From positions 744,001 to 808,000 of the forward strand of contig NZ_CP099735.1 of assembly GCF_025398175.1 (NCBI RefSeq): 64,000 nucleotides of DNA, given 5' to 3'. The DNA is from Photobacterium sp. TY1-4. Its GTDB lineage: Bacteria; Pseudomonadota; Gammaproteobacteria; Enterobacterales; Vibrionaceae. Made by a program: the position numbers and the translations under genes. Shown here in pieces: positions 1-64,000 of the stretch. Below the pieces are notes generated by a model. It ran no database searches. It was given only the letters and a program-made list of their open reading frames with translations, and had not been told where the DNA came from. The first letter of the stretch is position 1; the number at the start of each line of letters is the position of its first letter.

Positions 1-48
1 CGCAAAAACGAGTATCGCCAGGTGATTGCTGATGCTGCAACTTACTGA
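1..48 (+). CDS. C-terminal tail of an upstream gene (partial)
   Basis: An open frame runs in from the left edge and stops at TGA 46-48, encoding about 15 residues that end in ADAATY. It overlaps the start of the next gene by 17 bases, which suggests translational coupling. Fused FGase/DUF1704 genes in gamma-proteobacteria often sit beside an ATP-grasp (glutathione-synthase-like) gene. That identity is a guess from context, because too little sequence is visible. Confidence 0.45.
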   Translation, partial: RKNEYRQVIADAATY

Positions 49-2026
49 AGCAGAGGTTCTCGACCGGATTCGTCAGGGAGTGCCGTTTGAAGCCCAGCTC
101 AACGACGGCAGCCTGACCATCCGAATCAGTGAATATCAACCCTATATTGCGACGGCCATTCATCATGGCCAGCGCTTACGGGGTGATTTGGTTTCGAACT
201 GTACGCTGACCGAAGAAGAGCGCTACTACGAGGAAGATCCGTACACCGGTGATTTTGTCTCATCGCTGCCGATTGTGCTGCAAGGAGAGGACTCCCGTTA
301 CGAGTATGATCTGAACCGGCCACCGGAGCAGTGTATCTACGACCAAGCCTGGGGCCGCCAGGTTTGGCATACACCGCTGACCGAAGAAGAGCGTGCCGTT
401 TCGGTTGCCAAACACGATCGCTACTACCGGATCCTGAGCTGCCTGATCGATATGCTCGAGAGCCGCTTCGGTCTGTGCCTGTTGTACGATTTGCACTCCT
501 ACAACTATCAGCGGATCGAAAGTGCCACGGAGAAAACCGCGCCGGTCTTCAACCTGGGCACCAAACAGGTCAACACCCGGAAATGGCAAAAAGAAATCAA
601 GTCGCTGCTCGGTCTGCTGAACGACGTTGAATTGCCGAACATTGATGTCGATGCGAAAGCCAACGATGTCTTTAAGGGCATGGGGTATCAGGCCACTTTT
701 GTGGCGAAGTACTTTACCCGGACCTTGATCATGCCGATCGAGATCAAAAAGGTTTATATGGATGAATCCCGCGGGGAAAGTTACCCGCTGGTGATCGAAA
801 AGCTGAAAGAAGCGTTGAAAACCGTGCTCACCGAGCATGCCGCGACGACTATTGCCCGCCGCACCGAGGCCAAACGCCTGACCGGAAGTCATGTGCTGGC
901 TTCCAAACTGCCGCGGGAAGTGATCAAGCTGGACCGCCAGCTGTACGCCCTGGCAAAGGGGATCAACACGCTCAGCTACATTAACCCGACGAACCTGAAA
1001 CAGGAAAAACGGCGCTTCCTGCACCGGCCGTTCGACTACCAACCGCAGTTTACTTATCGGCAGCTGGATATCGACCCGTATAAATTCCGGGAAGCTTTGT
1101 ATCGCCTGCCCGTGGAAGAAATCCGGGATGCAGATATCCAGAAGATGTACCGGAAGGTCATCGATCAGCTGGCGGTGCGGATCGACCTGCTGACCAGTAT
1201 TGGCCATGATGAGTTTTTGTATAACTCGCTGCGCTATTACGGTCGTCCGGATGATCTGGATATCGCCAATGCCCGGTTTATTCTCCATGCCGAAGCACAA
1301 CGGGAGCCTGAACCGTCGGTGATCAGTGCACAGGATGCCATTACGGCTTTTCGTCAGGCTGCCGATGAGTACGGCATTTCCTGTAAAGTCGTGGGATCCC
1401 GCAAGCTCATAGCCCGGGCGATGGTCAGCGGACAGACGATCAAGGTGAATCTCAACAGCAAGTTCTCACCTTCAGATCTGAACGCCCTGATCCATCACGA
1501 GCTGGGGGTGCATCTGGTCACCAGTGTGAATGCTGACCACCAACCGCTCAAGGTGCTGAAACTGGGACTGCCGGGCAATACCCATACCCAGGAAGGCCTG
1601 GCTATTTTGTGTGAGCATCTGTCCGGAAGCTTCCCGTTGCATCGCCTGAAAACGCTGGCGTTGCGGGTGATTGCTGTTGATAAACTGGTGCGGGGTGATA
1701 GTTTCAGTGACACCTATCACCAGATCAAGCATGACTATCAGCTGAGTCAGGATGAGGCCTTTACGATCACCGCACGGGCCTTCCGTGGAGGCGGTTTCAC
1801 CAAGGACTATCTCTACCTCAAGGGGCTCCGGGATGCACTGACCTGTTACCAAGCCGGTGATCTCAGTGCCTTGCTGGTGGGTAAAACCGGTTTTGACTTC
1901 AAACCGCTGCTGGATGAGCTGATCACCCGGGAGATCCTGAATCCGCCGAGCTTTATGCCTAAAGCGCTCACGCAACCGGCACAAAGCGATTCAATCATCG
2001 ACTTTATGCTGCACTGCATTAAGTAA
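32..2026 (+). CDS. N-formylglutamate amidohydrolase-like / DUF1704 (QEGLA) fusion metalloprotein
   Basis: A 664-residue cytosolic protein with two domains. Roughly residues 1-270 resemble N-formylglutamate amidohydrolase, with the YDLHSYN segment near residue 153. Roughly residues 300-625 are DUF1704, the family annotated as flavohemoglobin expression-modulating QEGLA motif protein. The zinc motif HELGVH (HExxxH) lies at residues 489-494 and QEGLA at 520-524. The same HExxxH plus downstream glutamate arrangement is known from the eukaryotic MATCAP tyrosine carboxypeptidases, which belong to this superfamily. A peptide-trimming role is therefore plausible but unproven here. I chose ATG 32 over TTG 26. 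A 9-bp hairpin follows the stop. The substrate is unknown. Confidence 0.85.
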   Translation: MLQLTEAEVLDRIRQGVPFEAQLNDGSLTIRISEYQPYIATAIHHGQRLRGDLVSNCTLTEEERYYEEDPYTGDFVSSLPIVLQGEDSRYEYDLNRPPEQCIYDQAWGRQVWHTPLTEEERAVSVAKHDRYYRILSCLIDMLESRFGLCLLYDLHSYNYQRIESATEKTAPVFNLGTKQVNTRKWQKEIKSLLGLLNDVELPNIDVDAKANDVFKGMGYQATFVAKYFTRTLIMPIEIKKVYMDESRGESYPLVIEKLKEALKTVLTEHAATTIARRTEAKRLTGSHVLASKLPREVIKLDRQLYALAKGINTLSYINPTNLKQEKRRFLHRPFDYQPQFTYRQLDIDPYKFREALYRLPVEEIRDADIQKMYRKVIDQLAVRIDLLTSIGHDEFLYNSLRYYGRPDDLDIANARFILHAEAQREPEPSVISAQDAITAFRQAADEYGISCKVVGSRKLIARAMVSGQTIKVNLNSKFSPSDLNALIHHELGVHLVTSVNADHQPLKVLKLGLPGNTHTQEGLAILCEHLSGSFPLHRLKTLALRVIAVDKLVRGDSFSDTYHQIKHDYQLSQDEAFTITARAFRGGGFTKDYLYLKGLRDALTCYQAGDLSALLVGKTGFDFKPLLDELITREILNPPSFMPKALTQPAQSDSIIDFMLHCIK

Positions 2027-2042
2027 ACCCAGCCAAGTGATT

Positions 2043-2065
2043 CGTGGTGCCTTTCCGGCACCACG
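2043..2065 (+). terminator. Hairpin after the DUF1704 gene
   Basis: A perfect 9-bp stem (2043-2051 with 2057-2065) has a 5-base loop and lies 17 bases after the stop. The T-tract is weak (GTTTGT), so termination may be partial. Confidence 0.5.
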
Positions 2066-2206
2066 GTTTGTCTGAGTTCCCCTCGCCAACCACTGGCAGA
2101 TCTGCCCCTTGCAGCCGGCCCGGAAAACAACGACAATCCTGCCGAATGAAACAAATTTCCACCGCCGCGGTCTATACACGGCGTTCGGTAAACCGCAGGA
2201 GTTTTG

Positions 2207-2596
2207 ATGAATCACCCACTGACAAGATATCGCAGTGCCCAATGGTCACTGGTCCTGGTCATGCTGGTCATTTTCCTCTGCTCCGGTCAGCGCGCCGGGC
2301 TGCTGATGGCTTGCCCATTCAAAGCAGTCGCCGCTGAACACTCGGCGGACAGCTATCCGTCCCAGCAACTACAACGCCAGGATGGGCAATCTTCCGACGT
2401 CCTGCCGTCTTGCGATCTAACCGATCACTTACTGCAGATCCACCAGCAGTCGCTGGGCCATGCCCTGATTTATACGGTGACCCTACTCCTGCTGCTCCCG
2501 CTGCTGATCGGCAGCCCCTTTCGGGTGCCCCAGCTCACCGAACCCATCCCAACCCGACGGCGGCGCCATCTGATCTTGTGCGTCTTCCGGGAATGA
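2207..2596 (+). CDS. Small membrane protein leading the Scs-type operon (ScsA-like position)
   Basis: A 129-residue protein preceded by a clear ribosome-binding site, AGGA, 6 bases before ATG 2207. It has an N-terminal hydrophobic segment (about residues 12-30), a linker with cysteines in MACPF and LPSCDL, a second hydrophobic segment (about 83-103) rich in Leu, and a basic tail (RRRRH). I do not recognise the family with certainty. Its place before scsB- and scsD-like genes matches ScsA of the suppressor-of-copper-sensitivity operons, which is also a small membrane protein. A role in copper tolerance or periplasmic thiol redox is inferred from context only. Confidence 0.6.
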   Translation: MNHPLTRYRSAQWSLVLVMLVIFLCSGQRAGLLMACPFKAVAAEHSADSYPSQQLQRQDGQSSDVLPSCDLTDHLLQIHQQSLGHALIYTVTLLLLLPLLIGSPFRVPQLTEPIPTRRRRHLILCVFRE

Positions 2597-2657
2597 TTTC
2601 ATACGTTGTTTCGCCGCTTAACGGCACACGTTGAATTCATTTTCTGGAGAATACTAT

Positions 2658-4802
2658 ATGACAATCCTTCATTCCTGCTGGCAGCGTCTCTTGACCCCGT
2701 TGCTGGCGATGTTGGCGCTCCTCAGTGCCAGCTTTACCGTCCCGGCAGCACTGGCCAGCGACATTACAACCGGCTGGCTGAGCAACCCGCAGCATCCGCC
2801 GGTAGCGGTGCGCCTGATGCTCACCGGTCAGCAAAACCCGCAAGCCAAAACCGTCGAAGCCCTGCTGGAAGTCCAGCTCGATCCTGACTGGAAGACCTAC
2901 TGGCGCAGCCCGGGCGAAAGCGGTGTTGCCCCGAGTATTGACTGGTCCCTGTCGAATAACCTAACGGACGTCGACTGGCAGTGGCCCGTCCCAAAGCGAT
3001 ACGAGTTTCTCGGGGTCGAAACCTTAGGCTATAAAGATCACATCGTTTTTCCGCTCACGCTGCATGTGGAAGACATGCGTCGATCGGTCTTTTTATCCGG
3101 TCAGCTGACCATGTCATCGTGCACCAATATTTGCGTGCTGACTGATTATGAACTGAGCCTCGATTTCACCCCAAGCCGACTGACGCTCTCTCAGGAAGCC
3201 ATGCACTTGTACAATCAGGGGCTCAGCCTGGTGCCGCAAACCTCACCAGCCGTATCGCTGACGCAGGTTGCCTGGGATGAAAACGCCCAGATGCTGACCC
3301 TGGCTGCCACCAACACCATGGGCTGGCAGCAACCGGATGTGTTCATCGACGGCGAAACCCAGCCGGTGAAAGATGCGTATTTTCTGGCGCCGGACATCAC
3401 CACCGACGGCTCGCAACTGATCGCCCAAATTCCGGTAAAGAGCTGGTTCGGCGTTCCGGCCCTGCTGGGTGAATCCATCAATGTCACCCTGAGTGATGCC
3501 AATATCGCCGTCGAAATGCAGGCCAGCGTCTCCGATACCCCAGTGGCACTATCGGGCCTGGCCTCAACAGATCGCAACCTGACGGAAATCCTGCTCATCG
3601 CCCTGCTCGGCGGCCTGATCCTCAACATGATGCCTTGTGTGTTGCCGGTCCTGGGGCTGAAACTCAGCACCGCCATAACCGGTGAACACCGTGAGCAGCG
3701 CCAGATCCGGACGCAGTTTCTGGCTTCCTCAGCCGGGATCCTGGTCTCTTTCTGGCTCCTCGCCGGATTTCTCGCCGCGCTGAAACTCTCCGGCCAGGCA
3801 CTCGGCTGGGGGATCCAGTTTCAAAGTCCATACTTTATTGGCGCGATGATTCTGATCACAGGGTTATTTGCCGCCAATATGCTCGGGCTGTTTGAGATCC
3901 GACTGCCGGGGAATGCCAGCACCTGGCTTGCAACCCGCGGCGATCACTCCCACCTCGGTCATTTTATTCAAGGAATGTTTGCAACCCTGCTGGCGACACC
4001 ATGCAGCGCCCCGTTTCTGGGCACCGCCGTGGCGTTTGCCCTCGGAGCCGATCTGCTGACTTTGTTTGTCATCTTTACGGCGCTGGCGGTCGGCATGGCG
4101 GCCCCCTGGCTGCTGGTCGCGGCTTTCCCGGCACTTGCCCGTCTGATGCCAAAGCCCGGCGCGTGGATGAATCGGGTGAAACTGCTCTTTGGCCTGATGT
4201 TGCTGGCAACCAGCCTTTGGCTCCTCAGCCTGATGACCAACTTTCTCACCACCTGGATGGTTGTGGCAACGGGCACCCTGCTACTGACGCTCCTGCTGTG
4301 GCAACTTGGGCGTCAGAAAGGCCGTAAACCGGTGATCATCACCCTTGCGGTCATTCTGTTCAGCTCGGCCGGCGGATTGTTGATCGGCAGTGTGACCGCA
4401 GATCAATGGGCCACCCCGCTCCCCGCAGATCACCCCTGGCAAACGCTGAATGTTGACCAAATTTCCCGGCACGTTCAGGAAGGTAACGTCGTGATGGTCG
4501 ATGTGACCGCGGATTGGTGCATCACCTGTAAAGCCAATAAAATTGGTGTGCTACTTCAGGACCCTGTCTACAGCGCGCTGGGCAAACCGGACATCGTGCG
4601 CATGCGCGGTGACTGGACCCACCCTTCCGACTATGTCACCGGCTACCTGCAATCCTATGGTCGCTTCGGGGTGCCATTCAATATTGTTTATGGCCCGGGC
4701 GCGCCGCACGGCATCGCGTTACCGGTGATTTTGACTCAGGATACTGTGCTTGAGGCGCTCCGGGCGGCAGCCTCTCCCCAACTCGCTCAGGAGGCGCCAT
4801 GA
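2658..4802 (+). CDS. scsB: ScsB-like protein-disulfide reductase (DsbD family)
   Basis: A 714-residue inner-membrane electron-transfer protein. It has a signal peptide (about residues 1-33) and a periplasmic beta-rich domain with the cysteines of SSCTNICV near residue 160. The multi-helix transmembrane core carries two conserved cysteine motifs, MMPCVLPVLG and ATPCSAPFLG. The C-terminal periplasmic thioredoxin domain has the active site CITC at 621-624. The family passes electrons from cytosolic thioredoxin to periplasmic partners. ATG 2658 follows TGGAGA by 7 bases and gives a proper signal peptide. The stop overlaps the next start by 4 bases (ATGA). The large N-terminal domain fits ScsB better than classical DsbD. 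Confidence 0.88.
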   Translation: MTILHSCWQRLLTPLLAMLALLSASFTVPAALASDITTGWLSNPQHPPVAVRLMLTGQQNPQAKTVEALLEVQLDPDWKTYWRSPGESGVAPSIDWSLSNNLTDVDWQWPVPKRYEFLGVETLGYKDHIVFPLTLHVEDMRRSVFLSGQLTMSSCTNICVLTDYELSLDFTPSRLTLSQEAMHLYNQGLSLVPQTSPAVSLTQVAWDENAQMLTLAATNTMGWQQPDVFIDGETQPVKDAYFLAPDITTDGSQLIAQIPVKSWFGVPALLGESINVTLSDANIAVEMQASVSDTPVALSGLASTDRNLTEILLIALLGGLILNMMPCVLPVLGLKLSTAITGEHREQRQIRTQFLASSAGILVSFWLLAGFLAALKLSGQALGWGIQFQSPYFIGAMILITGLFAANMLGLFEIRLPGNASTWLATRGDHSHLGHFIQGMFATLLATPCSAPFLGTAVAFALGADLLTLFVIFTALAVGMAAPWLLVAAFPALARLMPKPGAWMNRVKLLFGLMLLATSLWLLSLMTNFLTTWMVVATGTLLLTLLLWQLGRQKGRKPVIITLAVILFSSAGGLLIGSVTADQWATPLPADHPWQTLNVDQISRHVQEGNVVMVDVTADWCITCKANKIGVLLQDPVYSALGKPDIVRMRGDWTHPSDYVTGYLQSYGRFGVPFNIVYGPGAPHGIALPVILTQDTVLEALRAAASPQLAQEAP

Positions 4803-5323
4803 ACAACACAACCCCGATACCTGCCAAGCGAAAAGGTCCCAAACACTGGCTGAAAGAAGCCGCCATTGTTCTGGTGATGTGGCTCATGATCAGTAGTGCG
4901 GTCGATTTCTGGCGCACCCAGGGAATGCCTGAAACGGCGCTCCCGATCGCTGTCTTGCACACCATTGACGGTGAACCGGTTGATTTAATCGCAATGAGTC
5001 AGGACAAGCCAGTGCTGGTCTATTTCTGGGCGACCTGGTGCGGCGCATGCAAGTTTGTCACGCCCACAGTCAACTGGATGAGCAATCATTACGAGGTGGT
5101 TTCCATTGCCCTGACGTCCGGAGAAAACCGTCGGTTGAAGGCCTATCTGGACAGCCACGATTACCCATTCCGGGTTGTCAACGATGCTCAGGGCCAGCTG
5201 GGACGTGCCTGGGGGATCAGCGCCACCCCAACAGTGGTCGTGTTGAAAGACGGTCAGATCCAGAGCGCGACCACCGGAATCACCACCCCACCCGGGCTCT
5301 GGCTGAGGCTGCTTCTGGCTTAA
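4799..5323 (+). CDS. scsD: ScsD-like membrane-anchored thioredoxin-fold oxidoreductase
   Basis: A 174-residue TlpA/ScsD-type protein. It has a basic N-terminus, one membrane anchor (about residues 20-40) and a periplasmic thioredoxin domain with the active site WCGAC (Cys 81 and 84) and the cis-proline loop SATPTVVV. AGGAGG lies just before its start, inside the end of scsB, so the two are co-translated. It is probably reduced by the ScsB-like partner. No ScsC-type periplasmic disulfide isomerase is present in the operon, unlike the four-gene Salmonella arrangement. Confidence 0.85.
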   Translation: MNNTTPIPAKRKGPKHWLKEAAIVLVMWLMISSAVDFWRTQGMPETALPIAVLHTIDGEPVDLIAMSQDKPVLVYFWATWCGACKFVTPTVNWMSNHYEVVSIALTSGENRRLKAYLDSHDYPFRVVNDAQGQLGRAWGISATPTVVVLKDGQIQSATTGITTPPGLWLRLLLA

Positions 5324-5355
5324 TCATCGGGCTTCTAGCTTAGTCATTGAGCTTC
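5308..5355 (+). repeat. Short imperfect tandem repeat at the scsD 3' end
   Basis: Two 20-base units beginning GCTTCTGGCTTAATCATC and GCTTCTAGCTTAGTCATT follow each other over the stop codon, with a third partial copy starting GCTTCATCC. This looks like a local duplication of the gene end with no evident function. Confidence 0.5.
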
Positions 5356-5460
5356 ATCCCGAACACTTGGATGCGCGGCACACGAACGCGCTGCGCATCC
5401 AACGCTGTGAGCCGACACTCTCCAATCTAAACCTACCAGCCAGCATCGTTCAAAACCAAA

Positions 5461-5506
5461 ACACCCGTCGGTTGCTGTGGACTGCATGCCCCCGACGGGT
5501 GTTTTT
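5461..5506 (+). terminator. Rho-independent terminator of the scs operon
   Basis: An 11-bp perfect stem (5461-5471 with 5492-5502) is followed by a T run. A-rich sequence on the other side may let it also stop transcripts from the opposite strand. Confidence 0.8.
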
Positions 5507-5556
5507 ATCTGCAATGGTGAGTCGACGAATCGCATTCAATCGGGATTAATCTTCCC

Positions 5557-6075
5557 TTATTCCCATTCCCAATGTCTGCCTTCATGCTCTTGGGAAAACA
5601 TCATGCGGTAGCCGCTAATGTTCTGATGCGGAATGTCGTGCATCACTTTATGGAACTGCTTGTGATCCAGATGGATCAGATTTTCATGATCTCCGGACTC
5701 AATGTACAGTTCATCCTGTTCGAGCAACAGATCATCGACCAACATATCGACTTGGTAAGCCTGTCCCAGAGACGGTATCGCACCGGGTTCACAGTCCTGG
5801 AAAATTTCCGGCAGTTCATGCTCACCAATCAGGAAGAATTGTCGCCCCATCATCCGGCCAATCTTATCGATCATCACACGCCGGTTTGATGGCACAACTG
5901 CCATCAGGTAATTTCCTTCCTGATCTTTGAGCATCACCGCTTTCGCAACTTGTGAAGTCGGCACATGCGCCGAGATCGCTGAGCTAAACGATGTATCTGT
6001 ATGTCTATGTTTGGTAAGGCTAAAATCCACATTATGGCTATTAAGGAATTGCCCTACAGTGATTGCCATGGCCAT
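5557..6075 (-). CDS. YbaK/ProX-type aminoacyl-tRNA deacylase-like protein
   Basis: A 172-residue cytosolic protein of the YbaK/aminoacyl-tRNA synthetase-associated domain family, whose members hydrolyse mischarged tRNA in trans. The family features seen are the segment SQVAKAVMLKD, with the lysine of the substrate pocket, and PSNRRVMIDKIGRMMG. The glycine-rich segment GAIPSLGQAY follows. ATG 6075 is preceded by GGAGG at a 5-base spacing. The GTG two codons upstream lies inside that ribosome-binding site and is unlikely to be used. It stands alone, convergent with the scs operon. The exact amino-acid specificity cannot be read from sequence. Confidence 0.8.
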   Translation of the reverse strand: MAMAITVGQFLNSHNVDFSLTKHRHTDTSFSSAISAHVPTSQVAKAVMLKDQEGNYLMAVVPSNRRVMIDKIGRMMGRQFFLIGEHELPEIFQDCEPGAIPSLGQAYQVDMLVDDLLLEQDELYIESGDHENLIHLDHKQFHKVMHDIPHQNISGYRMMFSQEHEGRHWEWE

Positions 6076-6219
6076 GTTCACCTCCAGGAAATGATTCCTA
6101 CAGCCAAAGTATGGGAGGGGTTGGCGGTTTTTGCGAGAGAACAGCCCTGCGGATCAACGTAAAGGCAACCGGACATTCTCCGTCGAATTGTCGTCGAATT
6201 TTCGCCGGGGACGATCCGG

Positions 6220-6753
6220 CTATTCGATTCGCCTCACTTGCCAAAAGGCCCGCCGCCAGTAGGGCGTATCCAGGGTTGAAATCACCACCCCCTGTGAGGT
6301 TGAGGCATGCAGAAACTCACGGTTTCCCAGGTAGATCCCGACATGTCTCAGCGTCCGCCCGGTTTTAAAAAACACCAGGTCCCCTTTGCGGGCCTGATGG
6401 AGCGGCACCTGGCGCCCCTGACGGACTTGTTCCAGGGTGGTTCGGGGCAGTATTCGGTCAAAGACTTCCTGATAGCCCACCTGAACAAACGCCGAGCAGT
6501 CGATCCCTCGACGGCTGCTTCCGCCAAGGCGATAAGGCGTACCTTTCCATGACTGGTAAACCAAATCGAACGTAGGTTGATTGGGGTTAAACTGCATCGG
6601 TACCGGCTGAAAGGGTGCCGGTGCCGAGGCTTGCATGGCTTCAGAAGCGGGGGCCGTCCCCGCTTCATGTTCAGGCGAGGTTGCACAGCCGCTCAGGCCA
6701 AGCAAAAGCAGGCCGGTGCCGAGCCAGGATCGGGGGAAATTGTGATTTATCAT
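6220..6753 (-). CDS. NlpC/P60 family lipoprotein, probable murein endopeptidase (NlpC/Spr-like)
   Basis: A 177-residue lipoprotein with lipobox LSGC at about residues 19-22, followed by a Pro/Ala-rich linker and an NlpC/P60 domain. The catalytic cysteine is in GIDCSAF (about residue 85), with the histidines in HVGIYLG and EFLHAS completing the usual Cys-His-His set. Members cut stem-peptide bonds in peptidoglycan from the outer-membrane side. It is a single gene with its own promoter region, upstream of which lies the hexanucleotide repeat. Confidence 0.88.
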   Translation of the reverse strand: MINHNFPRSWLGTGLLLLGLSGCATSPEHEAGTAPASEAMQASAPAPFQPVPMQFNPNQPTFDLVYQSWKGTPYRLGGSSRRGIDCSAFVQVGYQEVFDRILPRTTLEQVRQGRQVPLHQARKGDLVFFKTGRTLRHVGIYLGNREFLHASTSQGVVISTLDTPYWRRAFWQVRRIE

Positions 6754-6916
6754 TGCCAGTCAGGTTTACTCGTGGGTATTCACTGTCGACCCGAAGTCGA
6801 GGTGGAATCGTCCCTTAGGGTAAACCATTGAACTTTTTTGACCAGAGGTTACGGCAAATTTTGACAATTCATCCTAAAAAATCACCCATCCCTCAAGAAA
6901 GTGATGAATAAATACC

Positions 6917-7017
6917 GGCAATGGCAATGGCAATGGCAATGGCAATGGCAATGGCAATGGCAATGGCAATGGCAATGGCAATGGCAATGGCAATGGCAAT
7001 GGCAATGGCAATGGCAA
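6917..7017. repeat. Hexanucleotide tandem array (GGCAAT), about 17 units
   Basis: An uninterrupted run of GGCAAT units spans 101 bases (16.8 copies) without a single mismatch. Perfect short-unit arrays of this length are prone to slipped-strand copy-number change. A change of one unit alters spacing by 6 bases and shifts no reading frame. The array lies about 160 bases upstream of the nlpC-like start codon and just beyond a leftward terminator. Confidence 0.98.
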
Positions 7018-7025
7018 GCCATACT

Positions 7026-7069
7026 GCAAAAAAACAAACAAAAAAAGAGGCAAAGCCACGCTTTGCCTC
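7026..7069 (-). terminator. Leftward intrinsic terminator without an obvious gene
   Basis: A 9-bp stem (7047-7055 with 7061-7069) is followed on the minus strand by a long T-rich tract (7046 down to 7026). No minus-strand protein gene ends here, because the next gene to the right (plsC) is on the plus strand. The hairpin therefore suggests a minus-strand non-coding transcript. Confidence 0.65.
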
Positions 7070-7419
7070 AACACTACCACACAACAGAATCGATATCACA
7101 CGGAGGTGTTTTCACTCTGAGCGAGCGACTTAACCTATTCATCGATTGTATTTATCTCTTTAATTATCAATACATTCTATCTTTTTTTATCTCGCATAAT
7201 ATCTATGCAAGTCACTTCACAGCCCGGCACGTATCAAAGCCAGGAAAGTCCGCAAAAAAGCCCAAAATATGCTGGAACCTTCACCAGAATGATTTATCTT
7301 TGATTCTAATTGATGTATGTTTTTTATTTTGAAGCTAACTCCTCTGACCTCTCAGAAGTTCCAGTGCTTCTAAGCCCGGGAACAGAGATCCGACAGAGCC
7401 CAGTCACCAAGGAGTCCCT

Positions 7420-8175
7420 GTGCTTACTGCTTTTCGACTCATTTCGGCAGCGCTGTACATTATCGTGATGACCCTGTTTGCGTTGGTCTATTGCCTGTTC
7501 AGCCCGCGCGACCCGAAGCATGTTCACTTTTTCAGCCGCTGGTTCCACCAACTGCACCACCTCATCGGGTTACGCTTGATCGAACGCGGGAAGGAGCATG
7601 CCGGCAGCGTCGGCAACGCCGTGTACATTTCTAACCATCAGGATGTGTTTGATTTTGTCACCTCGCCGGGCATGGTGATGCCGAGAACCGTTTCCATCGG
7701 CAAGAAAAGCCTGCTGTGGATCCCGTTCTTTGGTCAGTTGTACTGGATCACCGGGAATATCCTGATCGACAGAGAAAATAAGGCCAAAGCCCGTGACACC
7801 ATTCAGCAAATTGCCCAAGCCATTCGGCAGCGCAACCTGTCCGTTTGGATGTACCCGGAAGGTACCCGAAGCAAAGGGCGCGGGTTGCTCCCTTTCAAAA
7901 CCGGCGCTTTCCGCATGGCTATTGAAGCGGGCGTCCCCATCATTCCCATGTGTGTCAGCACAACCCACCAGAAGATTTTCCTGAACCGACGGGACAACGG
8001 CACGGTGATTTGTGAAATGCTGCCGCCGATTGATGTCTCCGGCTACACCAGCCAGGATGCCCGCCAACTGGCAGATATGTGCCACCAGCTGATGCAAAAC
8101 AAAATCGCTGAGCTGGACGCCGAAGTCGCCCAGCTGGAGCAGACACAAGACAACGTCGCCCTGCGCTCAAATTAA
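7420..8175 (+). CDS. plsC: 1-acyl-sn-glycerol-3-phosphate acyltransferase (PlsC family)
   Basis: A 251-residue inner-membrane-associated enzyme that acylates lysophosphatidic acid to phosphatidic acid. It has an N-terminal hydrophobic segment (about residues 5-26) and the acyltransferase motifs NHQDVFD (NHxxxxD, about 69-75), the region around ILIDREN, and PEGTRSKG (about 147-154), followed by GVPIIPM. The start is GTG 7420 with AAGGAG at 7409-7414. A 9-bp terminator follows the stop. It is a single-gene unit and could be either the main PlsC or a paralogue. Confidence 0.88.
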   Translation: MLTAFRLISAALYIIVMTLFALVYCLFSPRDPKHVHFFSRWFHQLHHLIGLRLIERGKEHAGSVGNAVYISNHQDVFDFVTSPGMVMPRTVSIGKKSLLWIPFFGQLYWITGNILIDRENKAKARDTIQQIAQAIRQRNLSVWMYPEGTRSKGRGLLPFKTGAFRMAIEAGVPIIPMCVSTTHQKIFLNRRDNGTVICEMLPPIDVSGYTSQDARQLADMCHQLMQNKIAELDAEVAQLEQTQDNVALRSN

Positions 8176-8182
8176 TCCACCC

Positions 8183-8210
8183 GGCTCGGCTTTGCAGCCG
8201 AGCCCTTTCT
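8183..8210 (+). terminator. Terminator of plsC
   Basis: A 9-bp GC-rich stem (8183-8191 with 8196-8204) has a 4-base loop and is followed by CTTTCT. Confidence 0.7.
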
Positions 8211-8331
8211 GAAGCGTAGCGGTCTTTCTTTCTGAAGAGTCTTTTCTTGCGTGACCAGTTTTTCTTACATGAAGTGCTCAGCCAAGCTTAAAAGCCCGGT
8301 TTTAATGACAAACCCTGAATGGGTTTTACCG

Positions 8332-9177
8332 TTATCGCACCAGCGCATCGAACGCCTGCTGCAACGGCTCACTGGCCAAGATCCGGCCATGGCCTAAACC
8401 ATCCGTCGCTACCAGGCTGACATGGCCCCACTCCCCGGCCTGACGGGAATACTCAAAAGCCGCAAACCGATCTCCGGTATCATGCACAATCCCTACCGGC
8501 GCCGGGTGCTGTTGCAACCGCGCCAGCGGATTGATCGTGTCCAACGGGTACTGATATTGCGCGGCAACTTCACCAACCACCTCATGAAAGAGCTTCATCG
8601 AAAAGCCCGACTGTTGCACTGTACTCAGTAAGTTCTCGGTATAGTTCAAGACTGGCGCCACCAGCAAAATCGGTTTGTTGGCCAGCAGCGGGTGACGGCT
8701 TTCCAAAACCATGGCGCCACCCATACTGTGCGCAATCACACCGGCAATGTGCGTCTGCTGATCCAGCACGGCATCAAACGCTTTGACAAACCCCGGCAGG
8801 TGGCCATATTGGCCTTCACTCTCGCCGTGCGCCGGATTATCAAACGCCAGTGCAGTATAGCCAGATGCCGCAACATGCTGCATCAACCGGAAAAACTGTG
8901 TCGCCGACCCGGACCAGCCATGGCCCAAAATCCAGGTCGGTCCCTTTCCGAGCTGGTACGTCATCAGTTTACCTTCCGACGTTTCGATCGGGCGGCGGAT
9001 CAGCCCCTCAGGCTCGGCCTGCTGACGGCGGGAACGCTCCGGGGTCAGCAGTAACCGCTTTGCGACTTTTCGCGCATGGGTTGGTGCGACACGATGATGA
9101 AAACGAGTCGTCAGATTGACCAACACCCGGCGCAAATTCAGCTTTTTTCCTTGTCTGAAGTAAATTTTGCTGCTCAT
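8332..9177 (-). CDS. Alpha/beta-hydrolase controlled by the adjacent TetR regulator
   Basis: A 281-residue alpha/beta-hydrolase-fold enzyme. It has the oxyanion-region motif GHGWSGSA, the nucleophile elbow AHSMGGAM (Ser about residue 153), an acid in HDTGDRFA and the catalytic histidine in GLGHGRIL near the C-terminus. The basic N-terminal 45 residues are unusual and may bind membrane or be a linker. The gene lies 60 bases downstream of a TetR-family gene, with a palindromic operator 14 bases before its start. A lipid or ester substrate is likely but unknown. Confidence 0.85.
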   Translation of the reverse strand: MSSKIYFRQGKKLNLRRVLVNLTTRFHHRVAPTHARKVAKRLLLTPERSRRQQAEPEGLIRRPIETSEGKLMTYQLGKGPTWILGHGWSGSATQFFRLMQHVAASGYTALAFDNPAHGESEGQYGHLPGFVKAFDAVLDQQTHIAGVIAHSMGGAMVLESRHPLLANKPILLVAPVLNYTENLLSTVQQSGFSMKLFHEVVGEVAAQYQYPLDTINPLARLQQHPAPVGIVHDTGDRFAAFEYSRQAGEWGHVSLVATDGLGHGRILASEPLQQAFDALVR

Positions 9178-9190
9178 GTTACCCTCAAAA

Positions 9191-9204
9191 AGTACGGTCG
9201 TGCT
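9191..9204. promoter_or_regulatory. Palindromic operator AGTACGGTCGTGCT before the hydrolase
   Basis: The 14-base imperfect palindrome matches the site at 9863-9876 when read on the opposite strand, with one difference. It lies between the tetR stop and the hydrolase start. Duplication of the motif at both genes points to binding by the TetR protein. Confidence 0.65.
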
Positions 9205-9237
9205 TTTTTAAGCCAAACCAAAAAATTTCCAATGCGC

Positions 9238-9828
9238 TTAACCGCGCCCTTCAGCCATCAAAGCCTCAATACCCAGCCAAAAGCGATGATGGTCATCACT
9301 TTCCAGGCCCAACGAGCGAAACAGATGGCTGCTCAGATAAACGCCATAGAGACGGTAGACAAACTGCCAGGCATCCAGATCTGCATGAAACTCTCCGGTT
9401 GCCTTCGCTTTTTCCACTTGGCGATGCAGGTATTCCAGCCAGCGCCGGGTGATCGCCGCCAGCGTTTGCTGAATCGGATCATCACTGTTGGCACCGTCTT
9501 TCCAGGCATCCAGAAACATACAGCTGCCCTGGAAAGACTGATTCCAATCCAACCAGCGCCGGAACAACAACCTGAATTTCTGCTCGATGGTTTCCGGCTC
9601 AGCCTCTCGAACCGGTGCGATCACACGCTCGACAAAGTACTCACTGGTAAATTCGAGTACCGCAATCTGCAGATTCTCTTTGGCATTGAAATGGGCAAAC
9701 AGGCCGCTCTTCGACATTCCGGATGCTTTGGCTAACTGGCCGATCGTCAAACTGTCCAGCCCGTTGATACTGGCCAGATCAAACGCAGTTTTCAGGATAT
9801 GCTCGCGAGTCAGGCGGCCTTTGCTCAT
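9238..9828 (-). CDS. TetR/AcrR-family transcriptional regulator
   Basis: A 196-residue repressor. The N-terminal helix-turn-helix domain (about residues 5-50) contains the typical TIGQLAKASGMSKSGLFAHF segment, followed by an all-helical ligand-binding domain. The start is taken at ATG 9828 after GAGAAAGC; the TTG four codons upstream is less likely. Two near-identical palindromes flank it, one in its own promoter and one before the downstream hydrolase, which suggests auto-regulation and control of that gene. The ligand is unknown. Confidence 0.88.
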   Translation of the reverse strand: MSKGRLTREHILKTAFDLASINGLDSLTIGQLAKASGMSKSGLFAHFNAKENLQIAVLEFTSEYFVERVIAPVREAEPETIEQKFRLLFRRWLDWNQSFQGSCMFLDAWKDGANSDDPIQQTLAAITRRWLEYLHRQVEKAKATGEFHADLDAWQFVYRLYGVYLSSHLFRSLGLESDDHHRFWLGIEALMAEGRG

Positions 9829-9862
9829 TTGCTTTCTCAATCAGTCATCACAGACCATTAAT

Positions 9863-9876
9863 AGCACGATCGTACT
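9863..9876. promoter_or_regulatory. Palindromic operator AGCACGATCGTACT before the tetR gene
   Basis: A near-perfect palindrome 34 bases upstream of the TetR start codon, the counterpart of the site at 9191-9204. It sits where a repressor would block its own promoter. Confidence 0.65.
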
Positions 9877-9951
9877 TTTTGATGCAATCTCTTTCTCAAC
9901 CGATTTTATTTGAATCTCTCACGCTTCGTATCAGGGTTCACTCCTTTTGAT

Positions 9952-10200
9952 CTACCGTTCAGCAAAGCGGAACAGACTATCGATATTGATCGGGCAATCC
10001 CCGACCTGATGCACCATGTCCTCCGCCTGCTTGAGTGAGTCGAAGCTACATGGGATCCCGTAAGTGTCTGTTAACGGGTAGTCATTCCCCTCCGCATCTC
10101 TAAAATGGACACTCCAACCCGCACTTAAAAAGTCGTGGATCAAGCGCGCCTGCACAAAGTTATGCTCAGCCATCATTTGCCGACATTCAGAAAGCACCAT
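9952..10200 (-). CDS. Small hypothetical cytosolic protein
   Basis: An 82-residue protein whose ATG 10200 is preceded by a strong GGAGG site. The frame is open 39 codons further upstream, but that part is basic and hydrophobic, overlaps a terminator, and is not translated-looking. The protein contains LSAGWSVHFRDAEGNDYPLT, suggesting a small alpha-beta fold. I do not recognise the family. Confidence 0.65.
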   Translation of the reverse strand: MVLSECRQMMAEHNFVQARLIHDFLSAGWSVHFRDAEGNDYPLTDTYGIPCSFDSLKQAEDMVHQVGDCPINIDSLFRFAER

Positions 10201-10290
10201 ATCAACCTCCACAAGCCGATGACTCTTTCTAAATATAGCTAATAACCTTATTAATAATAAACTGGCGAGGTTTACCCGACGGAAAAACAA

Positions 10291-10314
10291 AAGCCGTATC
10301 CTTGGATACGGCTT
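10291..10314 (-). terminator. Terminator of the DUF2750 gene at 10376-10729
   Basis: An 11-bp stem (10291-10301 with 10304-10314) is followed on the minus strand by TTTTGTTTTT. Confidence 0.75.
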
Positions 10315-10375
10315 CATGCGGTAATGTCACGTCTTCAGCAGGCCGAAGCGACTTGTCCAGCCTGTAGCGCGCGAA

Positions 10376-10729
10376 TTACAGGTACAGCTTGGCAACGTCG
10401 CTTGGTTCTTTTTCCGCACCTTCCAGCTGATCGTTCCAGTTCATTCCGACCAGCACACCATCTTCAGCCAAGGTGATCATCCAGTCTTCCACGAACACAT
10501 CCAGCGGGATCATCGTGGCGGTAAATTCTGCCCACTCTTCGGTGCAATGCAGCTTGGCATCTGCTTCATTCGACCAAAACGGCATGACTTCAGAATCTTC
10601 AAACTCACTGGATGCAACAGACAGCCAGTCACCTTCTTCATTACACAGTCCCCATACAACCTGTGCGTCTTTGGTTTCGGTTACAAACAGATCACAGTTC
10701 GCTTGAATATCTGCAGTTAGCTTTGTCAT
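10376..10729 (-). CDS. DUF2750 family protein
   Basis: A 117-residue acidic cytosolic protein resembling DUF2750 by the pattern of conserved tryptophans and acidic residues (VVWGLCNEEGDW, MPFWSNEADA, EDWMITLAEDG). The family is common in Vibrionaceae and has no assigned function. A second member with the same layout lies at 23082-23480. It is a single gene with its own terminator. Confidence 0.75.
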   Translation of the reverse strand: MTKLTADIQANCDLFVTETKDAQVVWGLCNEEGDWLSVASSEFEDSEVMPFWSNEADAKLHCTEEWAEFTATMIPLDVFVEDWMITLAEDGVLVGMNWNDQLEGAEKEPSDVAKLYL

Positions 10730-10978
10730 TTTATTCTCTCTTCACTTTGGCCCGCGGTGTTTCAGTCACAACAGGCAATCAGACCAGTATCTTACCAAAC
10801 ACCAAGTGTTGTTGCATTAAACCTGCGATCCCCGATGCCCTGCCCACTTCTGGACTTTCGGGAGACAAGCTGTCAGATCATATCCTTTCATCTATATTCT
10901 AATAATTAAGTAATTATGACACGTCGCTGTCGTTATAATTTGTGAACCTGGGCGATCTGAGTTCAATGAGGCACCTCC

Positions 10979-11575
10979 ATGGCAACTGTAGACTGGCTGA
11001 ATTGCCTGAATAACCCCAAACTGTTACCGCCCCGAAGTCATCTGATGGAAGCGCACCAGTTTCTTGGCCATTTTGCCAATGATCGTGTCGCGGTGGACTG
11101 TGGTTGCGGCACCGGACGCGATACCTTGTTCTTAATTGAGCAAGGCTATCAGGTGTACGCCTTTGATATCGATTTGAACAGCCTGCAGGTTCTTTCTGAA
11201 CACCCGTTGGCCGCCGCCGCCCCGCAGCTTGATGTCCAGCAAAGCAGCTTTGCCGAATATCGATTTCCGCGGGCGCACTTGATCAATGCCAGTGCCTGCC
11301 TGTTTTTCAACTCCCGCGAGGAATTTCGCCAACTGTGGCCTAAAATCGAGCAAAACCTTTACAGCGGCGGCATTTTTTGTGGTCATTTTCTTGGTGAAGA
11401 TGAGCAGGACAGCAACGAGAAACTGCCTGTGCTGACCCTGACGCGTCCTGAGCTGGAACAGCTGTTTACGAATTTTTATATGGTGTCCTGGAAAGAAAAG
11501 CGTGAATACTCGGCCCAATTGACCGGTAAAAAACGCGCCTGGCTGGTTCATACGGTAATTGCCATGAAGCGTTAA
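10979..11575 (+). CDS. Class I SAM-dependent methyltransferase
   Basis: A 198-residue cytosolic methyltransferase. Motif I is VDCGCGTGRDT (about residues 39-49), motif II is AFDIDLNSL, and a later LINASACLFF strand matches motif IV. The layout resembles small TehB/thiopurine-type methyltransferases. The start ATG 10979 has GAGG nine bases upstream. The substrate cannot be told from sequence. It is probably monocistronic, followed by an intergenic region before the globin gene. Confidence 0.82.
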   Translation: MATVDWLNCLNNPKLLPPRSHLMEAHQFLGHFANDRVAVDCGCGTGRDTLFLIEQGYQVYAFDIDLNSLQVLSEHPLAAAAPQLDVQQSSFAEYRFPRAHLINASACLFFNSREEFRQLWPKIEQNLYSGGIFCGHFLGEDEQDSNEKLPVLTLTRPELEQLFTNFYMVSWKEKREYSAQLTGKKRAWLVHTVIAMKR

Positions 11576-11722
11576 TCTTGATCCAGACAACATTCTGGTG
11601 CTCTCAACCCAGCCCCCCCCTTCTCTTTGCACGATTTCATTCAGATTCAGTTGCCTAATACGCGCGTAAACACATATCCTAGAAAACAGACACAGTGCCG
11701 CCGACAGTACAGGGAGAGGCCG

Positions 11723-12139
11723 ATGGATATGCATGAACAATTCAATAACAGCTATACTCGCTGTAATGAGAATTCACAGTTCTTCGACATTTTCTACGAC
11801 CAGTTCTGCCGCAAAGACAACCGGTTTCAACTCATGTTCAAGGGTGTTGACATGGCTGGACAGATCCGGATGCTCAAAGCCTCGATTGCGATTATTTTGC
11901 TGGCTCCGTCATCTGAACAGGCCCGGGACTCCGTTCGCTACTTCGGGAAGCGACATGCCGCTATCGGGGTCAGCGCGGAGGACTTTGACGTCTGGTTTGA
12001 TTGCCTGTTACGCACGGTCAGCCAATGCGACCCGCAATATTCACCCGCCGTCGAGGAGGCATGGCGCGCTTGCTTCCATGCCGGATTCAACATTATGAAA
12101 GAAGAATGTTCCTTTCCCTCCAGCTCAGCCGGTCCCTGA
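11723..12139 (+). CDS. Single-domain bacterial globin
   Basis: A 138-residue protein with an all-helical globin pattern. The segment FFDIFYDQFCRKDNRFQLMF covers helices A to C/CD, and YFGKRHAAIGV places the proximal haem-ligand histidine at about residue 78, as in flavohaemoglobin globin domains. There is no FAD/NAD reductase part, so it would be an oxygen or NO binder or sensor. ATG 11723 has GGGAGAGG four bases upstream; longer frames upstream lack a good start. The next gene begins one base after its stop, so they form one transcript. Confidence 0.78.
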   Translation: MDMHEQFNNSYTRCNENSQFFDIFYDQFCRKDNRFQLMFKGVDMAGQIRMLKASIAIILLAPSSEQARDSVRYFGKRHAAIGVSAEDFDVWFDCLLRTVSQCDPQYSPAVEEAWRACFHAGFNIMKEECSFPSSSAGP

Positions 12140-12140
12140 G

Positions 12141-12971
12141 ATGGCATCCTGGTCGAGATCTGCTCGTCTCCTGTTTCTCTGGGGGATTGTCATTGTTCTG
12201 GCAGGCCTTCTTGTTTATTTTGCGCCAATCACCCAGAGTCGCTATTTTTATCAGTATGCTGATCAGCGCCCATGGCTCGGTATTGCGAATTTTGCCAATG
12301 TCGTGACCAACCTCCCTTTCCTGTGGGTGGGCATACTGGGCCTCGCTCAGCTTCGGCAGTCCCCCTCCCGATTCAGCGCCACAGCCTTAACCCCCGACTC
12401 CCGAACCTTGTCTATCGCCTTCTATCTCGGCCTTATCACGGCTTTTTTTGCTTCTGCTTTCTACCATCTGGCACCCGACCCATGGCGGCTGGCGCTCGAT
12501 CGGCTGGGGATTTGCATTGCCTTTATAGCGTTCTACTGCATGGTGTTGGCACGCTATGTTTCCCCGGCTCTGGCACGCCTATTTCTGCCTTTGGTTCTCT
12601 ATAGCGTTGCTGCCGTCGGCTATTGGTATCTCAGTGAGTTAGAGACGGGACGGGGCGATCTATCGGCTTATATCCTGGTCCAACTGGTCCCCATCATTCA
12701 CCTGCCACTTATCCTCTGGCTGTTCCGGACACCGCCAACCCACAATGCCGCTTCCGGGCCAAATCGCAATCCCCCATCCAGTTCAAGTCTCTATTACCTG
12801 TCAGCACTGCTGGCCTATTTGCTGGCGAAATGGGCTGAATCCAATGATGCCGAGCTATTTCACCGAACTGGCGAGTTCATCAGCGGGCACAGTATCAAGC
12901 ACCTGCTGGCTGGCTTGGGAGGCTATCTGATCTATCGCGGCATACTTGCCGCACAAAAAAAACAGGGCTGA
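12141..12971 (+). CDS. CREST-superfamily membrane hydrolase (alkaline ceramidase-like)
   Basis: A 276-residue polytopic membrane protein with about seven helices. The CREST metal-hydrolase signature is present: Ser105 and His109 in SAFYH (second motif helix), Asp120 in DRLG, and His250/His254 in GHSIKHLL near the C-terminus. These residues hold zinc in alkaline ceramidases and adiponectin-receptor relatives. It is co-transcribed with the globin, one base apart. An intramembrane amide or lipid hydrolase role is inferred, and the substrate is unknown. The gene ends inside a terminator stem. Confidence 0.75.
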   Translation: MASWSRSARLLFLWGIVIVLAGLLVYFAPITQSRYFYQYADQRPWLGIANFANVVTNLPFLWVGILGLAQLRQSPSRFSATALTPDSRTLSIAFYLGLITAFFASAFYHLAPDPWRLALDRLGICIAFIAFYCMVLARYVSPALARLFLPLVLYSVAAVGYWYLSELETGRGDLSAYILVQLVPIIHLPLILWLFRTPPTHNAASGPNRNPPSSSSLYYLSALLAYLLAKWAESNDAELFHRTGEFISGHSIKHLLAGLGGYLIYRGILAAQKKQG

Positions 12972-12987
12972 CATCACGTCAGCCCTG
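12963..12987. terminator. Bidirectional-type terminator overlapping the CREST gene stop
   Basis: A 10-bp stem (12963-12972 with 12978-12987) is preceded by an A run, so it mainly serves the minus-strand gene at 13025-13288. It overlaps the stop codon of the plus-strand gene. Confidence 0.7.
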
Positions 12988-13024
12988 CTCTGCTTGAAAC
13001 GGTTATCACTCCGGAAGGTTGGCC

Positions 13025-13288
13025 TTACTTTTCGCCAATACCACGATTGATTTTCTTCGCCAGCGTGATTTTCCCAAAGCCCAATTTCCGGAAATGGCTA
13101 TCGCGGAAGTCTCGCACCGCTTTGGTATTCGAAGACACCGCTTCGACTTGTTGCTCCATCCGCAGAAATTCTGTGAGATCAATGCCTTCTGCTGCAGCGA
13201 CAGCTTCATGGATTGTCCGGTAATGATCGTAGGTGAAAACCAACTCTTTCTCTTGGTTCTTATAGGTGTAAATAATAGTGCGCGACAT
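13025..13288 (-). CDS. DUF2960-like small protein
   Basis: An 87-residue basic and helical protein beginning MSRTIIYTYKNQEKEL, similar to DUF2960 proteins of Vibrionaceae and relatives. GGGAGGCGGT directly precedes ATG 13288. A competing frame (13006-13305) lacks such a site and natural composition. The function is unknown. Confidence 0.72.
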   Translation of the reverse strand: MSRTIIYTYKNQEKELVFTYDHYRTIHEAVAAAEGIDLTEFLRMEQQVEAVSSNTKAVRDFRDSHFRKLGFGKITLAKKINRGIGEK

Positions 13289-13458
13289 ACCGCCTCCCGC
13301 TGCAATTCTCAAAGGCTGCGAATGTACCCTAACTTGCCGACAGATGGAAGTCGTGGAGCGGCAGCCGTCGCCAAGTTATTCATACACCTGATTTTCCCAT
13401 ACTTATACACAGAAACAGTGGATAAGTTTGAGTTTCACCCACAAGATTTTACAGTGGA

Positions 13459-13941
13459 TTAACATCTCACATCATTCGTGTTGAAATAATGAATCACCTG
13501 ATTGGCGCTCCCCCGCCAGGTCAGTGACGGATCACGTTCAGCCTGGATGTATTTCCCGTCAATCAGCACATCAACCAATTGAACAACCGCCTGCTGAGCC
13601 GGATTGAGCTCAGCCAGCACATACCCGGTCCATAACCAGATATCTTTGCCCGGACACGATTCCCGTACCCGTTTGACCAACTGCAGTACATCCGCCACAT
13701 TCGCCGGGTGAAGCGGATCACCGCCGGACAGTGACAGTCCGCGTCTCGGGATCCGGGGATCGTTCAAGTCGCGGATGATCTGCGCTGCCATATCCTCGGT
13801 AAACGAATGACCACTGTCCGGGCGCCAGGTACTTTGGTTATAACAGCCACGACACTGATGCTCACAACCGGAAACAAACAAGGTACAGCGGGTGCCGGGG
13901 CCATTCACGACATCGACAGGATAGTATTGGTGATAGTTCAT
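13459..13941 (-). CDS. nrdG: Anaerobic ribonucleotide reductase activating protein (radical SAM)
   Basis: A 160-residue radical-SAM activase. The [4Fe-4S] motif CEHQCRGC (Cys 26, 30, 33 region) is in the E. coli NrdG arrangement, followed by YNQSTW and SGGDPL. It makes the glycyl radical on NrdD using S-adenosylmethionine under anoxia. It follows nrdD by 98 bases on the same strand and is likely in the same transcript controlled by the NrdR and FNR sites upstream of nrdD. Confidence 0.95.
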   Translation of the reverse strand: MNYHQYYPVDVVNGPGTRCTLFVSGCEHQCRGCYNQSTWRPDSGHSFTEDMAAQIIRDLNDPRIPRRGLSLSGGDPLHPANVADVLQLVKRVRESCPGKDIWLWTGYVLAELNPAQQAVVQLVDVLIDGKYIQAERDPSLTWRGSANQVIHYFNTNDVRC

Positions 13942-14039
13942 GACATTCCTGAATCGGCGGACTCCATACTACAGGGCCGCCGGATAAGACATGCTGGATC
14001 GTTTTAATCAGCACCGGAGCATCTTATCGCCGAAAGGCT

Positions 14040-16160
14040 TTAAAGATGCTTCACCCGGCGCTTCACCTCTTCCTGTTTGCCGAAATTAAACGGACGCGCA
14101 TCCGGGCTCCCGAGATAGCCGCACACCCGGCGGGTCACAGAAACGCTGGCCGGATCATGATTGCCGCATTTCGGACAGGTAAACCCTTTACTGGTACACT
14201 CGAACTCGCCGGTAAAGCCGCAGGCATAACACTCGTCAATTGGCGTGTTGGTGCCGTAATACGGTACTCGGGTGTAACTGTAATCCCAGACATTTTCCAG
14301 CGCTTCCAGATTATGCTGAAGGTTCGGATACTCACCGTAGCAGATAAACCCGCCACTGGTGATTGGCGGATAAGGCATCTCAAAATCGATTTTGTCGTAC
14401 GGATTGACCTGCTTTTCGACATCCAGGTGGAAACTGTTGGTGTAGTACCCCCGATCCGTTACGCCGTCAATCACCCCAAAGGTTTTCGCATCAATAGCGC
14501 AAAAGCGGCTGCACAGGTTTTCACTTGGCGTACTGTAGAGGCTGAACCCATACCCCGTATCTTCCTTCCAGCGCAGGACCGCGGCTTTCAGGTGCCGTAC
14601 AATCGCCAACGCCTTCTCCCGCAGCGGCTCGCTGTCATACACATGGGTGTCGGTGCCATACAAGGCATTGATGGTCTCATGAAGCCCGATATAGCCCAAC
14701 GAAATGGAAGCGCGCCCATGTTTGAAGATCTCGGCCACGTTATCATCTGGTTTCAGCCGTACCCCGCATGCACCTTCCATATAGAGGATCGGGGCCACCC
14801 GCGCTTTTACCCCTTCCAACCGGCTGATCCGCGTTTCCAGTGCCCGACGCGCTAAAGCCAGACGCTCATCGAGCAGACGATAGAAGCGCGTTTCATCTCC
14901 CTCCGCCAGAATAGCAATGCGCGGCAAGTTGAGGCTGACCACCCCCAGGTTGTTGCGGCCTTCATGAACCAGCTCCCCTTGCGCTTCAAAGGCATCCAGG
15001 AAGCTGCGACATCCCATCGGAGTTTTGAACGAGCCGGTGACTTCCACCACTTTGTCGTAGTTCAGAATATCCGGGTACATCCGCTTCGAGGCACACTCCA
15101 GCGCCAGCTGCTTCATGTCATAGTTCGGCTCGCCCGGGCGGTGGTTGAGACCCTCACGGATGGCAAACACCAATTTGGGGAACACAGCCGTTTTGCGGTT
15201 TTTCCCCAAGCCTGCAATCCGGTTTTTCAGAATTGATTGCTGGATCAATCTGGATTCCCATGAGGTGCCGAGGCCAAACCCGAAAGTGACAAACGGTGTC
15301 TGTCCGTTGGCGGTATGCAGCGTATTGACCTCGTATTCCAGCGACTGGAATGCGTCGAAGGATTCTTTTTCCGTCCGGGCGCGGGCAAATGCTTCCGGCT
15401 CGGTAATGTCCCATTCCCGGGCAATTTGCAGATGCTTCTGATAGCTGATCGCCACATACGGTGCGAGCACTTCATCAATACGGTTGATGGTGGTGCCGCC
15501 ATAGATATGGCTGGCAACCTGAGCGATGATTTGCGCAGTGACTGCCGTCGCCGTGGAGATCGACTTAGGCGTGTCAATCTCTGCGTTCCCCATTTTAAAA
15601 CCATGGGTCAACATGCCATCCAGGTCGATAAGCATGCAGTTGAACATTGGGAAGAAAGGTGAGTAATCCAGATCGTGGTAGTGAATATCCCCCTGCTCGT
15701 GTGCCTGAACGATATCCCTCGGCAAAATGTGCTGCTTGGCATAATGCTTGGCGACGATACCGGCCAGCAGATCCCGCTGCGTCGGGATCACTTTGCTGTC
15801 TTTATTGGCATTTTCATTGAGCAAGGCGGCATTGCTCTGCTCGATCAGACCACGGATTTCAGCATTGAGCCGGCTGGTTTTCTCCCGGGCCAAATCTCGA
15901 TCATGACGGTATTCAATATATGCCCGGGCAACTTCCTTATAAGGGCCAACCATCAGATGATTTTCAACTGCCGACTGGATGGCATGAATATCGACCTCAC
16001 CTGCGGACATAAACTGAGACAACACGCCGTCGGCAACCGAGGCCGCATACGATTCATCCATGGTTTCGACTGACTCAGCAGCGCTTAGGACCGCCTCCTT
16101 GATACGCCTGGTATCAAAGGGGACACGGCATCCATCACGCTTAATCACAACAGGTTTCAC
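14040..16160 (-). CDS. nrdD: Anaerobic ribonucleoside-triphosphate reductase, large subunit
   Basis: A 706-residue class III reductase that makes deoxyribonucleotides without oxygen. An N-terminal ATP-cone (about residues 1-95, VIKRDGCRVPF) precedes the catalytic barrel. The C-terminal zinc site has paired cysteines in CYACGF and CPKCGN, and the glycyl-radical loop is RRVCGYLGSPDARPF. I chose GTG 16160 because GAGGAG precedes it and the protein then aligns with E. coli NrdD. The further upstream open frame covers the promoter with regulatory boxes. Confidence 0.95.
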   Translation of the reverse strand: MKPVVIKRDGCRVPFDTRRIKEAVLSAAESVETMDESYAASVADGVLSQFMSAGEVDIHAIQSAVENHLMVGPYKEVARAYIEYRHDRDLAREKTSRLNAEIRGLIEQSNAALLNENANKDSKVIPTQRDLLAGIVAKHYAKQHILPRDIVQAHEQGDIHYHDLDYSPFFPMFNCMLIDLDGMLTHGFKMGNAEIDTPKSISTATAVTAQIIAQVASHIYGGTTINRIDEVLAPYVAISYQKHLQIAREWDITEPEAFARARTEKESFDAFQSLEYEVNTLHTANGQTPFVTFGFGLGTSWESRLIQQSILKNRIAGLGKNRKTAVFPKLVFAIREGLNHRPGEPNYDMKQLALECASKRMYPDILNYDKVVEVTGSFKTPMGCRSFLDAFEAQGELVHEGRNNLGVVSLNLPRIAILAEGDETRFYRLLDERLALARRALETRISRLEGVKARVAPILYMEGACGVRLKPDDNVAEIFKHGRASISLGYIGLHETINALYGTDTHVYDSEPLREKALAIVRHLKAAVLRWKEDTGYGFSLYSTPSENLCSRFCAIDAKTFGVIDGVTDRGYYTNSFHLDVEKQVNPYDKIDFEMPYPPITSGGFICYGEYPNLQHNLEALENVWDYSYTRVPYYGTNTPIDECYACGFTGEFECTSKGFTCPKCGNHDPASVSVTRRVCGYLGSPDARPFNFGKQEEVKRRVKHL

Positions 16161-16192
16161 AGGGAGCTCCTCACATGACACTGTCACCAAAA

Positions 16193-16239
16193 ACACAAAA
16201 TGTAGTATTTCGATAACAAGAAGATACAAGATGTTGGGT
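16193..16239. promoter_or_regulatory. Tandem NrdR boxes upstream of nrdD
   Basis: Two 16-base sites, ACACAAAATGTAGTAT (16193-16208) and ATACAAGATGTTGGGT (16224-16239), resemble the NrdR consensus acaCwAtATaTwGtgt. Their starts are 31 bases apart (three helical turns), the typical NrdR pair spacing. They lie 33-79 bases upstream of the nrdD start. Confidence 0.78.
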
Positions 16240-16267
16240 ATTAGGCGATAACTTGCCACAACATACC

Positions 16268-16281
16268 TTGATCTGAATCAT
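16268..16281. promoter_or_regulatory. FNR box upstream of nrdD
   Basis: TTGATCTGAATCAT matches the FNR consensus TTGATnnnnATCAA at nine of ten positions. It is upstream of the NrdR pair, as expected for anaerobic activation. Confidence 0.75.
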
Positions 16282-16576
16282 GGTTCTTCAATGGCCGCTC
16301 AGAGAACAGCCGATGATTTTGACGCGGAGCCAAAAATTGTTGCAACGCTTAATATTGGCATCAGATGTCAACACATTTCGTCAGTCAACTGTCGAGTTTT
16401 TCGCGAAAGAATGCCGCCAAAAATTGAACAAAGAACCACCAATTGAAGGCCTGTCATGAGATCTTGCTCTCTCTTTCATCGAATTGTCATTTCATCTCAT
16501 TAATGTTGGCTCTATAGATATGACATCACGCAGCCTGGCTGCTTACATCAACAACTGCTACATCAACAGGAAAGCT

Positions 16577-16708
16577 ATGGACGCTTTAAACCAATATACG
16601 TTTGTTGCGCCAACCGAAGACGAGCTCATGGTTGAGCAACCTGATTTGCTTTATCTTGCCGAAGAGCAAGATGAAGAATTTGCCAATGACATCATCATTC
16701 TGGGCTAA
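16577..16708 (+). CDS. Very acidic 43-residue peptide beside the Fap-like locus
   Basis: ATG 16577 follows AGGAAAG by four bases. The product MDALNQYTFVAPTEDEL...ends EEFANDIIILG and is strongly acidic in its second half (EEQDEE). The frame is open further upstream, but the best ribosome-binding site belongs to this start. It ends in a strong terminator shared with the convergent regulator gene. There is no signal peptide. It could be a small regulator, an anti-factor or a leader-like peptide; I do not recognise it. Confidence 0.6.
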   Translation: MDALNQYTFVAPTEDELMVEQPDLLYLAEEQDEEFANDIIILG

Positions 16709-16717
16709 AGTTGATAT

Positions 16718-16747
16718 AAAAAAAGTCCGGCATGCCGGACTTTTTTT
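16718..16747. terminator. Strong bidirectional terminator
   Basis: A perfect stem of seven GC-rich pairs (16725-16731 with 16734-16740) is flanked by seven A and seven T residues. It separates the converging 43-residue gene and the VpsR-like gene. Confidence 0.92.
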
Positions 16748-16753
16748 ATCGCG

Positions 16754-18097
16754 CTATTCACGCACATAGCCGTTGTTATAGTGCCTGACATCGGGCACGA
16801 TATTATGCTTGTTCAACAAGCGATACATAGTCGCCCGAGAGACGCCAAGGTCCTTCGCAGCGGATGCAACCTGCCCCCGGTGTGTTTCGAGCACGGCAAC
16901 CAACACATCTTTTTCAGCTTCATCTTTAATATTTCTCAGACTCTGCTTGAGATTTGCCTTGCTCGGCAGATCAAAATGCTCTGCCCGAACTTCGTTGCCT
17001 TCAGCCAGTAACGCAGCGCGCTTCACTTGATTGATCAGTTCACGCACGTTGCCCGGCCAGCTATATCGCAGCAGTAACTGCTTGGAGTCTTCAGAAAAAC
17101 TGGACGCCATCGTACTGTACTCACGAGCAAACTTGGTCAGGAAGGTTTCTGCGAGCAAGAAAATATCTGAACCACGTTCCCGCAAGGTTGGCACTTTGAT
17201 GTGAAAAACGTTCAGACGATAATACAGCTCTTTGCTGAACTCGCCATTGGCCACCGCGGCTTCCAAATCAGCGCTGGATGAGGCAATAATACGCACATCC
17301 GCAGATGAGTCATCTTCCAGCGAATCTCCCGCCGGGGTCTGGAGGAAAGACAGCAATTCGTCCTGTAACTCTTTTGTAAGCTCTTCAACATTATCCAGTA
17401 AAATCGTGCCATTGAAATGGGAACCATCTTCCTGAACATAAGAGCCGTCCAGGAATGAGGCTTTGTCATCTTCCTTGGTCAGGGAGCCACAATTGACAGT
17501 AATAAAGGGGGCATTTCTCCGTTTCGACAAGCTATGAATGGACTTCGCAATCAGCTCTTTTCCGGTCCCGTTTTCCCCGGTCAGGAAAACGTTCACTTCC
17601 GTCATTGCGACGCGACGCACCATATCTCGTAACTGCTTGATTGATTTTGACTCACCAAACAGCCCCATATCATGCTGAGAGGTCACTTCGACCCAGGAGC
17701 TGGATTCAATTTCCAGCATCCCCAGCTGATGACCAACAGTATCCAGCAAATGACTGCCTGGGATCGGTACCGAAAAATAATCAACACAGAAGTTATTGAT
17801 GAACTGACAGATAGCATCCGTTTTCAACTGTTCTTTTTTAATGATCGCAATCCATTTGACCTGCTTCGTTTTATTTGCCCTTAAAGAAATGCTATTCAAG
17901 CTAAAATCATTATTGCTCAAATCTACAATACATATACAAGGACTGAATTCTTCCAGGATTGAATCAGCCGTCCGTAAGTCATAACAACAATGAGTTTTCC
18001 AACCTGATTGTTCCAAAAGCGCAATCCAAGGTTCATAATTGCAACCAATTGCAACCAGTCGACCATTTATTGTTTTATTTTGACATTGAGCCACCAT
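16754..18097 (-). CDS. VpsR-like enhancer-binding-type regulator lacking GAFTGA
   Basis: A 447-residue regulator with an atypical receiver domain (about residues 10-130), an AAA+ domain (about 145-385) and a Fis-type helix-turn-helix (GQVASAAKDLGVSRATMYRL). Counting from ATG 18097, the receiver aspartate in CIVDL falls at residue 59, the position used in V. cholerae VpsR. Walker A is GENGTGKE (174-181). The GAFTGA loop is absent, replaced by a shortened segment, and Walker B reads LLDN instead of LLDE. Such features in VpsR go with sigma-70 rather than sigma-54 activation. It neighbours the secreted-fibre operon and is its likely regulator. Confidence 0.82.
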   Translation of the reverse strand: MVAQCQNKTINGRLVAIGCNYEPWIALLEQSGWKTHCCYDLRTADSILEEFSPCICIVDLSNNDFSLNSISLRANKTKQVKWIAIIKKEQLKTDAICQFINNFCVDYFSVPIPGSHLLDTVGHQLGMLEIESSSWVEVTSQHDMGLFGESKSIKQLRDMVRRVAMTEVNVFLTGENGTGKELIAKSIHSLSKRRNAPFITVNCGSLTKEDDKASFLDGSYVQEDGSHFNGTILLDNVEELTKELQDELLSFLQTPAGDSLEDDSSADVRIIASSSADLEAAVANGEFSKELYYRLNVFHIKVPTLRERGSDIFLLAETFLTKFAREYSTMASSFSEDSKQLLLRYSWPGNVRELINQVKRAALLAEGNEVRAEHFDLPSKANLKQSLRNIKDEAEKDVLVAVLETHRGQVASAAKDLGVSRATMYRLLNKHNIVPDVRHYNNGYVRE

Positions 18098-18318
18098 AGA
18101 AGTCACCTTCTTTCAATGTACATATTATTATTGATGTCTTAAAAATATAGGCAATAAACGACGAGCTTGCAGGGTATCAGATGTAAGAATAGTCTCTAAA
18201 AGGGATTAGTCATGATGAGAAAGATACATTACTTTTTCAGATCAATCAGTTATGATTCGAAAAACCAGTAACAAAATTATACAGAAATGCATGGAAAATG
18301 TTTGGTAACAACAAAAAA

Positions 18319-18340
18319 GGTACAGTGCGTACACTGTACC
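18319..18340 (-). terminator. Terminator of the Fap-like subunit operon
   Basis: A perfect 9-bp stem (18319-18327 with 18332-18340) is followed on the minus strand by TTTTTTGTTGTT. It isolates the operon (21456 to 18392) from the regulator downstream. Confidence 0.85.
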
Positions 18341-18391
18341 TCATCAAACAATAAAAATTAACTATGTGTTTAGTTTAATATCGAATTTTCC

Positions 18392-18901
18392 TTAGTGGCG
18401 GCTGAACAGCAGCGCATTATTCAACCGATTTTCATAAATAGTTTGCTTAATGTATCCGTTCATATCCGCCTCAATATCCATGATGGTCTCGGTGCTGATT
18501 TGTGTCCCGTCATCAAAGTTCTGGATGACAAAGCCGGATGCTTCGGAATCAATGGTTGAATACTTGATCTCATTATTCTCAACCCGAATGTGCCTGAGTG
18601 GGTTATCCAGCGGCACCGATTTATCGCCGGTTGGACTGACCAGCATCCCATTGTTAATCGTAAAATCGGCGATATGGGTCGACAACACCTTTTCACCATT
18701 GATCGCTGTTGTAATCGACAGGCCGATATTGATTATGCTGTCGTTGATAGAAACAAACCCACCGCGCATAGAAGCCATCTCGCTATCGCTAAGGGACGTC
18801 AGCCCCAGATCATCCACGGTCATAAAGTTGACGGATGCCTGCGCAACAACAGCAGCCCCTCCTATTGCTGATGCAACGAAAATACGAGTTAACTTTTTCA
18901 T
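18392..18901 (-). CDS. Secreted protein with signal peptide plus double-glycine leader (Fap locus)
   Basis: A 169-residue protein with a Sec signal peptide (cleavage after about residue 22, AQA) followed by LSDSEMASMRGG at residues 37-48. This fits the bacteriocin-type leader LSxxELxxIxGG that C39 peptidases cut (Leu -12, Ser -11, Glu -8, Met -7, Met -4, Gly-Gly). The mature part (about 121 residues) is beta-rich with repeated Ile/Asn-containing strands (SINDSIINIGLSITTAING). It starts 8 bases after the C39 peptidase gene, so the peptidase is the obvious processing enzyme. By position it could be a FapE-like factor; sequence similarity is not evident to me. Confidence 0.8.
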   Translation of the reverse strand: MKKLTRIFVASAIGGAAVVAQASVNFMTVDDLGLTSLSDSEMASMRGGFVSINDSIINIGLSITTAINGEKVLSTHIADFTINNGMLVSPTGDKSVPLDNPLRHIRVENNEIKYSTIDSEASGFVIQNFDDGTQISTETIMDIEADMNGYIKQTIYENRLNNALLFSRH

Positions 18902-18909
18902 ACTAGCCT

Positions 18910-19584
18910 CTAATAATCGTTTGCTCCCGGTAGTGTAATACTAAAGGTTGCAAGTGAATCTCTCGCGATCGCTTCAGACGAAGGCGACGGCGTGTAGATA
19001 TTATAATTTTCATCCGTTATGAAGCTCTCTCTTCCTTGCTGTACATGACTTTTTACCAATAGCACTGCGCCTTTATAATATTTCTTAAAATCTTTAATTG
19101 GCATAACCATGGTACCACGCGACGGATCACCCAGAATAACCTGGCGGCTGTTCATACCTTTAATGACGACAAAGTGCATATAGCCATCAAAATTGACAAT
19201 GGTTATTGCTGGAATTTGTAGTTCCCCGAATTTCTCTAAAGGGAGATTATACCCATTCGCATCCAATCCAATTGAAACCAGGTAGTTTCTCATATCCAAC
19301 ATTGAGAAGCCTTGCTTTTCAATTTTTTCCTTATTGCCATTTTTGAACATGAATTCAAAAACAGTATTTTCCTGTGTATCCCGGCCATAGTGATAAGTTA
19401 CCAATGAAGCAACTGCAGCTGAGCCACAGCTGAAATCATATTGCTGACGATAAACATCGCCGAATAATTTCTCCTGATAACTTTTCACATTTATATTATA
19501 CGCGCCCCGGCTTGGAAAATAATCAAGCGCATAAAGACTACTGCTTGCTAACAGGCCTATCGTCAATATAACTGCTCTTTTCAT
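18910..19584 (-). CDS. Exported C39-family cysteine peptidase (FapD-like)
   Basis: A 224-residue protein with a signal peptide (about residues 1-19) and a C39 peptidase domain. The oxyanion glutamines lie in RQQYDFSCG, with Cys53 the nucleophile; His137 is in MHFVV and Asp153 in LGDPSRG. C39 domains usually belong to ABC exporters and cut double-glycine leaders in the cytosol. This one is free-standing and periplasmic, as FapD is in the Pseudomonas Fap system. It sits between subunit genes and the double-glycine protein, both likely clients. I prefer ATG 19584; GTG 19590 is possible. Confidence 0.85.
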   Translation of the reverse strand: MKRAVILTIGLLASSSLYALDYFPSRGAYNINVKSYQEKLFGDVYRQQYDFSCGSAAVASLVTYHYGRDTQENTVFEFMFKNGNKEKIEKQGFSMLDMRNYLVSIGLDANGYNLPLEKFGELQIPAITIVNFDGYMHFVVIKGMNSRQVILGDPSRGTMVMPIKDFKKYYKGAVLLVKSHVQQGRESFITDENYNIYTPSPSSEAIARDSLATFSITLPGANDY

Positions 19585-19669
19585 AATCACTACCGAAGTT
19601 TTTCTCTGTGTACCGACTCAACGCTGAAAGACTTTTATGCATGGTCCAGTTTTCCAGCAGATGGGAATA

Positions 19670-19689
19670 AAGGGCCGTAAACGGCCCTT
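19670..19689 (-). terminator. Intercistronic hairpin between subunit and peptidase genes
   Basis: A 9-bp stem (19670-19678 with 19681-19689) lies just after the 190-residue subunit gene and is followed on the minus strand by TTTATTCC. The short U-tract suggests partial termination, which would make subunits more abundant than the peptidase. Confidence 0.55.
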
Positions 19690-19697
19690 CATCCTGG

Positions 19698-20270
19698 TTA
19701 GTAGTTGCCGTTGTCCGGACTCACTACGCCCCCACCTGAGCCAACCAATGCTGCATTTGTGCTGGTTGTTTGTTGAACCATTGAGTTATTACCTACGTTC
19801 TGACCAGCCATGCTGATACCAGACGCGTCGCCGAATGCACGGTACATGGTGTTTTCATGGTCAACCACAACATTCGTTGGGCTTCCCTTACAGCATGCAC
19901 CGCCATAAGTGACACTGGCATCCATCACATCACCATAGAGCTTGGACTCAGCCAGATACTTTTCCATATCCTTCGATATTTTTTTGGTAAAGGATGCATC
20001 CACTTCTTTATTAATCTCCTTGGTGTTTCGGTAGTAATTGCCGACATCTTTCAAAATTAATTTGTCATCATCCGTGTTACCGACGTTACTTTTATATATA
20101 TTTTTTGTTTTTGAAAATTCTGCACTTTTGTATACTGAGAGATTCCCGCTACCCTCAATAGTGATATCACCATCATGATGATCATAGCCGTAGCCGCTAT
20201 CATACCCGTCAGCTAAAGCCAGCGGGGAAGCCACGAGTGCTGCAACTAGCATAAGATTACATTTACGCAT
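19698..20270 (-). CDS. Secreted fibre-subunit-like protein, paralogue B (Fap-like)
   Basis: A 190-residue protein with a signal peptide (cleaved after about residue 20, ALA). It has a Gly/Tyr/His/Asp-rich start, a charged middle, the conserved VTYGGACC with adjacent cysteines, and the fibre-type motif SGISMAGQNVGNNSMVQQ. This motif resembles both FapC repeats (GxNxAxGxxN) and curlin repeats (Sx5QxxxxNx5Q). It is a clear paralogue of the 203-residue protein at 20845-21456 in leader, CC motif and C-terminus. It probably polymerises outside the cell. Composition is AT-rich compared with flanking genes. Confidence 0.78.
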   Translation of the reverse strand: MRKCNLMLVAALVASPLALADGYDSGYGYDHHDGDITIEGSGNLSVYKSAEFSKTKNIYKSNVGNTDDDKLILKDVGNYYRNTKEINKEVDASFTKKISKDMEKYLAESKLYGDVMDASVTYGGACCKGSPTNVVVDHENTMYRAFGDASGISMAGQNVGNNSMVQQTTSTNAALVGSGGGVVSPDNGNY

Positions 20271-20429
20271 GATCTTACTCCAAATAATATATGCTTTTAT
20301 TTATAATATCCGCGCTTTGTTATAGTAATGCCTGTAAATCAACTCTGTGATTCAAATTGGCATACGACAACAGAAGTATTGTTATATTGTCCTGCGAAAC
20401 CCAATGTATATCCCAATAGGTTTTTGGTC

Positions 20430-20453
20430 GCTGACATATTTTCATATGTCAGC
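20430..20453 (-). other. Perfect intercistronic hairpin without U-tract
   Basis: A perfect 10-bp stem (20430-20439 with 20444-20453) has loop TTTC and lies 18 bases past the 110-residue gene, in a 200-base gap before the next subunit gene. No T run follows on the minus strand, so it is more likely an mRNA-stabilising or processing element than a terminator. Confidence 0.6.
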
Positions 20454-20470
20454 ATAGATAGACTAACAAT

Positions 20471-20803
20471 TTACTTCAATGTCAGGTTAACCACGGTCGC
20501 ATTTTGAATTAACACATTGTTACCAGTGTTTTGGACCACACTAACAATACCGGAAGTATTACTAAAGGTTCCCTCAGCAATAATATTGTCTCCGGTAATA
20601 TTGTTATATGCCCCATTACCTGCAACATCGCCATACATATCTGAACTTGCGTGAATATTATCGATTTGTAATTCGTATTGACCGCCGCGAGACATGGTCA
20701 GTACGTCTTCACTCAAGGAATCAGAATTTGCTAGAATATCCAACTCATCAGCAATTGCTCCACCCGAGATGAAAGCCAGTGCAATCAGCGTTAAATATTT
20801 CAT
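20471..20803 (-). CDS. Short fibre-subunit-like protein with double-glycine leader
   Basis: A 110-residue protein with a Sec signal peptide (cleavage near residue 18, AIA) followed by LSEDVLTMSRGG at residues 30-41, a double-glycine leader with Leu -12, Ser -11 and Leu -7. The mature part of about 69 residues holds the fibre motif SGIVSVVQNTGNNVLIQ, shared with the two larger subunits. It could be the nucleator or minor subunit, as FapB or CsgB are. It lies 41 bases after the 203-residue gene and is preceded by GGAGG. Confidence 0.78.
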   Translation of the reverse strand: MKYLTLIALAFISGGAIADELDILANSDSLSEDVLTMSRGGQYELQIDNIHASSDMYGDVAGNGAYNNITGDNIIAEGTFSNTSGIVSVVQNTGNNVLIQNATVVNLTLK

Positions 20804-20844
20804 GACTTCCTCCTGAGGGCTGAAATTCAGCCCTCAGCTATGTG

Positions 20845-21456
20845 TTATTGACTGGTTAACATTGCATTGGTACTGGCACTTTGTTGAACCAAAGAGTTGT
20901 TCCCTGCGTTTTGACCTGCAATATTAATCCCTGACGCACCGGTGTAAGCATCTTGCATTGAGTTACTGTGTGTAACTTGTAGTGAAGAAGGATCTGCATC
21001 ACCACCGCCATAATGACCCCAACCACCTTGATTACAGCATGCACCACCATAAGTCACATCACTGTAGGTGACTGAGCCATCCATGTAGGAAGTGGCCATG
21101 TAGTACTTCTCATCAATATCAATTTTGATGTTTTTGCTCATATCCCATTTACTGTTGTCAGTAAATTCATAGATATTTTTATTATTGACGTTATACAGCT
21201 TCATCGTATCATCATCGCTGTTATAACTGTCTTTAACCGTCACATTTTTCTCATGGGATACCGTCAGTTTTTTATCGATATCTTTATTGAATGAATCAGT
21301 GACTGTAACATCATGATCATCATCATGATAACCATTGTCGTAACCTGAACTGCCTGATGTTGAATATGGGTCATAGTCATGACCATATGGGTCATTCGCC
21401 AGGGCAAGCGGTGAACTAACAACTGCTACTAAAAGTGCGATATGTGTTTTACGCAT
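20845..21456 (-). CDS. Secreted fibre-subunit-like protein, paralogue A (Fap-like), first gene of the operon
   Basis: A 203-residue protein with a signal peptide (cleavage after about residue 20, ALA). It has a Tyr/Gly/Asp/His-rich N-terminus, a Lys/Asp-rich central region with alternating Val/Thr strands, the VTYGGACC cysteine pair and a His/Gly-rich loop. The terminal motif is SGINIAGQNAGNNSLVQQ. Single-motif subunits are much shorter than Pseudomonas FapC, which carries three repeats. As the promoter-proximal gene it is likely the major subunit. Histidine- and aspartate-rich clusters (YHDDDHD) might bind metal. Confidence 0.78.
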   Translation of the reverse strand: MRKTHIALLVAVVSSPLALANDPYGHDYDPYSTSGSSGYDNGYHDDDHDVTVTDSFNKDIDKKLTVSHEKNVTVKDSYNSDDDTMKLYNVNNKNIYEFTDNSKWDMSKNIKIDIDEKYYMATSYMDGSVTYSDVTYGGACCNQGGWGHYGGGDADPSSLQVTHSNSMQDAYTGASGINIAGQNAGNNSLVQQSASTNAMLTSQ

Positions 21457-21930
21457 GATCCTACTCCAAATATGTTGAGTTGTTCTTTTTTATAATCACC
21501 CGCGTTGTACCGCGAGATAACTTAATCATAGTTTTGACCACTCGCACTTTTGTATTATTTTTAATAAATCCATTGCTATTTCCGTATAAAATTGCCCTCA
21601 TCAATCACTTTACATTCTAACGCTCCGGTTACGATAAATGTCTCTGATACAATGATATATTTTTATTTCTAAGACAATTTCTCAAAAGTTATGACCGTCA
21701 TGAAAAAGCATGACACTCTCATTCGCAAGACAAGAATTTTAAATTCTCAGCTAACATGACTTTCTCAGATAAGCTAGGATTTTCTTATGAACAAGCCACC
21801 TCTATTCCGGCATTAAAATCATAATAGTTTTAAAGAAAGCCTTGATTCATCAATGCTGGTGAATCATCAGGTTACATCACTTTATCAATACTATTTTGGG
21901 GTCTGCCTCTGTGAGGTAAGTGAGGGAATT
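21457..21930. promoter_or_regulatory. Divergent control region of the Fap-like locus
   Basis: This AT-rich 474-base interval separates the leftward subunit operon from the rightward pore gene. It contains TTCTCA three times in one orientation (21679, 21744, 21762; the last two followed by G and 18 bases apart) and a short palindrome ATGACCGTCAT (21691-21701). These are candidate binding sites for the neighbouring VpsR-like protein. An upstream ATG at 21853 is in frame with the pore gene but gives no signal peptide. Confidence 0.5.
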
Positions 21931-22977
21931 GTGAGTATTTTCAAGTTAAAAAGTCTGATCGTGCTGCTTGCTTTCTTCTCTGTCTCGGTTGCAGCAGAAG
22001 AGTCGACCGCACCCAAAAATAATGAGAAGCCAAAGCGCGTCCAAACCGTCGCCGATATCCTGGAGCAACCGGGTGTCCTCACCCCCAAAGGTTCCTTCGT
22101 CTTGGATACCTCTTTGTCTTACACCCAAAACTCATCCAATTCAGTGTCTGTTGTCGGGTACACCGTCCTCCCTTCACTGATCATTGGTTTGATCCGTGCC
22201 AGTGATATTGACCGGACCACACTCACTCTGGGTCTGTCCGGACGTTACGGCATCACCAACCGGCTGGAAGTCGAAGCCCGGATCCCCTGGGTCTACCGCT
22301 CCGATTCTATCTCAGAACGAGACCTGAACAGCGGATCAAATCAAGCAGCCTTACGCACCGTCGACGGCAGTGATCTGGGGGATATTGAGGCAGCTTTCAA
22401 ATACCAAATCAACATGCGTGAAGCGCCGTACTGGATCGGGAGTTTGCGCTTTAAAAGTACCACAGGGAAATCCCCCTATGATGTTCCGGTGAACAACCTC
22501 AATGACTTTGAAGAGCTGCCAACCGGCTCAGGTTTCCCCAGTATTGAACCGGGGATCTCGATGATCATGCCGATTGATCCGGCCGTGATCTTCATGAACT
22601 TCAGCTATATCTGGAATATTAAAGATGATGTGGAAGTTGATATCACCGTTGCCGATGAAGACGGCGAAAACGCACAGGATATCCGGGTCGACACCATCGA
22701 TTTGGGCGACACCATAGGTTTCAGCGCCGGGATGGGGTTTGCGGTCAACCCTAAGTTCTCATTCAGTATCGGGCTGAGCCATAAAACCATTCTTAAATCG
22801 AAAGTGAACGGCTCAACGGCTACCGATGCCAAACTGTTGCAGCTGGATTCCCTGTCATTCGGGGCAAACTATGCCGTCGATCGGGACACCACCATCAATA
22901 TCGGCGCCACCGCCGGCCTGACCGCCGATGCCCCTGACTTTCAGCTGTCGGTCCGCGTCCCTTATACCCTCAAATAA
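21931..22977 (+). CDS. FapF-like outer-membrane beta-barrel pore
   Basis: A 348-residue exported protein. After the signal peptide (about residues 1-22) comes a short region that may form the N-terminal helical plug (RVQTVADILEQPGVLTP). The rest consists of alternating amphipathic beta strands with the family-like motifs GSFVLDTSLSY, YGITNRLEVEARIPWVYR and LTLGLSGRYG. This pattern matches FapF, the trimeric pore that exports Fap fibre subunits. GTG 21931 follows GAGGG by four bases and yields a clean signal peptide, so I prefer it over ATG 21853. It is divergent from the subunit operon. Confidence 0.82.
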   Translation: MSIFKLKSLIVLLAFFSVSVAAEESTAPKNNEKPKRVQTVADILEQPGVLTPKGSFVLDTSLSYTQNSSNSVSVVGYTVLPSLIIGLIRASDIDRTTLTLGLSGRYGITNRLEVEARIPWVYRSDSISERDLNSGSNQAALRTVDGSDLGDIEAAFKYQINMREAPYWIGSLRFKSTTGKSPYDVPVNNLNDFEELPTGSGFPSIEPGISMIMPIDPAVIFMNFSYIWNIKDDVEVDITVADEDGENAQDIRVDTIDLGDTIGFSAGMGFAVNPKFSFSIGLSHKTILKSKVNGSTATDAKLLQLDSLSFGANYAVDRDTTINIGATAGLTADAPDFQLSVRVPYTLK

Positions 22978-22985
22978 TCCGAGCT

Positions 22986-23007
22986 CCCCCGGCGCACCTG
23001 CCGGGGG
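22986..23007 (+). terminator. Hairpin after the pore gene
   Basis: An 8-bp GC stem (22986-22993 with 23000-23007) lies just after the stop, with only a weak T-tract (CTACCTTTC). Confidence 0.55.
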
Positions 23008-23081
23008 CTACCTTTCAATGACTAAAGTCTAATTTTCCTCTATGCTATAGCGCTTACAATAGCAGTAACAGGAATGAAGAC

Positions 23082-23480
23082 ATGTCCAACCCACTTGATG
23101 CTTCCCGGATCGCAGAAATCCAGGCGTTTGATGCCGAGCAACGCTATAAATACCTGGTCAAAGAAGTCGTGGCGAATCGACAAATCTGGATCCTTACCGA
23201 TGAGCATGGCTGTGTCATGTTAAACACCGAAGACGAAGACTGTGTACCGGTCTGGCCGCATCAGGAATTTGCTGAAGCCTGGGCGACCGGTGAGTGGGAA
23301 AATTGTAAAGCCGAAGCCATTTCCCTGAATAAATGGCACAGTCGCTGGACTGTCGGCCTGGAAGACGATGAGCTGGCCATTGTGATTTTCCCGAATCAGG
23401 AAGAAGACGGGCTGGTTGTCTACCCGGATGAGCTGGATTTTGAGTTGAAGCAACAAGCGCGTAAGCAAGGTCAGCGGTAA
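23082..23480 (+). CDS. DUF2750 family protein (second copy)
   Basis: A 132-residue acidic cytosolic protein with the DUF2750 pattern: IWILTDEHGCVML, VPVWPHQEFAEAWA, NKWHSRWTVGLEDDE. It is related in layout to the product of 10376-10729 but not a recent duplicate. AGGA precedes ATG 23082. Function unknown. Confidence 0.75.
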   Translation: MSNPLDASRIAEIQAFDAEQRYKYLVKEVVANRQIWILTDEHGCVMLNTEDEDCVPVWPHQEFAEAWATGEWENCKAEAISLNKWHSRWTVGLEDDELAIVIFPNQEEDGLVVYPDELDFELKQQARKQGQR

Positions 23481-23733
23481 CACCGAAATCCTCGCACGAC
23501 GACAGTCCGGAGCAAGGGCGGTTTCCGCCCTTTTGGCTACCGGGCAATTTCACGCCATCGGTCTTCATTGCTGTCGATGGTCAGGGACGCGGTTTATGAT
23601 AGACGCGGTCTACGAAAGAAAGGCAGTATCGTGGTGAATCACCGCCGCGACTGCGACCAAACAATTCTTGCAGGACACCGCACTTTGAGGTTGTTTGGGT
23701 CTATCACCTCACGAACAACGGAGAAAGCATGCC

Positions 23734-24087
23734 ATGGAAGTGCTACTACATCACCTCAAACATAGCCCTGAGCAAATAGGCTTTGAGCAGGTCATTCAGA
23801 CCATCGACACCCACTACCATTACACCCCGACCACCTTCAGCAACGGGCTGGGCAAAGAAACGTTGGTCAACCCTGCCGGCAGTAACGAAGGTTCCTGTCG
23901 TATTTTTGCGTTTGCCCATTTACATCAACTGTCTGAGGCCGAAACGCTGGCCTGTTTCGGCCAGTTTTATCGCCAGGATGTCCTGCAAAACCCAGAAGGA
24001 CAGGATCACCTGAATATTCGTAACTTTATGAAGTACGGGTGGCAGGGGATTAATTTTACCGGAGAAGCCTTAGCGACCAAAAGCTAA
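23734..24087 (+). CDS. HopJ-family protein
   Basis: A 117-residue cytosolic protein matching the HopJ family: VIDTHYHYTPTTFSNG, NEGSCRIFAFAHL, ETLACFGQFYR and NIRNFMKYGWQGINF. The family is named after a plant-pathogen effector, but homologues are widespread in marine gamma-proteobacteria without type III secretion. No secretion genes lie nearby, so a housekeeping role is more likely. ATG 23734 is preceded by GGAGAAAGC. A short hairpin (24124-24140) follows. Confidence 0.82.
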   Translation: MEVLLHHLKHSPEQIGFEQVIQTIDTHYHYTPTTFSNGLGKETLVNPAGSNEGSCRIFAFAHLHQLSEAETLACFGQFYRQDVLQNPEGQDHLNIRNFMKYGWQGINFTGEALATKS

Positions 24088-24200
24088 GTTTCATCGCCAG
24101 GGTCACCTCGGCAAACTCATATCGGCGAGGCCACCTCGCCAACATCACTGCGAATCCTTGCGCTCATCTGAATGGCAGGCCCTCCCATCCGTTCACACAA

Positions 24201-24545
24201 TCAGAATGGGTGCTGACAGTGGGAGCATTTTGACGCCGGTTTCAGGAAGAACGGCGTCCGAGTTGCCCTCGCGCAGCGGTTGCAGAATTTTGTTGCGCGA
24301 ATTGTCAGCCAGGTTAAAGGCACCATAAAAGCCAGCAACCCCACCAGCATCGGTGTCGGCGGCTGCAGATAAATTAGAAGCCCACCGATCACCACGTTGC
24401 TAAAAATGGTGTACGCGGGCCACAACCGACGCTTGCGAACGGCGTCGTCCCCCCGTTGGAACAGCATGAAACTGCCGGCGGACAGCCCAAGCCAAATCAA
24501 AGCGAATGTAACAATAAGTTCCTGTTGCACAATTTCAATCCACAT
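24201..24545 (-). CDS. Small membrane protein with C-terminal zinc-ribbon-like tail
   Basis: A 114-residue protein with about three membrane segments (near residues 9-30, 45-63, 66-83), followed by a cytosolic tail with two cysteine pairs, CNRC and CSHC, resembling a zinc ribbon. ATG 24545 follows GAAGG. I do not recognise a family; the gene stands alone between unrelated neighbours. Confidence 0.65.
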   Translation of the reverse strand: MWIEIVQQELIVTFALIWLGLSAGSFMLFQRGDDAVRKRRLWPAYTIFSNVVIGGLLIYLQPPTPMLVGLLAFMVPLTWLTIRATKFCNRCARATRTPFFLKPASKCSHCQHPF

Positions 24546-24911
24546 CAAACCTTCAAACGGCGCCAGTGTAGCATTCTCCTGTCAGAAACTGCCAGAAAGC
24601 CATCCCATCCCATGTCCATGCCCACGCTCAAACGGCGCATTGACCCATCGCAAGATGCCACCATTTTGAAGTTTTTCATAACAACGCAGAGACGAAGCCC
24701 TTCTCACCCGTAATCTGAGATACGGTTCACAACCTGGAACTGAGCGGTCACGGATTGTTCAGCGCAAGTCTTGAAAAGCAGCCAGCCGGACCGATATCTT
24801 AAGCGTGCAGACAGGTGTTCCGGCGGAACATCGTGATTTATGTGAAGCAATTTGCGACACGAAATTCACCGTCTGAACCACTTGACCCTGGTGGTAACAA
24901 AAGGAGCATCA

Positions 24912-25694
24912 ATGGTTGCAAAATCCATCATCAGAACATGCGTTGTTCTTATGTTTGTCCTGGGCCGCAGCCCCATCGCTTCAGCGACCCTGCCCGACTA
25001 CCATCGCCCGGATATTGAACACCCCTCTCCGACCCGAGGATCGAAAGCCTGTTTTCAGCGCTCACTCAGTGGCCTGTATGCCATTCCCAGTTACCGAGCC
25101 CCAACCCTTGCCCAGCCCCACCGTGACTTCAACAGCCTTTACACCGCAGCGGCACTCGCCCAGCAGGAGCTGGAAGCCCTAATCCACCGTGTCAGCCTGA
25201 CAACGCAAACCCGTCCCGTGATCCCCGATCTGAAGTCGATTGAACGGGCCCGGTATAAAATCGACACAGAGCTCAACGGCCAGTGCGATCAACTGACCGA
25301 CCTGGCACGCGGCTCCATTGTCGCCCGTGACATTGGCAGCATTGTTCAAACGTTCGAGCTGTTCAATCAGGAAGCTGAGATTGTGGAAGTGAAAAACCGC
25401 TTCAAGCAACCGGCGTCCTCGGGATACCGCGATTTAAAATTGCTGATTCGGCTGCCCGAGTCACAACTCATCGCCGAAGTTCAGCTCCACCTCGAAACGA
25501 TTTCAGCCATCAAAAACGGCCCTGAACATGGCATTTACGAGACGATTCAGGGGATTGAACGCCAAGCCGAGCAAGCCCAGCGCACCTTAACACCACTGGA
25601 GCGCCAGCAACTAACGGATTTACGCCGTCAGGCACAAACCCTGTACCAAACCGCATGGCATCACTACCTGCGACCCGAGCGCTCCGCCGCTTAA
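24912..25694 (+). CDS. Exported RelA/SpoT-fold protein, copy 1
   Basis: A 260-residue protein with a signal peptide (about residues 1-25) after AGGAG and ATG 24912. A helical N-terminal part (FQRSLSGLYAIPSY, LAQQELEAL) precedes a region matching the (p)ppGpp-synthetase fold: RARYKID (114-118), DLARGSIV (130-137), VKNRFKQP (160-167), GYRDL (171-175), EVQLHL (189-194) and GPEHGIY (203-209). These correspond to the conserved D, K, GY, ExQ and H..Y positions of RelA/SpoT synthetase domains. Export is odd because the usual ATP substrate is not expected in the periplasm. A tandem paralogue of identical length follows. Confidence 0.75.
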   Translation: MVAKSIIRTCVVLMFVLGRSPIASATLPDYHRPDIEHPSPTRGSKACFQRSLSGLYAIPSYRAPTLAQPHRDFNSLYTAAALAQQELEALIHRVSLTTQTRPVIPDLKSIERARYKIDTELNGQCDQLTDLARGSIVARDIGSIVQTFELFNQEAEIVEVKNRFKQPASSGYRDLKLLIRLPESQLIAEVQLHLETISAIKNGPEHGIYETIQGIERQAEQAQRTLTPLERQQLTDLRRQAQTLYQTAWHHYLRPERSAA

Positions 25695-25702
25695 CCCGAC
25701 CC

Positions 25703-25732
25703 CTCAGCCCACGTCTTTCCCTGTGGGCTGAG
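25703..25732 (+). terminator. Hairpin between the two RelA/SpoT-fold genes
   Basis: A perfect 10-bp stem (25703-25712 with 25723-25732) lies 9 bases past the stop and lacks a T run. It may attenuate or stabilise rather than fully terminate. A second hairpin (25866-25885) lies before the next gene. Confidence 0.45.
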
Positions 25733-25935
25733 CTGCCTGCTTATCCCGACCACGTTCATCTGCCGTTCAGTTTCACTTGCTATGCTCAATACATATTGAG
25801 TAGACAGCAAATAACAGTTTAACCGGGAACGCACCCAAACAATTCGGTACGCCAAACGACATTTTTTGAATCCGCCAGGATTCAACCGCTCATTTTTACG
25901 TACCTGCTGCAACGTCAGCCAATGGAGTTGTTTTT

Positions 25936-26718
25936 ATGGATGCCAAAACCTTGTTCCGTACCGGTTTTCTTCTGCTGTGTTTACTCAGTCCCAATACGCT
26001 GGTCGCAGCACAGCAGCGCTTTACAGAGCCGGAACTGGAAACGGCCTCTGATCGGAGTCTGTTCAACAAACAGGTTTTCCAGCAAAGCCTGAGTGGCCTT
26101 TACAGTATCGACAGCTGGAAAGCTGCCGAGATCCGACAACCCTATCAAACCTTTCCACCGCTCTATCACGCAGCCCATGCCGCGCAGCAAGAGCTCGATA
26201 CCGTCCTGAGCCGCATCAGCGGGCAGTCTACCACTGAGCCCCTGATGGGAAATCTCAAATCGGCCCACCGGGCCCAAGCTAAAATCGCGACAGACTTAAA
26301 AGGCGACAGCAGCCGGATCACGGATCTGGCACGTGGCTCACTCATTGCTGACAATGTCCCGGATCTCGTCCATGCTTACGCGCTGCTCGGTCAGGAACTG
26401 ACGATTGTTTCGGTCAAAAACCGCTTTAAACATCCCGCGCCATCCGGCTACCGTGACCTCAACGTGCTGGTTCGCCTGCCGCAAAGCCAGCTCATTGCTG
26501 AGGTGCAGCTCCACCTCGCTGCAATCGCTGAGGTCAAAAGCGGCCCGGAACACCAGCTATACGAGCAGATCCAGGAGATCGAACGACGGGGGCTCGAAGC
26601 CGATCGCCCGTTAACAGATCTGGAACAGGCGAACATTGCCCGGCTACGCCAAACCTCCGGTCAGTTATATCAGGCGGCTTGGCAACAGTATCTCCAGCCC
26701 CAGACCCTGGCCGGTTAA
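25936..26718 (+). CDS. Exported RelA/SpoT-fold protein, copy 2
   Basis: A 260-residue paralogue of the preceding protein, aligning without gaps at the key positions. Signal peptide about residues 1-25 (ending LVAA); FQQSLSGLYSIDSW; AHRAQAKIAT; DLARGSLI (130-137); VKNRFKHP; GYRDL (171-175); EVQLHL (189-194); GPEHQLY (203-209). The 241-base gap between the copies suggests each may have its own promoter. Whether the pair is catalytic, a toxin-like secreted enzyme, or has lost nucleotide chemistry cannot be decided from sequence. Confidence 0.75.
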   Translation: MDAKTLFRTGFLLLCLLSPNTLVAAQQRFTEPELETASDRSLFNKQVFQQSLSGLYSIDSWKAAEIRQPYQTFPPLYHAAHAAQQELDTVLSRISGQSTTEPLMGNLKSAHRAQAKIATDLKGDSSRITDLARGSLIADNVPDLVHAYALLGQELTIVSVKNRFKHPAPSGYRDLNVLVRLPQSQLIAEVQLHLAAIAEVKSGPEHQLYEQIQEIERRGLEADRPLTDLEQANIARLRQTSGQLYQAAWQQYLQPQTLAG

Positions 26719-26781
26719 TACTGGCCAGAGCGGGGCAAATCAACGATGATGAAATGACTCTACATTCAGGAAGAGAGACAG

Positions 26782-27045
26782 ATGACGCACCCTTACCAAC
26801 CGATTGATTGCAGCCTGTACGATTATTTTGAAATGGCCTGCCTGTTCCATTATCAGGTCAGGTTAGCGCTTGCCGATTCGGACATCATTGAGGGGCGGTG
26901 TCTCGACACGCAAATCACCCCGGATAAATCAGAATGGTTGTTGCTCGAAATTTCACCGACACAACGAACGTCCATCCGGCTGGACCAGATCCGCCAGATG
27001 ACAGCCCTCACGCCCGGCGCACGTTTTTCCACGATTGCGTGTTAA
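26782..27045 (+). CDS. rof: Rof/YaeO-type Rho-binding inhibitor
   Basis: An 87-residue cytosolic protein with the family start YQPIDCSLYDYFE and the beta-barrel segment SEWLLLEISPTQRTSIRLDQI. Rof (YaeO) binds Rho near its primary RNA site and inhibits Rho-dependent termination. It lies 63 bases after the second RelA/SpoT-fold gene on the same strand and may be co-transcribed, which could be coincidental. Confidence 0.8.
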   Translation: MTHPYQPIDCSLYDYFEMACLFHYQVRLALADSDIIEGRCLDTQITPDKSEWLLLEISPTQRTSIRLDQIRQMTALTPGARFSTIAC

Positions 27046-27093
27046 CCGCTTGTCAGTGACAGGCAAAACCGGCAACTGAACCCGGTGTTTGCG

Positions 27094-27117
27094 TCAGCGT
27101 AAGCATCAGCGTAAGCA
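27094..27117. repeat. Perfect 12-base direct repeat
   Basis: TCAGCGTAAGCA occurs twice in direct succession, ending exactly next to the stop codon of the minus-strand gene. No function is apparent. Confidence 0.8.
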
Positions 27118-27570
27118 TTAACACCAGCGCCGCACCTGCTGACAATAACGCCGGTACTCATCGCCGAACAAATGCTCAAGTACGCCTTCCTCCGGCCGAA
27201 TCTGAAAATTATTCATATACAAAACAAACAAAGGAATGACGACCATCCCGGACAGGGCCGAGAAGTAAAAAAAAGCGGCAACCAACAACAGGAGCAATCC
27301 CAGATACATCGGATTGCGCGAGAAACGATAAATCCCGCGGGTGACCAAAGTGGATGTTTTTCTCGGCCGATGGGGGTCCACCGTTGTCCGGGCTTTGGCA
27401 AATGACACCACACCGGCCAGCCCAACCATAGTCCCGCTCAGGCACAGCAGGAGAATGACGGCCGATTGGCCCCAAAATGAAAGTCGCCACAACGGCATAT
27501 GTTCAGACAACCAATACATCGTCCCCAGTGCAATCAACATCAGTAGCGGCGGCGGTAATTTCAGATGCAT
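27118..27570 (-). CDS. Isoprenylcysteine/phospholipid methyltransferase-like membrane protein
   Basis: A 150-residue membrane protein with about four helices and the methyltransferase signature RGIYRFSRNPMYLG, followed by EEGVLEHLFGDEYRRYCQQV. This is the pattern of ICMT/PEMT-related (NnrU-like) methyltransferases, which methylate lipids or small hydrophobic acceptors at the membrane. GGAGT precedes ATG 27570. The substrate in bacteria is generally unknown. Confidence 0.8.
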   Translation of the reverse strand: MHLKLPPPLLMLIALGTMYWLSEHMPLWRLSFWGQSAVILLLCLSGTMVGLAGVVSFAKARTTVDPHRPRKTSTLVTRGIYRFSRNPMYLGLLLLLVAAFFYFSALSGMVVIPLFVLYMNNFQIRPEEGVLEHLFGDEYRRYCQQVRRWC

Positions 27571-27787
27571 AAGTGTACTCCTTCGAACGTTCCTATCCTT
27601 CTTATCTATAACTGTAGAACTATCCTTGAAAAACAACACTCTAACTCTTGCATTATTCGCGCCCCCTGAAAAACGGACAAACCCGTTACACGTGGACGAA
27701 AGGAAGCTTGATAAAGCAAGACAAAAGACTGACACCAGCCAAGGTATCGCCTACAATACGCCGCTAACAAGATATTTAGGTGTTGAT

Positions 27788-28210
27788 ATGAAAATTTGTG
27801 CTGTTGAGCTGAGAAGCAATGAAGCCGTCATTTGTCTGCTGTCAAAATCAAATGGCATGTTTGACCTACCTGAGTGCCGGACGCAAAAATTCATCATGCA
27901 AGATTCGCTCGACAACATGCAGATGAAAGACTTCCAGTTCGCATTCAAGAAACTGCTGGAAGATTACCAGATTTCCCATGTCGTCATCCGTACACGTGAA
28001 ACCCGCGGTAAGTTTGCCGGGAGTGCGGTGGGCTTCAAACTGGAAGCTGCAATTCAGTTGATTGATGGCATTGAGGTGGATTTCATCACCAGTAGTGAAA
28101 TCAAACAAAAGCTGAAACGTAACCCGCTGGCCATTGACTTCCGTGCCACCGGCCTGCGTCAGTTCCAGGAAGCCGCTTTCACCACAGGCTATGCTTACCT
28201 GAGCAATTAA
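27788..28210 (+). CDS. DUF3010 family protein
   Basis: A 140-residue cytosolic protein beginning MKICAVELRSNEAVICLL. It shows an RNase-H-like alternation of strands and helices (SHVVIRTRETRGKFAGSAVG, VDFITSSEIKQKLK) and resembles DUF3010, conserved in Vibrionaceae. AGGTG precedes ATG 27788; the long open frame upstream lacks a signal for translation. Function unknown. Confidence 0.75.
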   Translation: MKICAVELRSNEAVICLLSKSNGMFDLPECRTQKFIMQDSLDNMQMKDFQFAFKKLLEDYQISHVVIRTRETRGKFAGSAVGFKLEAAIQLIDGIEVDFITSSEIKQKLKRNPLAIDFRATGLRQFQEAAFTTGYAYLSN

Positions 28211-28242
28211 GGCAACTTGCCTCAGCCCATCGAGAGAAAACA

Positions 28243-28270
28243 AAACGGGGAAGCCAAGGCTTCCCCGTTT
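28243..28270. terminator. Bidirectional terminator
   Basis: A 13-bp perfect stem (28243-28255 with 28258-28270), with A and T ends, lies between the converging DUF3010 and DUF3820 genes. Confidence 0.88.
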
Positions 28271-28282
28271 CATTTTATCGGA

Positions 28283-28501
28283 TTAGTCTTCCCGCTTGAG
28301 CGGTCGAATCACCGATTCGAGCCCTTCAATCTTAAACTCCAGGGCCAGCGCCATCAACATGCCTAACTCGCCTTCCGGAAAGCCTTTTTTCTGGAACCAC
28401 AACAAGTACTCTTCCGGCAAATCAATCAACACCCGGCCACTGTATTTGCCGAACGGCATTCTGACATTGGCCAGTTTGATTAAATGTTCTTTCTGAAACA
28501 T
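28283..28501 (-). CDS. DUF3820 family protein
   Basis: A 72-residue protein with the family core MPFGKYSGRVLIDLPEEYLL and WFQKKGFPEGELG, found in quorum-sensing-region and nuclease-linked small proteins of Vibrionaceae. GGAGAG precedes ATG 28501. It lies 79 bases after the FAH-family gene on the same strand and may be in one transcript with it. Function unknown. Confidence 0.8.
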   Translation of the reverse strand: MFQKEHLIKLANVRMPFGKYSGRVLIDLPEEYLLWFQKKGFPEGELGMLMALALEFKIEGLESVIRPLKRED

Positions 28502-28580
28502 GGTGCTCTCCTCGCTAGCCTGCACAGAATCGCTGATTTCCCAGGCTGATTCAAGCCAACACGTACCAAGATCGCTCCGC

Positions 28581-29198
28581 TCAGGGTTGCGCTTGCCATT
28601 GATGACGCACCAATGGTTGGCCATCGAGCACCAGCGCGCCGGTAAATACGGCACCCGGGCGAACCTCGCCGACGCCCGCCGGCGTACCGGTCATCACGAT
28701 ATCGCCATCATCCAGCTGCATGAAGCTCTGGATTTCGGCGAGGATTTGCTCCGGCTTATACATCATCAGGGAAGTATCCCCCTGCTGTACCTGTTCCCCG
28801 TCAATCTCCAGCGTTAAGCCCAGCAAGCCATCACCTTCGGGTAACGGAACAAAATCACTGAACACGGCTGCGCCATCAAACGCTTTACTGCGCTCCCAGG
28901 GAAGTGATTTGGCTTTCAGTACACTCTGAACCTCCCGCTTGGTCAGGTCGAGGCCAAACGCCGCTGCGACAAAGCGCCCTTGCTGGTAGAGGTAGACAAT
29001 CTCACCTTCATAATGCAGGATTGCGCCACCGTGTGTCGCAGACAGCGTCTCGGAAATCGCCGAGTTGGGCTTATTAAAAATCACCATCTCGTCCGGCATT
29101 TCATTCCCTAACTCATGAACATGCGCCACATAGTTGCGACCAATACATACAATTTTACCGGGAGCAATTTGGGTTTGCTGAAAGCTGACTGTCTTCAT
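28581..29198 (-). CDS. Fumarylacetoacetate hydrolase-family protein (acylpyruvase-like)
   Basis: A 205-residue cytosolic enzyme of the FAH fold, single-domain type like E. coli YcgM. The metal ligands lie in HYEGEIVYL, later in EIDGEQVQ and near GDIVMTGTPAGVG, with KPNSAI in the substrate loop. Family members hydrolyse acylpyruvates or decarboxylate oxaloacetate. The specific substrate is not determined by sequence. Confidence 0.85.
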   Translation of the reverse strand: MKTVSFQQTQIAPGKIVCIGRNYVAHVHELGNEMPDEMVIFNKPNSAISETLSATHGGAILHYEGEIVYLYQQGRFVAAAFGLDLTKREVQSVLKAKSLPWERSKAFDGAAVFSDFVPLPEGDGLLGLTLEIDGEQVQQGDTSLMMYKPEQILAEIQSFMQLDDGDIVMTGTPAGVGEVRPGAVFTGALVLDGQPLVRHQWQAQP

Positions 29199-29332
29199 CC
29201 TTGTTCCTTCTGACCTATACCTTGTTGTCCATCGCTGATCCGTGCGGTTCCCGATACCGTCATTCCGGGTCCGGGTCCGGTTTCAGCTGGCGCCTCTGTG
29301 CGGGAAATAGAGTAACCGCTCCCACCCAATAA

Positions 29333-29357
29333 ATAAAGCCGGCAAATGCCGGCTTTA
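29333..29357. terminator. Terminator downstream of the YceI gene
   Basis: An 11-bp stem (29333-29343 with 29347-29357, including an A/T-rich base) has loop AAAT and lies 41 bases past the YceI stop codon. Confidence 0.75.
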
Positions 29358-29397
29358 TAAACAAATACAATCAATTATCTGAACTGAATACTGATGT

Positions 29398-29982
29398 TCA
29401 CAACTTCACGAACACCAACTGCGCATTCACCGGGACACTCAATAAAATCGAATTCAGTTTGGCAATATTTTGCAGCACCGCGATCCCCTTATCCAACCCG
29501 AAAGGCTGCGAGCTAAGCAGCACCGGCCAGGTCGTCGTCACCAGCAAACCACCATTTTCCAGGCCGGTGGCCTGTAATTGTGCCTTAAGCGTCTGGGTTT
29601 GGCCATGCAGATCCAGTGTAAACGCCGTCTCGAGGGACTGTGTTTTTCCCGGCGCCATGGATGCCAGCAGTGCCGGATCAACCTTCGCCGTCAGGGTTGC
29701 GAGCGGAAAACCCTCAACTTGAAAAAGCTCCTTTTTCATCCGTTCATCCCGGATGGAGATCTGGCTGTCGATACTGGACAGATCGATCACCACCTTCACG
29801 GTTCCGTCGTCCGCCACCGAACCACTTAAATTACGGAAAAAATGAGGCTCAATCACCGAATCATTTTTGACCGATAAAAAATTCACGTTCGAGCGGGGAT
29901 TATCCAGTTTCCAGTCGGCCCAGACCTGCGAACAAGCCCCAAGCAGCAACGCCATCAACAACCCATGCAAAATCACGCGCAT
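29398..29982 (-). CDS. YceI-family periplasmic protein
   Basis: A 194-residue exported protein with a signal peptide (about residues 1-22). It has a lipocalin-like beta-barrel of the YceI family: WKLDNPRSNVNFLSVKND, VVIDLSSIDSQISIRDERMKKELF and LDLHGQTQTLKAQL. Members bind isoprenoid or quinone-type lipids in a long pocket. It contains a cysteine in GACSQ within the signal region, but that is not a clear lipobox. It is a single gene. Confidence 0.85.
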   Translation of the reverse strand: MRVILHGLLMALLLGACSQVWADWKLDNPRSNVNFLSVKNDSVIEPHFFRNLSGSVADDGTVKVVIDLSSIDSQISIRDERMKKELFQVEGFPLATLTAKVDPALLASMAPGKTQSLETAFTLDLHGQTQTLKAQLQATGLENGGLLVTTTWPVLLSSQPFGLDKGIAVLQNIAKLNSILLSVPVNAQLVFVKL

Positions 29983-30122
29983 TGTATTCTCCCTAATTCA
30001 ACTGAAATTCAATAAGCCATTGTTCTAGCGATGTGTTTAACCTTGCGTTTCTACACTATAGGCGAAGTTCAGCCGATCGGCGGGATTATTCTTAAACGCA
30101 GGTACCTTATCGGCACCTGCAT

Positions 30123-31784
30123 TTACATTGACGGGTTCATCTCAACCTCACTGACTTTGAAGCGATTAATCATCCCCATCAGGTTCTGCGATACCTGGCT
30201 CAGCTCTTCACTGGCACTGGCCGTTTGCGACGATTCCTGTGACACTGACAGAGAGGTATCTTTTAAGCTCACAACGTTCTTATTAATGTCGTTGACCGTC
30301 AGGCTTTGCTGCTCGGTTGCCGTTGCAATATGCTGGCTCATGGCCTGGATCACGTCGACTTCCCGGTGAATCACCATCAGCGCCTCTCCGGCACTGGCCG
30401 AAATACGCGATGCATTCTGCGCTTTTTCACTCCCCTGGCTCATCACCTGAACCGCATTTTCCGCGCCCGCTTGCAGCTTCTCGACAATGTTCTGAATCTC
30501 AACGGTGGATTCCTGCGTGCGCTGGGACAAAGTTCTGACCTCATCAGCGACCACAGCAAACCCACGCCCGGCTTCCCCGGCCCGAGCCGCTTCAATCGCA
30601 GCATTAAGCGCCAACAGATTGGTCTGCTCAGCAATCCCCCGGATCACCTCCAGCACCTTATCGACATTGCGGCTGTCCACCGCCAGCTGATCAACCACCT
30701 GACTCGCACTGGCGATGTTTTCCGCCAGTAAGTTCGCTTCGGCGATATTTTCTTCGATGATGACTTTACTGGCCTGAGTTTGCTTGGCTGCCGTGATACT
30801 GGAGTCACTGGCTTCCACCGTTCGTCCGGCCACCTCTTCAACCGTCGCCAACATTTGCGTCATCGCAGCCGCCAGTTGCTCAACATCATTCTGTTGCTGA
30901 GACAAACTCTGATCCACCACAGCCGTGGATGTCGACATCTGATCAGCCGCCGCCGCCACTTGCGCACCCGCCACGCTGATATTTTGCATAATGCTTTGAA
31001 TCGAGCTGACAAACTGATTGAAATATCGCGCCAAGTCGACCAACTCAATCGGGCCGTCTTCGGTTAGCCTCTGGGTGAGATCCCCTTCCCCGCGCGACAA
31101 GTCTCGCATGGCGGACACCGTCTGTTTCAATGGCGTGGTGATTGAGCGAATAAAGAAAATTATCAGCACCGACAGAGCCGCCAGGATCATCGCAGCATTC
31201 AGCATCACAATCGTTTCCGAGCGTTTAATGTCCGCCTGCAACGCCTCCATATTCAGCCCGCTGCCAACCAACCAGTTCCAGGGCCCGAAGGTCAGGGCGT
31301 AACTGGTCTTCGGCTCCAGCAGGGTCTTGTCTTCGCTGTTCGGCCACAGATAATCAACAAACCCGCCCCCGCCGGCACCTTGTCGATACAGTTCTCGGAC
31401 GAATTCAACGCCATTGGCATCTTTCAGTCCAAGGGTATTTTTGCCGACCAGGGCCGCCACCCCACTCGCCAGCTGAACGCCCGTTTCATCTCCGACAAAA
31501 ATATAATTGCCATGGTCAAAACGCATGGCTGACACCGCAGTAAGTGCCGCCCGCTGCGCGTCCTGCTCGGCCATCACACCACTTTGGCTTAATCCGTGAT
31601 AGTAACTCACAATGCCAACCGCGCTTTCGACCAACATCACCACACCCCGCTCGTGGTTTTCCCGCATATGCTCCCGCGTCTTACTGGCATTAAGCAGGGT
31701 ATTCACCGCCAGCCCGACGGCAAACAACCCGAGGATCAACCACACCCGTGACGCAATGGTCATTTGTGACAATGAACCTTTCAT
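30123..31784 (-). CDS. Methyl-accepting chemotaxis protein with single Cache domain
   Basis: A 553-residue inner-membrane chemoreceptor. Helix one is about residues 12-30. A periplasmic sCache_2-type sensor (about 35-190) contains [14 protein letters not shown] and the [16 protein letters not shown] segment. Helix two is about 195-215, followed by HAMP with [12 protein letters not shown]. The signalling domain ends in the conserved hairpin tip [19 protein letters not shown]. It is the last gene of a three-gene transcript after the NHL protein and the 82-residue gene, 21 bases downstream of the latter. The ligand is unknown; sCache_2 receptors often sense small organic acids. Confidence 0.93.
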
Positions 31785-31805
31785 AACACACCCCCATCCA
31801 GCCCC

Positions 31806-32054
31806 CTACTGTTCCCCTGGGCCGGTCACTCGCTGATGATCAAAACATTGCGCATGATGCCGGTACAAAGCCGCCAGCTTCTCCTTGGCCGTTTGCGCCT
31901 CGCCTGCCGGGTCCGTCGAAAAGTGCCTGACGACCTCAGCAAAATGTGTGATGAGTTGCTGCGAATGTTGCTGCGACTGTGGACACAGTTCAGGCGGCCG
32001 ATTGGTCTGTTGTTCCAGTCGCTTCTTGCGCGCCCGTTGAATGACGAATGTCAT
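31806..32054 (-). CDS. Small helical hypothetical protein between NHL and chemoreceptor genes
   Basis: An 82-residue basic N-terminus (QRARKKRLEQQ) is followed by predicted helices. Its ATG overlaps the stop of the NHL-repeat gene by four bases (ATGA), so it is translationally coupled. No family is recognised. The context suggests a linker or accessory of the chemoreceptor module. Confidence 0.65.
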   Translation of the reverse strand: MTFVIQRARKKRLEQQTNRPPELCPQSQQHSQQLITHFAEVVRHFSTDPAGEAQTAKEKLAALYRHHAQCFDHQRVTGPGEQ

Positions 32055-34135
32055 GCCGGCACCTCTTCATGGCTGTTTAAATGATGAAAACGATAAACAT
32101 TGATTCGATTTAACGCACAGTCCGGTAAATAGACCCGACCCTTCCTGACATGCATCAGGTACGGCATCCACAACTGCCCTTTGTCAGGGTCAGCACCAAA
32201 CCCGCAAAAACTATCCACAAATGTTCCATCCGGTTGAAACACTTTAATCGCCCGGTTCACCAGGTCGGAGATAAACAGATAGCCCCCGTCGTAATCAATG
32301 CTGGTCGGCAGCAGAAAATCATCACTTCGGGTGCCGTAGCCTTCCTGGCCAAAGCTTCCGATCCACCGGTGCTGGTTGTCATAGATTTCAATCCGGTTGT
32401 TGGTCTGATCGGTAATATATAAATCGCCGTTTTCTATTACCGTAATGTCCGTCGGCGTGTGGAATTGACCATGGCCATCTCCCAACCGGCCGAACACTTC
32501 CACCAGCCCGGCAATGCCCAGCGCATTGATACGCCACCGGGCAATCCGGTTGTTGCCGGAATCGGCGATGAAAATATCATTGGTGACTGGATCGATTTCG
32601 ATTCCCTGCGGTTTATTCAACTGCCAAGGCTCGGCGCCCAGCCCGCCAAAGAAGGTATAGGGGATCAGTTCCCCTAACCGGGGATCATACTGAAAAACTG
32701 ACACAATCCCGCTCAGATAGTTGCCCACGATCATCATCGGCACACTGGCATCTACCTGGCCGGGGAGTCGGGTTCGGGGGGTATAGGCCGCAATCCCCAA
32801 AGAGCCCGGCAGCAGCGGTAAGCTGATGGGCGATGCAGAATCGGCCTGGCCACTGTCACTGGCCTGAAGCTGGTAGTTTCCTGCATCCACCATCCAGAGC
32901 AGCGCTTCGGGATCGTCAAACTTGTCGTTCAGTAGGATCCGCAGCCAGGTCTGCTGCCAGCGCTGAACCCACTCGGTTTGTGCAGCCACCGCAAGGCTAA
33001 ACCAGGAAGGCATGCCTGCCGGTTGCATCGCCTGGAACAGTTTATCTTGCCACCCCAACTGATGGTTCAGCCAGCTTTCCAGCAGTGGAAACGGCTGGCG
33101 ACGCGGTGACGATGACTGATTGTCCGTCATCTGCCCCGCCACCGCGGTCACAAAATGAAACTGGCCGGGGTTATCCCGCTCATCACCGATCCGCTGTAAC
33201 ACTTTGGTTGCACGGACCGTTTGATCTTTGAGTGAGGGCAGATGAACTTGATGGACCTGAAGTGACGCCAAAATTGGCTCGGTGATCAATAAGCGATTTT
33301 TCTCGGGCAGCGACGTGACCTGAATAGGCGCAAAGAAGCCGTCCAGTACACCTTGAAGCCGACCTTCCAGGTCATAAACTGAGATCGCGTTCGGCTCTGC
33401 TCCGGGGATTAAGATCCGGTTCTGGATCACCGCGACATCACGCGCCAGTGCCAGCCCGTCAATGTAGCATTTCTGAGTGCCTTCAAAGGGAAGTCCCTGT
33501 CCCTGCCAGTCGCAGCGAACCACGGTCGCAAAGCCGGTATTTGCAATATACAGCGCGCCTTGTTGATCGAGGCTCAGCCCCTGGGGCCACAACAAGTGGA
33601 TTGGTCCGTCAGGACCTTCAATCTGATGAATGGAACGGCGATATTCACCGGTTTCCGAAAAAACCACCAACCGGCTGGCCCCGCCTTCCCCTTCATAAAA
33701 CTCATCAGCGACACACAGCTCTCCCTGATAAAAGGCCAGCCCGTTTGGCCCCTGAAGCTGAACATGGGGTTCATCACCGAAACAGTGTTGTGATGTAATG
33801 TTGAGCTGCTCATCATACGTCAGCAGGTGTATGCGCCGATTGCCGATATCACTGACATAGATCCAGGGTTGTTCCGGGTGAGCCAGCAGACGGAACGGCA
33901 TGTTGAATGCCTGTGGTCCCGAACCGATGGTGCCGAAATGGCCAATGACCTGTTCGAGCGCATAGTCAAAAATCAAGATCCGGTTATGGGCCGTGTCTGC
34001 CAGCCAGAGATTACCGTACCGATCCACGCAGCTTCCTACCGGGGTATTAAACGATACATTGCCTTCTACAGCACAAGGCAGCTCAGGAAGGCGCTCAACC
34101 ACACGCCCGATGTATGACTGAAATTCGATTCCCAT
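32051..34135 (-). CDS. Large NHL-repeat beta-propeller protein
   Basis: A 694-residue protein made of repeated NHL blades such as GNLWLADTAHNRILIFD, WIYVSDIGNRRIHLL, NDIFIADSGNNRIARW, GDLYITDQTNNRIEIYD and GYLFISDLVNRAIKVF. There are about ten blades in two groups, separated by a helical middle (about residues 355-440) with several tryptophans. No signal peptide is visible, so it is probably cytosolic unless exported by an unusual route. I prefer ATG 34135 over TTG 34168. It leads an operon ending in a chemoreceptor. Its ligand is unknown. Confidence 0.8.
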   Translation of the reverse strand: MGIEFQSYIGRVVERLPELPCAVEGNVSFNTPVGSCVDRYGNLWLADTAHNRILIFDYALEQVIGHFGTIGSGPQAFNMPFRLLAHPEQPWIYVSDIGNRRIHLLTYDEQLNITSQHCFGDEPHVQLQGPNGLAFYQGELCVADEFYEGEGGASRLVVFSETGEYRRSIHQIEGPDGPIHLLWPQGLSLDQQGALYIANTGFATVVRCDWQGQGLPFEGTQKCYIDGLALARDVAVIQNRILIPGAEPNAISVYDLEGRLQGVLDGFFAPIQVTSLPEKNRLLITEPILASLQVHQVHLPSLKDQTVRATKVLQRIGDERDNPGQFHFVTAVAGQMTDNQSSSPRRQPFPLLESWLNHQLGWQDKLFQAMQPAGMPSWFSLAVAAQTEWVQRWQQTWLRILLNDKFDDPEALLWMVDAGNYQLQASDSGQADSASPISLPLLPGSLGIAAYTPRTRLPGQVDASVPMMIVGNYLSGIVSVFQYDPRLGELIPYTFFGGLGAEPWQLNKPQGIEIDPVTNDIFIADSGNNRIARWRINALGIAGLVEVFGRLGDGHGQFHTPTDITVIENGDLYITDQTNNRIEIYDNQHRWIGSFGQEGYGTRSDDFLLPTSIDYDGGYLFISDLVNRAIKVFQPDGTFVDSFCGFGADPDKGQLWMPYLMHVRKGRVYLPDCALNRINVYRFHHLNSHEEVPA

Positions 34136-34494
34136 GTTGCAAGTCCATCCACTTTGATGAGTCGACAATATATGAGGTTAATTACATATCAATTATCATT
34201 AGCTGATGGATTGGCGGTTGAAAAATAATCACCTGCAGAGTTTGACTGAGTTCAAACTTTATTGATGCGGCCGACGGATGCCTGGTCTGTCTTCGCAAAA
34301 TAAACGCGGCCAGGATCCGAGCTCACGGATCACTGGCCGCTCTTACTTGACACCACGGTGTCACGGTCATGTTCCCGATTCACTCGTGACCTTAGTCGAC
34401 TCGCCTGATCGGGAGACGATGTTCAGTGAAGAGACAAAGCACCTGGATCCTCACATCACGGTGGACTCAAGCCAAGAAACGCGGCGCTCCCTGC
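34136..34494. other. Interval between the NHL operon and the EAL gene
   Basis: This 359-base stretch holds the promoter side of the NHL operon (34136-34260) and, on the minus strand, the strong terminator hairpin at 34306-34340 plus smaller inverted repeats near 34353-34395. No gene is evident. Confidence 0.6.
34306..34340 (-). terminator. Terminator of the kinase-EAL operon
   Basis: A 14- to 15-bp GC-rich stem (34306-34319 with 34326-34340, one bulged A) is followed on the minus strand by GTTTATTTTGC. Confidence 0.8.
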
Positions 34495-35697
34495 TTATTC
34501 TTGCGGACTCATATATGATTGGCGATGTTGATGCCATGCCTCAATCCAGGCAAACAGATCCCCGGCCGGCATCGGCTGCGCAATATAGAACCCCTGAGCC
34601 ACATCACAAGTTGTGGTGCGAATAAATGCCCAGTCTTCCTCGGTCTCGACCCCTTCGGCCACTGAACGCAGCCCTAATTGCGTAGCCATGTTGACACTGG
34701 CTTCAAAGATAATTTTCAGCGCCGGATCTGAATGCGCATCATGCACAAACCCGCGGTCAATTTTCAGCTCATTAAACGGCGTATCACGCAGCTGTGCCAA
34801 AGACGAGTGCCCGGTGCCGAAATCATCAATCGACAGTGCTACCCCTTTGATCCGCAAGCGGGTCAGAATATCCAGCGCCGCCTGTCGATCCTTCACCAAA
34901 CGACTTTCAGTGACCTCAAGCACCAGGCCGGAGAGGTTGACACCAATATCGTCCGCGACTTCCTGCAGCCAATCCGGAAAAACCAGCGATGTCAGACTTT
35001 CCATCGACACGTTCACCGCCATCGTCAGTTGGATACCATCGTTATGCCATGCCTGGAGCAACTCCAGTGCCCGGGCCAGCACTATCACCGTCAGCTCCCC
35101 AATCAAGCCACACTCTTCGGCCAACGGCACAAACTGCTCAGGTTCTATCAGGCCATATTCCGGATGCAGCCAACGCACCAAGGCTTCTACGCCAATCACC
35201 TGCCCGGTATGTACATCGACCTGCGGCTGGTAATAGTTGACCAGTTGCCCTTGCTGAATCGCCTGGCGAAGCTCATCTATGGTGCATTCGAACGGATTCT
35301 CCACACAGGTCACGGTATTGAGCGACGGTCGTTTCGCAATGATCGCCTTGATTTGAGATGCGGTGACCGGTTTTTGCAAGCCTTCCAGTACGTTCAGTTG
35401 ATGCGCCTGCGCCAGCGCGCGGGCGCCTTTTAAAATGGCGCGTTCCTGACCACTCATCAGGACGACACCGCCCCGGAATCCAATGCGCCCCAGATGACGA
35501 ACAAACTCAATGCCATCCATTTGCGGCATACGCAAATCACAGAACAGCAGCTCTACTTGCTCCGGGTGCTGTTCCAGGTCCCGCAGTGCGTCCACGGCAT
35601 TGTCGTGCAGGATCAACGCATCACTCACCAGCGCGTTAAGCTGGTGCGCAATTAACTTCAATGAAAATGACTCGTCGTCAATTAACATGATGGCCAT
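34495..35697 (-). CDS. Response regulator with EAL c-di-GMP phosphodiesterase domain
   Basis: A 400-residue cytosolic protein. The receiver domain (about residues 1-120) has the acidic pair LIDDE and phospho-acceptor aspartate in LLFCDLRMPQMDG, with the conserved lysine in QKPVT. The EAL domain (about 145-385) keeps the catalytic motifs EALVRW, NVSMESL, LEVTES, IDDFGTG, LKIDRGFV and AEGVETEEDW, so it should hydrolyse c-di-GMP. Its start overlaps the hybrid kinase gene by 20 bases, making the kinase its likely phosphodonor. Confidence 0.92.
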   Translation of the reverse strand: MAIMLIDDESFSLKLIAHQLNALVSDALILHDNAVDALRDLEQHPEQVELLFCDLRMPQMDGIEFVRHLGRIGFRGGVVLMSGQERAILKGARALAQAHQLNVLEGLQKPVTASQIKAIIAKRPSLNTVTCVENPFECTIDELRQAIQQGQLVNYYQPQVDVHTGQVIGVEALVRWLHPEYGLIEPEQFVPLAEECGLIGELTVIVLARALELLQAWHNDGIQLTMAVNVSMESLTSLVFPDWLQEVADDIGVNLSGLVLEVTESRLVKDRQAALDILTRLRIKGVALSIDDFGTGHSSLAQLRDTPFNELKIDRGFVHDAHSDPALKIIFEASVNMATQLGLRSVAEGVETEEDWAFIRTTTCDVAQGFYIAQPMPAGDLFAWIEAWHQHRQSYMSPQE

Positions 35698-38600
35698 AAG
35701 TTTCTCCTAATTGCGCCGCTTTACCGGCAAGATAAGCCCTCACAGCAGCTTCTGTACTCGCGGACACATCCGCCAACTGCGCCATGAACGCGGACGCAGC
35801 AGAAAGATCACCCTTGGTGCAAGTATTTTCCAGCTCGGCACACAAATCACCCAGTTGAAGCGCCCCGACAGAACGAGAAGATGACTTCAGCTTGTGCGAA
35901 ATTTCAACCATTTGTCTTACGTCTTTATCACTGTAAGCTTGTTGCAGTAACTTTTCCTGACCCTGCATCACGGAAAGATATTCTGTGAGAAACTCATCCA
36001 CGACCGCCGGGTCCGATCCCACTAGTGCTTCCAGCTTATTCACCTGCAACACCACCACAGCAGGCGCCGGAGCAGCCAGCACCTGCTGTGGCCGGGCTTG
36101 TTCCGATTCACAGGCAGGATGCGGCAGCCATTGTGACAGAACCTGCCTGAGTAAATCTAACTGTACCGGCTTGGTCAGGAAGTCATCCATTCCCGTTTCC
36201 AGCGCCCGTCGTTTCTCACCTCTTAGCGCATTGGCTGTCAGGGCAATAATGGGTTTGCGCGGGGCGCCAGCCTCTGCATCCCGCACCGCACGGGTTAACT
36301 GATACCCGTCCATTTCCGGCATATGCAGATCCGTCAGCAACAAGGCATATTGATCATCTTGCCAAAACTGCCACGCCTGGCTCCCGTTTTCGGCAACCTC
36401 TGCGGCGTAGCCCAACATGTTGAGCTGCTTGAGGATCACCTTGCGGTTAATCTCATCGTCTTCTGCCACCAGGATCAGTCGCTGTTCCGCCCGGGCCTGC
36501 GCCACACTCGGGGCTGCCGGCAGAATGACATCACTTTCTCCGACGGTTTCCGTGTCCACACTCGGTGACATCACCCCGGCTGCTACAGCAACAGCCTCCA
36601 GGAATTCCCGACGACGCATCGCCAGGCTGCTCATGGTGACCGTATTGGGTAAGGTGCATTGGAATGCTCGCTCTCCGCCAGGCGTCAGAATAAGACGGCG
36701 GATCTGATCCAGCGTGTCAAGCGGGCCTTTCGGCTCGTTCGCGCCCGATGCTGATTGCCCTGCGGCAGTAATAACCACCGTGTTGGCCGACCATCCCCGG
36801 ACCAGTGCCAAGGCCTCCGCTTCCCGGGCAACAATCTGCACTTTCCCCCCGGCCAGATGCAGATAGAGCGCCAGATCATCGACCGGTAGTTCAGGATCGG
36901 CAACTAACACCGCAAAGACCGGCTCCAAGTCCAGCGGCACGAAGAGCCCCTCCCCGGAAACAGGCTGGATCGGCAGTGTAACCGTAAACTGTGCACCTTG
37001 CCCCGGACGGCTTTCCACATCGATGGCGCCCTTCAGCAGCGCCACCAGCCGTTGAGTAATTGCCAACCCGAGACCGGTGCCACCAAACCGCCGGGTGGTC
37101 GAAGACTCCGCCTGGCTGAAGGATTCAAATAGCGAGCTCTGCACCGTATCCGAGATACCGATACCATTGTCAATCACCCGAAACACAACCTGATCCGGTT
37201 TCCCTTCAGGGCACTCCACCCGGATCCAGACTCGGCCGGCAATGTCTTTGCGCCCGCCACTGAACTTTATTGCGTTGCCAATCAAGTTATAGAAGATCTG
37301 TCGCAGTCGGGTCGGATCAGACGCCACCCAGTCTGGAATCCGGGGATCAATAAATAAGTGAAGGGACACTCCCTGACGCTCCGCCAAGGGCAGCAGAGAG
37401 GTGCAGATCCCTTCCACAATTCCTTCGATCGCCACCGGAATCTGCTCCAGCTCCAACCGCCCGGCTTCTATTTTGGAGAAGTCCAGAATGTCATCGATCA
37501 GGCGCAACAAGGAAAATGTAGAGTCCCGGATGGTGTTGACTTCATCTTGCTGGCGACTGTCCAGCTCACTGTGCGAGAGCACTTCCAGTAAACCGATCAC
37601 CCCATTCATCGGAGTCCGGATTTCATGGCTCATTGCCGCCAGAAAAGCTGACTTGGCCTGGCTCGCCTGCTCAGCCTCCTTCCGGGCCAGTTCCAATTTA
37701 TCGTTGGTCGCACGCAATGAAGCCGTGCGCTCCGACACCCGCAGTGCCAGTTGCTCACGCTCGCGGGCGATTTCTTCATTGGCAAGCTTCAATTGCCGGG
37801 TCCGCTCATCCACTCGCACTTCAAGCTGCAGATTCAGCTCCCGCAACGCCGCTTCGGCTTGTTCCCGGGCCCGGACTTCACGATTCAGCCAGACCGTGCT
37901 TTGGTAAGAGCCGATTAACATCCGGCTCATCACAAACAGCAGCAGGCTCAACAAGCCACCCGCGGCGAGGATGATCCAGGACAGGGAAAAATCAATGGTT
38001 GACTCAAAGGCCGGGGTCGCGCTGAACACCACGGTCCAGGGGTGGCCGGCAATATAGATAATTTCCGTCGATTGCAGTGCGGGCGGGGTGCTGGGCTGAT
38101 CCAGTTTCAGCACTTCATGGCCATCAAACAGCAACTGCTCAGGACGACTCGACTTACCGTCAAACAGCTGAAAGCTCACGGCTGAGTTAGTTGTCAGCAG
38201 CCCCTGTAATAAATTCCCGGCACGAAAGGGACTGTACACATAGCCGACAAACGCCTGACGACGTGCTTCTATCGTCTCCGGCGGGGTTGCCACGTTATAC
38301 ACCGGCAGGTAGAGAATAAATCCCGGCTGTATTTCTTCCGTGAGGGGATCGGTCCACGCCACTTTGCCTGACAGCACCGCACTGGCACTGTCGCGGGCCT
38401 TGATCAGGGCGGCCTGCTGCTCGGGGAGCATCTGCATATCGAAGCCATAATACTGATAATTCAGCTCATCCATGGGCTCGATAAAAACTGTCGGCGTATA
38501 CGTCTCCCGCTCTCCCTCCGGAATAATACGGTAACGGCTCAGACCTTCTGCATGAATTTGCCGGATATGCGCCTGTTTATCTCCGTCAGAGACCGGCACC

Positions 38601-38908
38601 GCAAATCCGATACCGTGGATCCCGGGATAGTGCATCCCAAGGCGCAGCTTTCTTACATAGCTTTGCCACTCGAGACGTTCAACCTGTTCTGACGCCGCGA
38701 ACAGGGCTACCCCCCCCAGCAAGACCTGCTCATGGGCCACCATTCGGCTTTTGATCCGCGCCGTGACGTCATGGGTTTCATTCTGAAATCGTTGCTCAAC
38801 GTCCCGGTTGACATAGGCGGTTGCCAGTTGCCATGAAATGGCCGTGACGACGAGTGAAAGGAGCAACACTATCCATGGTATTTTTCGAGCTACACCGACT
38901 TCTAGCAC
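35678..38908 (-). CDS. CHASE-domain hybrid sensor histidine kinase with receiver and Hpt
   Basis: A 1076-residue inner-membrane kinase. TM1 is about residues 8-30, followed by a periplasmic CHASE sensor (about 35-300) and TM2 (about 315-338). A long coiled coil (about 345-420) leads to HisKA with FLAAMSHEIRTPMNG. The ATPase has VIDNGIGI and GTGLGLAI. A degenerate receiver (about 680-750) precedes a true receiver with LLLTDLHMPEMDG, and the C-terminal Hpt domain has SHKLKSSSRSVGA. The full His-Asp-His relay would feed the overlapping receiver-EAL protein. The start is GTG 38908 with AAGGA nine bases upstream. The signal is unknown. Confidence 0.93.
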   Translation of the reverse strand: MLEVGVARKIPWIVLLLSLVVTAISWQLATAYVNRDVEQRFQNETHDVTARIKSRMVAHEQVLLGGVALFAASEQVERLEWQSYVRKLRLGMHYPGIHGIGFAVPVSDGDKQAHIRQIHAEGLSRYRIIPEGERETYTPTVFIEPMDELNYQYYGFDMQMLPEQQAALIKARDSASAVLSGKVAWTDPLTEEIQPGFILYLPVYNVATPPETIEARRQAFVGYVYSPFRAGNLLQGLLTTNSAVSFQLFDGKSSRPEQLLFDGHEVLKLDQPSTPPALQSTEIIYIAGHPWTVVFSATPAFESTIDFSLSWIILAAGGLLSLLLFVMSRMLIGSYQSTVWLNREVRAREQAEAALRELNLQLEVRVDERTRQLKLANEEIAREREQLALRVSERTASLRATNDKLELARKEAEQASQAKSAFLAAMSHEIRTPMNGVIGLLEVLSHSELDSRQQDEVNTIRDSTFSLLRLIDDILDFSKIEAGRLELEQIPVAIEGIVEGICTSLLPLAERQGVSLHLFIDPRIPDWVASDPTRLRQIFYNLIGNAIKFSGGRKDIAGRVWIRVECPEGKPDQVVFRVIDNGIGISDTVQSSLFESFSQAESSTTRRFGGTGLGLAITQRLVALLKGAIDVESRPGQGAQFTVTLPIQPVSGEGLFVPLDLEPVFAVLVADPELPVDDLALYLHLAGGKVQIVAREAEALALVRGWSANTVVITAAGQSASGANEPKGPLDTLDQIRRLILTPGGERAFQCTLPNTVTMSSLAMRRREFLEAVAVAAGVMSPSVDTETVGESDVILPAAPSVAQARAEQRLILVAEDDEINRKVILKQLNMLGYAAEVAENGSQAWQFWQDDQYALLLTDLHMPEMDGYQLTRAVRDAEAGAPRKPIIALTANALRGEKRRALETGMDDFLTKPVQLDLLRQVLSQWLPHPACESEQARPQQVLAAPAPAVVVLQVNKLEALVGSDPAVVDEFLTEYLSVMQGQEKLLQQAYSDKDVRQMVEISHKLKSSSRSVGALQLGDLCAELENTCTKGDLSAASAFMAQLADVSASTEAAVRAYLAGKAAQLGETYGHHVN

Positions 38909-39205
38909 TGGCTGTCCTTCTCTCAGTGTTATTGCCCGGCAAAATCCGTCGCCGGGCAGTCTGGTTTCGGGGGCAATGTTTCAAGGTTCAGAGTGCCGAA
39001 ATTCAGGACAACAGGCCCTGCATACCCAAACATTGCATATAACATTTTTAGTACACAGGAACACAAATTAACAAGGAATTAATCGAATCAGGCTACAGAT
39101 GATGATGAGATGCTGATGAAATGAGGTCAGGTGGACAGGAAGTGTTACAAAACCAGACAGGTTTACTGGCTTTGTAAGCACTTCTTGAAACAGCAGGCGT
39201 TCGAA

Positions 39206-39754
39206 TTAAGCGATTTTTTGTTGCACACTATGTTGCGCAGGGAGGAGTTCTTCAACAATCCGTTTGAGCAGGAAAGTTTCACGCTCAATCGACATCCCTT
39301 TCTTTTCACTATTCGCCATGGTCTCCTCATTATGACGAATGGCATCGAAGATATTGATCCAGACCGGTTTCATCCCGTTGTTGATTTCGTAATCTTCCAG
39401 TTGCGTCTCTCCCAGCTCGGTATCAATGGTACAGACGTAACAGTAGGACGCCATATGCACGATGTCGTGCTCCGGCTTATACCAGGGCCGAAACTCTTCG
39501 TAGAGACCAAACTCCCGAAGATCGCGAATATTACGCGCACCGGTTTCTTCGGCCAGCTCGCGGATCAAGCCCTGAACGATATCTTCCCCGGCATCAACCC
39601 CGCCCCCAGGCAACGTGTAATCGTGATAACGAGCGGTGTAGAGCATCAGAATGTTCTCGCCATCCAGAATAATGCCACGGGCTGCTCGGCGGTGAAAAAT
39701 ACGCCCTTCCAGGGTGTCAATATCCGGATGGACCGTTGATCTCAGTAATCGCAT
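39206..39754 (-). CDS. NUDIX hydrolase
   Basis: A 182-residue cytosolic pyrophosphohydrolase. The Nudix box GGGVDAGEDIVQGLI continues to RELAEETGA (about residues 50-73) and keeps the catalytic REUxEE residues. Upstream ARGIILDGENILML forms the first strand pair. The substrate is unknown. It lies 52 bases downstream of mrcB on the same strand. Confidence 0.9.
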   Translation of the reverse strand: MRLLRSTVHPDIDTLEGRIFHRRAARGIILDGENILMLYTARYHDYTLPGGGVDAGEDIVQGLIRELAEETGARNIRDLREFGLYEEFRPWYKPEHDIVHMASYCYVCTIDTELGETQLEDYEINNGMKPVWINIFDAIRHNEETMANSEKKGMSIERETFLLKRIVEELLPAQHSVQQKIA

Positions 39755-39806
39755 ACGTGCTTATTCATCTTTTGCTTCAGACAGGCCGGGCATTCTAGCG
39801 AACCTG

Positions 39807-42167
39807 CTACCACTTGAACAGGCGATGGAAGAAGTCCTCGACCTGTTTGACGCAGGTTTGCTTGAGCAGTCCTTTCGGATCCCAGGCGGGTAAGTCCATC
39901 GTCCCGATACATGACTGCTCCAACCCACCCATCGGATGACGCTGATAGGTAAAGTTTTGAATTTGAGCCGGGGCACGCATCACCAGAGGCTCCGGATCCC
40001 GACGCTGAATATAGTCCGCATACAAACGCAGAGGGCCGGAGGAACCCGTAAGGTTCGCACTCTGGTTGTCATCGCGTCCCATCCACACAGTCACCACTTC
40101 CCGGCCATCGACGCCCACATACCAACTGTCCCGGCCTTTATCCGAGGTACCGGTTTTCCCAGCCAGACGTGACGACGGCAGCACAGAGTTCAGGTAACGG
40201 GCGGTGCCTTCGGTGACCACTTTCTGCATGGCATATAAAGTCAGCCAGGAGGCTTGCTCGGGTACAGCCCGGGATGATTTCGGGATACGCTGATAGAGAA
40301 CATTCCCCTCACTGTCGACCACCGAACTCAGCGCCGTCAGTTCGCTCTTCATGCCCCCGCTGGCAATGGTCTGGTACATCTGTGTGACTTCCACCGGAGT
40401 CAGGGTAAAGGCACCCAGAAGCATCGAAGGCAATTTCGGGACTTCCTGGCGATCGACACCCAGCAGATCCAGCGTCTCGATAACCTGATCCAGACCAACG
40501 GCCAACCCGAGATTGACTGTCGGCACGTTGTAAGATTTAGCTAACGCCTGGTACAAGGGAACCTGACCGCGATACTGGCGATCATAATTTCGGGGCGACC
40601 AGCGTTCGCCATTCTCGCCCGTGAGCGTGAGTGGCCGGTCGGCCAAAGTCGTCGCCAGAGAAAAACGTTCCGGCTGTGACAGCGCCGATAAATACACCGC
40701 AGGTTTCACCACAGAGCCAATCGGCCGGCGGGCATCAATGGCCCGGTTAAAGCCGTCGAAGCCCGGACGGCTGCCGCCCACCATGGCACGAATTTCACCA
40801 CTCAGGCGATCGGCCACCACCACCGCGGTTTCCAGCGCATTACCAGCCTGTTTTTCCAACTGTGGAATGGTTTTCCGGACCGCCTGCTCCGCTTTGGCCT
40901 GAGAATCCGGATCGAGCGTGGTAAACAACCGCAGCCCCTGACCGGGACGATAGGCTTTCACGTTGTCTGCCAGCTCCCGCTCCAACTGACCAAAATAGGC
41001 CGGCTGGCGATGCGCCACCTGCCCTTTGGATTGCAAATCCAGCGGACGCTTGATCGCGCGCGCATAGTCCGCCTGCTCCAGCTTGCCACTCTCGACCATC
41101 AGGCGCAGCACCAGGTTTCGCCGCTCTGTTGCACGTTCCGGATAACGCCAGGGATGGTAGTAAGAAGGCCCTTTGACCAGACCGACCAACAATGCCTGCT
41201 GATCAACCCGCAGCTCGGTCAGCGGCAGGCCAAAGTAAAACCGCGCGCCCAGCTCAAAACCATGAATTGCATCGGCACCGGCCTGCGCCAGGTAGATTTG
41301 GTTCAGATAAGCATCCAGAATTTGATCTTTGCTGTAGCGATAATCGATGATCAACGCCATATACGCCTCTTTCAGCTTGCGCCATAAACTGCGCTCACTG
41401 CTGAGGAACAGGTTCTTCGCCAACTGCTGAGTCAGCGTACTGCCGCCCTGAACCGTCCGGCCCGCCTTGAGGTTGGCAACCAGAGCCCGGGCGATCGCTG
41501 CCGGTGAAACACCGTCATGCTGATAAAAATCGCGGTCTTCAGTCGCAATCAAGGCATCAATCAACGGCTGCGGCATGTCCGATTTGGCACGATAGATCCG
41601 CTGCTCTTCGGTTTTGGCTTCCAGCATGCCCAGCAGCTTCGGCTCGACACTGAAAGTGCCGTATTCCCGGCCGGTATCCGGCTCATAAATCCGTTTGACT
41701 TTTGAGTAGCTGAACTCCACCACGACATGTTGCTGCGCTTTTTCGCCATCCGAAAATTCAAACGGACGCCGGATGAACTCAACCTTGAGACGGCTGGTCG
41801 CATACTCCCCACTTTGCGTCGGGCGGTTTACTTTGCGGTACTTGAGCGTTTCCAGCTCATTGACCAGATCTTCATAACGGATTAAAGCACCAGGTTGCAG
41901 CGTCAACTCGCGGGCATACACCACAGACGGCAACTGCCACAACTGCCCTTCAAATTTTTCCGTCACCACCTGATTCAGCGAATGGCCCATCCAGGCACCG
42001 CCGCCGGCCAGCAACGCAACGCCCAACACACCGGCTTTGAGCAGTCGTTTCTTGGGCCGGGCCTTCTTTGGCGGCGGGGTCGGTTCAGGCGATGCGCCAG
42101 CCCCCTGACGAGATTCGTCAGCGGGCGGTACATGCGGCGTCTTGGGGTTTTGGTCTGGTGTCGTCAT
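39807..42167 (-). CDS. mrcB: Penicillin-binding protein 1B (bifunctional glycosyltransferase/transpeptidase)
   Basis: A 786-residue inner-membrane peptidoglycan synthase. The Pro/Lys-rich cytosolic tail (1-42) is followed by one anchor helix (about 43-62) and a UB2H-like domain (about 90-180). The GT51 domain has EDRDFYQHDGVSP, GGSTLTQQLAKNLF and later KGPSYYHPWRYPE. The transpeptidase has SVVK (SxxK, Ser about 480), SYN and KTGTSD. The UB2H domain implies an LpoB-type activator elsewhere. It makes and cross-links glycan strands. Confidence 0.95.
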   Translation of the reverse strand: MTTPDQNPKTPHVPPADESRQGAGASPEPTPPPKKARPKKRLLKAGVLGVALLAGGGAWMGHSLNQVVTEKFEGQLWQLPSVVYARELTLQPGALIRYEDLVNELETLKYRKVNRPTQSGEYATSRLKVEFIRRPFEFSDGEKAQQHVVVEFSYSKVKRIYEPDTGREYGTFSVEPKLLGMLEAKTEEQRIYRAKSDMPQPLIDALIATEDRDFYQHDGVSPAAIARALVANLKAGRTVQGGSTLTQQLAKNLFLSSERSLWRKLKEAYMALIIDYRYSKDQILDAYLNQIYLAQAGADAIHGFELGARFYFGLPLTELRVDQQALLVGLVKGPSYYHPWRYPERATERRNLVLRLMVESGKLEQADYARAIKRPLDLQSKGQVAHRQPAYFGQLERELADNVKAYRPGQGLRLFTTLDPDSQAKAEQAVRKTIPQLEKQAGNALETAVVVADRLSGEIRAMVGGSRPGFDGFNRAIDARRPIGSVVKPAVYLSALSQPERFSLATTLADRPLTLTGENGERWSPRNYDRQYRGQVPLYQALAKSYNVPTVNLGLAVGLDQVIETLDLLGVDRQEVPKLPSMLLGAFTLTPVEVTQMYQTIASGGMKSELTALSSVVDSEGNVLYQRIPKSSRAVPEQASWLTLYAMQKVVTEGTARYLNSVLPSSRLAGKTGTSDKGRDSWYVGVDGREVVTVWMGRDDNQSANLTGSSGPLRLYADYIQRRDPEPLVMRAPAQIQNFTYQRHPMGGLEQSCIGTMDLPAWDPKGLLKQTCVKQVEDFFHRLFKW

Positions 42168-42344
42168 GATAATTTCAATAAGAATGGGAGTAACAGAGAA
42201 GAATCGGACCAGACAATACCCGAGCCCCCTTCCGGCAATGTCATCGGCCTGTCAAAGAAACACCTAGCCCCGCGTGTCGGCGACTGGCCTTTCACGGCAA
42301 AATCACGCAGAATACGCGCCCTGAATGAGATGCCGAGAACAACT

Positions 42345-42797
42345 ATGGAACGCGATTACCAACTTGACTGCCTGCTCACCATGCCCCGCCATGAACTGGA
42401 AGAATTCAGCTTGCGGGTGATTGGCCGGATGGTCCCGGAAGATGTAATGGAAGAGCTGTTTACCTTTGAGCAGGAAGAAGTGGACAGCGAAGAGCGGATG
42501 CAGGCAGCCCGATTTGATGCCCTGCTGCGGATGACGGCAATCGCTCTGGGTGAAGTGAATGTCGCGTTTTCCGAATCAGCGCAAGCGCAACAAAACATTG
42601 AGCGCATGACGCGTCTGATCCTCTGGCACTTCTACGCCATGTCATTCAACCTGGAAGAAGCTATTTCCCTGGAGCAGCATTGCACGCAGGTCGAAACCAT
42701 CCTCAAGCAGGCCCCGAGAGACGCCTTCGGCTGGATCAAGGTTCTTACCGAGTTGCTGCACACTTATGCAGACCTGAGTGACAAAAGCAAAGGGTAA
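42345..42797 (+). CDS. Conserved hypothetical cytosolic helical protein
   Basis: A 150-residue all-helical acidic protein: MERDYQLDCLLTMPRHELEEF, a Glu-rich middle FTFEQEEVDSEE, and a C-terminal bundle with ERMTRLILWHFYAMSFNLEEAI. ATG 42345 is used here; ATG 42330 is also possible. It is divergent from mrcB and followed by an 11-bp hairpin. No family recognised. Confidence 0.65.
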   Translation: MERDYQLDCLLTMPRHELEEFSLRVIGRMVPEDVMEELFTFEQEEVDSEERMQAARFDALLRMTAIALGEVNVAFSESAQAQQNIERMTRLILWHFYAMSFNLEEAISLEQHCTQVETILKQAPRDAFGWIKVLTELLHTYADLSDKSKG

Positions 42798-42808
42798 GGT
42801 GGTGAGGA

Positions 42809-42834
42809 TACCGTCAGCCCCCTGGCTGACGGTA
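42809..42834 (+). terminator. Hairpin between converging genes
   Basis: An 11-bp perfect stem (42809-42819 with 42824-42834) has a 4-base loop and lies 11 bases after the stop. It lacks a T run. Confidence 0.5.
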
Positions 42835-42864
42835 TGAGGCAACCGGATTCCGGCTTGATGGGGA

Positions 42865-44577
42865 TTAACCCAGCAGGGATTCCTGATGATGGGTGATGAG
42901 ATCGGCCATCGCATCTGCGGCCCGCTGCTGCGCATGCGCCAGCGTATCTTCGTGGGTGATCAACTCAACCACTTCGTAATAACACTTCAGCTTCGGCTCG
43001 GTCCCTGACGGACGTACCACCACCCGCGACTCATCATCGAGATGATAGATCAGCACATCACTGGCCGGCAGATCGATCGGTTCTACCGTTCCGTCGGCAT
43101 GGATCCGCTGCGAAGTCTTCAGATCTTCCGTGATCATCACCTGACGCCCGGCAATGCTGGCCGGCGGCTCCGCCCGCAATTGCTCCCCAACCGATGGTGC
43201 GCCCGGCTGCAAGGCAATACTGCGTTGCGCATTGAGATACAATCCATGCTCACGATAGATGGATTCCAGCTGATCCCAGATCGTTTTGCCCTGGGAGGCC
43301 AACTCAGCCGTAAGCTGGGCAAAAGCCACCAGCGCGGACAGCCCGTCTTTATCCCATACCTCGCTGCCGACGGTGTAACCCAGCGCCTCTTCGTAAGCGA
43401 ACAGGAAGCGGCTGTCTTCGCTCTGACGTTGCATCGCAACATTGGTCAGCCATTTAAACCCGGTCAGCGTCTGGAAGTAATTCGCGTCCTGGGCTTTCGC
43501 GATCTGCTTAAGCAAGCTTGAAGAAACGATTGTGGTCCCGACCAGATTCTGGCCCGGCTCAGCATGAGTGAGCAGGTAATGCCCCAGCAGTACCCCGACC
43601 TGATCGCCGGTCAGCATCTGATACTCACCGGCTTCGGTGCGAACCGCAACGGCAAACCGGTCGGCATCCGGGTCATTGGCGCAAGCCAGCGTCGCGCCGT
43701 GTTGTTTCGCTTCAGCAATCACCATATCCATCGCGCCCGGCTCTTCGGGGTTCGGGAAATTGACTGTCGGAAACGTGCCGTCCGGCTCCCGCTGCGCAGT
43801 AACACTGTACACCTGGGTAAACCCGGCATCAGCCAGCAACGCCTCGGCCATGTGCGCGCCAACCCCGTGCATGGCGGTATAAGCCAGACTGACGGATTCC
43901 GGCTGGGTGTGGTTGGACAACAATGCGCTTTGATTGAGCGCCTGACGGTAAGTGTCATAGAACGACTCGCTCAGCCAGTACAGCAGCCCCTGCTGCTTGG
44001 CCAGCTCCAGATCCAGGAGATCCAGTTCTTGCCGGGTGGCCAATTCAATCTTTTCCGCAATACCGCTGTCGTGGGGAGGAATGATCTGCGCCCCATTGCC
44101 CCAGTACACTTTGAAGCCGTTATAGGCTGGCGGATTGTGACTGGCGGTCACCACTACCCCGGCTGCAGCGCCAAAATGTTTCACCCCAAAGGCAACCATC
44201 GGCGTCGGCGCCACATGGGTGGTCATGTAAACTTTAATGCCCTGTGCCGTCAGGACCGATGCGGTGTCATGGGCAAATCGTTTAGAATCCGGTCGGCCAT
44301 CAAACCCGATGACTACACCGCGCTCTGCGGCATCCGATACCGTGGCTAACAGATACTGGCCCAGTCCGGTGGCCGTTTCCTGGATCACCAGGTGGTTCAT
44401 TCGGTTAGGGCCGGCCCCCACAATGCCGCGCAGGCCCGCCGTTCCAAATGCCAGACGGCCGAAGAACCGCTCCGCCAACTCGGCTTGATTTTGGGTTTCT
44501 ACCAGTTGTTGAAGCTCTTCACGGGTTTTCGGGTCCGGGTCACGCGCTAACCAATGCGCAATTTCTGTCTTCATCAT
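42865..44577 (-). CDS. Phosphoglucomutase/phosphomannomutase (phospho-sugar mutase, PGM2/PgcA type)
   Basis: A 570-residue cytosolic alpha-D-phosphohexomutase. It has FGTAGLRGIVGAGPNRMN at the N-terminus, the active-site phosphoserine in TASHNPPAYNGFKVYW, the metal loop DPDADRFA, the sugar-binding FAYEEALGY and the phosphate-binding RPSGTEPKLK. The layout matches the PGM2/PgcA branch. It converts glucose-1-P and glucose-6-P for glycogen and surface-sugar synthesis. A good Fur-box match lies 41-59 bases before its start. The gene stands alone. Confidence 0.92.
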   Translation of the reverse strand: MMKTEIAHWLARDPDPKTREELQQLVETQNQAELAERFFGRLAFGTAGLRGIVGAGPNRMNHLVIQETATGLGQYLLATVSDAAERGVVIGFDGRPDSKRFAHDTASVLTAQGIKVYMTTHVAPTPMVAFGVKHFGAAAGVVVTASHNPPAYNGFKVYWGNGAQIIPPHDSGIAEKIELATRQELDLLDLELAKQQGLLYWLSESFYDTYRQALNQSALLSNHTQPESVSLAYTAMHGVGAHMAEALLADAGFTQVYSVTAQREPDGTFPTVNFPNPEEPGAMDMVIAEAKQHGATLACANDPDADRFAVAVRTEAGEYQMLTGDQVGVLLGHYLLTHAEPGQNLVGTTIVSSSLLKQIAKAQDANYFQTLTGFKWLTNVAMQRQSEDSRFLFAYEEALGYTVGSEVWDKDGLSALVAFAQLTAELASQGKTIWDQLESIYREHGLYLNAQRSIALQPGAPSVGEQLRAEPPASIAGRQVMITEDLKTSQRIHADGTVEPIDLPASDVLIYHLDDESRVVVRPSGTEPKLKCYYEVVELITHEDTLAHAQQRAADAMADLITHHQESLLG

Positions 44578-44617
44578 GACTATTCCTACAACGCAAGTTT
44601 CAGAATACAGTAATACA

Positions 44618-44636
44618 AATGAGAGTTATTATCATC
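44618..44636. promoter_or_regulatory. Candidate Fur box
   Basis: AATGAGAGTTATTATCATC agrees with the Vibrio-type Fur consensus AATGANAATNATTNTCATT at all but two defined positions. It lies in the promoter region of the phosphohexomutase. Confidence 0.5.
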
Positions 44637-44900
44637 ACTTAACGCTCATTCTATGACTTTCTGACAAATCAAATGCGGAAAAATTCGCCAGCTCAGGTCA
44701 AGTCGACTGTTCAGTGCTGCATGGTTTGAATAAATCCTTGCTTGGCCTGCAAGGTCCTCAACAAGGCCCTCAAAACAGATAACACCAAGTATAGAGGGAA
44801 TCCGGGACTCAACCATTTTACGCAACAGCGGCCTGCAAACATGCAGGCCGCCCAGTTATCCGGAATATCACATTCGGTGGATACCATAAGAAACGACAAA

Positions 44901-44922
44901 GGCGGCACACGAATGTACCGCC
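44901..44922 (-). terminator. Terminator of astB
   Basis: A 9-bp stem (one G-U pair) with a TTCG-type tetraloop on the minus strand, followed by TTTGTCG. It lies 26 bases past the astB stop. Confidence 0.7.
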
Positions 44923-44948
44923 TCTGGTATAAGCCACGCTAAATCACA

Positions 44949-46283
44949 TTAGCGCTGGAACGGATAAACGCTGCCCAGAGACAGGATTTGGGTCAGTTCA
45001 TCCAATGCCGTCCGGGATTCCATCAGCAATTGCGGATCAGCCAGATCGGCTTCGACCATGCAGTCACGGTAATGACGATCAACCCACTGGTTCAGACGCG
45101 TAAACAAGGCATCATTCATCAACGTCGATGGGTTCACCGCCTGACGCTCCTGCTCATTCAGAACCACACGCAAGCGCAGACAAGCCGGACCGCCACCATT
45201 GGCCATGCTTTGCTTCAGGTCGTACACTTCGACCCTATCAATACCGCGTTTCGCGGCCAACAGTTGCTCGATGTACGCCCAGACATTCGGGTTATTACGG
45301 CACTCTTCCGGCAGTACCAACATGGTTTCGCCGTTCGGCAGTGAGACCAGCTGAGAGTTAAACAAGTAGCTGTGAACCGCATCGTCAACCGACACTGCGC
45401 TGGTCGGCACTTCGATCACATTGAACTGGCCGCCCATTTTCTGCGACAGTTGATCGTAAACCCCTTGCTGATCCAGGAAGGCTTGCTCATGGCAAAACAG
45501 GATATCCCGGTTACCGACAGCAATGACGTCGTTATGGAACACCCCTTGATCAATCACATCCGGGTTTTGCTGCGCGATCACCACTTTAGATGGATCCAGC
45601 TGGTGCAGACGCGCAACGGCTTCGCAGGCTTCAAACGTATGACGGGCCGGGAACTTCTTCGGCGCCGGGTGGCGACTGTCAAACGCATGGCGACCAAAGA
45701 CGAAGAATTCCACGCCCTGATCACCATATTGGTGGCAGAAGCGGGTATGGTTCGCTGCACCCTCATCGCCGAAATGCTCAACAGTCGGCAGCGCTGCATG
45801 GTGAACAAAATGCTCCGGCGACGCAAAAGTCGCTTTCAGGATCCGCCCGGTCACTTCGTGCTCAATCGAACGGTGGAACTTGTTGGTCAGGTTCGCCGGC
45901 GTAAAATGGATTTTACCGTCCGCTGTATCTGATGACGGTGAAACGGTCGCGGCATTGGCTGTCCACATGCTTGAAGCTGAGCAGCACGCAGCCAGCACTT
46001 TCGGCGCCTGTTTTGCTGCTTGCTCAATTACAGCCTGATCGCTGCCGGTAAAGCCAAGACGGCGGAGGGTCTGTACATCCGGACGCTCTTGCGGGGCCAG
46101 CACCCCTTGTACCATGCCCATGTCGGCAAGCGCTTTCATTTTTGACAGCCCTTGCTTAGCCGCCTGTTTCGGGTTTGATGGGGCTGCCTGGTTTTTTGCT
46201 GACGCCACGTTACCGTAGGACAGGCCACTGTAGTTATGTGTTGGTCCCACCAACCCATCAAAATTTGCTTCAAGTGCTTTCAT
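44949..46283 (-). CDS. astB: N-succinylarginine dihydrolase
   Basis: A 444-residue enzyme of the arginine succinyltransferase pathway, converting succinylarginine to succinylornithine, ammonia and CO2. It starts [20 protein letters not shown] and keeps the guanidine-modifying-enzyme residues, including [14 protein letters not shown] and [14 protein letters not shown] took ATG 46283 by alignment to E. coli AstB (447 residues) and the upstream TGGA. The partners astC, astA and astD are not adjacent, so the pathway is split here. Confidence 0.93.
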
Positions 46284-46639
46284 AGACATTCCATGTTTGT
46301 TCATAACATCGTAAAGATAACAAAACATTTACATTATCAACAAGTGCGGCACAATATGCCATGCGATACCCATTAATTAGATAGTATCACTGCTACACAG
46401 CATGACTATTCATCGCCTGGAAAACGACCATAATTCCCCGCTTGCCACTTGCTTCCCGCTGGGCACCATATTTTCAGCCCATTTCCCCTCAAAGCGTACG
46501 ACGCGCTGACATTCAGTGCCTGTCAGGCACATCGATTGAGTACATATTTACCCATTTCTCAACACAAAAAAATCAGCCGAAATTAGGCTGACTTTTTTCA
46601 ATTTTGTGTACACGATCAGGCTTCTGACGACCGCTCGAC
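46284..46639. other. Interval between astB and the tautomerase gene
   Basis: This 356-base stretch holds the astB promoter region and, at 46567-46600, a terminator with stem TCAGCC/GGCTGA flanked by A and T runs. ATGACTATTCAT (46402-46413) vaguely resembles half of an ArgR site, but the match is too weak to call. Nothing else is visible. Confidence 0.55.
46567..46600. terminator. Bidirectional terminator after the tautomerase gene
   Basis: A 6-bp GC core (46573-46578 with 46586-46591) is flanked by A7 and T6 tracts. Confidence 0.8.
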
Positions 46640-47026
46640 TCACAGATCCCACTCCACAACATGGCCTTCGTCATACACACCGTCGCTGTAGGCCGGGGTA
46701 AAATTGATAAAAATATTATTTTTCTCAATGGGGAGCTGCTCGGAAATCGTATGCGCAATTAACTCCAGCATTGCCGCAATCTGGGCTTCGGTATTGAAGT
46801 TCGGTGCGACCAAGTCCACCAGCAACGGATGGGTGGTTTCGGGCTGAGTGTTCACCACCAGACCATGATGCGCATAATGTCCGGCAGGCAGATATTCCCA
46901 GGTGACCATAATGTGATGCAGCGGGATCTTGGCGGCATCTGAGACGGCGTGAGAGAGTGAGGTCACCGCTTCGGCCACCTTGGATTCCTGTTCAAACGGT
47001 AACGACTTAATTCGAATGAGCGGCAT
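46640..47026 (-). CDS. Tautomerase-superfamily protein
   Basis: A 128-residue protein starting MPLIRIKSL. After Met removal this exposes the N-terminal proline that acts as general base in 4-oxalocrotonate-tautomerase-type enzymes. Two beta-alpha-beta units are apparent (about residues 1-60 and 65-125). AAGGAG precedes ATG 47026; the longer frame upstream is not supported. The natural substrate is unknown. Confidence 0.72.
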   Translation of the reverse strand: MPLIRIKSLPFEQESKVAEAVTSLSHAVSDAAKIPLHHIMVTWEYLPAGHYAHHGLVVNTQPETTHPLLVDLVAPNFNTEAQIAAMLELIAHTISEQLPIEKNNIFINFTPAYSDGVYDEGHVVEWDL

Positions 47027-47301
47027 AGTGACTCCTTTTCCAACCGGTGATCGCCCGACATGATCCGATTCAACTCGGGATGCGAGTGACAGCATCGCTG
47101 ATGTAACGAACGATTTAATTAACAAGTTAGCTAAAGCCTAGTGAAAGGCTGCACATCACCTCTATCTCATTCATAAGACACGGGCAAAAAAGTGCAAAAA
47201 TCGCAAAAAAATCGTTCGGGTGACAACGGTCAGGGAGGAATAAAGTGGGTGGCCAGTCCTGTGCAACCTCAGGGCCGGCCGGAAATCAGGAACGCTTGGG
47301 C

Positions 47302-48225
47302 TCAATCGCAGGAATGATCGTCACAGCAGGGATTCACCACCCGCTCGGCGCAAGTATAAGGCTCAATATGGATGATGACATCCACCACTTCATCCAACTT
47401 GTCCAGAATATGCGACTTAAAGTTTTCGCTGATCGAATGAGCATGTTCCACACTCATGTTCGGTTCTACCAGCAAGTGAAAGTCCAATAAAATGGTACTG
47501 CCGGTTCGGCGACTGCGAATGGCGTGGACCTCACGAATATCCGCATCATCTGCTGCATATTGCTGGATCTTGGCTTCAATCTGGCTATCGGCTTCCGCCT
47601 CTGTCAGTTCAAGCAAAGCCGGCCAGAGGATTTCCACCGCGGCTTTGAGGATCATTGCTGTTACCAGCAACGCCGCAACCTGATCCAGGTATTGCAGGCC
47701 GGGGAACAGGTAATTGGCTATCACTGCCACCGCAACCGGCAAGGAGCTGAGGGCATCCGTTCGATGATGCCAGGCATTAGCATGCAACGCCCTGCTGTTA
47801 ATCCGTTTGGCCTGAACCAGGGTCCAGCGATACAGCCCTTCCTTCACCACAATCGATGCCACAGCTGCCACAAAAGCGAGTATACCCGGCGTGGCGGCTG
47901 GCTCCTGGCTGAGCGCATGGAGAGAATCCCACCCAATCCCAACCCCGACCATCGCCAACAACACTCCAATAAAAACATTGGTCAGGGTTTCAAAACGCCC
48001 GTGGCCATAAGGATGGTTTTTGTCCGCCGGTGCCGTCCAGTATCTGGAACCAATCAAAATGGCGGTATCGGTGACCAAATCAGAAAAACTGTGTACCCCA
48101 TCGGCAACCAATGCCTGGCTACCCGTCAGCTTACCCACCCCGATTTTGACAATGGCCAAGGCAACGTTCGCCACAGAGCCAACCCAGGTGGCCTTGCGAA
48201 TCACTTGAACCGGGCTTTCTGACAT
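47302..48225 (-). CDS. Cation diffusion facilitator metal exporter with Cys-rich tail
   Basis: A 307-residue CDF transporter with six helices. Helix 2 carries ADGVHSFSDLVTD, and the HPYGHGRFETL loop follows; helix 5 has HAWHHRTDALSS-type (HxxxD) metal ligands, a pattern of Zn/Fe/Mn antiporters. The cytosolic C-terminal domain includes HAIRSRRTGSTILLDFHL and ends in a short CCDDHSCD tail that could bind metal. The start is ATG 48225. Substrate choice (Zn, Fe, Co) is not settled by sequence. Confidence 0.9.
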   Translation of the reverse strand: MSESPVQVIRKATWVGSVANVALAIVKIGVGKLTGSQALVADGVHSFSDLVTDTAILIGSRYWTAPADKNHPYGHGRFETLTNVFIGVLLAMVGVGIGWDSLHALSQEPAATPGILAFVAAVASIVVKEGLYRWTLVQAKRINSRALHANAWHHRTDALSSLPVAVAVIANYLFPGLQYLDQVAALLVTAMILKAAVEILWPALLELTEAEADSQIEAKIQQYAADDADIREVHAIRSRRTGSTILLDFHLLVEPNMSVEHAHSISENFKSHILDKLDEVVDVIIHIEPYTCAERVVNPCCDDHSCD

Positions 48226-48431
48226 ATTTCAACTCACTCTTTCTCTTCAGGCGTTCTTCCGATTGACGTAACACAGAAGATCCGCCCATTCAGCCTTCAA
48301 TAGATGGCTGTATCATGACACTTTCCCGCGTCTCAAAAAAGCGACGTGTCTTAAGAATGCATTATAATTGAATGACAGATTGATCGAGTCCCCGTAAATC
48401 TTTCCCGGTGATTCACCGCACAGGATAAACG

Positions 48432-48653
48432 ATGGTCAAGAAACGCTGTAAGCTGACCTTCTTTTCGGCATCGCTGGGATGTTTTCTGTGCCTTTCAGGC
48501 TGTTCGTCAACATCCCAGACGCAGGCTAACAACCTTCCTTCCGGTATGGATACTGCCCAGTTTCGCCAGCAATATATGGAACTGTACCGCACGCTGGAAG
48601 CCCAGCCGCAACCTCAACCGATTCTGATCTTTAAGCCGCTCCCCAAAAGTTGA
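48432..48653 (+). CDS. Small lipoprotein
   Basis: A 73-residue precursor with lipobox LSGC at about residues 21-24 (signal peptidase II site) and a short mature part, SSTSQTQANNLPSG...PKPLPKS, rich in Gln and Pro. It is divergent from the CDF gene. No family recognised. Confidence 0.7.
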   Translation: MVKKRCKLTFFSASLGCFLCLSGCSSTSQTQANNLPSGMDTAQFRQQYMELYRTLEAQPQPQPILIFKPLPKS

Positions 48654-48968
48654 GCCGCCAGCGCACACTTCTGCAATACATCAATAAAGAAGCGACAGTA
48701 AAAAAACCCATATGAAACTGGTATTTCATTGATACCCGCTGAATCCTCAAACGCTTCATTATAAATATTCACGTTAACACTACTTCTTTTAATCGCTTTT
48801 TATTATTTGCTTTATCTGGACAAAATATTTGCAACTGGAATTTGCAGCAAAACGACGCCCAGATCACATTAACCAAGAAAAGCAACTGATTTCAAATTGA
48901 AAAAATTTACCTTCATCCCATAATAGGACGGTCAATATTAAAATATTGACCATAACAAAAGGACTTTT
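48654..48968. other. AT-rich interval with a perfect palindrome
   Basis: This 315-base gap has no gene. It contains a short inverted repeat (48712-48729) and, directly before the ribosome-binding site of the next gene, a 22-base perfect palindrome (48930-48951). Confidence 0.6.
48930..48951. promoter_or_regulatory. 22-base perfect palindrome in the leader of the 91-residue gene
   Basis: GGTCAATATT, AA, AATATTGACC form a perfect 10-bp inverted repeat ending 17 bases before ATG 48969. It can act as an operator or as an mRNA hairpin beside the AAAAGGA ribosome-binding site. Confidence 0.6.
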
Positions 48969-49244
48969 ATGAGACATATTGCCGATTTTATCGAGCAGCT
49001 AGAACGGGGCAAAGCGCCTTTCAATATCTGGGTGTACTCAAGTAAAGGTCAATACAGTCAGCTTGGCAATCAAAGTAAACAACTACGAACACCGCAGCTA
49101 TACCAGGCATTGGATCAGCACCTGCAAGTCGTTATCGAAACGAATCAGGATGCTTTCCTGCTTTTGCCTGAAGTACATGCCGTCGTACCCGTAGCGTTTC
49201 GCGAGGGCCAGGTTCAGCTATTGACCCAACCCAATGCTGCATAA
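48969..49244 (+). CDS. Small hypothetical protein
   Basis: A 91-residue cytosolic protein, MRHIADFIEQLERGKAP, with strands around FNIWVYSSKGQY and a C-terminal AFLLLPEVHAVVPVAF. AAAAGGA precedes the start and a strong terminator follows (49331-49358). No family recognised; its leader palindrome suggests specific regulation. Confidence 0.65.
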   Translation: MRHIADFIEQLERGKAPFNIWVYSSKGQYSQLGNQSKQLRTPQLYQALDQHLQVVIETNQDAFLLLPEVHAVVPVAFREGQVQLLTQPNAA

Positions 49245-49330
49245 GCGCTGAAAATATTACTGACCAAAATCAATAACCATGAAGTGTGTGGCTAGGTGAA
49301 GTTTTTGTGCTTTTGTAATATTGGAAAATA

Positions 49331-49358
49331 AAACAGACCAAATGGTCTGTTTTTTTTG
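49331..49358 (+). terminator. Terminator of the 91-residue gene
   Basis: A 9-bp stem (49331-49339 with 49344-49352) has loop AAAT and runs into T8. Confidence 0.88.
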
Positions 49359-49511
49359 GCTTACACCTCATCGCAACAATAGTCATATAATTTCATATTC
49401 GTAATTGATACGATAATTTACGATGCCATTTCAATCATCACCGGGTTTATTGAGGTTGAATGTGAAAGAATCGCCAATAAATCCATATTGACCGGAAATA
49501 AATTAACGAGC

Positions 49512-49856
49512 TCAGTACTGCTGACCTGAAACCTGCCCGGTGATGATCAATGACGGCATCAGCTGACGCTGACCATTGGCACACGCCGCCTTGCCATCTT
49601 CCCACCCTTCATCGAAACGGGTCTCGCTGTTCTCCAGAGTGACATCTTTCTGGTAATCCATATCCGGGCTGCCACTGAGATTCAGTGCACTTTCACACCC
49701 CTGGTTATACCCATAATGATAAATACTGTCGTACTCAACATTACTGACATAGGCATCGGGATACAATCGGTATTCTTCCATCTCGGATCGGCTACACCCC
49801 AACATGGTCAACACCAGTGTTCCCAGAACCAGCCAGCGTAAACATTGCTTCATCAT
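49512..49856 (-). CDS. Small lipoprotein
   Basis: A 114-residue precursor with lipobox TMLGC near residue 20 and a Tyr/Asp/Glu-rich mature part (YRLYPDAYVSNVEYDSIYHY) containing cysteines in QGCESAL and AACANG that may form a disulfide. AGGGG precedes the tandem ATG codons at 49856/49853. The segments GYNQGCES and DEGWEDGKAAC form a short internal repeat typical of this kind of small lipoprotein. Function unknown. Confidence 0.72.
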   Translation of the reverse strand: MMKQCLRWLVLGTLVLTMLGCSRSEMEEYRLYPDAYVSNVEYDSIYHYGYNQGCESALNLSGSPDMDYQKDVTLENSETRFDEGWEDGKAACANGQRQLMPSLIITGQVSGQQY

Positions 49857-50022
49857 AAGGCCCCTGCTGCATTTTGTTTTCAGTGATCTAAGTCTATACC
49901 CAAACCACCGCAACAGGCAGGGTTCAGCGTCACACCAAGGGCTTTAGGACAATGAAAAGGATGATAAATTCAGAGGGGAAAATGAATCAGGCTGCGGGAT
50001 GCAGCCTGACTGGAGAATTGTG

Positions 50023-51213
50023 TTATTGATGATTCAGCACGGCATTGAAACGCTCAAAACCGGCTTCAAGATCCCGGATCAGATCATCGACATCTTCCAG
50101 GCCGATATGCAGGCGCAGCATAGGTCCGGCAAAATCTTTCTTCTTGGCGGTTCTCAGGGTATTGATATTCTCATTGGCCAAAATCAGGCTCTCGAATCCC
50201 CCCCAGGAGTAGCCCATGCTGAAATGCTCCATGCCGTCGAGCAGCGCCGTCAGCGCTTCGGTATTGCCGCGATTAAGCACCACGGAGAATAAACCGTTAG
50301 CCCCCTGAAAATCTCGGACGAAGAACTCATGCCCTTCACAACCCGGCAGCGCCGGATGGCGTACATGATCCACTTCTTCGCGCTCAGCCAACCAGCGAGC
50401 CACTCTCAGACCGCTTTGTTCATGTTGCTTCAAGCGGACCCCCAGCGTACGTAAACCACGCATCGCCAGGTAGACATCATCCGGAGACGTGCACTGCCCC
50501 ATCAAATAACTGCTTTCCCGCAGTTGATCCCAGCAGCGTTCATTGGCCGTCGCTGTCCCCAGCATCACATCAGAGTGACCAACAATGTATTTGGTGGCCG
50601 CCTGGATAGAAATATCCACACCATGCTCAAAAGGTTGAAAATGAATCGGAGAGGCCCAGGTGTTATCCAACATCACAACCAGATCGTGTTCATGCGCGAC
50701 ACGCGCCAGCGTCGGGACATCCTGCACTTCCATCGTAATTGAACACGGCGATTCCAAAAACAGCACGGTCGTATTCGGACGGATCAGCTCGCGGATCCCC
50801 TCACCGATCATCGGATCATAATAGGTCGTTTCCACACCCATCTTGTCGAGAATCTTGTCGCAAAAGTCGCGGGTCGGCTCATACACCCCATCCACCATGA
50901 GAATGTGATCACCGGCCTTCACAAAAGAGAGAATGGCGTTGCTAATCGCGGCGGTACCACACGGATACAGCGCACACCCGACGCCGCCTTCAAGCTCTAC
51001 CATGGCTTCCTGAAACGCAAAGTGTGTGTTGGTACCGCGGCGTCCGTAAAATAGCGCTTTATTGGCACGGTTCGCCGTCGCATGCTTCATCTCTGCGACA
51101 GAATCAAACACAATTGTCGATGCCCGACTGACCGGTGGATTCACCAGATGCTGGGTCCACTTTTTCGCACGCCCAGCGGTGATAATTTTGGTGTCTTGTT
51201 GCTTCTTTCCCAT
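50023..51213 (-). CDS. metC: Cystathionine beta-lyase
   Basis: A 396-residue PLP enzyme that splits cystathionine to homocysteine, pyruvate and ammonia in methionine synthesis. FYGRRGTNTH and YPCGTAAISNAI form the cofactor phosphate site. The Schiff-base lysine is in QAATKYIVGHSD, and the C-terminal SMGYSWGGFESL is diagnostic of MetC. It is a single gene; no MetJ box is evident to me in the 78 bases upstream. Confidence 0.94.
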   Translation of the reverse strand: MGKKQQDTKIITAGRAKKWTQHLVNPPVSRASTIVFDSVAEMKHATANRANKALFYGRRGTNTHFAFQEAMVELEGGVGCALYPCGTAAISNAILSFVKAGDHILMVDGVYEPTRDFCDKILDKMGVETTYYDPMIGEGIRELIRPNTTVLFLESPCSITMEVQDVPTLARVAHEHDLVVMLDNTWASPIHFQPFEHGVDISIQAATKYIVGHSDVMLGTATANERCWDQLRESSYLMGQCTSPDDVYLAMRGLRTLGVRLKQHEQSGLRVARWLAEREEVDHVRHPALPGCEGHEFFVRDFQGANGLFSVVLNRGNTEALTALLDGMEHFSMGYSWGGFESLILANENINTLRTAKKKDFAGPMLRLHIGLEDVDDLIRDLEAGFERFNAVLNHQ

Positions 51214-51291
51214 TGTCTACCCAAATTCCCTTATAAACCCTGACATTGACGTTAACACAATTGTAAAGGCCTTGGGTAGCTGGCAGGAACT

Positions 51292-51996
51292 TTATCTCAC
51301 CGCAGCGTAGCGCTGGGCCGGTCGTACGGTTTGAGGCTGAGGAATACTGGGCATATCAAAGCGTACGGTATGCGGATCCGTCATTTCCAAATGTGCCCGG
51401 AAATTCAGACAAGCCCCCATCACTTCAAGATTGCCGGCAACTTTAGCCGTCAGCACCGCCAGCAAAATCGCTTTGTAGGCAAAATGCCGATGAAGATCAA
51501 TGGCAACCTCGGCCGAGCAGGGCTTTCCACCATGGGGACGCAGCACCTGGAGGGCCTGCTTTTTCGGATACAGTTGAAACACATTATGATTGATGCTTTT
51601 CGCCTGCTTAATCATATTGCGAATTTCACAACGGGAAACGGGACTATAGCAGCCGTGATATTCTTCACCAGCCACGCTCTTGAGGTATTCATGATGAAGC
51701 GGGGTCATTTGCCCGTTCTGGCTGGGCAGACTGAGGAAAATAATATCTTCGTAATCATCCCCCAGAGTTTGGAAAATCCCGCGGGTTTGCGCCACAAAAC
51801 CTTTATTCAGCAGACAGTTAATTGCCTTCAGACCCGACAGGTACTGGGTCAGGATCGACAACATGGCTTCATGCATCACACGTTCGCCCTTCTCGGGACA
51901 AGGTTCTGAAACCGGCTCCGTATCCAGTAAATCATGTAGCTGCGCATCGACAAACTGGACAATTCGATGATTTAACTTCATTTCTGTGTCGTACAT
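51292..51996 (-). CDS. Helical hypothetical protein
   Basis: A 234-residue cytosolic mostly helical protein (LSILTQYLSGLKAINCLL, ARGIFQTLGDDYEDIIFLSL-like region, HFAYKAILLAVLTAKVAGNLE) with several cysteines and histidines. AAGG precedes ATG 51996. The middle resembles proteins with DUF5677-type helical cores, but I cannot assign it. It is monocistronic upstream of metC on the same strand (79 bases away). Confidence 0.6.
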   Translation of the reverse strand: MYDTEMKLNHRIVQFVDAQLHDLLDTEPVSEPCPEKGERVMHEAMLSILTQYLSGLKAINCLLNKGFVAQTRGIFQTLGDDYEDIIFLSLPSQNGQMTPLHHEYLKSVAGEEYHGCYSPVSRCEIRNMIKQAKSINHNVFQLYPKKQALQVLRPHGGKPCSAEVAIDLHRHFAYKAILLAVLTAKVAGNLEVMGACLNFRAHLEMTDPHTVRFDMPSIPQPQTVRPAQRYAAVR

Positions 51997-52230
51997 AAAA
52001 CAGCCTTTGTCATTTATCTGTGGATTAAGTTAAAACTCGTCACGCTCACTTTCGATAAATGCAACCGCGATTGCGCTTCACTTTCCTTGCGATTCAAGCA
52101 ACCAAATAATGTGACTTTTCGCACAGTTCTATTAGTGAAGTTAAATTGAGTATCGACAAGTATTGATTAATTTGCATTCGAAAAATGAAAGTCATCATAA
52201 AATAGTTCTAATCGTCTCAATCCTAAGACA

Positions 52231-52250
52231 AAGGCCGCCGAAGCGACCTT
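52231..52250 (-). terminator. Terminator of the vemP-secDF unit
   Basis: An 8-bp stem (one G-U) with TTCG tetraloop on the minus strand, followed by TTTGTC. It lies 42 bases beyond the secF stop. Confidence 0.65.
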
Positions 52251-52291
52251 GATGCTGTCCGTTTACTTTTTTGCCCGTGATTACCTGTGAA

Positions 52292-53188
52292 TCAGGGCAT
52301 TTCACTCACCGGCTCAGGCAGATAGTGACGGGCCTTGAGCCTCAGTATTTCCGGCAACACTGTTCCGACTGAGACCGATGACCAGGTTCCGGTCAGAATC
52401 CCGATGAACATCGCCAGCGCAAACCCCTCCAGCGGCCCGCCCCCCAGTAACCACAACGCCCCGACAGTCATCAGCGTGGTGCCCGATGTAACCAGCGTCC
52501 GTGAGATAGTCGCCGCCAGGGCCTCATTGCTGACCTGGCTGATCGGTGCCTGTGGTTTGGCAATCAGCACTTCCCGGATACGATCGGCAATAATGATCGA
52601 GTCATTCAGGGAATATCCCAGAATGGCCAACACCGCTGCCAATACAGTGAGGTTGAACTCCATTTGTGTCGCCGCAAAAAAGCCCAACACGAAAATCACA
52701 TCATGGGCCAGTGCAACCACCGCGCCGGATGCCAACCGCCATTCGAAGCGGTAGCTCAGATAGCCCAAGATGCACAACACTGACACCAACAGGGCCAAGC
52801 CCCCCTGCTCTGCCAGTTCCTGTCCCACTTGCGGCCCCACCATACTGGTGTTTAACACCTGCACTGTGGTATCCAGCTTGTTCAGGGCGTCAGCCACATC
52901 CGGCACCTGCCCCTGCGCCGGGATCGCGTAGCGCAACACCCAACGGCCAGGCTCACCGGCAGCAATCACACTCACATCCTGGCCCAGTGCGGTATCCAGT
53001 ACCAGAGCCAGCTCGTGGCTGGTAACCGCCTGTTTGAACTGCACCTCGGTGACAATCCCCCCGGTAAAATCCAGCCCCCAGTTCAAACCGCGAATCCCAA
53101 TCGTCAGAAGGGATGCGACCAACAGGATCAGCGACACCAGGGTGGTGAAGTAGCGCCACCGGGTAGCATTTTTAATCGAAATCATCAT
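52292..53188 (-). CDS. secF: Protein-export membrane protein SecF (stand-alone SecDF pair)
   Basis: A 298-residue six-helix inner-membrane protein. It has RGLNWGLDFTGGIVTEVQF at the first periplasmic border, the transmembrane motif GYSLNDSIIIADRIRE, and GTLMTVGALWLLGGG. With SecD it uses the ion gradient to help exported proteins leave the Sec channel. It begins 2 bases after the secD stop. No yajC is present, unlike the housekeeping yajC-secDF operon, so this is probably the second paralogous pair known in Vibrio. Confidence 0.93.
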   Translation of the reverse strand: MMISIKNATRWRYFTTLVSLILLVASLLTIGIRGLNWGLDFTGGIVTEVQFKQAVTSHELALVLDTALGQDVSVIAAGEPGRWVLRYAIPAQGQVPDVADALNKLDTTVQVLNTSMVGPQVGQELAEQGGLALLVSVLCILGYLSYRFEWRLASGAVVALAHDVIFVLGFFAATQMEFNLTVLAAVLAILGYSLNDSIIIADRIREVLIAKPQAPISQVSNEALAATISRTLVTSGTTLMTVGALWLLGGGPLEGFALAMFIGILTGTWSSVSVGTVLPEILRLKARHYLPEPVSEMP

Positions 53189-53190
53189 CT

Positions 53191-55014
53191 TTAAATTCGC
53201 ACCTCACGTCGTGCATCACGACCCCACACCAGATTGATCAGGGCGCGGGAAGCAAAAATACCGGTAAACATACTGGTCAACAAACCCAGTCCCAGCGTCA
53301 GGGCAAAGCCCTGCACCGGACCATTCCCCACGGCATACAACACCACTGCGGTGATCATGGTGGTGAAGTTCGCATCGAAGATTGTCGTAAAGGCGCTGCG
53401 AAATCCCTGATCGATCGCTTGCGCCAGGCTGCGGCCTTCCTGAAGCTTGTCGCGGATCCGTTCGAAAATCAGCACATTGGTATCCACGGCCATGCCCACC
53501 GTCAGCACCAGACCCGCGATTCCCGGCAAGGTCAGCACCGCACCCGGGATCAAAGCCAACAAACCAAACAACATCACCATATTGGCAATCAGGGCAATAT
53601 TGGCGACCCATCCCAACCGCCGGTACCAGAGCGCCATGAAGACGAGGGTCATGCCTAAACCCAATGCCAAAGCGGCAAAGCCATTGTCGATATTCTCGGC
53701 CCCCAGGGTCGGGCCAATCGTCCGCTCTTCCACAATAGTGACCGGGGCTGTCAGCGATCCGGCACGCAGCAACAGTGCCAACTCCTGCGCATCGGCAATA
53801 TTTCCGGCGCCGGTGATGCGAAAGCGGTTGCCCAGTTGGCTCTGTATCTTGGCCACGCTGATCACCTGACTGTGTTGCTCAGTATTCCCTGCCGCATCCC
53901 GGCTGTACTCACTAAAGACCGTCGCCATCGCCTTGCCGATATGCTGACGGGAGAAAGACGACATCAGTTGTCCGCCAGTCCGATCCAGAGTGATATTGAC
54001 CTCCGCAGCACCCATTTCACCAAACCCGGCCCGGGCATCAACAATATGCTCGCCGGTCAATACCGGCTGGCGGGCCATACGGACCGGCTGTCCCTGTGCA
54101 TCCGACAATAGGATGCTGCTGTCACTGCCGGGGGCCTTGACGACATGAAATGCCAGACTGGCCGTTGCCCCCAGCACACGTTTTGCTGCTGCCGGATCCT
54201 GAACGCCGGGCAGCTCAATCCGGATCCGGTTCTCGCCCTGGCGTTGCACCAGGGCTTCGGTGATCCCCAACTCCTCAATCCGGCTGCGCATAGTTTGCAA
54301 GTTTTGCTGGACCGTGAGTTGGCGTAGCGCGCGTTGCTCCTCCGGACTCATCATTAAGATCAGCTGATTTCCGGCCCCATAGACCACTTGCCATTGCGGC
54401 GCTTGCTGTCGCAGATACTGCCGCACTTGCCCCTCGGCTTCCGTGGAGGGCAGCAACACGGTCAGGCGATCTGAAGCGGCCAGTGTCACCCGGGCCTGGC
54501 GGATCCCTTGCTGGCGCAGGGTTTGTCGCAGCGAGTCCCGGAGCTGTGTCGCGTGGGCCTGATACACGGGCTCAAGGTCCACCTCCAGCAGAAACTGAAC
54601 CCCGCCCCGTAAATCCAGCCCCAGCTTAATGGGAACAAAACCCAGTTGTTGCAGCCAGTCCGGAGCCGCCGGTGACATCGCCAGGGTTAACCGGCTATCG
54701 CTGGCGTCAACCCCGAAGAGCGCCGCTAATATTTGCTTGGCTTCGGTTTGCTGCGAAGGCTGCTGCAGGACCACAACCGTTCTTTCCGGCTGCTGATCAA
54801 TCCGCTTGACGGCAATCCCCTGGGCAGCCAATTCATGCGCAAGCTGAACGATATCCGGCCCCGCGTCGCCCGATGATCCGATCTGGATTGCCGCATCTTC
54901 GCCATACCAGGTCGGGAGGGCACTCAACAGCATCACGATGAAAGAGACCACCAACACCACATATTTCCATAATGGATAGTGGTTCAGCCGTCGTTGTAAT
55001 TGTTTCTTTCTCAT
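53191..55014 (-). CDS. secD: Protein-export membrane protein SecD (stand-alone SecDF pair)
   Basis: A 607-residue inner-membrane protein. N-terminal helix about residues 17-37, then periplasmic domains including KLGLDLRGGVQFLLEVDL and NRIRIELPGVQDPAAAKRVLG. Five C-terminal helices carry GLVLTVGMAVDTNVLIFERIRDKL, with the ion-coupling aspartate. It is preceded by a VemP-like gene and a leader hairpin (55020-55051) that covers its ribosome-binding site GGTAA. Expression is therefore likely raised when VemP stalls, i.e. when export is slow. Confidence 0.93.
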   Translation of the reverse strand: MRKKQLQRRLNHYPLWKYVVLVVSFIVMLLSALPTWYGEDAAIQIGSSGDAGPDIVQLAHELAAQGIAVKRIDQQPERTVVVLQQPSQQTEAKQILAALFGVDASDSRLTLAMSPAAPDWLQQLGFVPIKLGLDLRGGVQFLLEVDLEPVYQAHATQLRDSLRQTLRQQGIRQARVTLAASDRLTVLLPSTEAEGQVRQYLRQQAPQWQVVYGAGNQLILMMSPEEQRALRQLTVQQNLQTMRSRIEELGITEALVQRQGENRIRIELPGVQDPAAAKRVLGATASLAFHVVKAPGSDSSILLSDAQGQPVRMARQPVLTGEHIVDARAGFGEMGAAEVNITLDRTGGQLMSSFSRQHIGKAMATVFSEYSRDAAGNTEQHSQVISVAKIQSQLGNRFRITGAGNIADAQELALLLRAGSLTAPVTIVEERTIGPTLGAENIDNGFAALALGLGMTLVFMALWYRRLGWVANIALIANMVMLFGLLALIPGAVLTLPGIAGLVLTVGMAVDTNVLIFERIRDKLQEGRSLAQAIDQGFRSAFTTIFDANFTTMITAVVLYAVGNGPVQGFALTLGLGLLTSMFTGIFASRALINLVWGRDARREVRI

Positions 55015-55019
55015 TGTTT

Positions 55020-55051
55020 TTTACCATGCACTAGGTTCCGACCATGGCAAA
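55020..55051 (-). promoter_or_regulatory. Hairpin covering the secD ribosome-binding site
   Basis: On the minus strand TTTGCCATG (55051-55043) pairs with CATGGTAAA (55028-55020), eight pairs plus one G-U, with a 14-base loop. The 3' arm holds the GGTAA sequence six bases before the secD ATG. A second perfect 8-bp hairpin (55068-55087) lies upstream. This fits translational masking of secD. Confidence 0.6.
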
Positions 55052-55190
55052 CATGCGCCGGACCCCGTTGCCGACAACCGTCGGCAAATACGAAACGCCC
55101 GCCAGCCTTGCTGTAACAGCGGCAGGAAGCGGTACATTGTGACAGGTGCCGTGGAACGGCAGACCTGCGCCGGCGTCGATTCAGACGCGA

Positions 55191-55793
55191 TCAGCGTACA
55201 AGAGAAAAGTGATGCGGATGGGGTTGATAGAGCTGATTACTGTCTTTCCAGCCAGCGACTCGCCCGGCTGGCGGGATCACCCGACGGGTCCAGTCCAGCG
55301 TGGCATGAAAATCGATACGGTAGCCAACAGCAAAACTTGGTGCCGGCTCAATCGGCAGCTCGAATACCAGCAAATACTGCGGCTCAGGTTCATCTGCGTT
55401 ATCCCGACAGCCAAGGGCCATCCGGGAGGATCCGAACAATGCCGGATCCAGTTGCCGATCGGAGGAGGAATGGTGATGGTTGTCTTGTTCTGGCGGCGCC
55501 TTGCTGCAGGTGTCCGAACTCGGGAACACGGACGTAGCTTCCGGAACGGCGCTGAAATCCCGCTCTCCTGCAGTTGCGTCGACATGAGAACCGACAAAGC
55601 GCGGATCATCGAGGGCAGCTTCGTCAAAGAGAGCACCTTCAGATTGAGCGCCGGCAAGCGGAGAGAATTGCTGAACCGGTCCTGTAACAAGCTGCGGGGC
55701 TATCGCTGTTGCCAGATGTGCAGAAGCCGGCGCAAGGACGCCCAGACCAACACATACGACCAACAAAATCATGCTCAAAAGCTTCCGAAGCAT
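55191..55793 (-). CDS. vemP: VemP-like secretion monitor / ribosome-arrest peptide
   Basis: A 200-residue exported protein with a signal peptide (about residues 1-25, ending ASA), low-complexity middle and no catalytic motif. The C-terminal end reads GRVAGWKDSNQLY (177-189) followed by 11 residues. From memory, V. alginolyticus VemP ends in a stalling region with RISGWKETN at the same distance from its C-terminus; the shared G-W-K-acid-S/T-N core is striking. VemP stalls in translation when export is poor and so turns on secDF2, which is exactly the gene pair downstream here. The plus-strand frame over the same bases has no such signals. Confidence 0.8.
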   Translation of the reverse strand: MLRKLLSMILLVVCVGLGVLAPASAHLATAIAPQLVTGPVQQFSPLAGAQSEGALFDEAALDDPRFVGSHVDATAGERDFSAVPEATSVFPSSDTCSKAPPEQDNHHHSSSDRQLDPALFGSSRMALGCRDNADEPEPQYLLVFELPIEPAPSFAVGYRIDFHATLDWTRRVIPPAGRVAGWKDSNQLYQPHPHHFSLVR

Positions 55794-55840
55794 ATGACCA
55801 GCACTCCAGACCGTCTTATACCATTACTGCTGGCATCATA

Positions 55841-55911
55841 GGAGGTGTACACGAATGGCACAAGGAATTATTACGCCTGTGGCCCCGTAAGTTCACCTCC
55901 CCGACGACTGC
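55841..55911 (+). other. Strong ribosome-binding site with an 11-codon open frame
   Basis: AGGAGGTG (55841-55848) is followed by ATG 55856 and a short frame, MAQGIITPVAP, stopping at 55891. TTCACCTCC just after the stop can pair with AGGAGGTG, so the site could be masked. It may be a leader peptide for the downstream dehydrogenase at 56048 or chance. Confidence 0.3.
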
Positions 55912-56047
55912 GCTTCGTGTTGCAGCCCTCGCTGGACGATGCATCGGTCATCCGGTACCCCTGCCGTTTTTTCATTGCTGACACCAGGCGGGTTCATTAT
56001 AGTGATGCCCATTCGCCTGACGATTCAAACAAACAGGGAAGCAACAG

Positions 56048-56923
56048 ATGACAACAATAAACATTGCATTTATCGGGCTGGGAACCATGGGCTTTCCAAT
56101 GGCCGGTCACCTGGCCAACGCCGGACATCCGATCACGGTCTATAATCGCACCACAGCCAAAGCACAGCAGTGGGTCGAAACTTACAAAGGTCAGTATGCG
56201 CTTACACCGGGTGAAGCTGCTGAAAATGCTGATTTCATCTTTACTTGTGTCGGCAACGACGATGATCTGCGTGAAGTCTACTGCGGCCCATCCGGGATAC
56301 TCGCGCACGCCAAACCCGGCGCCATTCTGATCGATAACACCACCGCCTCCGCTGAAGTGGCCCGTGAAATTGCTGCTCAGGCCGAAGCCAAAGGCATGGC
56401 CTTTATGGATGCCCCGGTTTCCGGTGGCGAAGCTGGTGCGGTCAATGGCTGTCTGACCGTAATGGTCGGCGGCAAACCGGACGTTTTTGCGACCGCTAAA
56501 CCGGTTATCGACTGCTTTGCCAAGGCCACGACCCTAATGGGCGATATCGGCTACGGGCAGATCACCAAAATGGCCAACCAAATCTGTATCGCCGGGGTAC
56601 TGCAAGGCTTGTCCGAAGCAATCACGCTGGCCAAATCTGCAGGTCTGGACATTGAAAAAATGACCGAAGTGCTCAAGCACGGTGCAGCTGGCTCATGGCA
56701 GTTGGAAAACCGGGCAGTCACGATGGCGGAAGATAAATTCGATTTTGGTTTTGCCATCGACTGGATGCGCAAAGATCTCGGGATTTGCTTCGATGCGGCG
56801 GAAAAATTAGGCGTCGATCTTCCTCTGACCAAACAGGTGGATGAGAAGTACGCCGCGCTGCAAGCTCGCGGGTTTAACCGTGCGGATACCTCGGTGCTCA
56901 TCAAGCAATTTGATGAGAAATAA
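56048..56923 (+). CDS. NAD(P)-dependent beta-hydroxyacid dehydrogenase (HIBADH/GarR-like)
   Basis: A 291-residue cytosolic oxidoreductase. The dinucleotide-binding motif is FIGLGTMGFPMAGHLANAG, the substrate motif DAPVSGGEAGAVNG and the catalytic lysine in GQITKMANQI. The family includes 3-hydroxyisobutyrate dehydrogenase and tartronate semialdehyde reductase; the substrate here is not decided. AGGGAAG precedes ATG 56048, and a strong terminator follows. Confidence 0.9.
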   Translation: MTTINIAFIGLGTMGFPMAGHLANAGHPITVYNRTTAKAQQWVETYKGQYALTPGEAAENADFIFTCVGNDDDLREVYCGPSGILAHAKPGAILIDNTTASAEVAREIAAQAEAKGMAFMDAPVSGGEAGAVNGCLTVMVGGKPDVFATAKPVIDCFAKATTLMGDIGYGQITKMANQICIAGVLQGLSEAITLAKSAGLDIEKMTEVLKHGAAGSWQLENRAVTMAEDKFDFGFAIDWMRKDLGICFDAAEKLGVDLPLTKQVDEKYAALQARGFNRADTSVLIKQFDEK

Positions 56924-56955
56924 GCCCCGGACGATCACGTTTCGAAACAGCAGAT

Positions 56956-56986
56956 AAAAAAACCGCCAAGCATTGGCGGTTTTTGA
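56956..56986. terminator. Bidirectional terminator
   Basis: A perfect 10-bp stem (56960-56969 with 56973-56982), with A and T runs on both ends, separates the dehydrogenase and nupC genes. Confidence 0.88.
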
Positions 56987-57045
56987 GGGGGCACATTGAA
57001 TGCCCCACTTTGCGGAAGCCTTGTCGCCTTGTAACCTTGTCGCCC

Positions 57046-58254
57046 TTACAGACTCACAAAAATCCCGGCCAGAGCAGCACTCATCAGGTTCGCCAGAGTT
57101 GCCGCCAGCACAGCTTTAAAGCCCAATCCCGCCACATCACTGCGACGATCCGGCGCCATCACACCAATAGAACCCAGCTGGATGGCAATCGAACCAATGT
57201 TGGCAAAGCCACACAGCGCGAAAGTGATGATCACCTGACTGTTCTGAGACAGGGTTTCTTTAATGTTCACGAAGTCCAGAAACGCTACGAACTCGTTCAG
57301 GATCAATTTCTGGCCGATAAACGCCCCAGCTTGCAGCATTTCAGTAGCCGGTACACCAATGATAAAGGCCAGTGGCGAGAACAGGTAACCCAGGATGCTT
57401 TGCATCGTCAGGCTTTGCACCCCAAACCATTCACCGACCATTTCCAGACCGGCATTGGCCATGGCGATCACGCTGATGAACGCAATCAGCATGGTCCCGA
57501 TAGCGACTGCGACGCGCATCCCGTTCATGGCACCGGATGCCAGCGCATCAATCGCATTGCTGTGATCGCTTGATGCCATTTCGATATCCGTTTGCTCCGT
57601 CGGCGTTCCCTGCTCAGGAACCAGGATTTTCGCCATCAGCAAACTCCCCGGTGCGGCCATAAAGCTGGCGGCAATCAGATATTTCAGATCAACCCCCAGA
57701 CCGGCGTAACCGCCCAGCACACTTCCGGCAACCGAGGCCATACCACCGGTCATGACCGCAAACAGCTCGGAGCGCGTCATCCGCGACAGGAAAGGTTTCA
57801 CCAACAGCGGCGATTCGCCCTGAGACAAAAAGATATTCCCCGTCGCCACCAGCGATTCCGCACGGCTGGTGCCCAGGACTTTCTGGATCCCGCCACCAAT
57901 AACTTTGATGACCCATTGCATCACGCCGAGATAGTAAAGAAGAGAGATCAGAGCACTAATGAAGATAACGAGAGGAAGGACACGAACCGCAAAGATAAAT
58001 CCGGAATTGGCGAGGTCGCCAAACAAGAACTTGATCCCTTCATCGGCAAAACCCAGTACGCTGGCGACACCGCTGCTCATTGCACCCAACATCATCTGCC
58101 CGACCGGCATATACAAGACCAAAGCGGCAAAACCGGCTTGTAACAACAAAGCCCCGCCCACGGTACGCCAGTTAATGGCTTTTCGATTTTCAGATAACGC
58201 GCAAGCGCATGCGACCAGCACTAAAATACCGGCCAAACTAATTAACAACTGCAT
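57046..58254 (-). CDS. nupC: NupC-family concentrative nucleoside transporter
   Basis: A 402-residue inner-membrane CNT-family symporter with about eight to ten helices. The substrate-site motifs are [28 protein letters not shown] and [16 protein letters not shown], followed by [14 protein letters not shown]. Vibrio CNT is a Na+-coupled nucleoside carrier. AGGACG precedes ATG 58254. A long structured leader region lies 168-250 bases upstream of the start and may regulate it. Confidence 0.93.
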
Positions 58255-58421
58255 TATTTCGTCCTGTTGCTTGGAATAAATGGAATGCCGAAATATGAAG
58301 GTGTTACTGCTTGCTGCAACAAGAGAGCGACTGCTTTCGGGGAAAAAGCAAAATAGGAAGGTTCTGAACCCTGAAGTTCAGTGAATAATTTGGATTCCGC
58401 CCACATGTACAACATACAAGT

Positions 58422-58504
58422 CACCTTGATAACAAGCTAAAATAACGCCGGTCCAACTCCGTGGGTCGTTCACATTTCCATGGTGACAGCTTGTAACTAA
58501 GGTG
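58422..58504 (-). ncRNA. Candidate structured leader RNA of nupC
   Basis: Arms CACCTT-GATA-ACAAGCT (58422-58438) and AGCTTGT-AACT-AAGGTG (58488-58504) form a 13-pair stem with a 4x4 internal loop. Inside are two smaller hairpins, AACG...CGTT (about 58444-58470) and TCAC...GTGA (58470-58486). This gives a three-way junction on the nupC strand. It does not match any riboswitch class I recognise. Confidence 0.4.
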
Positions 58505-58618
58505 GCTGAACTCTAGGGTTCTGGCCGGAAGCGGAGTATATAGAGATATAGTTCACATTAACAAGCCCAAAGGCTGATATTTTTGTGATCAATGATTCTT
58601 TTGTACAGAAAACATGCA

Positions 58619-58640
58619 GGGACCGGCAAAAGCCAGTCCC
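58619..58640 (-). terminator. Terminator-like hairpin after the OMP gene
   Basis: A 9-bp stem with one G-U pair on the minus strand (58619-58627 with 58632-58640) is followed by TGCATGTTTTC. Moderate quality. Confidence 0.5.
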
Positions 58641-58680
58641 CGCACGTCGTTATCTTCCCGCCAGCGGGAAAACAATCGCT

Positions 58681-59190
58681 TTAGAATTTGTAGTCCACAG
58701 ACCACATCAGCTGCTGTGAGTTTTCCAGTTTGGTCTGGTGCTCTTCATAGTCCTGCTCCAGGTAGCGGTAGGTCAAATCTGTCGACCATTGCTCGTTGAT
58801 TTGATACATCGCGCCCACTTGGCCGCCCCACACAAAGTCAGTGGCGCTTTCATTGCCGATTTCACTGTCAGCTACACCAGCAGAAACACCAGCAAACAGA
58901 TTCACTTTTTGTGCGACCGGCATCAGATAGTCATACGAGGCCAGGAACATGTTTTGCTCGCTCTTATCCATGTAGCTATACGTGCCCATCAAGCGATGAT
59001 GGTCGTTCAAAATAGCACCACCTCGCAGTTGTACCGCAACATCTTCGCCATTCTGATCATTCGCGCCTTTGATACTGTCTTCCTGATAACCGACACCGGC
59101 ACCCACAAACCAATCTGTGCTGACTGCAAATGCAGGGGTTGCAGCCACAGCGGCCAGAGTCAGGGTTGAGATCATTGCTAATTTTTTCAT
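58681..59190 (-). CDS. Small outer-membrane beta-barrel protein (OmpX/OmpA-barrel type)
   Basis: A 169-residue protein with a signal peptide (about residues 1-22, AFA) and about eight alternating amphipathic strands (WFVGAGVGYQED, LMGTYSYMDKSE, VNLFAGVSAGVADS, WSTDLTYRYLEQDY). It ends in VDYKF, the terminal aromatic expected for BAM recognition. The barrel is probably too small to be a general porin. It is a single gene. Confidence 0.85.
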   Translation of the reverse strand: MKKLAMISTLTLAAVAATPAFAVSTDWFVGAGVGYQEDSIKGANDQNGEDVAVQLRGGAILNDHHRLMGTYSYMDKSEQNMFLASYDYLMPVAQKVNLFAGVSAGVADSEIGNESATDFVWGGQVGAMYQINEQWSTDLTYRYLEQDYEEHQTKLENSQQLMWSVDYKF

Positions 59191-59434
59191 TGGATAGCTC
59201 CTCGATTATCCGATACCACGCACCACATTGATGCATTCGGTAGTGTTCGATTTGTTGAGACCCACTTTACACCGAGAAGCTGAACCAAAACTTAAAATAT
59301 AAAACAATGTTTTATTTCTGAATCCAATCTGAATCGACGCCTGAGAGTGCCGTCCTATTTAGATCTGATTCATGTCTGATTCAGCCCGTGATTGACTCAT
59401 CTGCAGACACAGGCATAATGAACAAGGACTTATC

Positions 59435-60025
59435 ATGCCGGAAACTTCGATGCCAAAATCAAGCACATTGCGATGTGTGCGAATTGCCCTCCCCCTGCTG
59501 CTGACCTTGCCCCTGGTTTTCTCACCAGTTTTACAGGCCAATCAATACGTCGCAGATCGTAAGTTGCTGAATTATCTCGACAGCTATGGCAACCTGTTTC
59601 TAAGAAATGCCAAGAACTTCCGATTACCCGATCCGCTCATCGTCAACGGCAACATGAATCTGGAGTACAGTAACATCGAGTCGTTGCCGCGCAAATTGAC
59701 GGTCGAAGGTAACCTCAATCTGGCCTATAGCAAAATCAAAACCCTTCCCTTGCAGCTGATTGTTCATGGTTATATCAATCTCGCCCACTCAGACATTACG
59801 GCGCTCAACAACGGATTACAGGTACCGGGTGACTTAAGCCTGATGGGGACCAAAATTAAGACGCTGCCGCCTTACTTATATGTCGGCGGTGATCTGTATC
59901 TGGCCAATACGGCCATAACCGCTTTGCCGCAGTTTTTAGTGGTGAAGGGAAATATCTATTTGGGTGGCGCACCGGTCACACAGTTCCCGAAAGAAATATC
60001 GGTTGGCGGGACAATTTATAAATAA
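59435..60025 (+). CDS. Secreted repeat protein with about six beta-solenoid turns
   Basis: A 196-residue protein with a signal peptide (about residues 1-36, ending LQA). From about residue 60 a 20-21-residue unit repeats: L-x-V-x-G-x-(L/M)-x-L-x-x-(S/T)-x-I-x-x-LP. Examples are VNGNMNLEYSNIESLP, VEGNLNLAYSKIKTLP, VGGDLYLANTAITALP and VKGNIYLGG. This should form a right-handed solenoid. Related repeats occur in phage and host-facing proteins. It stands alone with AAGGA before ATG 59435. No catalytic residues seen; a binding or surface role is possible. Confidence 0.72.
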   Translation: MPETSMPKSSTLRCVRIALPLLLTLPLVFSPVLQANQYVADRKLLNYLDSYGNLFLRNAKNFRLPDPLIVNGNMNLEYSNIESLPRKLTVEGNLNLAYSKIKTLPLQLIVHGYINLAHSDITALNNGLQVPGDLSLMGTKIKTLPPYLYVGGDLYLANTAITALPQFLVVKGNIYLGGAPVTQFPKEISVGGTIYK

Positions 60026-60979
60026 CCGTTGCTCTATTTTCCTGATAAAACCATGTCATCAAAAGGCAAACGTTTGCTATATCGCAAATAAATAATTCAA
60101 TATCAAGAAATTTAAACTAGATTATTTTGGCACAAGCTTTCAGCGGATATTTGAGCCAGAAACACGGAGACTAACGCTATTGTGCTTCTGGCATTTTTCA
60201 CACTAAATATGCATATGAATCAATACATTGCGCCTTCGCGCAGCAGAAATTACTTCGTTCTACCCTTCACGTTCGTGGTTTGTGATTGATGGTAGAACCA
60301 TTGTCTGCGGTTTCTGTTATTAGTCATATTTACCTCTCATTTTCCAAAACGAGTAAGGTTGATATTTCGCTTAATTAATACCGTCTTACTCTTCAAATCA
60401 GCTTTACTATACCTAACTGGATATGACGTCCTGATGACAGTTAAATAAAAGTAATGCGTCACATACCCTGATGAAGTTACTTTCAACATAGAACCTGTAA
60501 GTTTTAAAAAGTTCAGTCGAAAGAGCAGGGATTAAGGGGAAGATATCAAACAAGATGGGTTTACAGCGGTTTGTTAAACGGATTCAAGAATCCACGCTCC
60601 TCAATACTTATCACCATCTTATTCACATCACCAAAAATCAATATAAGAGCCAATGATGCATTTTGCAACCATTATTTTTCAGCACCTCATCCTGATTTGT
60701 TAACTCTATCGCAAATCTATACCGACGCGCAGACCAAACCGTACTCTAACCTTCTCATAAATAACGGGTTCTTATCGATATCAATCCGGAGCCCGGCACC
60801 AGATGCTCCCATTTGGCGCCTGTGTGGCCCCCTTCCGCACCGCTTCAGGTCATGATGTGTCGGGATGGATTGTACAGATAGTAGCGATACAGATGTCTCA
60901 AAACAGAGACCCTGTTTCCATTGACTCCCCCATCAATTTTGTTAACATCTTGATTACAACTCGACTTAAGGTTGACGAT
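60026..60979. other. 954-base AT-rich interval without a convincing gene
   Basis: A terminator-like hairpin (about 60154-60198; GCCAGAA pairs with TTCTGGC and ATTTTT follows) may end the repeat-protein transcript. The remaining sequence has only short frames without ribosome-binding sites. It could be decayed sequence or hold an unrecognised RNA. Confidence 0.55.
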
Positions 60980-61453
60980 ATGGCTATTCATAGCATTGCC
61001 TTAGAACAAGCAGTAGCTGTCCCTAAGCAAGTCCTGTTTCAGTTGCTCACCGATCACAACAACCTCGGACGCTTCTTTGATGCCGAGTATTCACTGATCA
61101 AACAAGGCAAACCCGAGGAGAATGGCATTGGGGCTGTGCGAGAAGTCAACCTCGGCCGCTTTCGTTTCCGCGAGCAGATTATCGATTACAAAGAAAATGA
61201 ACATTTGCACTATAAAATCATTGAGGGTGCGCCCCTCAACGAGCACGGCGGCTGGATCCGTTTCGAAAGCCTCAGTGCCGATAAAAGCCTGATCCACTAC
61301 CGCATCAAATTTTCTCCGCGCTTTCGCGGCACCGGTTGGTTTATTAAGCTGCTGCTGGAGAACAATATCAAGAAAGCGCTGGCAAAGATTGCCACCTACG
61401 GTGAATCAACATGGAAGGCGCAACAAGTCTCCCAACCACGCTCCGAAGCCTGA
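60980..61453 (+). CDS. SRPBCC (START-like) family protein
   Basis: A 157-residue cytosolic protein of the polyketide-cyclase/START-like fold: AVAVPKQVLFQLLTDHNNLGRFFD at the first helix, VREVNLGRFRFREQI, and a long C-terminal helix (KLLLENNIKKALAKIATY). Members bind hydrophobic ligands. AAGG precedes ATG 60980; the longer upstream frame is not supported. Ligand unknown. Confidence 0.78.
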   Translation: MAIHSIALEQAVAVPKQVLFQLLTDHNNLGRFFDAEYSLIKQGKPEENGIGAVREVNLGRFRFREQIIDYKENEHLHYKIIEGAPLNEHGGWIRFESLSADKSLIHYRIKFSPRFRGTGWFIKLLLENNIKKALAKIATYGESTWKAQQVSQPRSEA

Positions 61454-61750
61454 TCTCCCCGCGTTGAGCATCCCCTTGCTCTCAAGTGTCCATTTGCTTC
61501 TCCTCTATTCTGTGACTCGATTTCTCTTCAAAGGCTCTGCACACACGGCCTGTTCCAGACATACAATTTCAGGAGCCGCCCGCGTCATGAGGTGACATCA
61601 AACTGTCAACTCCTGCGCTTACGCTTTCAGGCGCATATTCAAGGTTTCTGCATCTCTTTGATCGAATCGATTGCATCTCTGATATGAACGAGATTTAATA
61701 ACTGCCATTCTTCTTGACGTGCATACATCATCAGATTTTAAGGAACACGC

Positions 61751-62290
61751 ATGGGACACCAACCGCTGCTCACCACGGACCGACTTATCCTGAGGCCATT
61801 CCAGCTCTCCGACGCGCCCAAAGTCCAGCGTCTTGCCGGTCATGAGCAAGTTGCCAATGGCACCATTAACATCCCCCACCCTTATACGGACGGGATGGCC
61901 GGGCAATGGATCGGGAAACACCTGGCAGGCTGGCAAAGTGGTCAGTCCGCGATATATGCCATTACCCTCAAGATGAATTATCAATTGGTGGGATGTGTCG
62001 GCTTACACAACATCGCCAATCAACGTGCCCAACTCGGCTACTGGCTGGGCGTCCCGTTTTGGGGCAACGGTTACTGTACGGAAGCAGCCAAACGCGTCAC
62101 GGAATTCGGCTTCAAGCGCTTACACCTTGAGGTGATTTACGGCCAGCATTTCCGTCGGGATCCAACACCAGGCAAGATCCTGAAAAACATCGGCATGGAA
62201 CATGTCATGACCAAATCCGATGCGACTCGAGCCCACATGATCACCGAGGATCTTGAATACTATGAGTTGAAAGCCCTTGTCGAAGCTTAA
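61751..62290 (+). CDS. GNAT-family N-acetyltransferase (RimJ/RimL-like)
   Basis: A 179-residue cytosolic enzyme that starts LTTDRLILRPFQLSDA, typical of the RimJ/RimL group. LVGCVGLHNI and the acetyl-CoA motif QLGYWLGVPFWGNGYCTEAA follow. Members acetylate protein N-termini or small amines. The acceptor is unknown. Confidence 0.87.
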   Translation: MGHQPLLTTDRLILRPFQLSDAPKVQRLAGHEQVANGTINIPHPYTDGMAGQWIGKHLAGWQSGQSAIYAITLKMNYQLVGCVGLHNIANQRAQLGYWLGVPFWGNGYCTEAAKRVTEFGFKRLHLEVIYGQHFRRDPTPGKILKNIGMEHVMTKSDATRAHMITEDLEYYELKALVEA

Positions 62291-62929
62291 CCACTACACA
62301 CCGCGCTCTATAGACAGATTGATGTGGCATAAAAACGGCTGACGTTATTCTGGCAGGATATATCACTGCCATCGCGTGGTTATTTACGTATTCACAATCC
62401 ATCAAGCCGTCAATCTACCGTCAATTGCACTGACATTGAATATGCGTCAAAAATAATCACTGCAGTCAAACCAATGCCAAATGACATTTATAAAAGTGAA
62501 ATGCATGGGTTACTTTTTATAATACCTTGTCTCATTCATGAACCATTAGTTCTATTAAATTATTTATGATAAATTTTAAGTTGCTTAAATATATGAATGA
62601 ATTGTTAATACGATAACGTAAAATGAAACAAAGTGTTAGCCTTAAATTCTATCAAAATTTCATCTGTTTTTGTGATCAGACGCTATACTCAAATTAACGG
62701 ATCGCTCGAGAAGATATGAATTGATTTTGTTTCGAACGCATTTATCTCGAATCTTCCGAAAGGTTAATCATATTGAGGCCATAACATCCTGATTAAGAAT
62801 TAAAACAACAACAATCTAACTCAGAATGAAATATAGAACCTGACGGCCGGTCTTATTTTAAGCATGGGTAAACCGTTGCACTTGCAAATGAGAATAAGGC
62901 AATTGCCGCAGACTGATGAGGTAAAGAAT
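62291..62929. other. 639-base AT-rich interval
   Basis: No gene is evident between the GNAT and the small secreted protein. The part 62480-62820 is strongly AT-rich. A TGTGATC half-site of CRP type occurs near 62671. The frame that precedes ATG 62930 has no ribosome-binding site. Confidence 0.6.
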
Positions 62930-63238
62930 ATGTCTAGCTTAAAAGTACTGACTGCTACTGCTGCCATCCTGATGTCGACTTCTGTCCTGGCGGATATCCG
63001 CGTCGCAGATACACATAATGGCGCATGGGTTACCGTGACCGAAAACGGTCAGCCCGCTGCGAATGCATCGGTTTCTGTTGCCAATGTTCCACAACAGAAA
63101 AAAACATATCAAACTGATGAAAAAGGCCGGGTATTTATTCCTCTGACTATCGAACAATCTCGCTCTATTAAATATAAAGCGAAAACAGAAAGCGGACGTG
63201 AATCAAGCCGTTATGCTTTCCACTCAACTAACCGTTAA
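62930..63238 (+). CDS. Small secreted beta-sandwich protein
   Basis: A 102-residue precursor with a signal peptide (about residues 1-22, VLA) and a mature part resembling a carboxypeptidase-regulatory/CnaB-like fold: WVTVTENGQPAANASVSV, TDEKGRVFIPL. GAGG precedes ATG 62930 and a good terminator follows. Probably periplasmic or extracellular; role unknown. Confidence 0.75.
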   Translation: MSSLKVLTATAAILMSTSVLADIRVADTHNGAWVTVTENGQPAANASVSVANVPQQKKTYQTDEKGRVFIPLTIEQSRSIKYKAKTESGRESSRYAFHSTNR

Positions 63239-63269
63239 CTAAACTCAGTTATCGATAGAGAGTTCTCCG

Positions 63270-63297
63270 GGCCCTGCGATGCAGGGCCTTTCTTTTG
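63270..63297 (+). terminator. Terminator of the small secreted protein gene
   Basis: A perfect 8-bp GC stem (63270-63277 with 63281-63288) is followed by TTTCTTTT. Confidence 0.85.
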
Positions 63298-63368
63298 CAG
63301 CCCTTTCTGCACTCCCCGTATAAACATCATGCTCAAAAGAACGATGAATCGAAGAGCACCACACTCAT

Positions 63369-63905
63369 TCATTTGAGTTCACGCCATCTCAGATCTCTGG
63401 CTAACATCAAGGCTAAGCCCAAAACTTGTAAAAATAGCGCCAAATTTCGCTGCCTGGAAATAGATTCCATCACGCGTTGATAAGACTGAGCTAATGCCAA
63501 ATTCTGAATATATAATCGGTCAATTTTATGTCGGTACTCAGCCTGAACGTCATTCATTCTTTGCATAAGTGCCGGAATTTCAACAATCGATAAATCGGAC
63601 AACGAAATATTCAGCCAATCATCAACCTCTGCAATCACTTGTTCTTTCACCGATGCCGCAAGCGGCTGGTGATTCACATCTTCAATCGATGTCAAAATCA
63701 AAACCAATTCGCGTTTCCTTTCAATCGTTTCAATTTGTTGCCAGGTTAAACCAATTAACTTTTCGTTACTCTCCTGCTGCTGAATCATGCCATTGGCTTC
63801 TCGCATCGCATGATCAATAGAAAAGTTGGTCATTAGTGCCGAGATAATATTCAGCAGTAATCCGAACGCCACAAAGACCCATGTTGGTACAGACCATTTA
63901 CGCAT
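63369..63905 (-). CDS. Two-helix membrane protein with periplasmic helical domain
   Basis: A 178-residue protein. An N-terminal membrane segment (about residues 8-28) precedes a long helical region (about 30-150) and a second hydrophobic segment (about 153-172) near the C-terminus. This topology is like a sensor or scaffold with a four-helix-bundle periplasmic domain but no signalling output. AGGGGTGAACGG precedes ATG 63905. It may follow another gene beyond the right edge. No family recognised. Confidence 0.65.
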   Translation of the reverse strand: MRKWSVPTWVFVAFGLLLNIISALMTNFSIDHAMREANGMIQQQESNEKLIGLTWQQIETIERKRELVLILTSIEDVNHQPLAASVKEQVIAEVDDWLNISLSDLSIVEIPALMQRMNDVQAEYRHKIDRLYIQNLALAQSYQRVMESISRQRNLALFLQVLGLALMLARDLRWRELK

Positions 63906-64000
63906 CCGTTCACCCCTGTTAATCCGGCCATATAAATAAATCATAGGCTTTGGGGATCAGAGTCGTTCATCTTCGTTTGATACGTCGTGGCACTTCATCT

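Follow-up and report, generated by a model that had tools for sequence, protein, structure and literature searches.

Gene content and setting of the locus

The window, the 64,000-nucleotide stretch of the Photobacterium sp. TY1-4 genome that was analysed, contains a compact divergent gene set related to the functional amyloid (Fap) loci of Pseudomonas. All of the named open reading frames were confirmed at their positions. As originally predicted, the gene for a FapF-type pore is on the forward strand and lies opposite genes for three secreted proteins with a shared motif, a C39 peptidase, a further secreted protein and a VpsR-like regulator, all on the reverse strand. The features are given below with the evidence for each.

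16754..18106, reverse strand: VpsR-like regulator, no GAFTGA loop (PF20161, 8.6e-48; VpsR structure 7v2b, 7.9e-107)
18392..18901, reverse strand: FapE counterpart, 169 aa, with a double-glycine leader (NF058559 and profile comparison)
18758..18793, reverse strand: leader of the FapE counterpart, LSDSEMASMRGG, residues 37-48, predicted FapD cut before F49 (leader pattern)
18910..19590, reverse strand: FapD-type periplasmic C39 peptidase (NF058616)
19698..20270, reverse strand: major subunit 2, 190 aa (40-45% identity to its paralogue, subunit 1)
19770..19820, reverse strand: Fap-register motif, subunit 2 residues 151-167 (sequence)
20471..20803, reverse strand: FapB-like protein of 110 aa (the small protein); double-glycine leader, single Fap-register motif (profile comparison)
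20501..20551, reverse strand: Fap-register motif G-x5-Q-x2-G-x6-N, small-protein residues 85-101 (alignment)
20681..20716, reverse strand: leader of the small protein, LSEDVLTMSRGG, residues 30-41, with predicted FapD cut (leader pattern)
20845..21456, reverse strand: major subunit 1, 203 aa, with signal peptide, DSxN-rich half, VTYGGACC and one Fap-register motif (sequence)
20881..20931, reverse strand: Fap-register motif G-x5-Q-x2-G-x6-Q, subunit 1 residues 176-192 (invariant alignment columns)
21490..21570, no strand assigned: conserved block between the genes, upstream of subunit 1; may be a regulatory site (8-sequence alignment)
21931..22977, forward strand: FapF-type outer-membrane pore with plug helix VADILEQPGVLTPKG; reading frame listed from 21853 to 22977 (NF058560, PDB, Foldseek)

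The GTG codon at 21931 is favoured as the fapF start because of homology and an upstream sequence that resembles a ribosome-binding site. The same gene order recurred in the Photobacterium loci that were read, and the subunit was present in 31 of 52 Photobacterium genomes, the present genome counted; together with the occurrence of the motif once per homologue, this argues against a chance arrangement. The region is AT-richer than its surroundings, as had been noted, with a GC content of 0.37-0.44 across 17.5-22.5 kb compared to 0.47-0.56 in the flanks. This composition is no sign of recent import since the block occupied one syntenic site in the genomes inspected, and on this ground a recent horizontal origin was discounted. 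In L147, L148, and L153, three species that lack the locus, the 2-kb gap contains an unrelated reading frame, and a search for Fap remnants gave nothing better than E 0.15. Among the seven open reading frames scanned against NCBIfam, none matched any FapA family that this collection may contain. FapA is absent from many published loci, and its loss is described as a common variant (PMC3792158), so its absence here is no distinguishing point.

Pore, peptidase and a probable second type of Fap locus

Profile and fold comparisons both upheld the prediction of a FapF-like pore. NF058560 was the best-matching NCBIfam family (E 9.1e-49, 166 bits, below the curated cut-off of 700), and the sequence matched PDB entries 5o65-5o68 with E 1e-34 to 1e-35. 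The predicted model, of moderate confidence (62), had the FapF crystal structures 5o65, 5o67, and 5o68 as its best fold matches (Foldseek, 5o67_B, E 1.1e-18), and a fold unlike FapF, which would have spoken against the prediction, was not obtained. The N-terminus before the plug helix comprised 39 residues, signal peptide included, compared to 117-154 in five canonical FapF proteins.

The C39 peptidase is FapD-like, as had been proposed. Its top NCBIfam family was NF058616 (E 6e-38, 130 bits), under the curated cut-off of 330, and the catalytic residues were intact, with C55, Q49, H139, and D155 kept in 33 of 33 homologues. The peptidase is secreted as a separate protein and lacks an ABC transporter domain. 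The second-best models for the peptidase and the pore were those of the putative pilus system FilB/FilC (NF050078 and NF050079), which scored lower than the Fap models for both the peptidase (101 vs. 130 bits) and the pore (52 vs. 166 bits). These two models describe an Acinetobacter system.

Trees of FapF and FapD separated canonical Fap from a group that we call the RGG type, with 100/100 support for a split whose canonical side held only five sequences, none from a named Pseudomonas. Besides the present locus, the RGG type comprised loci from Vibrio and from eight other genomes of Gammaproteobacteria. It is marked by GVLTP[KR]G at the FapF plug and by an RGG leader in the FapE counterpart; further marks are one Fap-register motif per subunit in Photobacterium and the missing periplasmic coiled coil of FapF in Vibrionaceae, the latter judged from the short N-terminus in the alignment. 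The literature ascribes a periplasmic coiled coil to all FapF homologues (PMC6173795). Among 329 Vibrionaceae genomes, 78 carried the RGG type and four carried canonical Fap, and two genomes (G184 and G340) had both. The small protein was found in 76 of the 329, all of them among the 81 genomes with a FapF match when compared by eye.

Double-glycine leaders and the candidate FapD substrate

The further secreted protein was present at 18392-18901, but its probable identity as a FapE counterpart had been missed. It matched NF058559 in its N-terminal region only (E 0.0083, 15 bits, cut-off 250) and was the sole match to this model in the genome at E up to 10. Profile comparison with canonical FapE gave 88.9% over 34 columns, confined to the leader region. 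The leader follows the pattern LSxxE[LM]xxxRGG|F, where the bar marks the predicted cut. Of the 90 homologues of the FapE counterpart, 82 have RGG and 71 fit the strict pattern; when the 25 weakest matches are left out, the counts for the 65 closest are 63 and 54. The strict pattern occurred in one of 628 background open reading frames and in seven of 13,000 shuffles, and RGG alone in 37 of the 628, a mechanical set that includes many frames that are no genes and excludes family members. Canonical FapE has an equivalent leader that ends in RG[KR] (13 of 13 aligned).

Leaders cut by C39 peptidases have the double-glycine consensus L at -12, S at -11, E at -8, L or M at -7, a hydrophobic residue at -4 and GG at -2/-1. 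Tabulated by position over 52 distinct windows, the leader of the FapE counterpart fits this consensus. When ten short leader fragments were compared with family models, four gave weak matches to double-glycine leader families and six matched none of these families; one of the ten matched the unrelated family PF02208 (E 0.14). The small protein has a less regular leader: the strict pattern was present in 63 relatives among the best 120 of 3651, position -4 was mostly Ser, and no leader family was matched. Outside Vibrionaceae this leader is degraded, with RGG in one of the seven relatives that have a readable N-terminus. No double-glycine leader was present in the major subunits (0 of 95).

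FapC secretion in Pseudomonas requires the active-site cysteine of FapD, and FapE was the sole Fap protein with complete N-terminal processing, with the FapF linker also named as a possible FapD target (PMC5557850). The FapD substrate was called undetermined in 2018 (PMC6173800), and a 2025 review names FapE and FapF as the proteins that FapD is "thought to" process (PMC12822426). The other proposed target, the long FapF linker, appears to be missing from Vibrionaceae FapF, which favours FapE. We infer that FapD cuts the RGG leader of the FapE counterpart, which would give a precise site for the FapD substrate. The clean RGG leader predicts the exact FapD bond and is testable in vitro.

Secreted subunits

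The predicted motif SGIxxxxQNxGNNxxxQ was recovered in one copy in each of the three secreted proteins, as SGINIAGQNAGNNSLVQ in subunit 1, SGIVSVVQNTGNNVLIQ in the small protein and SGISMAGQNVGNNSMVQ in subunit 2. Each of 94 subunit homologues (P0001-P0094, with the outlier P0095 left out) has a single copy of a looser form, in agreement with the claim of one motif per subunit. Residue N101 of the small protein was invariant in Photobacterium and replaced in two of 17 alignment rows. The adjacent-cysteine motif VTYGGACC was found in both paralogues as expected, but the CC pair was not universal, being kept in 89 of the 94 homologues and lost in L037. YGG|ACC was rejected as a C39 site since its second Gly is not constant (YGAG, YGGG) and the positions typical of a leader are not matched.

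Searches against Fap families gave a divided result: FapF and FapD matched, but the three motif proteins fell outside NCBIfam FapB and FapC (NF058557 and NF058558; no match at E up to 1). The same models detected canonical Vibrio FapC (7.6e-93) and FapB (2.8e-14). Profile comparison of the major subunits with canonical FapB gave no match (1%). The small protein scored 89.7% to the major subunits and 29.1% to FapB, with weak alignment to one FapB repeat. The major subunits are low-complexity, Asn/Asp-rich and variable, with a length of some 700 aa in a sister genus. A model of subunit 1 predicted from 54 sequences was uninformative (pLDDT 40.5); it was disordered and thus shows no amyloid fold. 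Fibre formation by the subunits is what we would infer from their sequences.

Interpretation and relation to known systems

The locus resembles Pseudomonas Fap (fapABCDEF) in having a FapF plugged barrel, a FapD C39 peptidase, a putative FapE counterpart with an equivalent leader and small plus large secreted subunits. It differs in that the subunits lie outside the FapB/FapC families and carry one Fap-register motif rather than three repeats, in that the FapE leader ends in RGG rather than RG[KR] and the small protein also has a leader, and in a divergent FapF without the coiled coil. Curli likewise have Q/N-rich extracellular subunits, and subunit 2 gave a weak CsgA match (E 0.0018), but this covered only N-terminal residues 2-54 and the pore and processing proteins here are of Fap type. 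No locus protein matched the curlin repeat family in Pfam, and the pore was of FapF rather than CsgG type. The locus probably represents a second Fap type and encodes secreted, Fap-like fibres.

Three other readings were weighed. The pore might export a non-amyloid surface or matrix adhesin; the variable, Asn/Asp-rich major proteins would then be soluble or form a coat and have no cross-beta structure. The variable, low-complexity subunits, predicted to be disordered and without a FapB/FapC match, would suit such an adhesin, but the conserved motif, as we read it, is in register with the final FapB repeat and the small protein can be aligned to a FapB repeat, if weakly; we consider this reading unlikely. 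Slightly less probable is a merely diverged canonical Fap locus in which FapB and FapC orthologues have changed beyond recognition. The same kinds of genes are present, and loci that lack FapA or have FapF separated have been published as variants (PMC3792158), but the FapF and FapD trees part the two types with full support, five canonical sequences included, and two genomes carry both.

It is very improbable that the locus combines an uptake channel for hydrophobic substrates, of the COG4313 kind, with a microcin-like double-glycine peptide system. FapF does belong within a larger channel family, and bacteriocin export typically involves C39 peptidases and double-glycine leaders; however, FapF structures outscored the COG4313 channel 4rl8 in fold comparison (1e-18 vs. 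9e-12), and the peptidase stands alone, secreted and without a transporter domain.

For the second Fap type, we propose that all secreted parts would cross the inner membrane by Sec. FapD would then remove the leader of the FapE counterpart after RGG and, in Vibrionaceae, that of the small protein too. Leader removal may license the export of unfolded subunits through FapF, whose short N-terminus would control the plug in place of a coiled coil. Outside the cell, the two larger subunits would form a matrix fibre by polymerisation, seeded by the small protein, and CC cross-links would take the place of the CxxC motif of FapC. The VpsR-like protein would switch the genes on with c-di-GMP.

The chances are even, in our estimate, that these loci represent a second, Gammaproteobacteria-wide Fap class that has not been listed before. 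In such a class FapE (and FapB) would carry a double-glycine pro-leader like those of bacteriocins, and once Sec export is complete a periplasmic C39 peptidase would remove it. This two-step logic would also hold, in degenerate form (RG[KR]), for canonical FapE and would settle the FapD substrate; the Vibrionaceae pore would function without a coiled coil, and single-motif, CC-linked subunits would replace three-repeat FapC in Photobacterium. A 2025 review describes Fap as evolutionarily "fixed" with three repeats, on the basis of searches in which FapB/C repeats are a requirement (PMC12822426). Surveys that start from these repeats would probably miss the RGG type, and Fap may therefore be more widespread and plastic than stated. 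Among the matches listed in a search of the open-licence literature, no title or abstract start dealt with Photobacterium or RGG-type Fap.

The regulator combines a VpsR domain, an AAA+ domain and a Fis domain, as does V. cholerae VpsR, and its profile and structure matches agree with the earlier view of a VpsR-like regulator and identify it as a VpsR paralogue; the absence of GAFTGA was read from the sequence. In Pseudomonas fluorescens, the c-di-GMP-sensing activator BrfA acts on fapA (PMC13101488). The position of the VpsR-like gene suggests that it may control the locus, a link weakened by Photobacterium genomes that lack the locus yet have VpsR-like orthologues. A VpsR-like gene adjoined none of 19 Vibrio or sister-genus loci. 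Footprinting of the promoter upstream of subunit 1 yielded the conserved block, with no recognisable named motif. A second VpsR-like gene, with 47% identity, is located on contig C1.

Layout and spread of a proposed second Fap type

The locus is a conserved variant of the known Fap machinery, and it yields a specific prediction about one step in Fap secretion that is still open. Its genes are:

Plus strand, divergent from the rest of the block: FapF pore
21456 downwards, minus strand: subunit 1
20471-20803, minus strand: small protein (110 aa, FapB-like)
Minus strand, next in order: subunit 2
Minus strand, next in order: C39 peptidase (FapD)
18392-18901, minus strand: secreted protein (FapE counterpart)
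Minus strand, next in order: VpsR-like gene

The FapF-like pore and FapD-like C39 peptidase of the original prediction were both recovered by NCBIfam models (9.1e-49 and 6e-38, respectively), with scores under the curated cut-offs. Comparison with the sequences of FapF crystal structures gave E-values of 1e-34 to 1e-35 for the window FapF. The first 18 PDB hits to its AlphaFold model, whose confidence was moderate (62), were all FapF structures, in agreement with the proposed pore. Cys55, Gln49, His139 and Asp155 of FapD were retained in all 33 sequences compared. With E-values up to 10 admitted, the FapE model found one protein in the whole genome, the last secreted protein of the block, and that match was weak (E 0.05, whole genome).

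A FapF match (E up to 1e-10) was detected in 81 of 329 Vibrionaceae genomes; four were canonical (Pseudomonas-style) by score (371-397 bits) and 78 were of the second type represented here, also called the RGG type after the end of its leader, with one genome having both. The small protein was found in 76 of the 329 genomes, all inside the FapF set (lists compared by eye). The two RGG-type genomes without it are G037 and G196; in both, FapF lies close to the end of a contig, and in G196 it is also interrupted. All 19 loci read from Vibrio and its sister genus g10 contained a large subunit, the small protein, FapD (split in one Vibrio locus, where two reading frames divide it at L097:8767-9455), the FapE counterpart and an opposite-strand FapF, and a locus from another genus (L092) had the same gene set. 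Beyond Vibrionaceae, the small-protein profile found eight further genomes among 274 of the class (nine with the window's own), and in all eight FapF, FapD and the FapE counterpart adjoin the small protein. Two unrooted trees were built, one of 32 FapF rows and one of 33 FapD rows; in each, a 100/100 branch separated the five canonical sequences, a small sample, from all others. Two genomes, G184 (L089) and G340 (L139 and L141), carried both a canonical and an RGG-type locus. The second type is probably beyond the reach of repeat-anchored surveys, as these are described in PMC12822426.

The second type also differs in FapF. After the plug helix comes the motif GVLTP[KR]G or a closely similar sequence, which was present in none of five canonical FapF. 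By eye, no space for a coiled coil before the plug was evident in 19 Vibrionaceae FapF rows and three of the eight others; the remaining five have long, charged N-termini resembling a coiled coil. A 2018 description states that the coiled coil occurs in all FapF homologues and is essential for secretion (PMC6173795), so its apparent lack here is a real departure.

The window comes from a Photobacterium genome, whose near relatives include P. marinum and P. atrarenae. Subunit 1 was present in 31 and FapF in 32 of 52 Photobacterium genomes, and the gene order was repeated across those Photobacterium loci that could be read. In the eight FapF-less Photobacterium genomes fetched (L147-L154), the flanks were the same (nrdD, the VpsR-like gene and a 132-aa gene) and the amyloid block was absent from all eight; about 400 bp alone separated the VpsR-like gene from the 132-aa gene in five, and an unrelated frame lay between them in three.

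A double-glycine leader on the FapE counterpart

The FapE counterpart contains LSDSEMASMRGGF about 14 residues past its likely signal peptide. The 65 closest homologues gave 52 distinct windows, anchored on RG followed by G, R, K or Q. In these the frequencies were 0.83 for L at -12, 0.63 for S at -11, 0.75 for E at -8, 1.00 for M or L at -7, 1.00 for RGG and 1.00 for F at +1, which is the consensus of C39-cleaved double-glycine leaders. RGG was present in 63 of these 65 homologues, both exceptions beginning downstream of it, in 82 of all 90 matches and, as RGGF, in all eight non-Vibrionaceae counterparts. A strict form of the leader pattern occurred in 54 of the 65 compared with 1 of 628 unrelated ORFs from the same loci, none of the 64 unrelated ORFs whose start looked signal-like by a crude criterion, and 7 of 13,000 shuffles.

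The same leader, ending in RG and K or R followed by Y or F, was found in all 13 canonical FapE aligned (of 15 available; the two omitted also read RGRF), and profile comparison joined the two FapE kinds over the leader stretch (88.9%, 2.4e-6). The small protein carries a leader of this kind too: among the best 120 of its 3651 homologues (E 1e-3), 102 have RGG, 115 have RG[GRK] and 63 fit the strict pattern. Beyond Vibrionaceae this leader has mostly decayed, with RGG in one of seven readable sequences. Of ten short leader fragments scanned, four matched TIGR04149 (twice), TIGR03898 and PF04369 (E 0.0074-0.15), presumably double-glycine leader families; one matched an unrelated family and four matched nothing.

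We infer that FapD cuts FapE after RGG, a prediction that is sharp and cheap to test. The accounts in PMC5557850 and PMC6173800 report that canonical C39 sequences are absent from Fap proteins and call the FapD substrate undetermined; they also describe FapE as the sole Fap protein with complete N-terminal processing and the FapF linker as another candidate target.

Subunits and the Fap-register motif

The NCBIfam models recovered canonical Vibrio FapB and FapC (2.8e-14 and 7.6e-93) and gave no match to the three motif proteins of the window. The motif originally noted in these can be written G-x5-Q-x2-G-x6-[NQ]. Its four positions recur at identical spacing in the final repeat of canonical FapB (G157, Q163, G166 and N173 in L095, unchanged across four FapB), in the small protein (G85, Q91, G94, N101) and in subunit 1 (G176, Q182, G185, Q192). 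In our reading of the sequences, the motif may represent the register of the last FapB repeat. Profile comparison gave 29% between the small protein and FapB, with the alignment falling on an earlier FapB repeat of identical register, 1% between the subunits and FapB, and 90% between the subunits and the small protein.

The subunit search scored the 7992 best-sharing candidates; among 95 homologues, all species-named members were Photobacterium. CC was retained in 89 of 94, and CxxC or CC occurs at a similar place in several Vibrio subunits; FapC is described as having CxxC (PMC6173800). A sister-genus large subunit (L091:3518-5725) consists of about 700 aa of short DDGNTLTHTYSS-type repeats, which indicates how far the major subunit varies in loci that otherwise keep the same genes. 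Public databases label many of the best 120 of the 3651 small-protein homologues 'carbon storage regulator', apparently a misnomer for a secreted protein.

VpsR-like regulator and neighboring sequences

The neighboring gene product, predicted to be VpsR-like, matched VpsR with an E-value of 7.9e-107; it has no GAFTGA loop. Identity to the window copy was 84-97% in block-bearing genomes and 70-75% in 16 of 20 FapF-less Photobacterium genomes; two of the eight genomes fetched, L148 and L154, carry an interrupted copy. A VpsR-like gene adjoins canonical Fap in all five loci read and the second type in three of eight non-Vibrionaceae loci and L092. None of the 19 loci from Vibrio or g10 had one beside it in the sequence fetched. 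The VpsR-like protein is a plausible controller of the locus. BrfA is described as directly activating fapA in P. fluorescens in response to c-di-GMP (PMC13101488).

Upstream of subunit 1, an intergenic block (21490-21570) with CGAGATAACTTAATCATAG and a T-rich stretch was largely kept in eight sequences and is a possible regulator site. Two adjacent paralogous secreted proteins (24852-25694 and 25936-26718), which by eye we presume to be like RelA/SpoT-type domains, were encoded nearby, and one or both occupied the same place in the eight fetched genomes (L147-L154).
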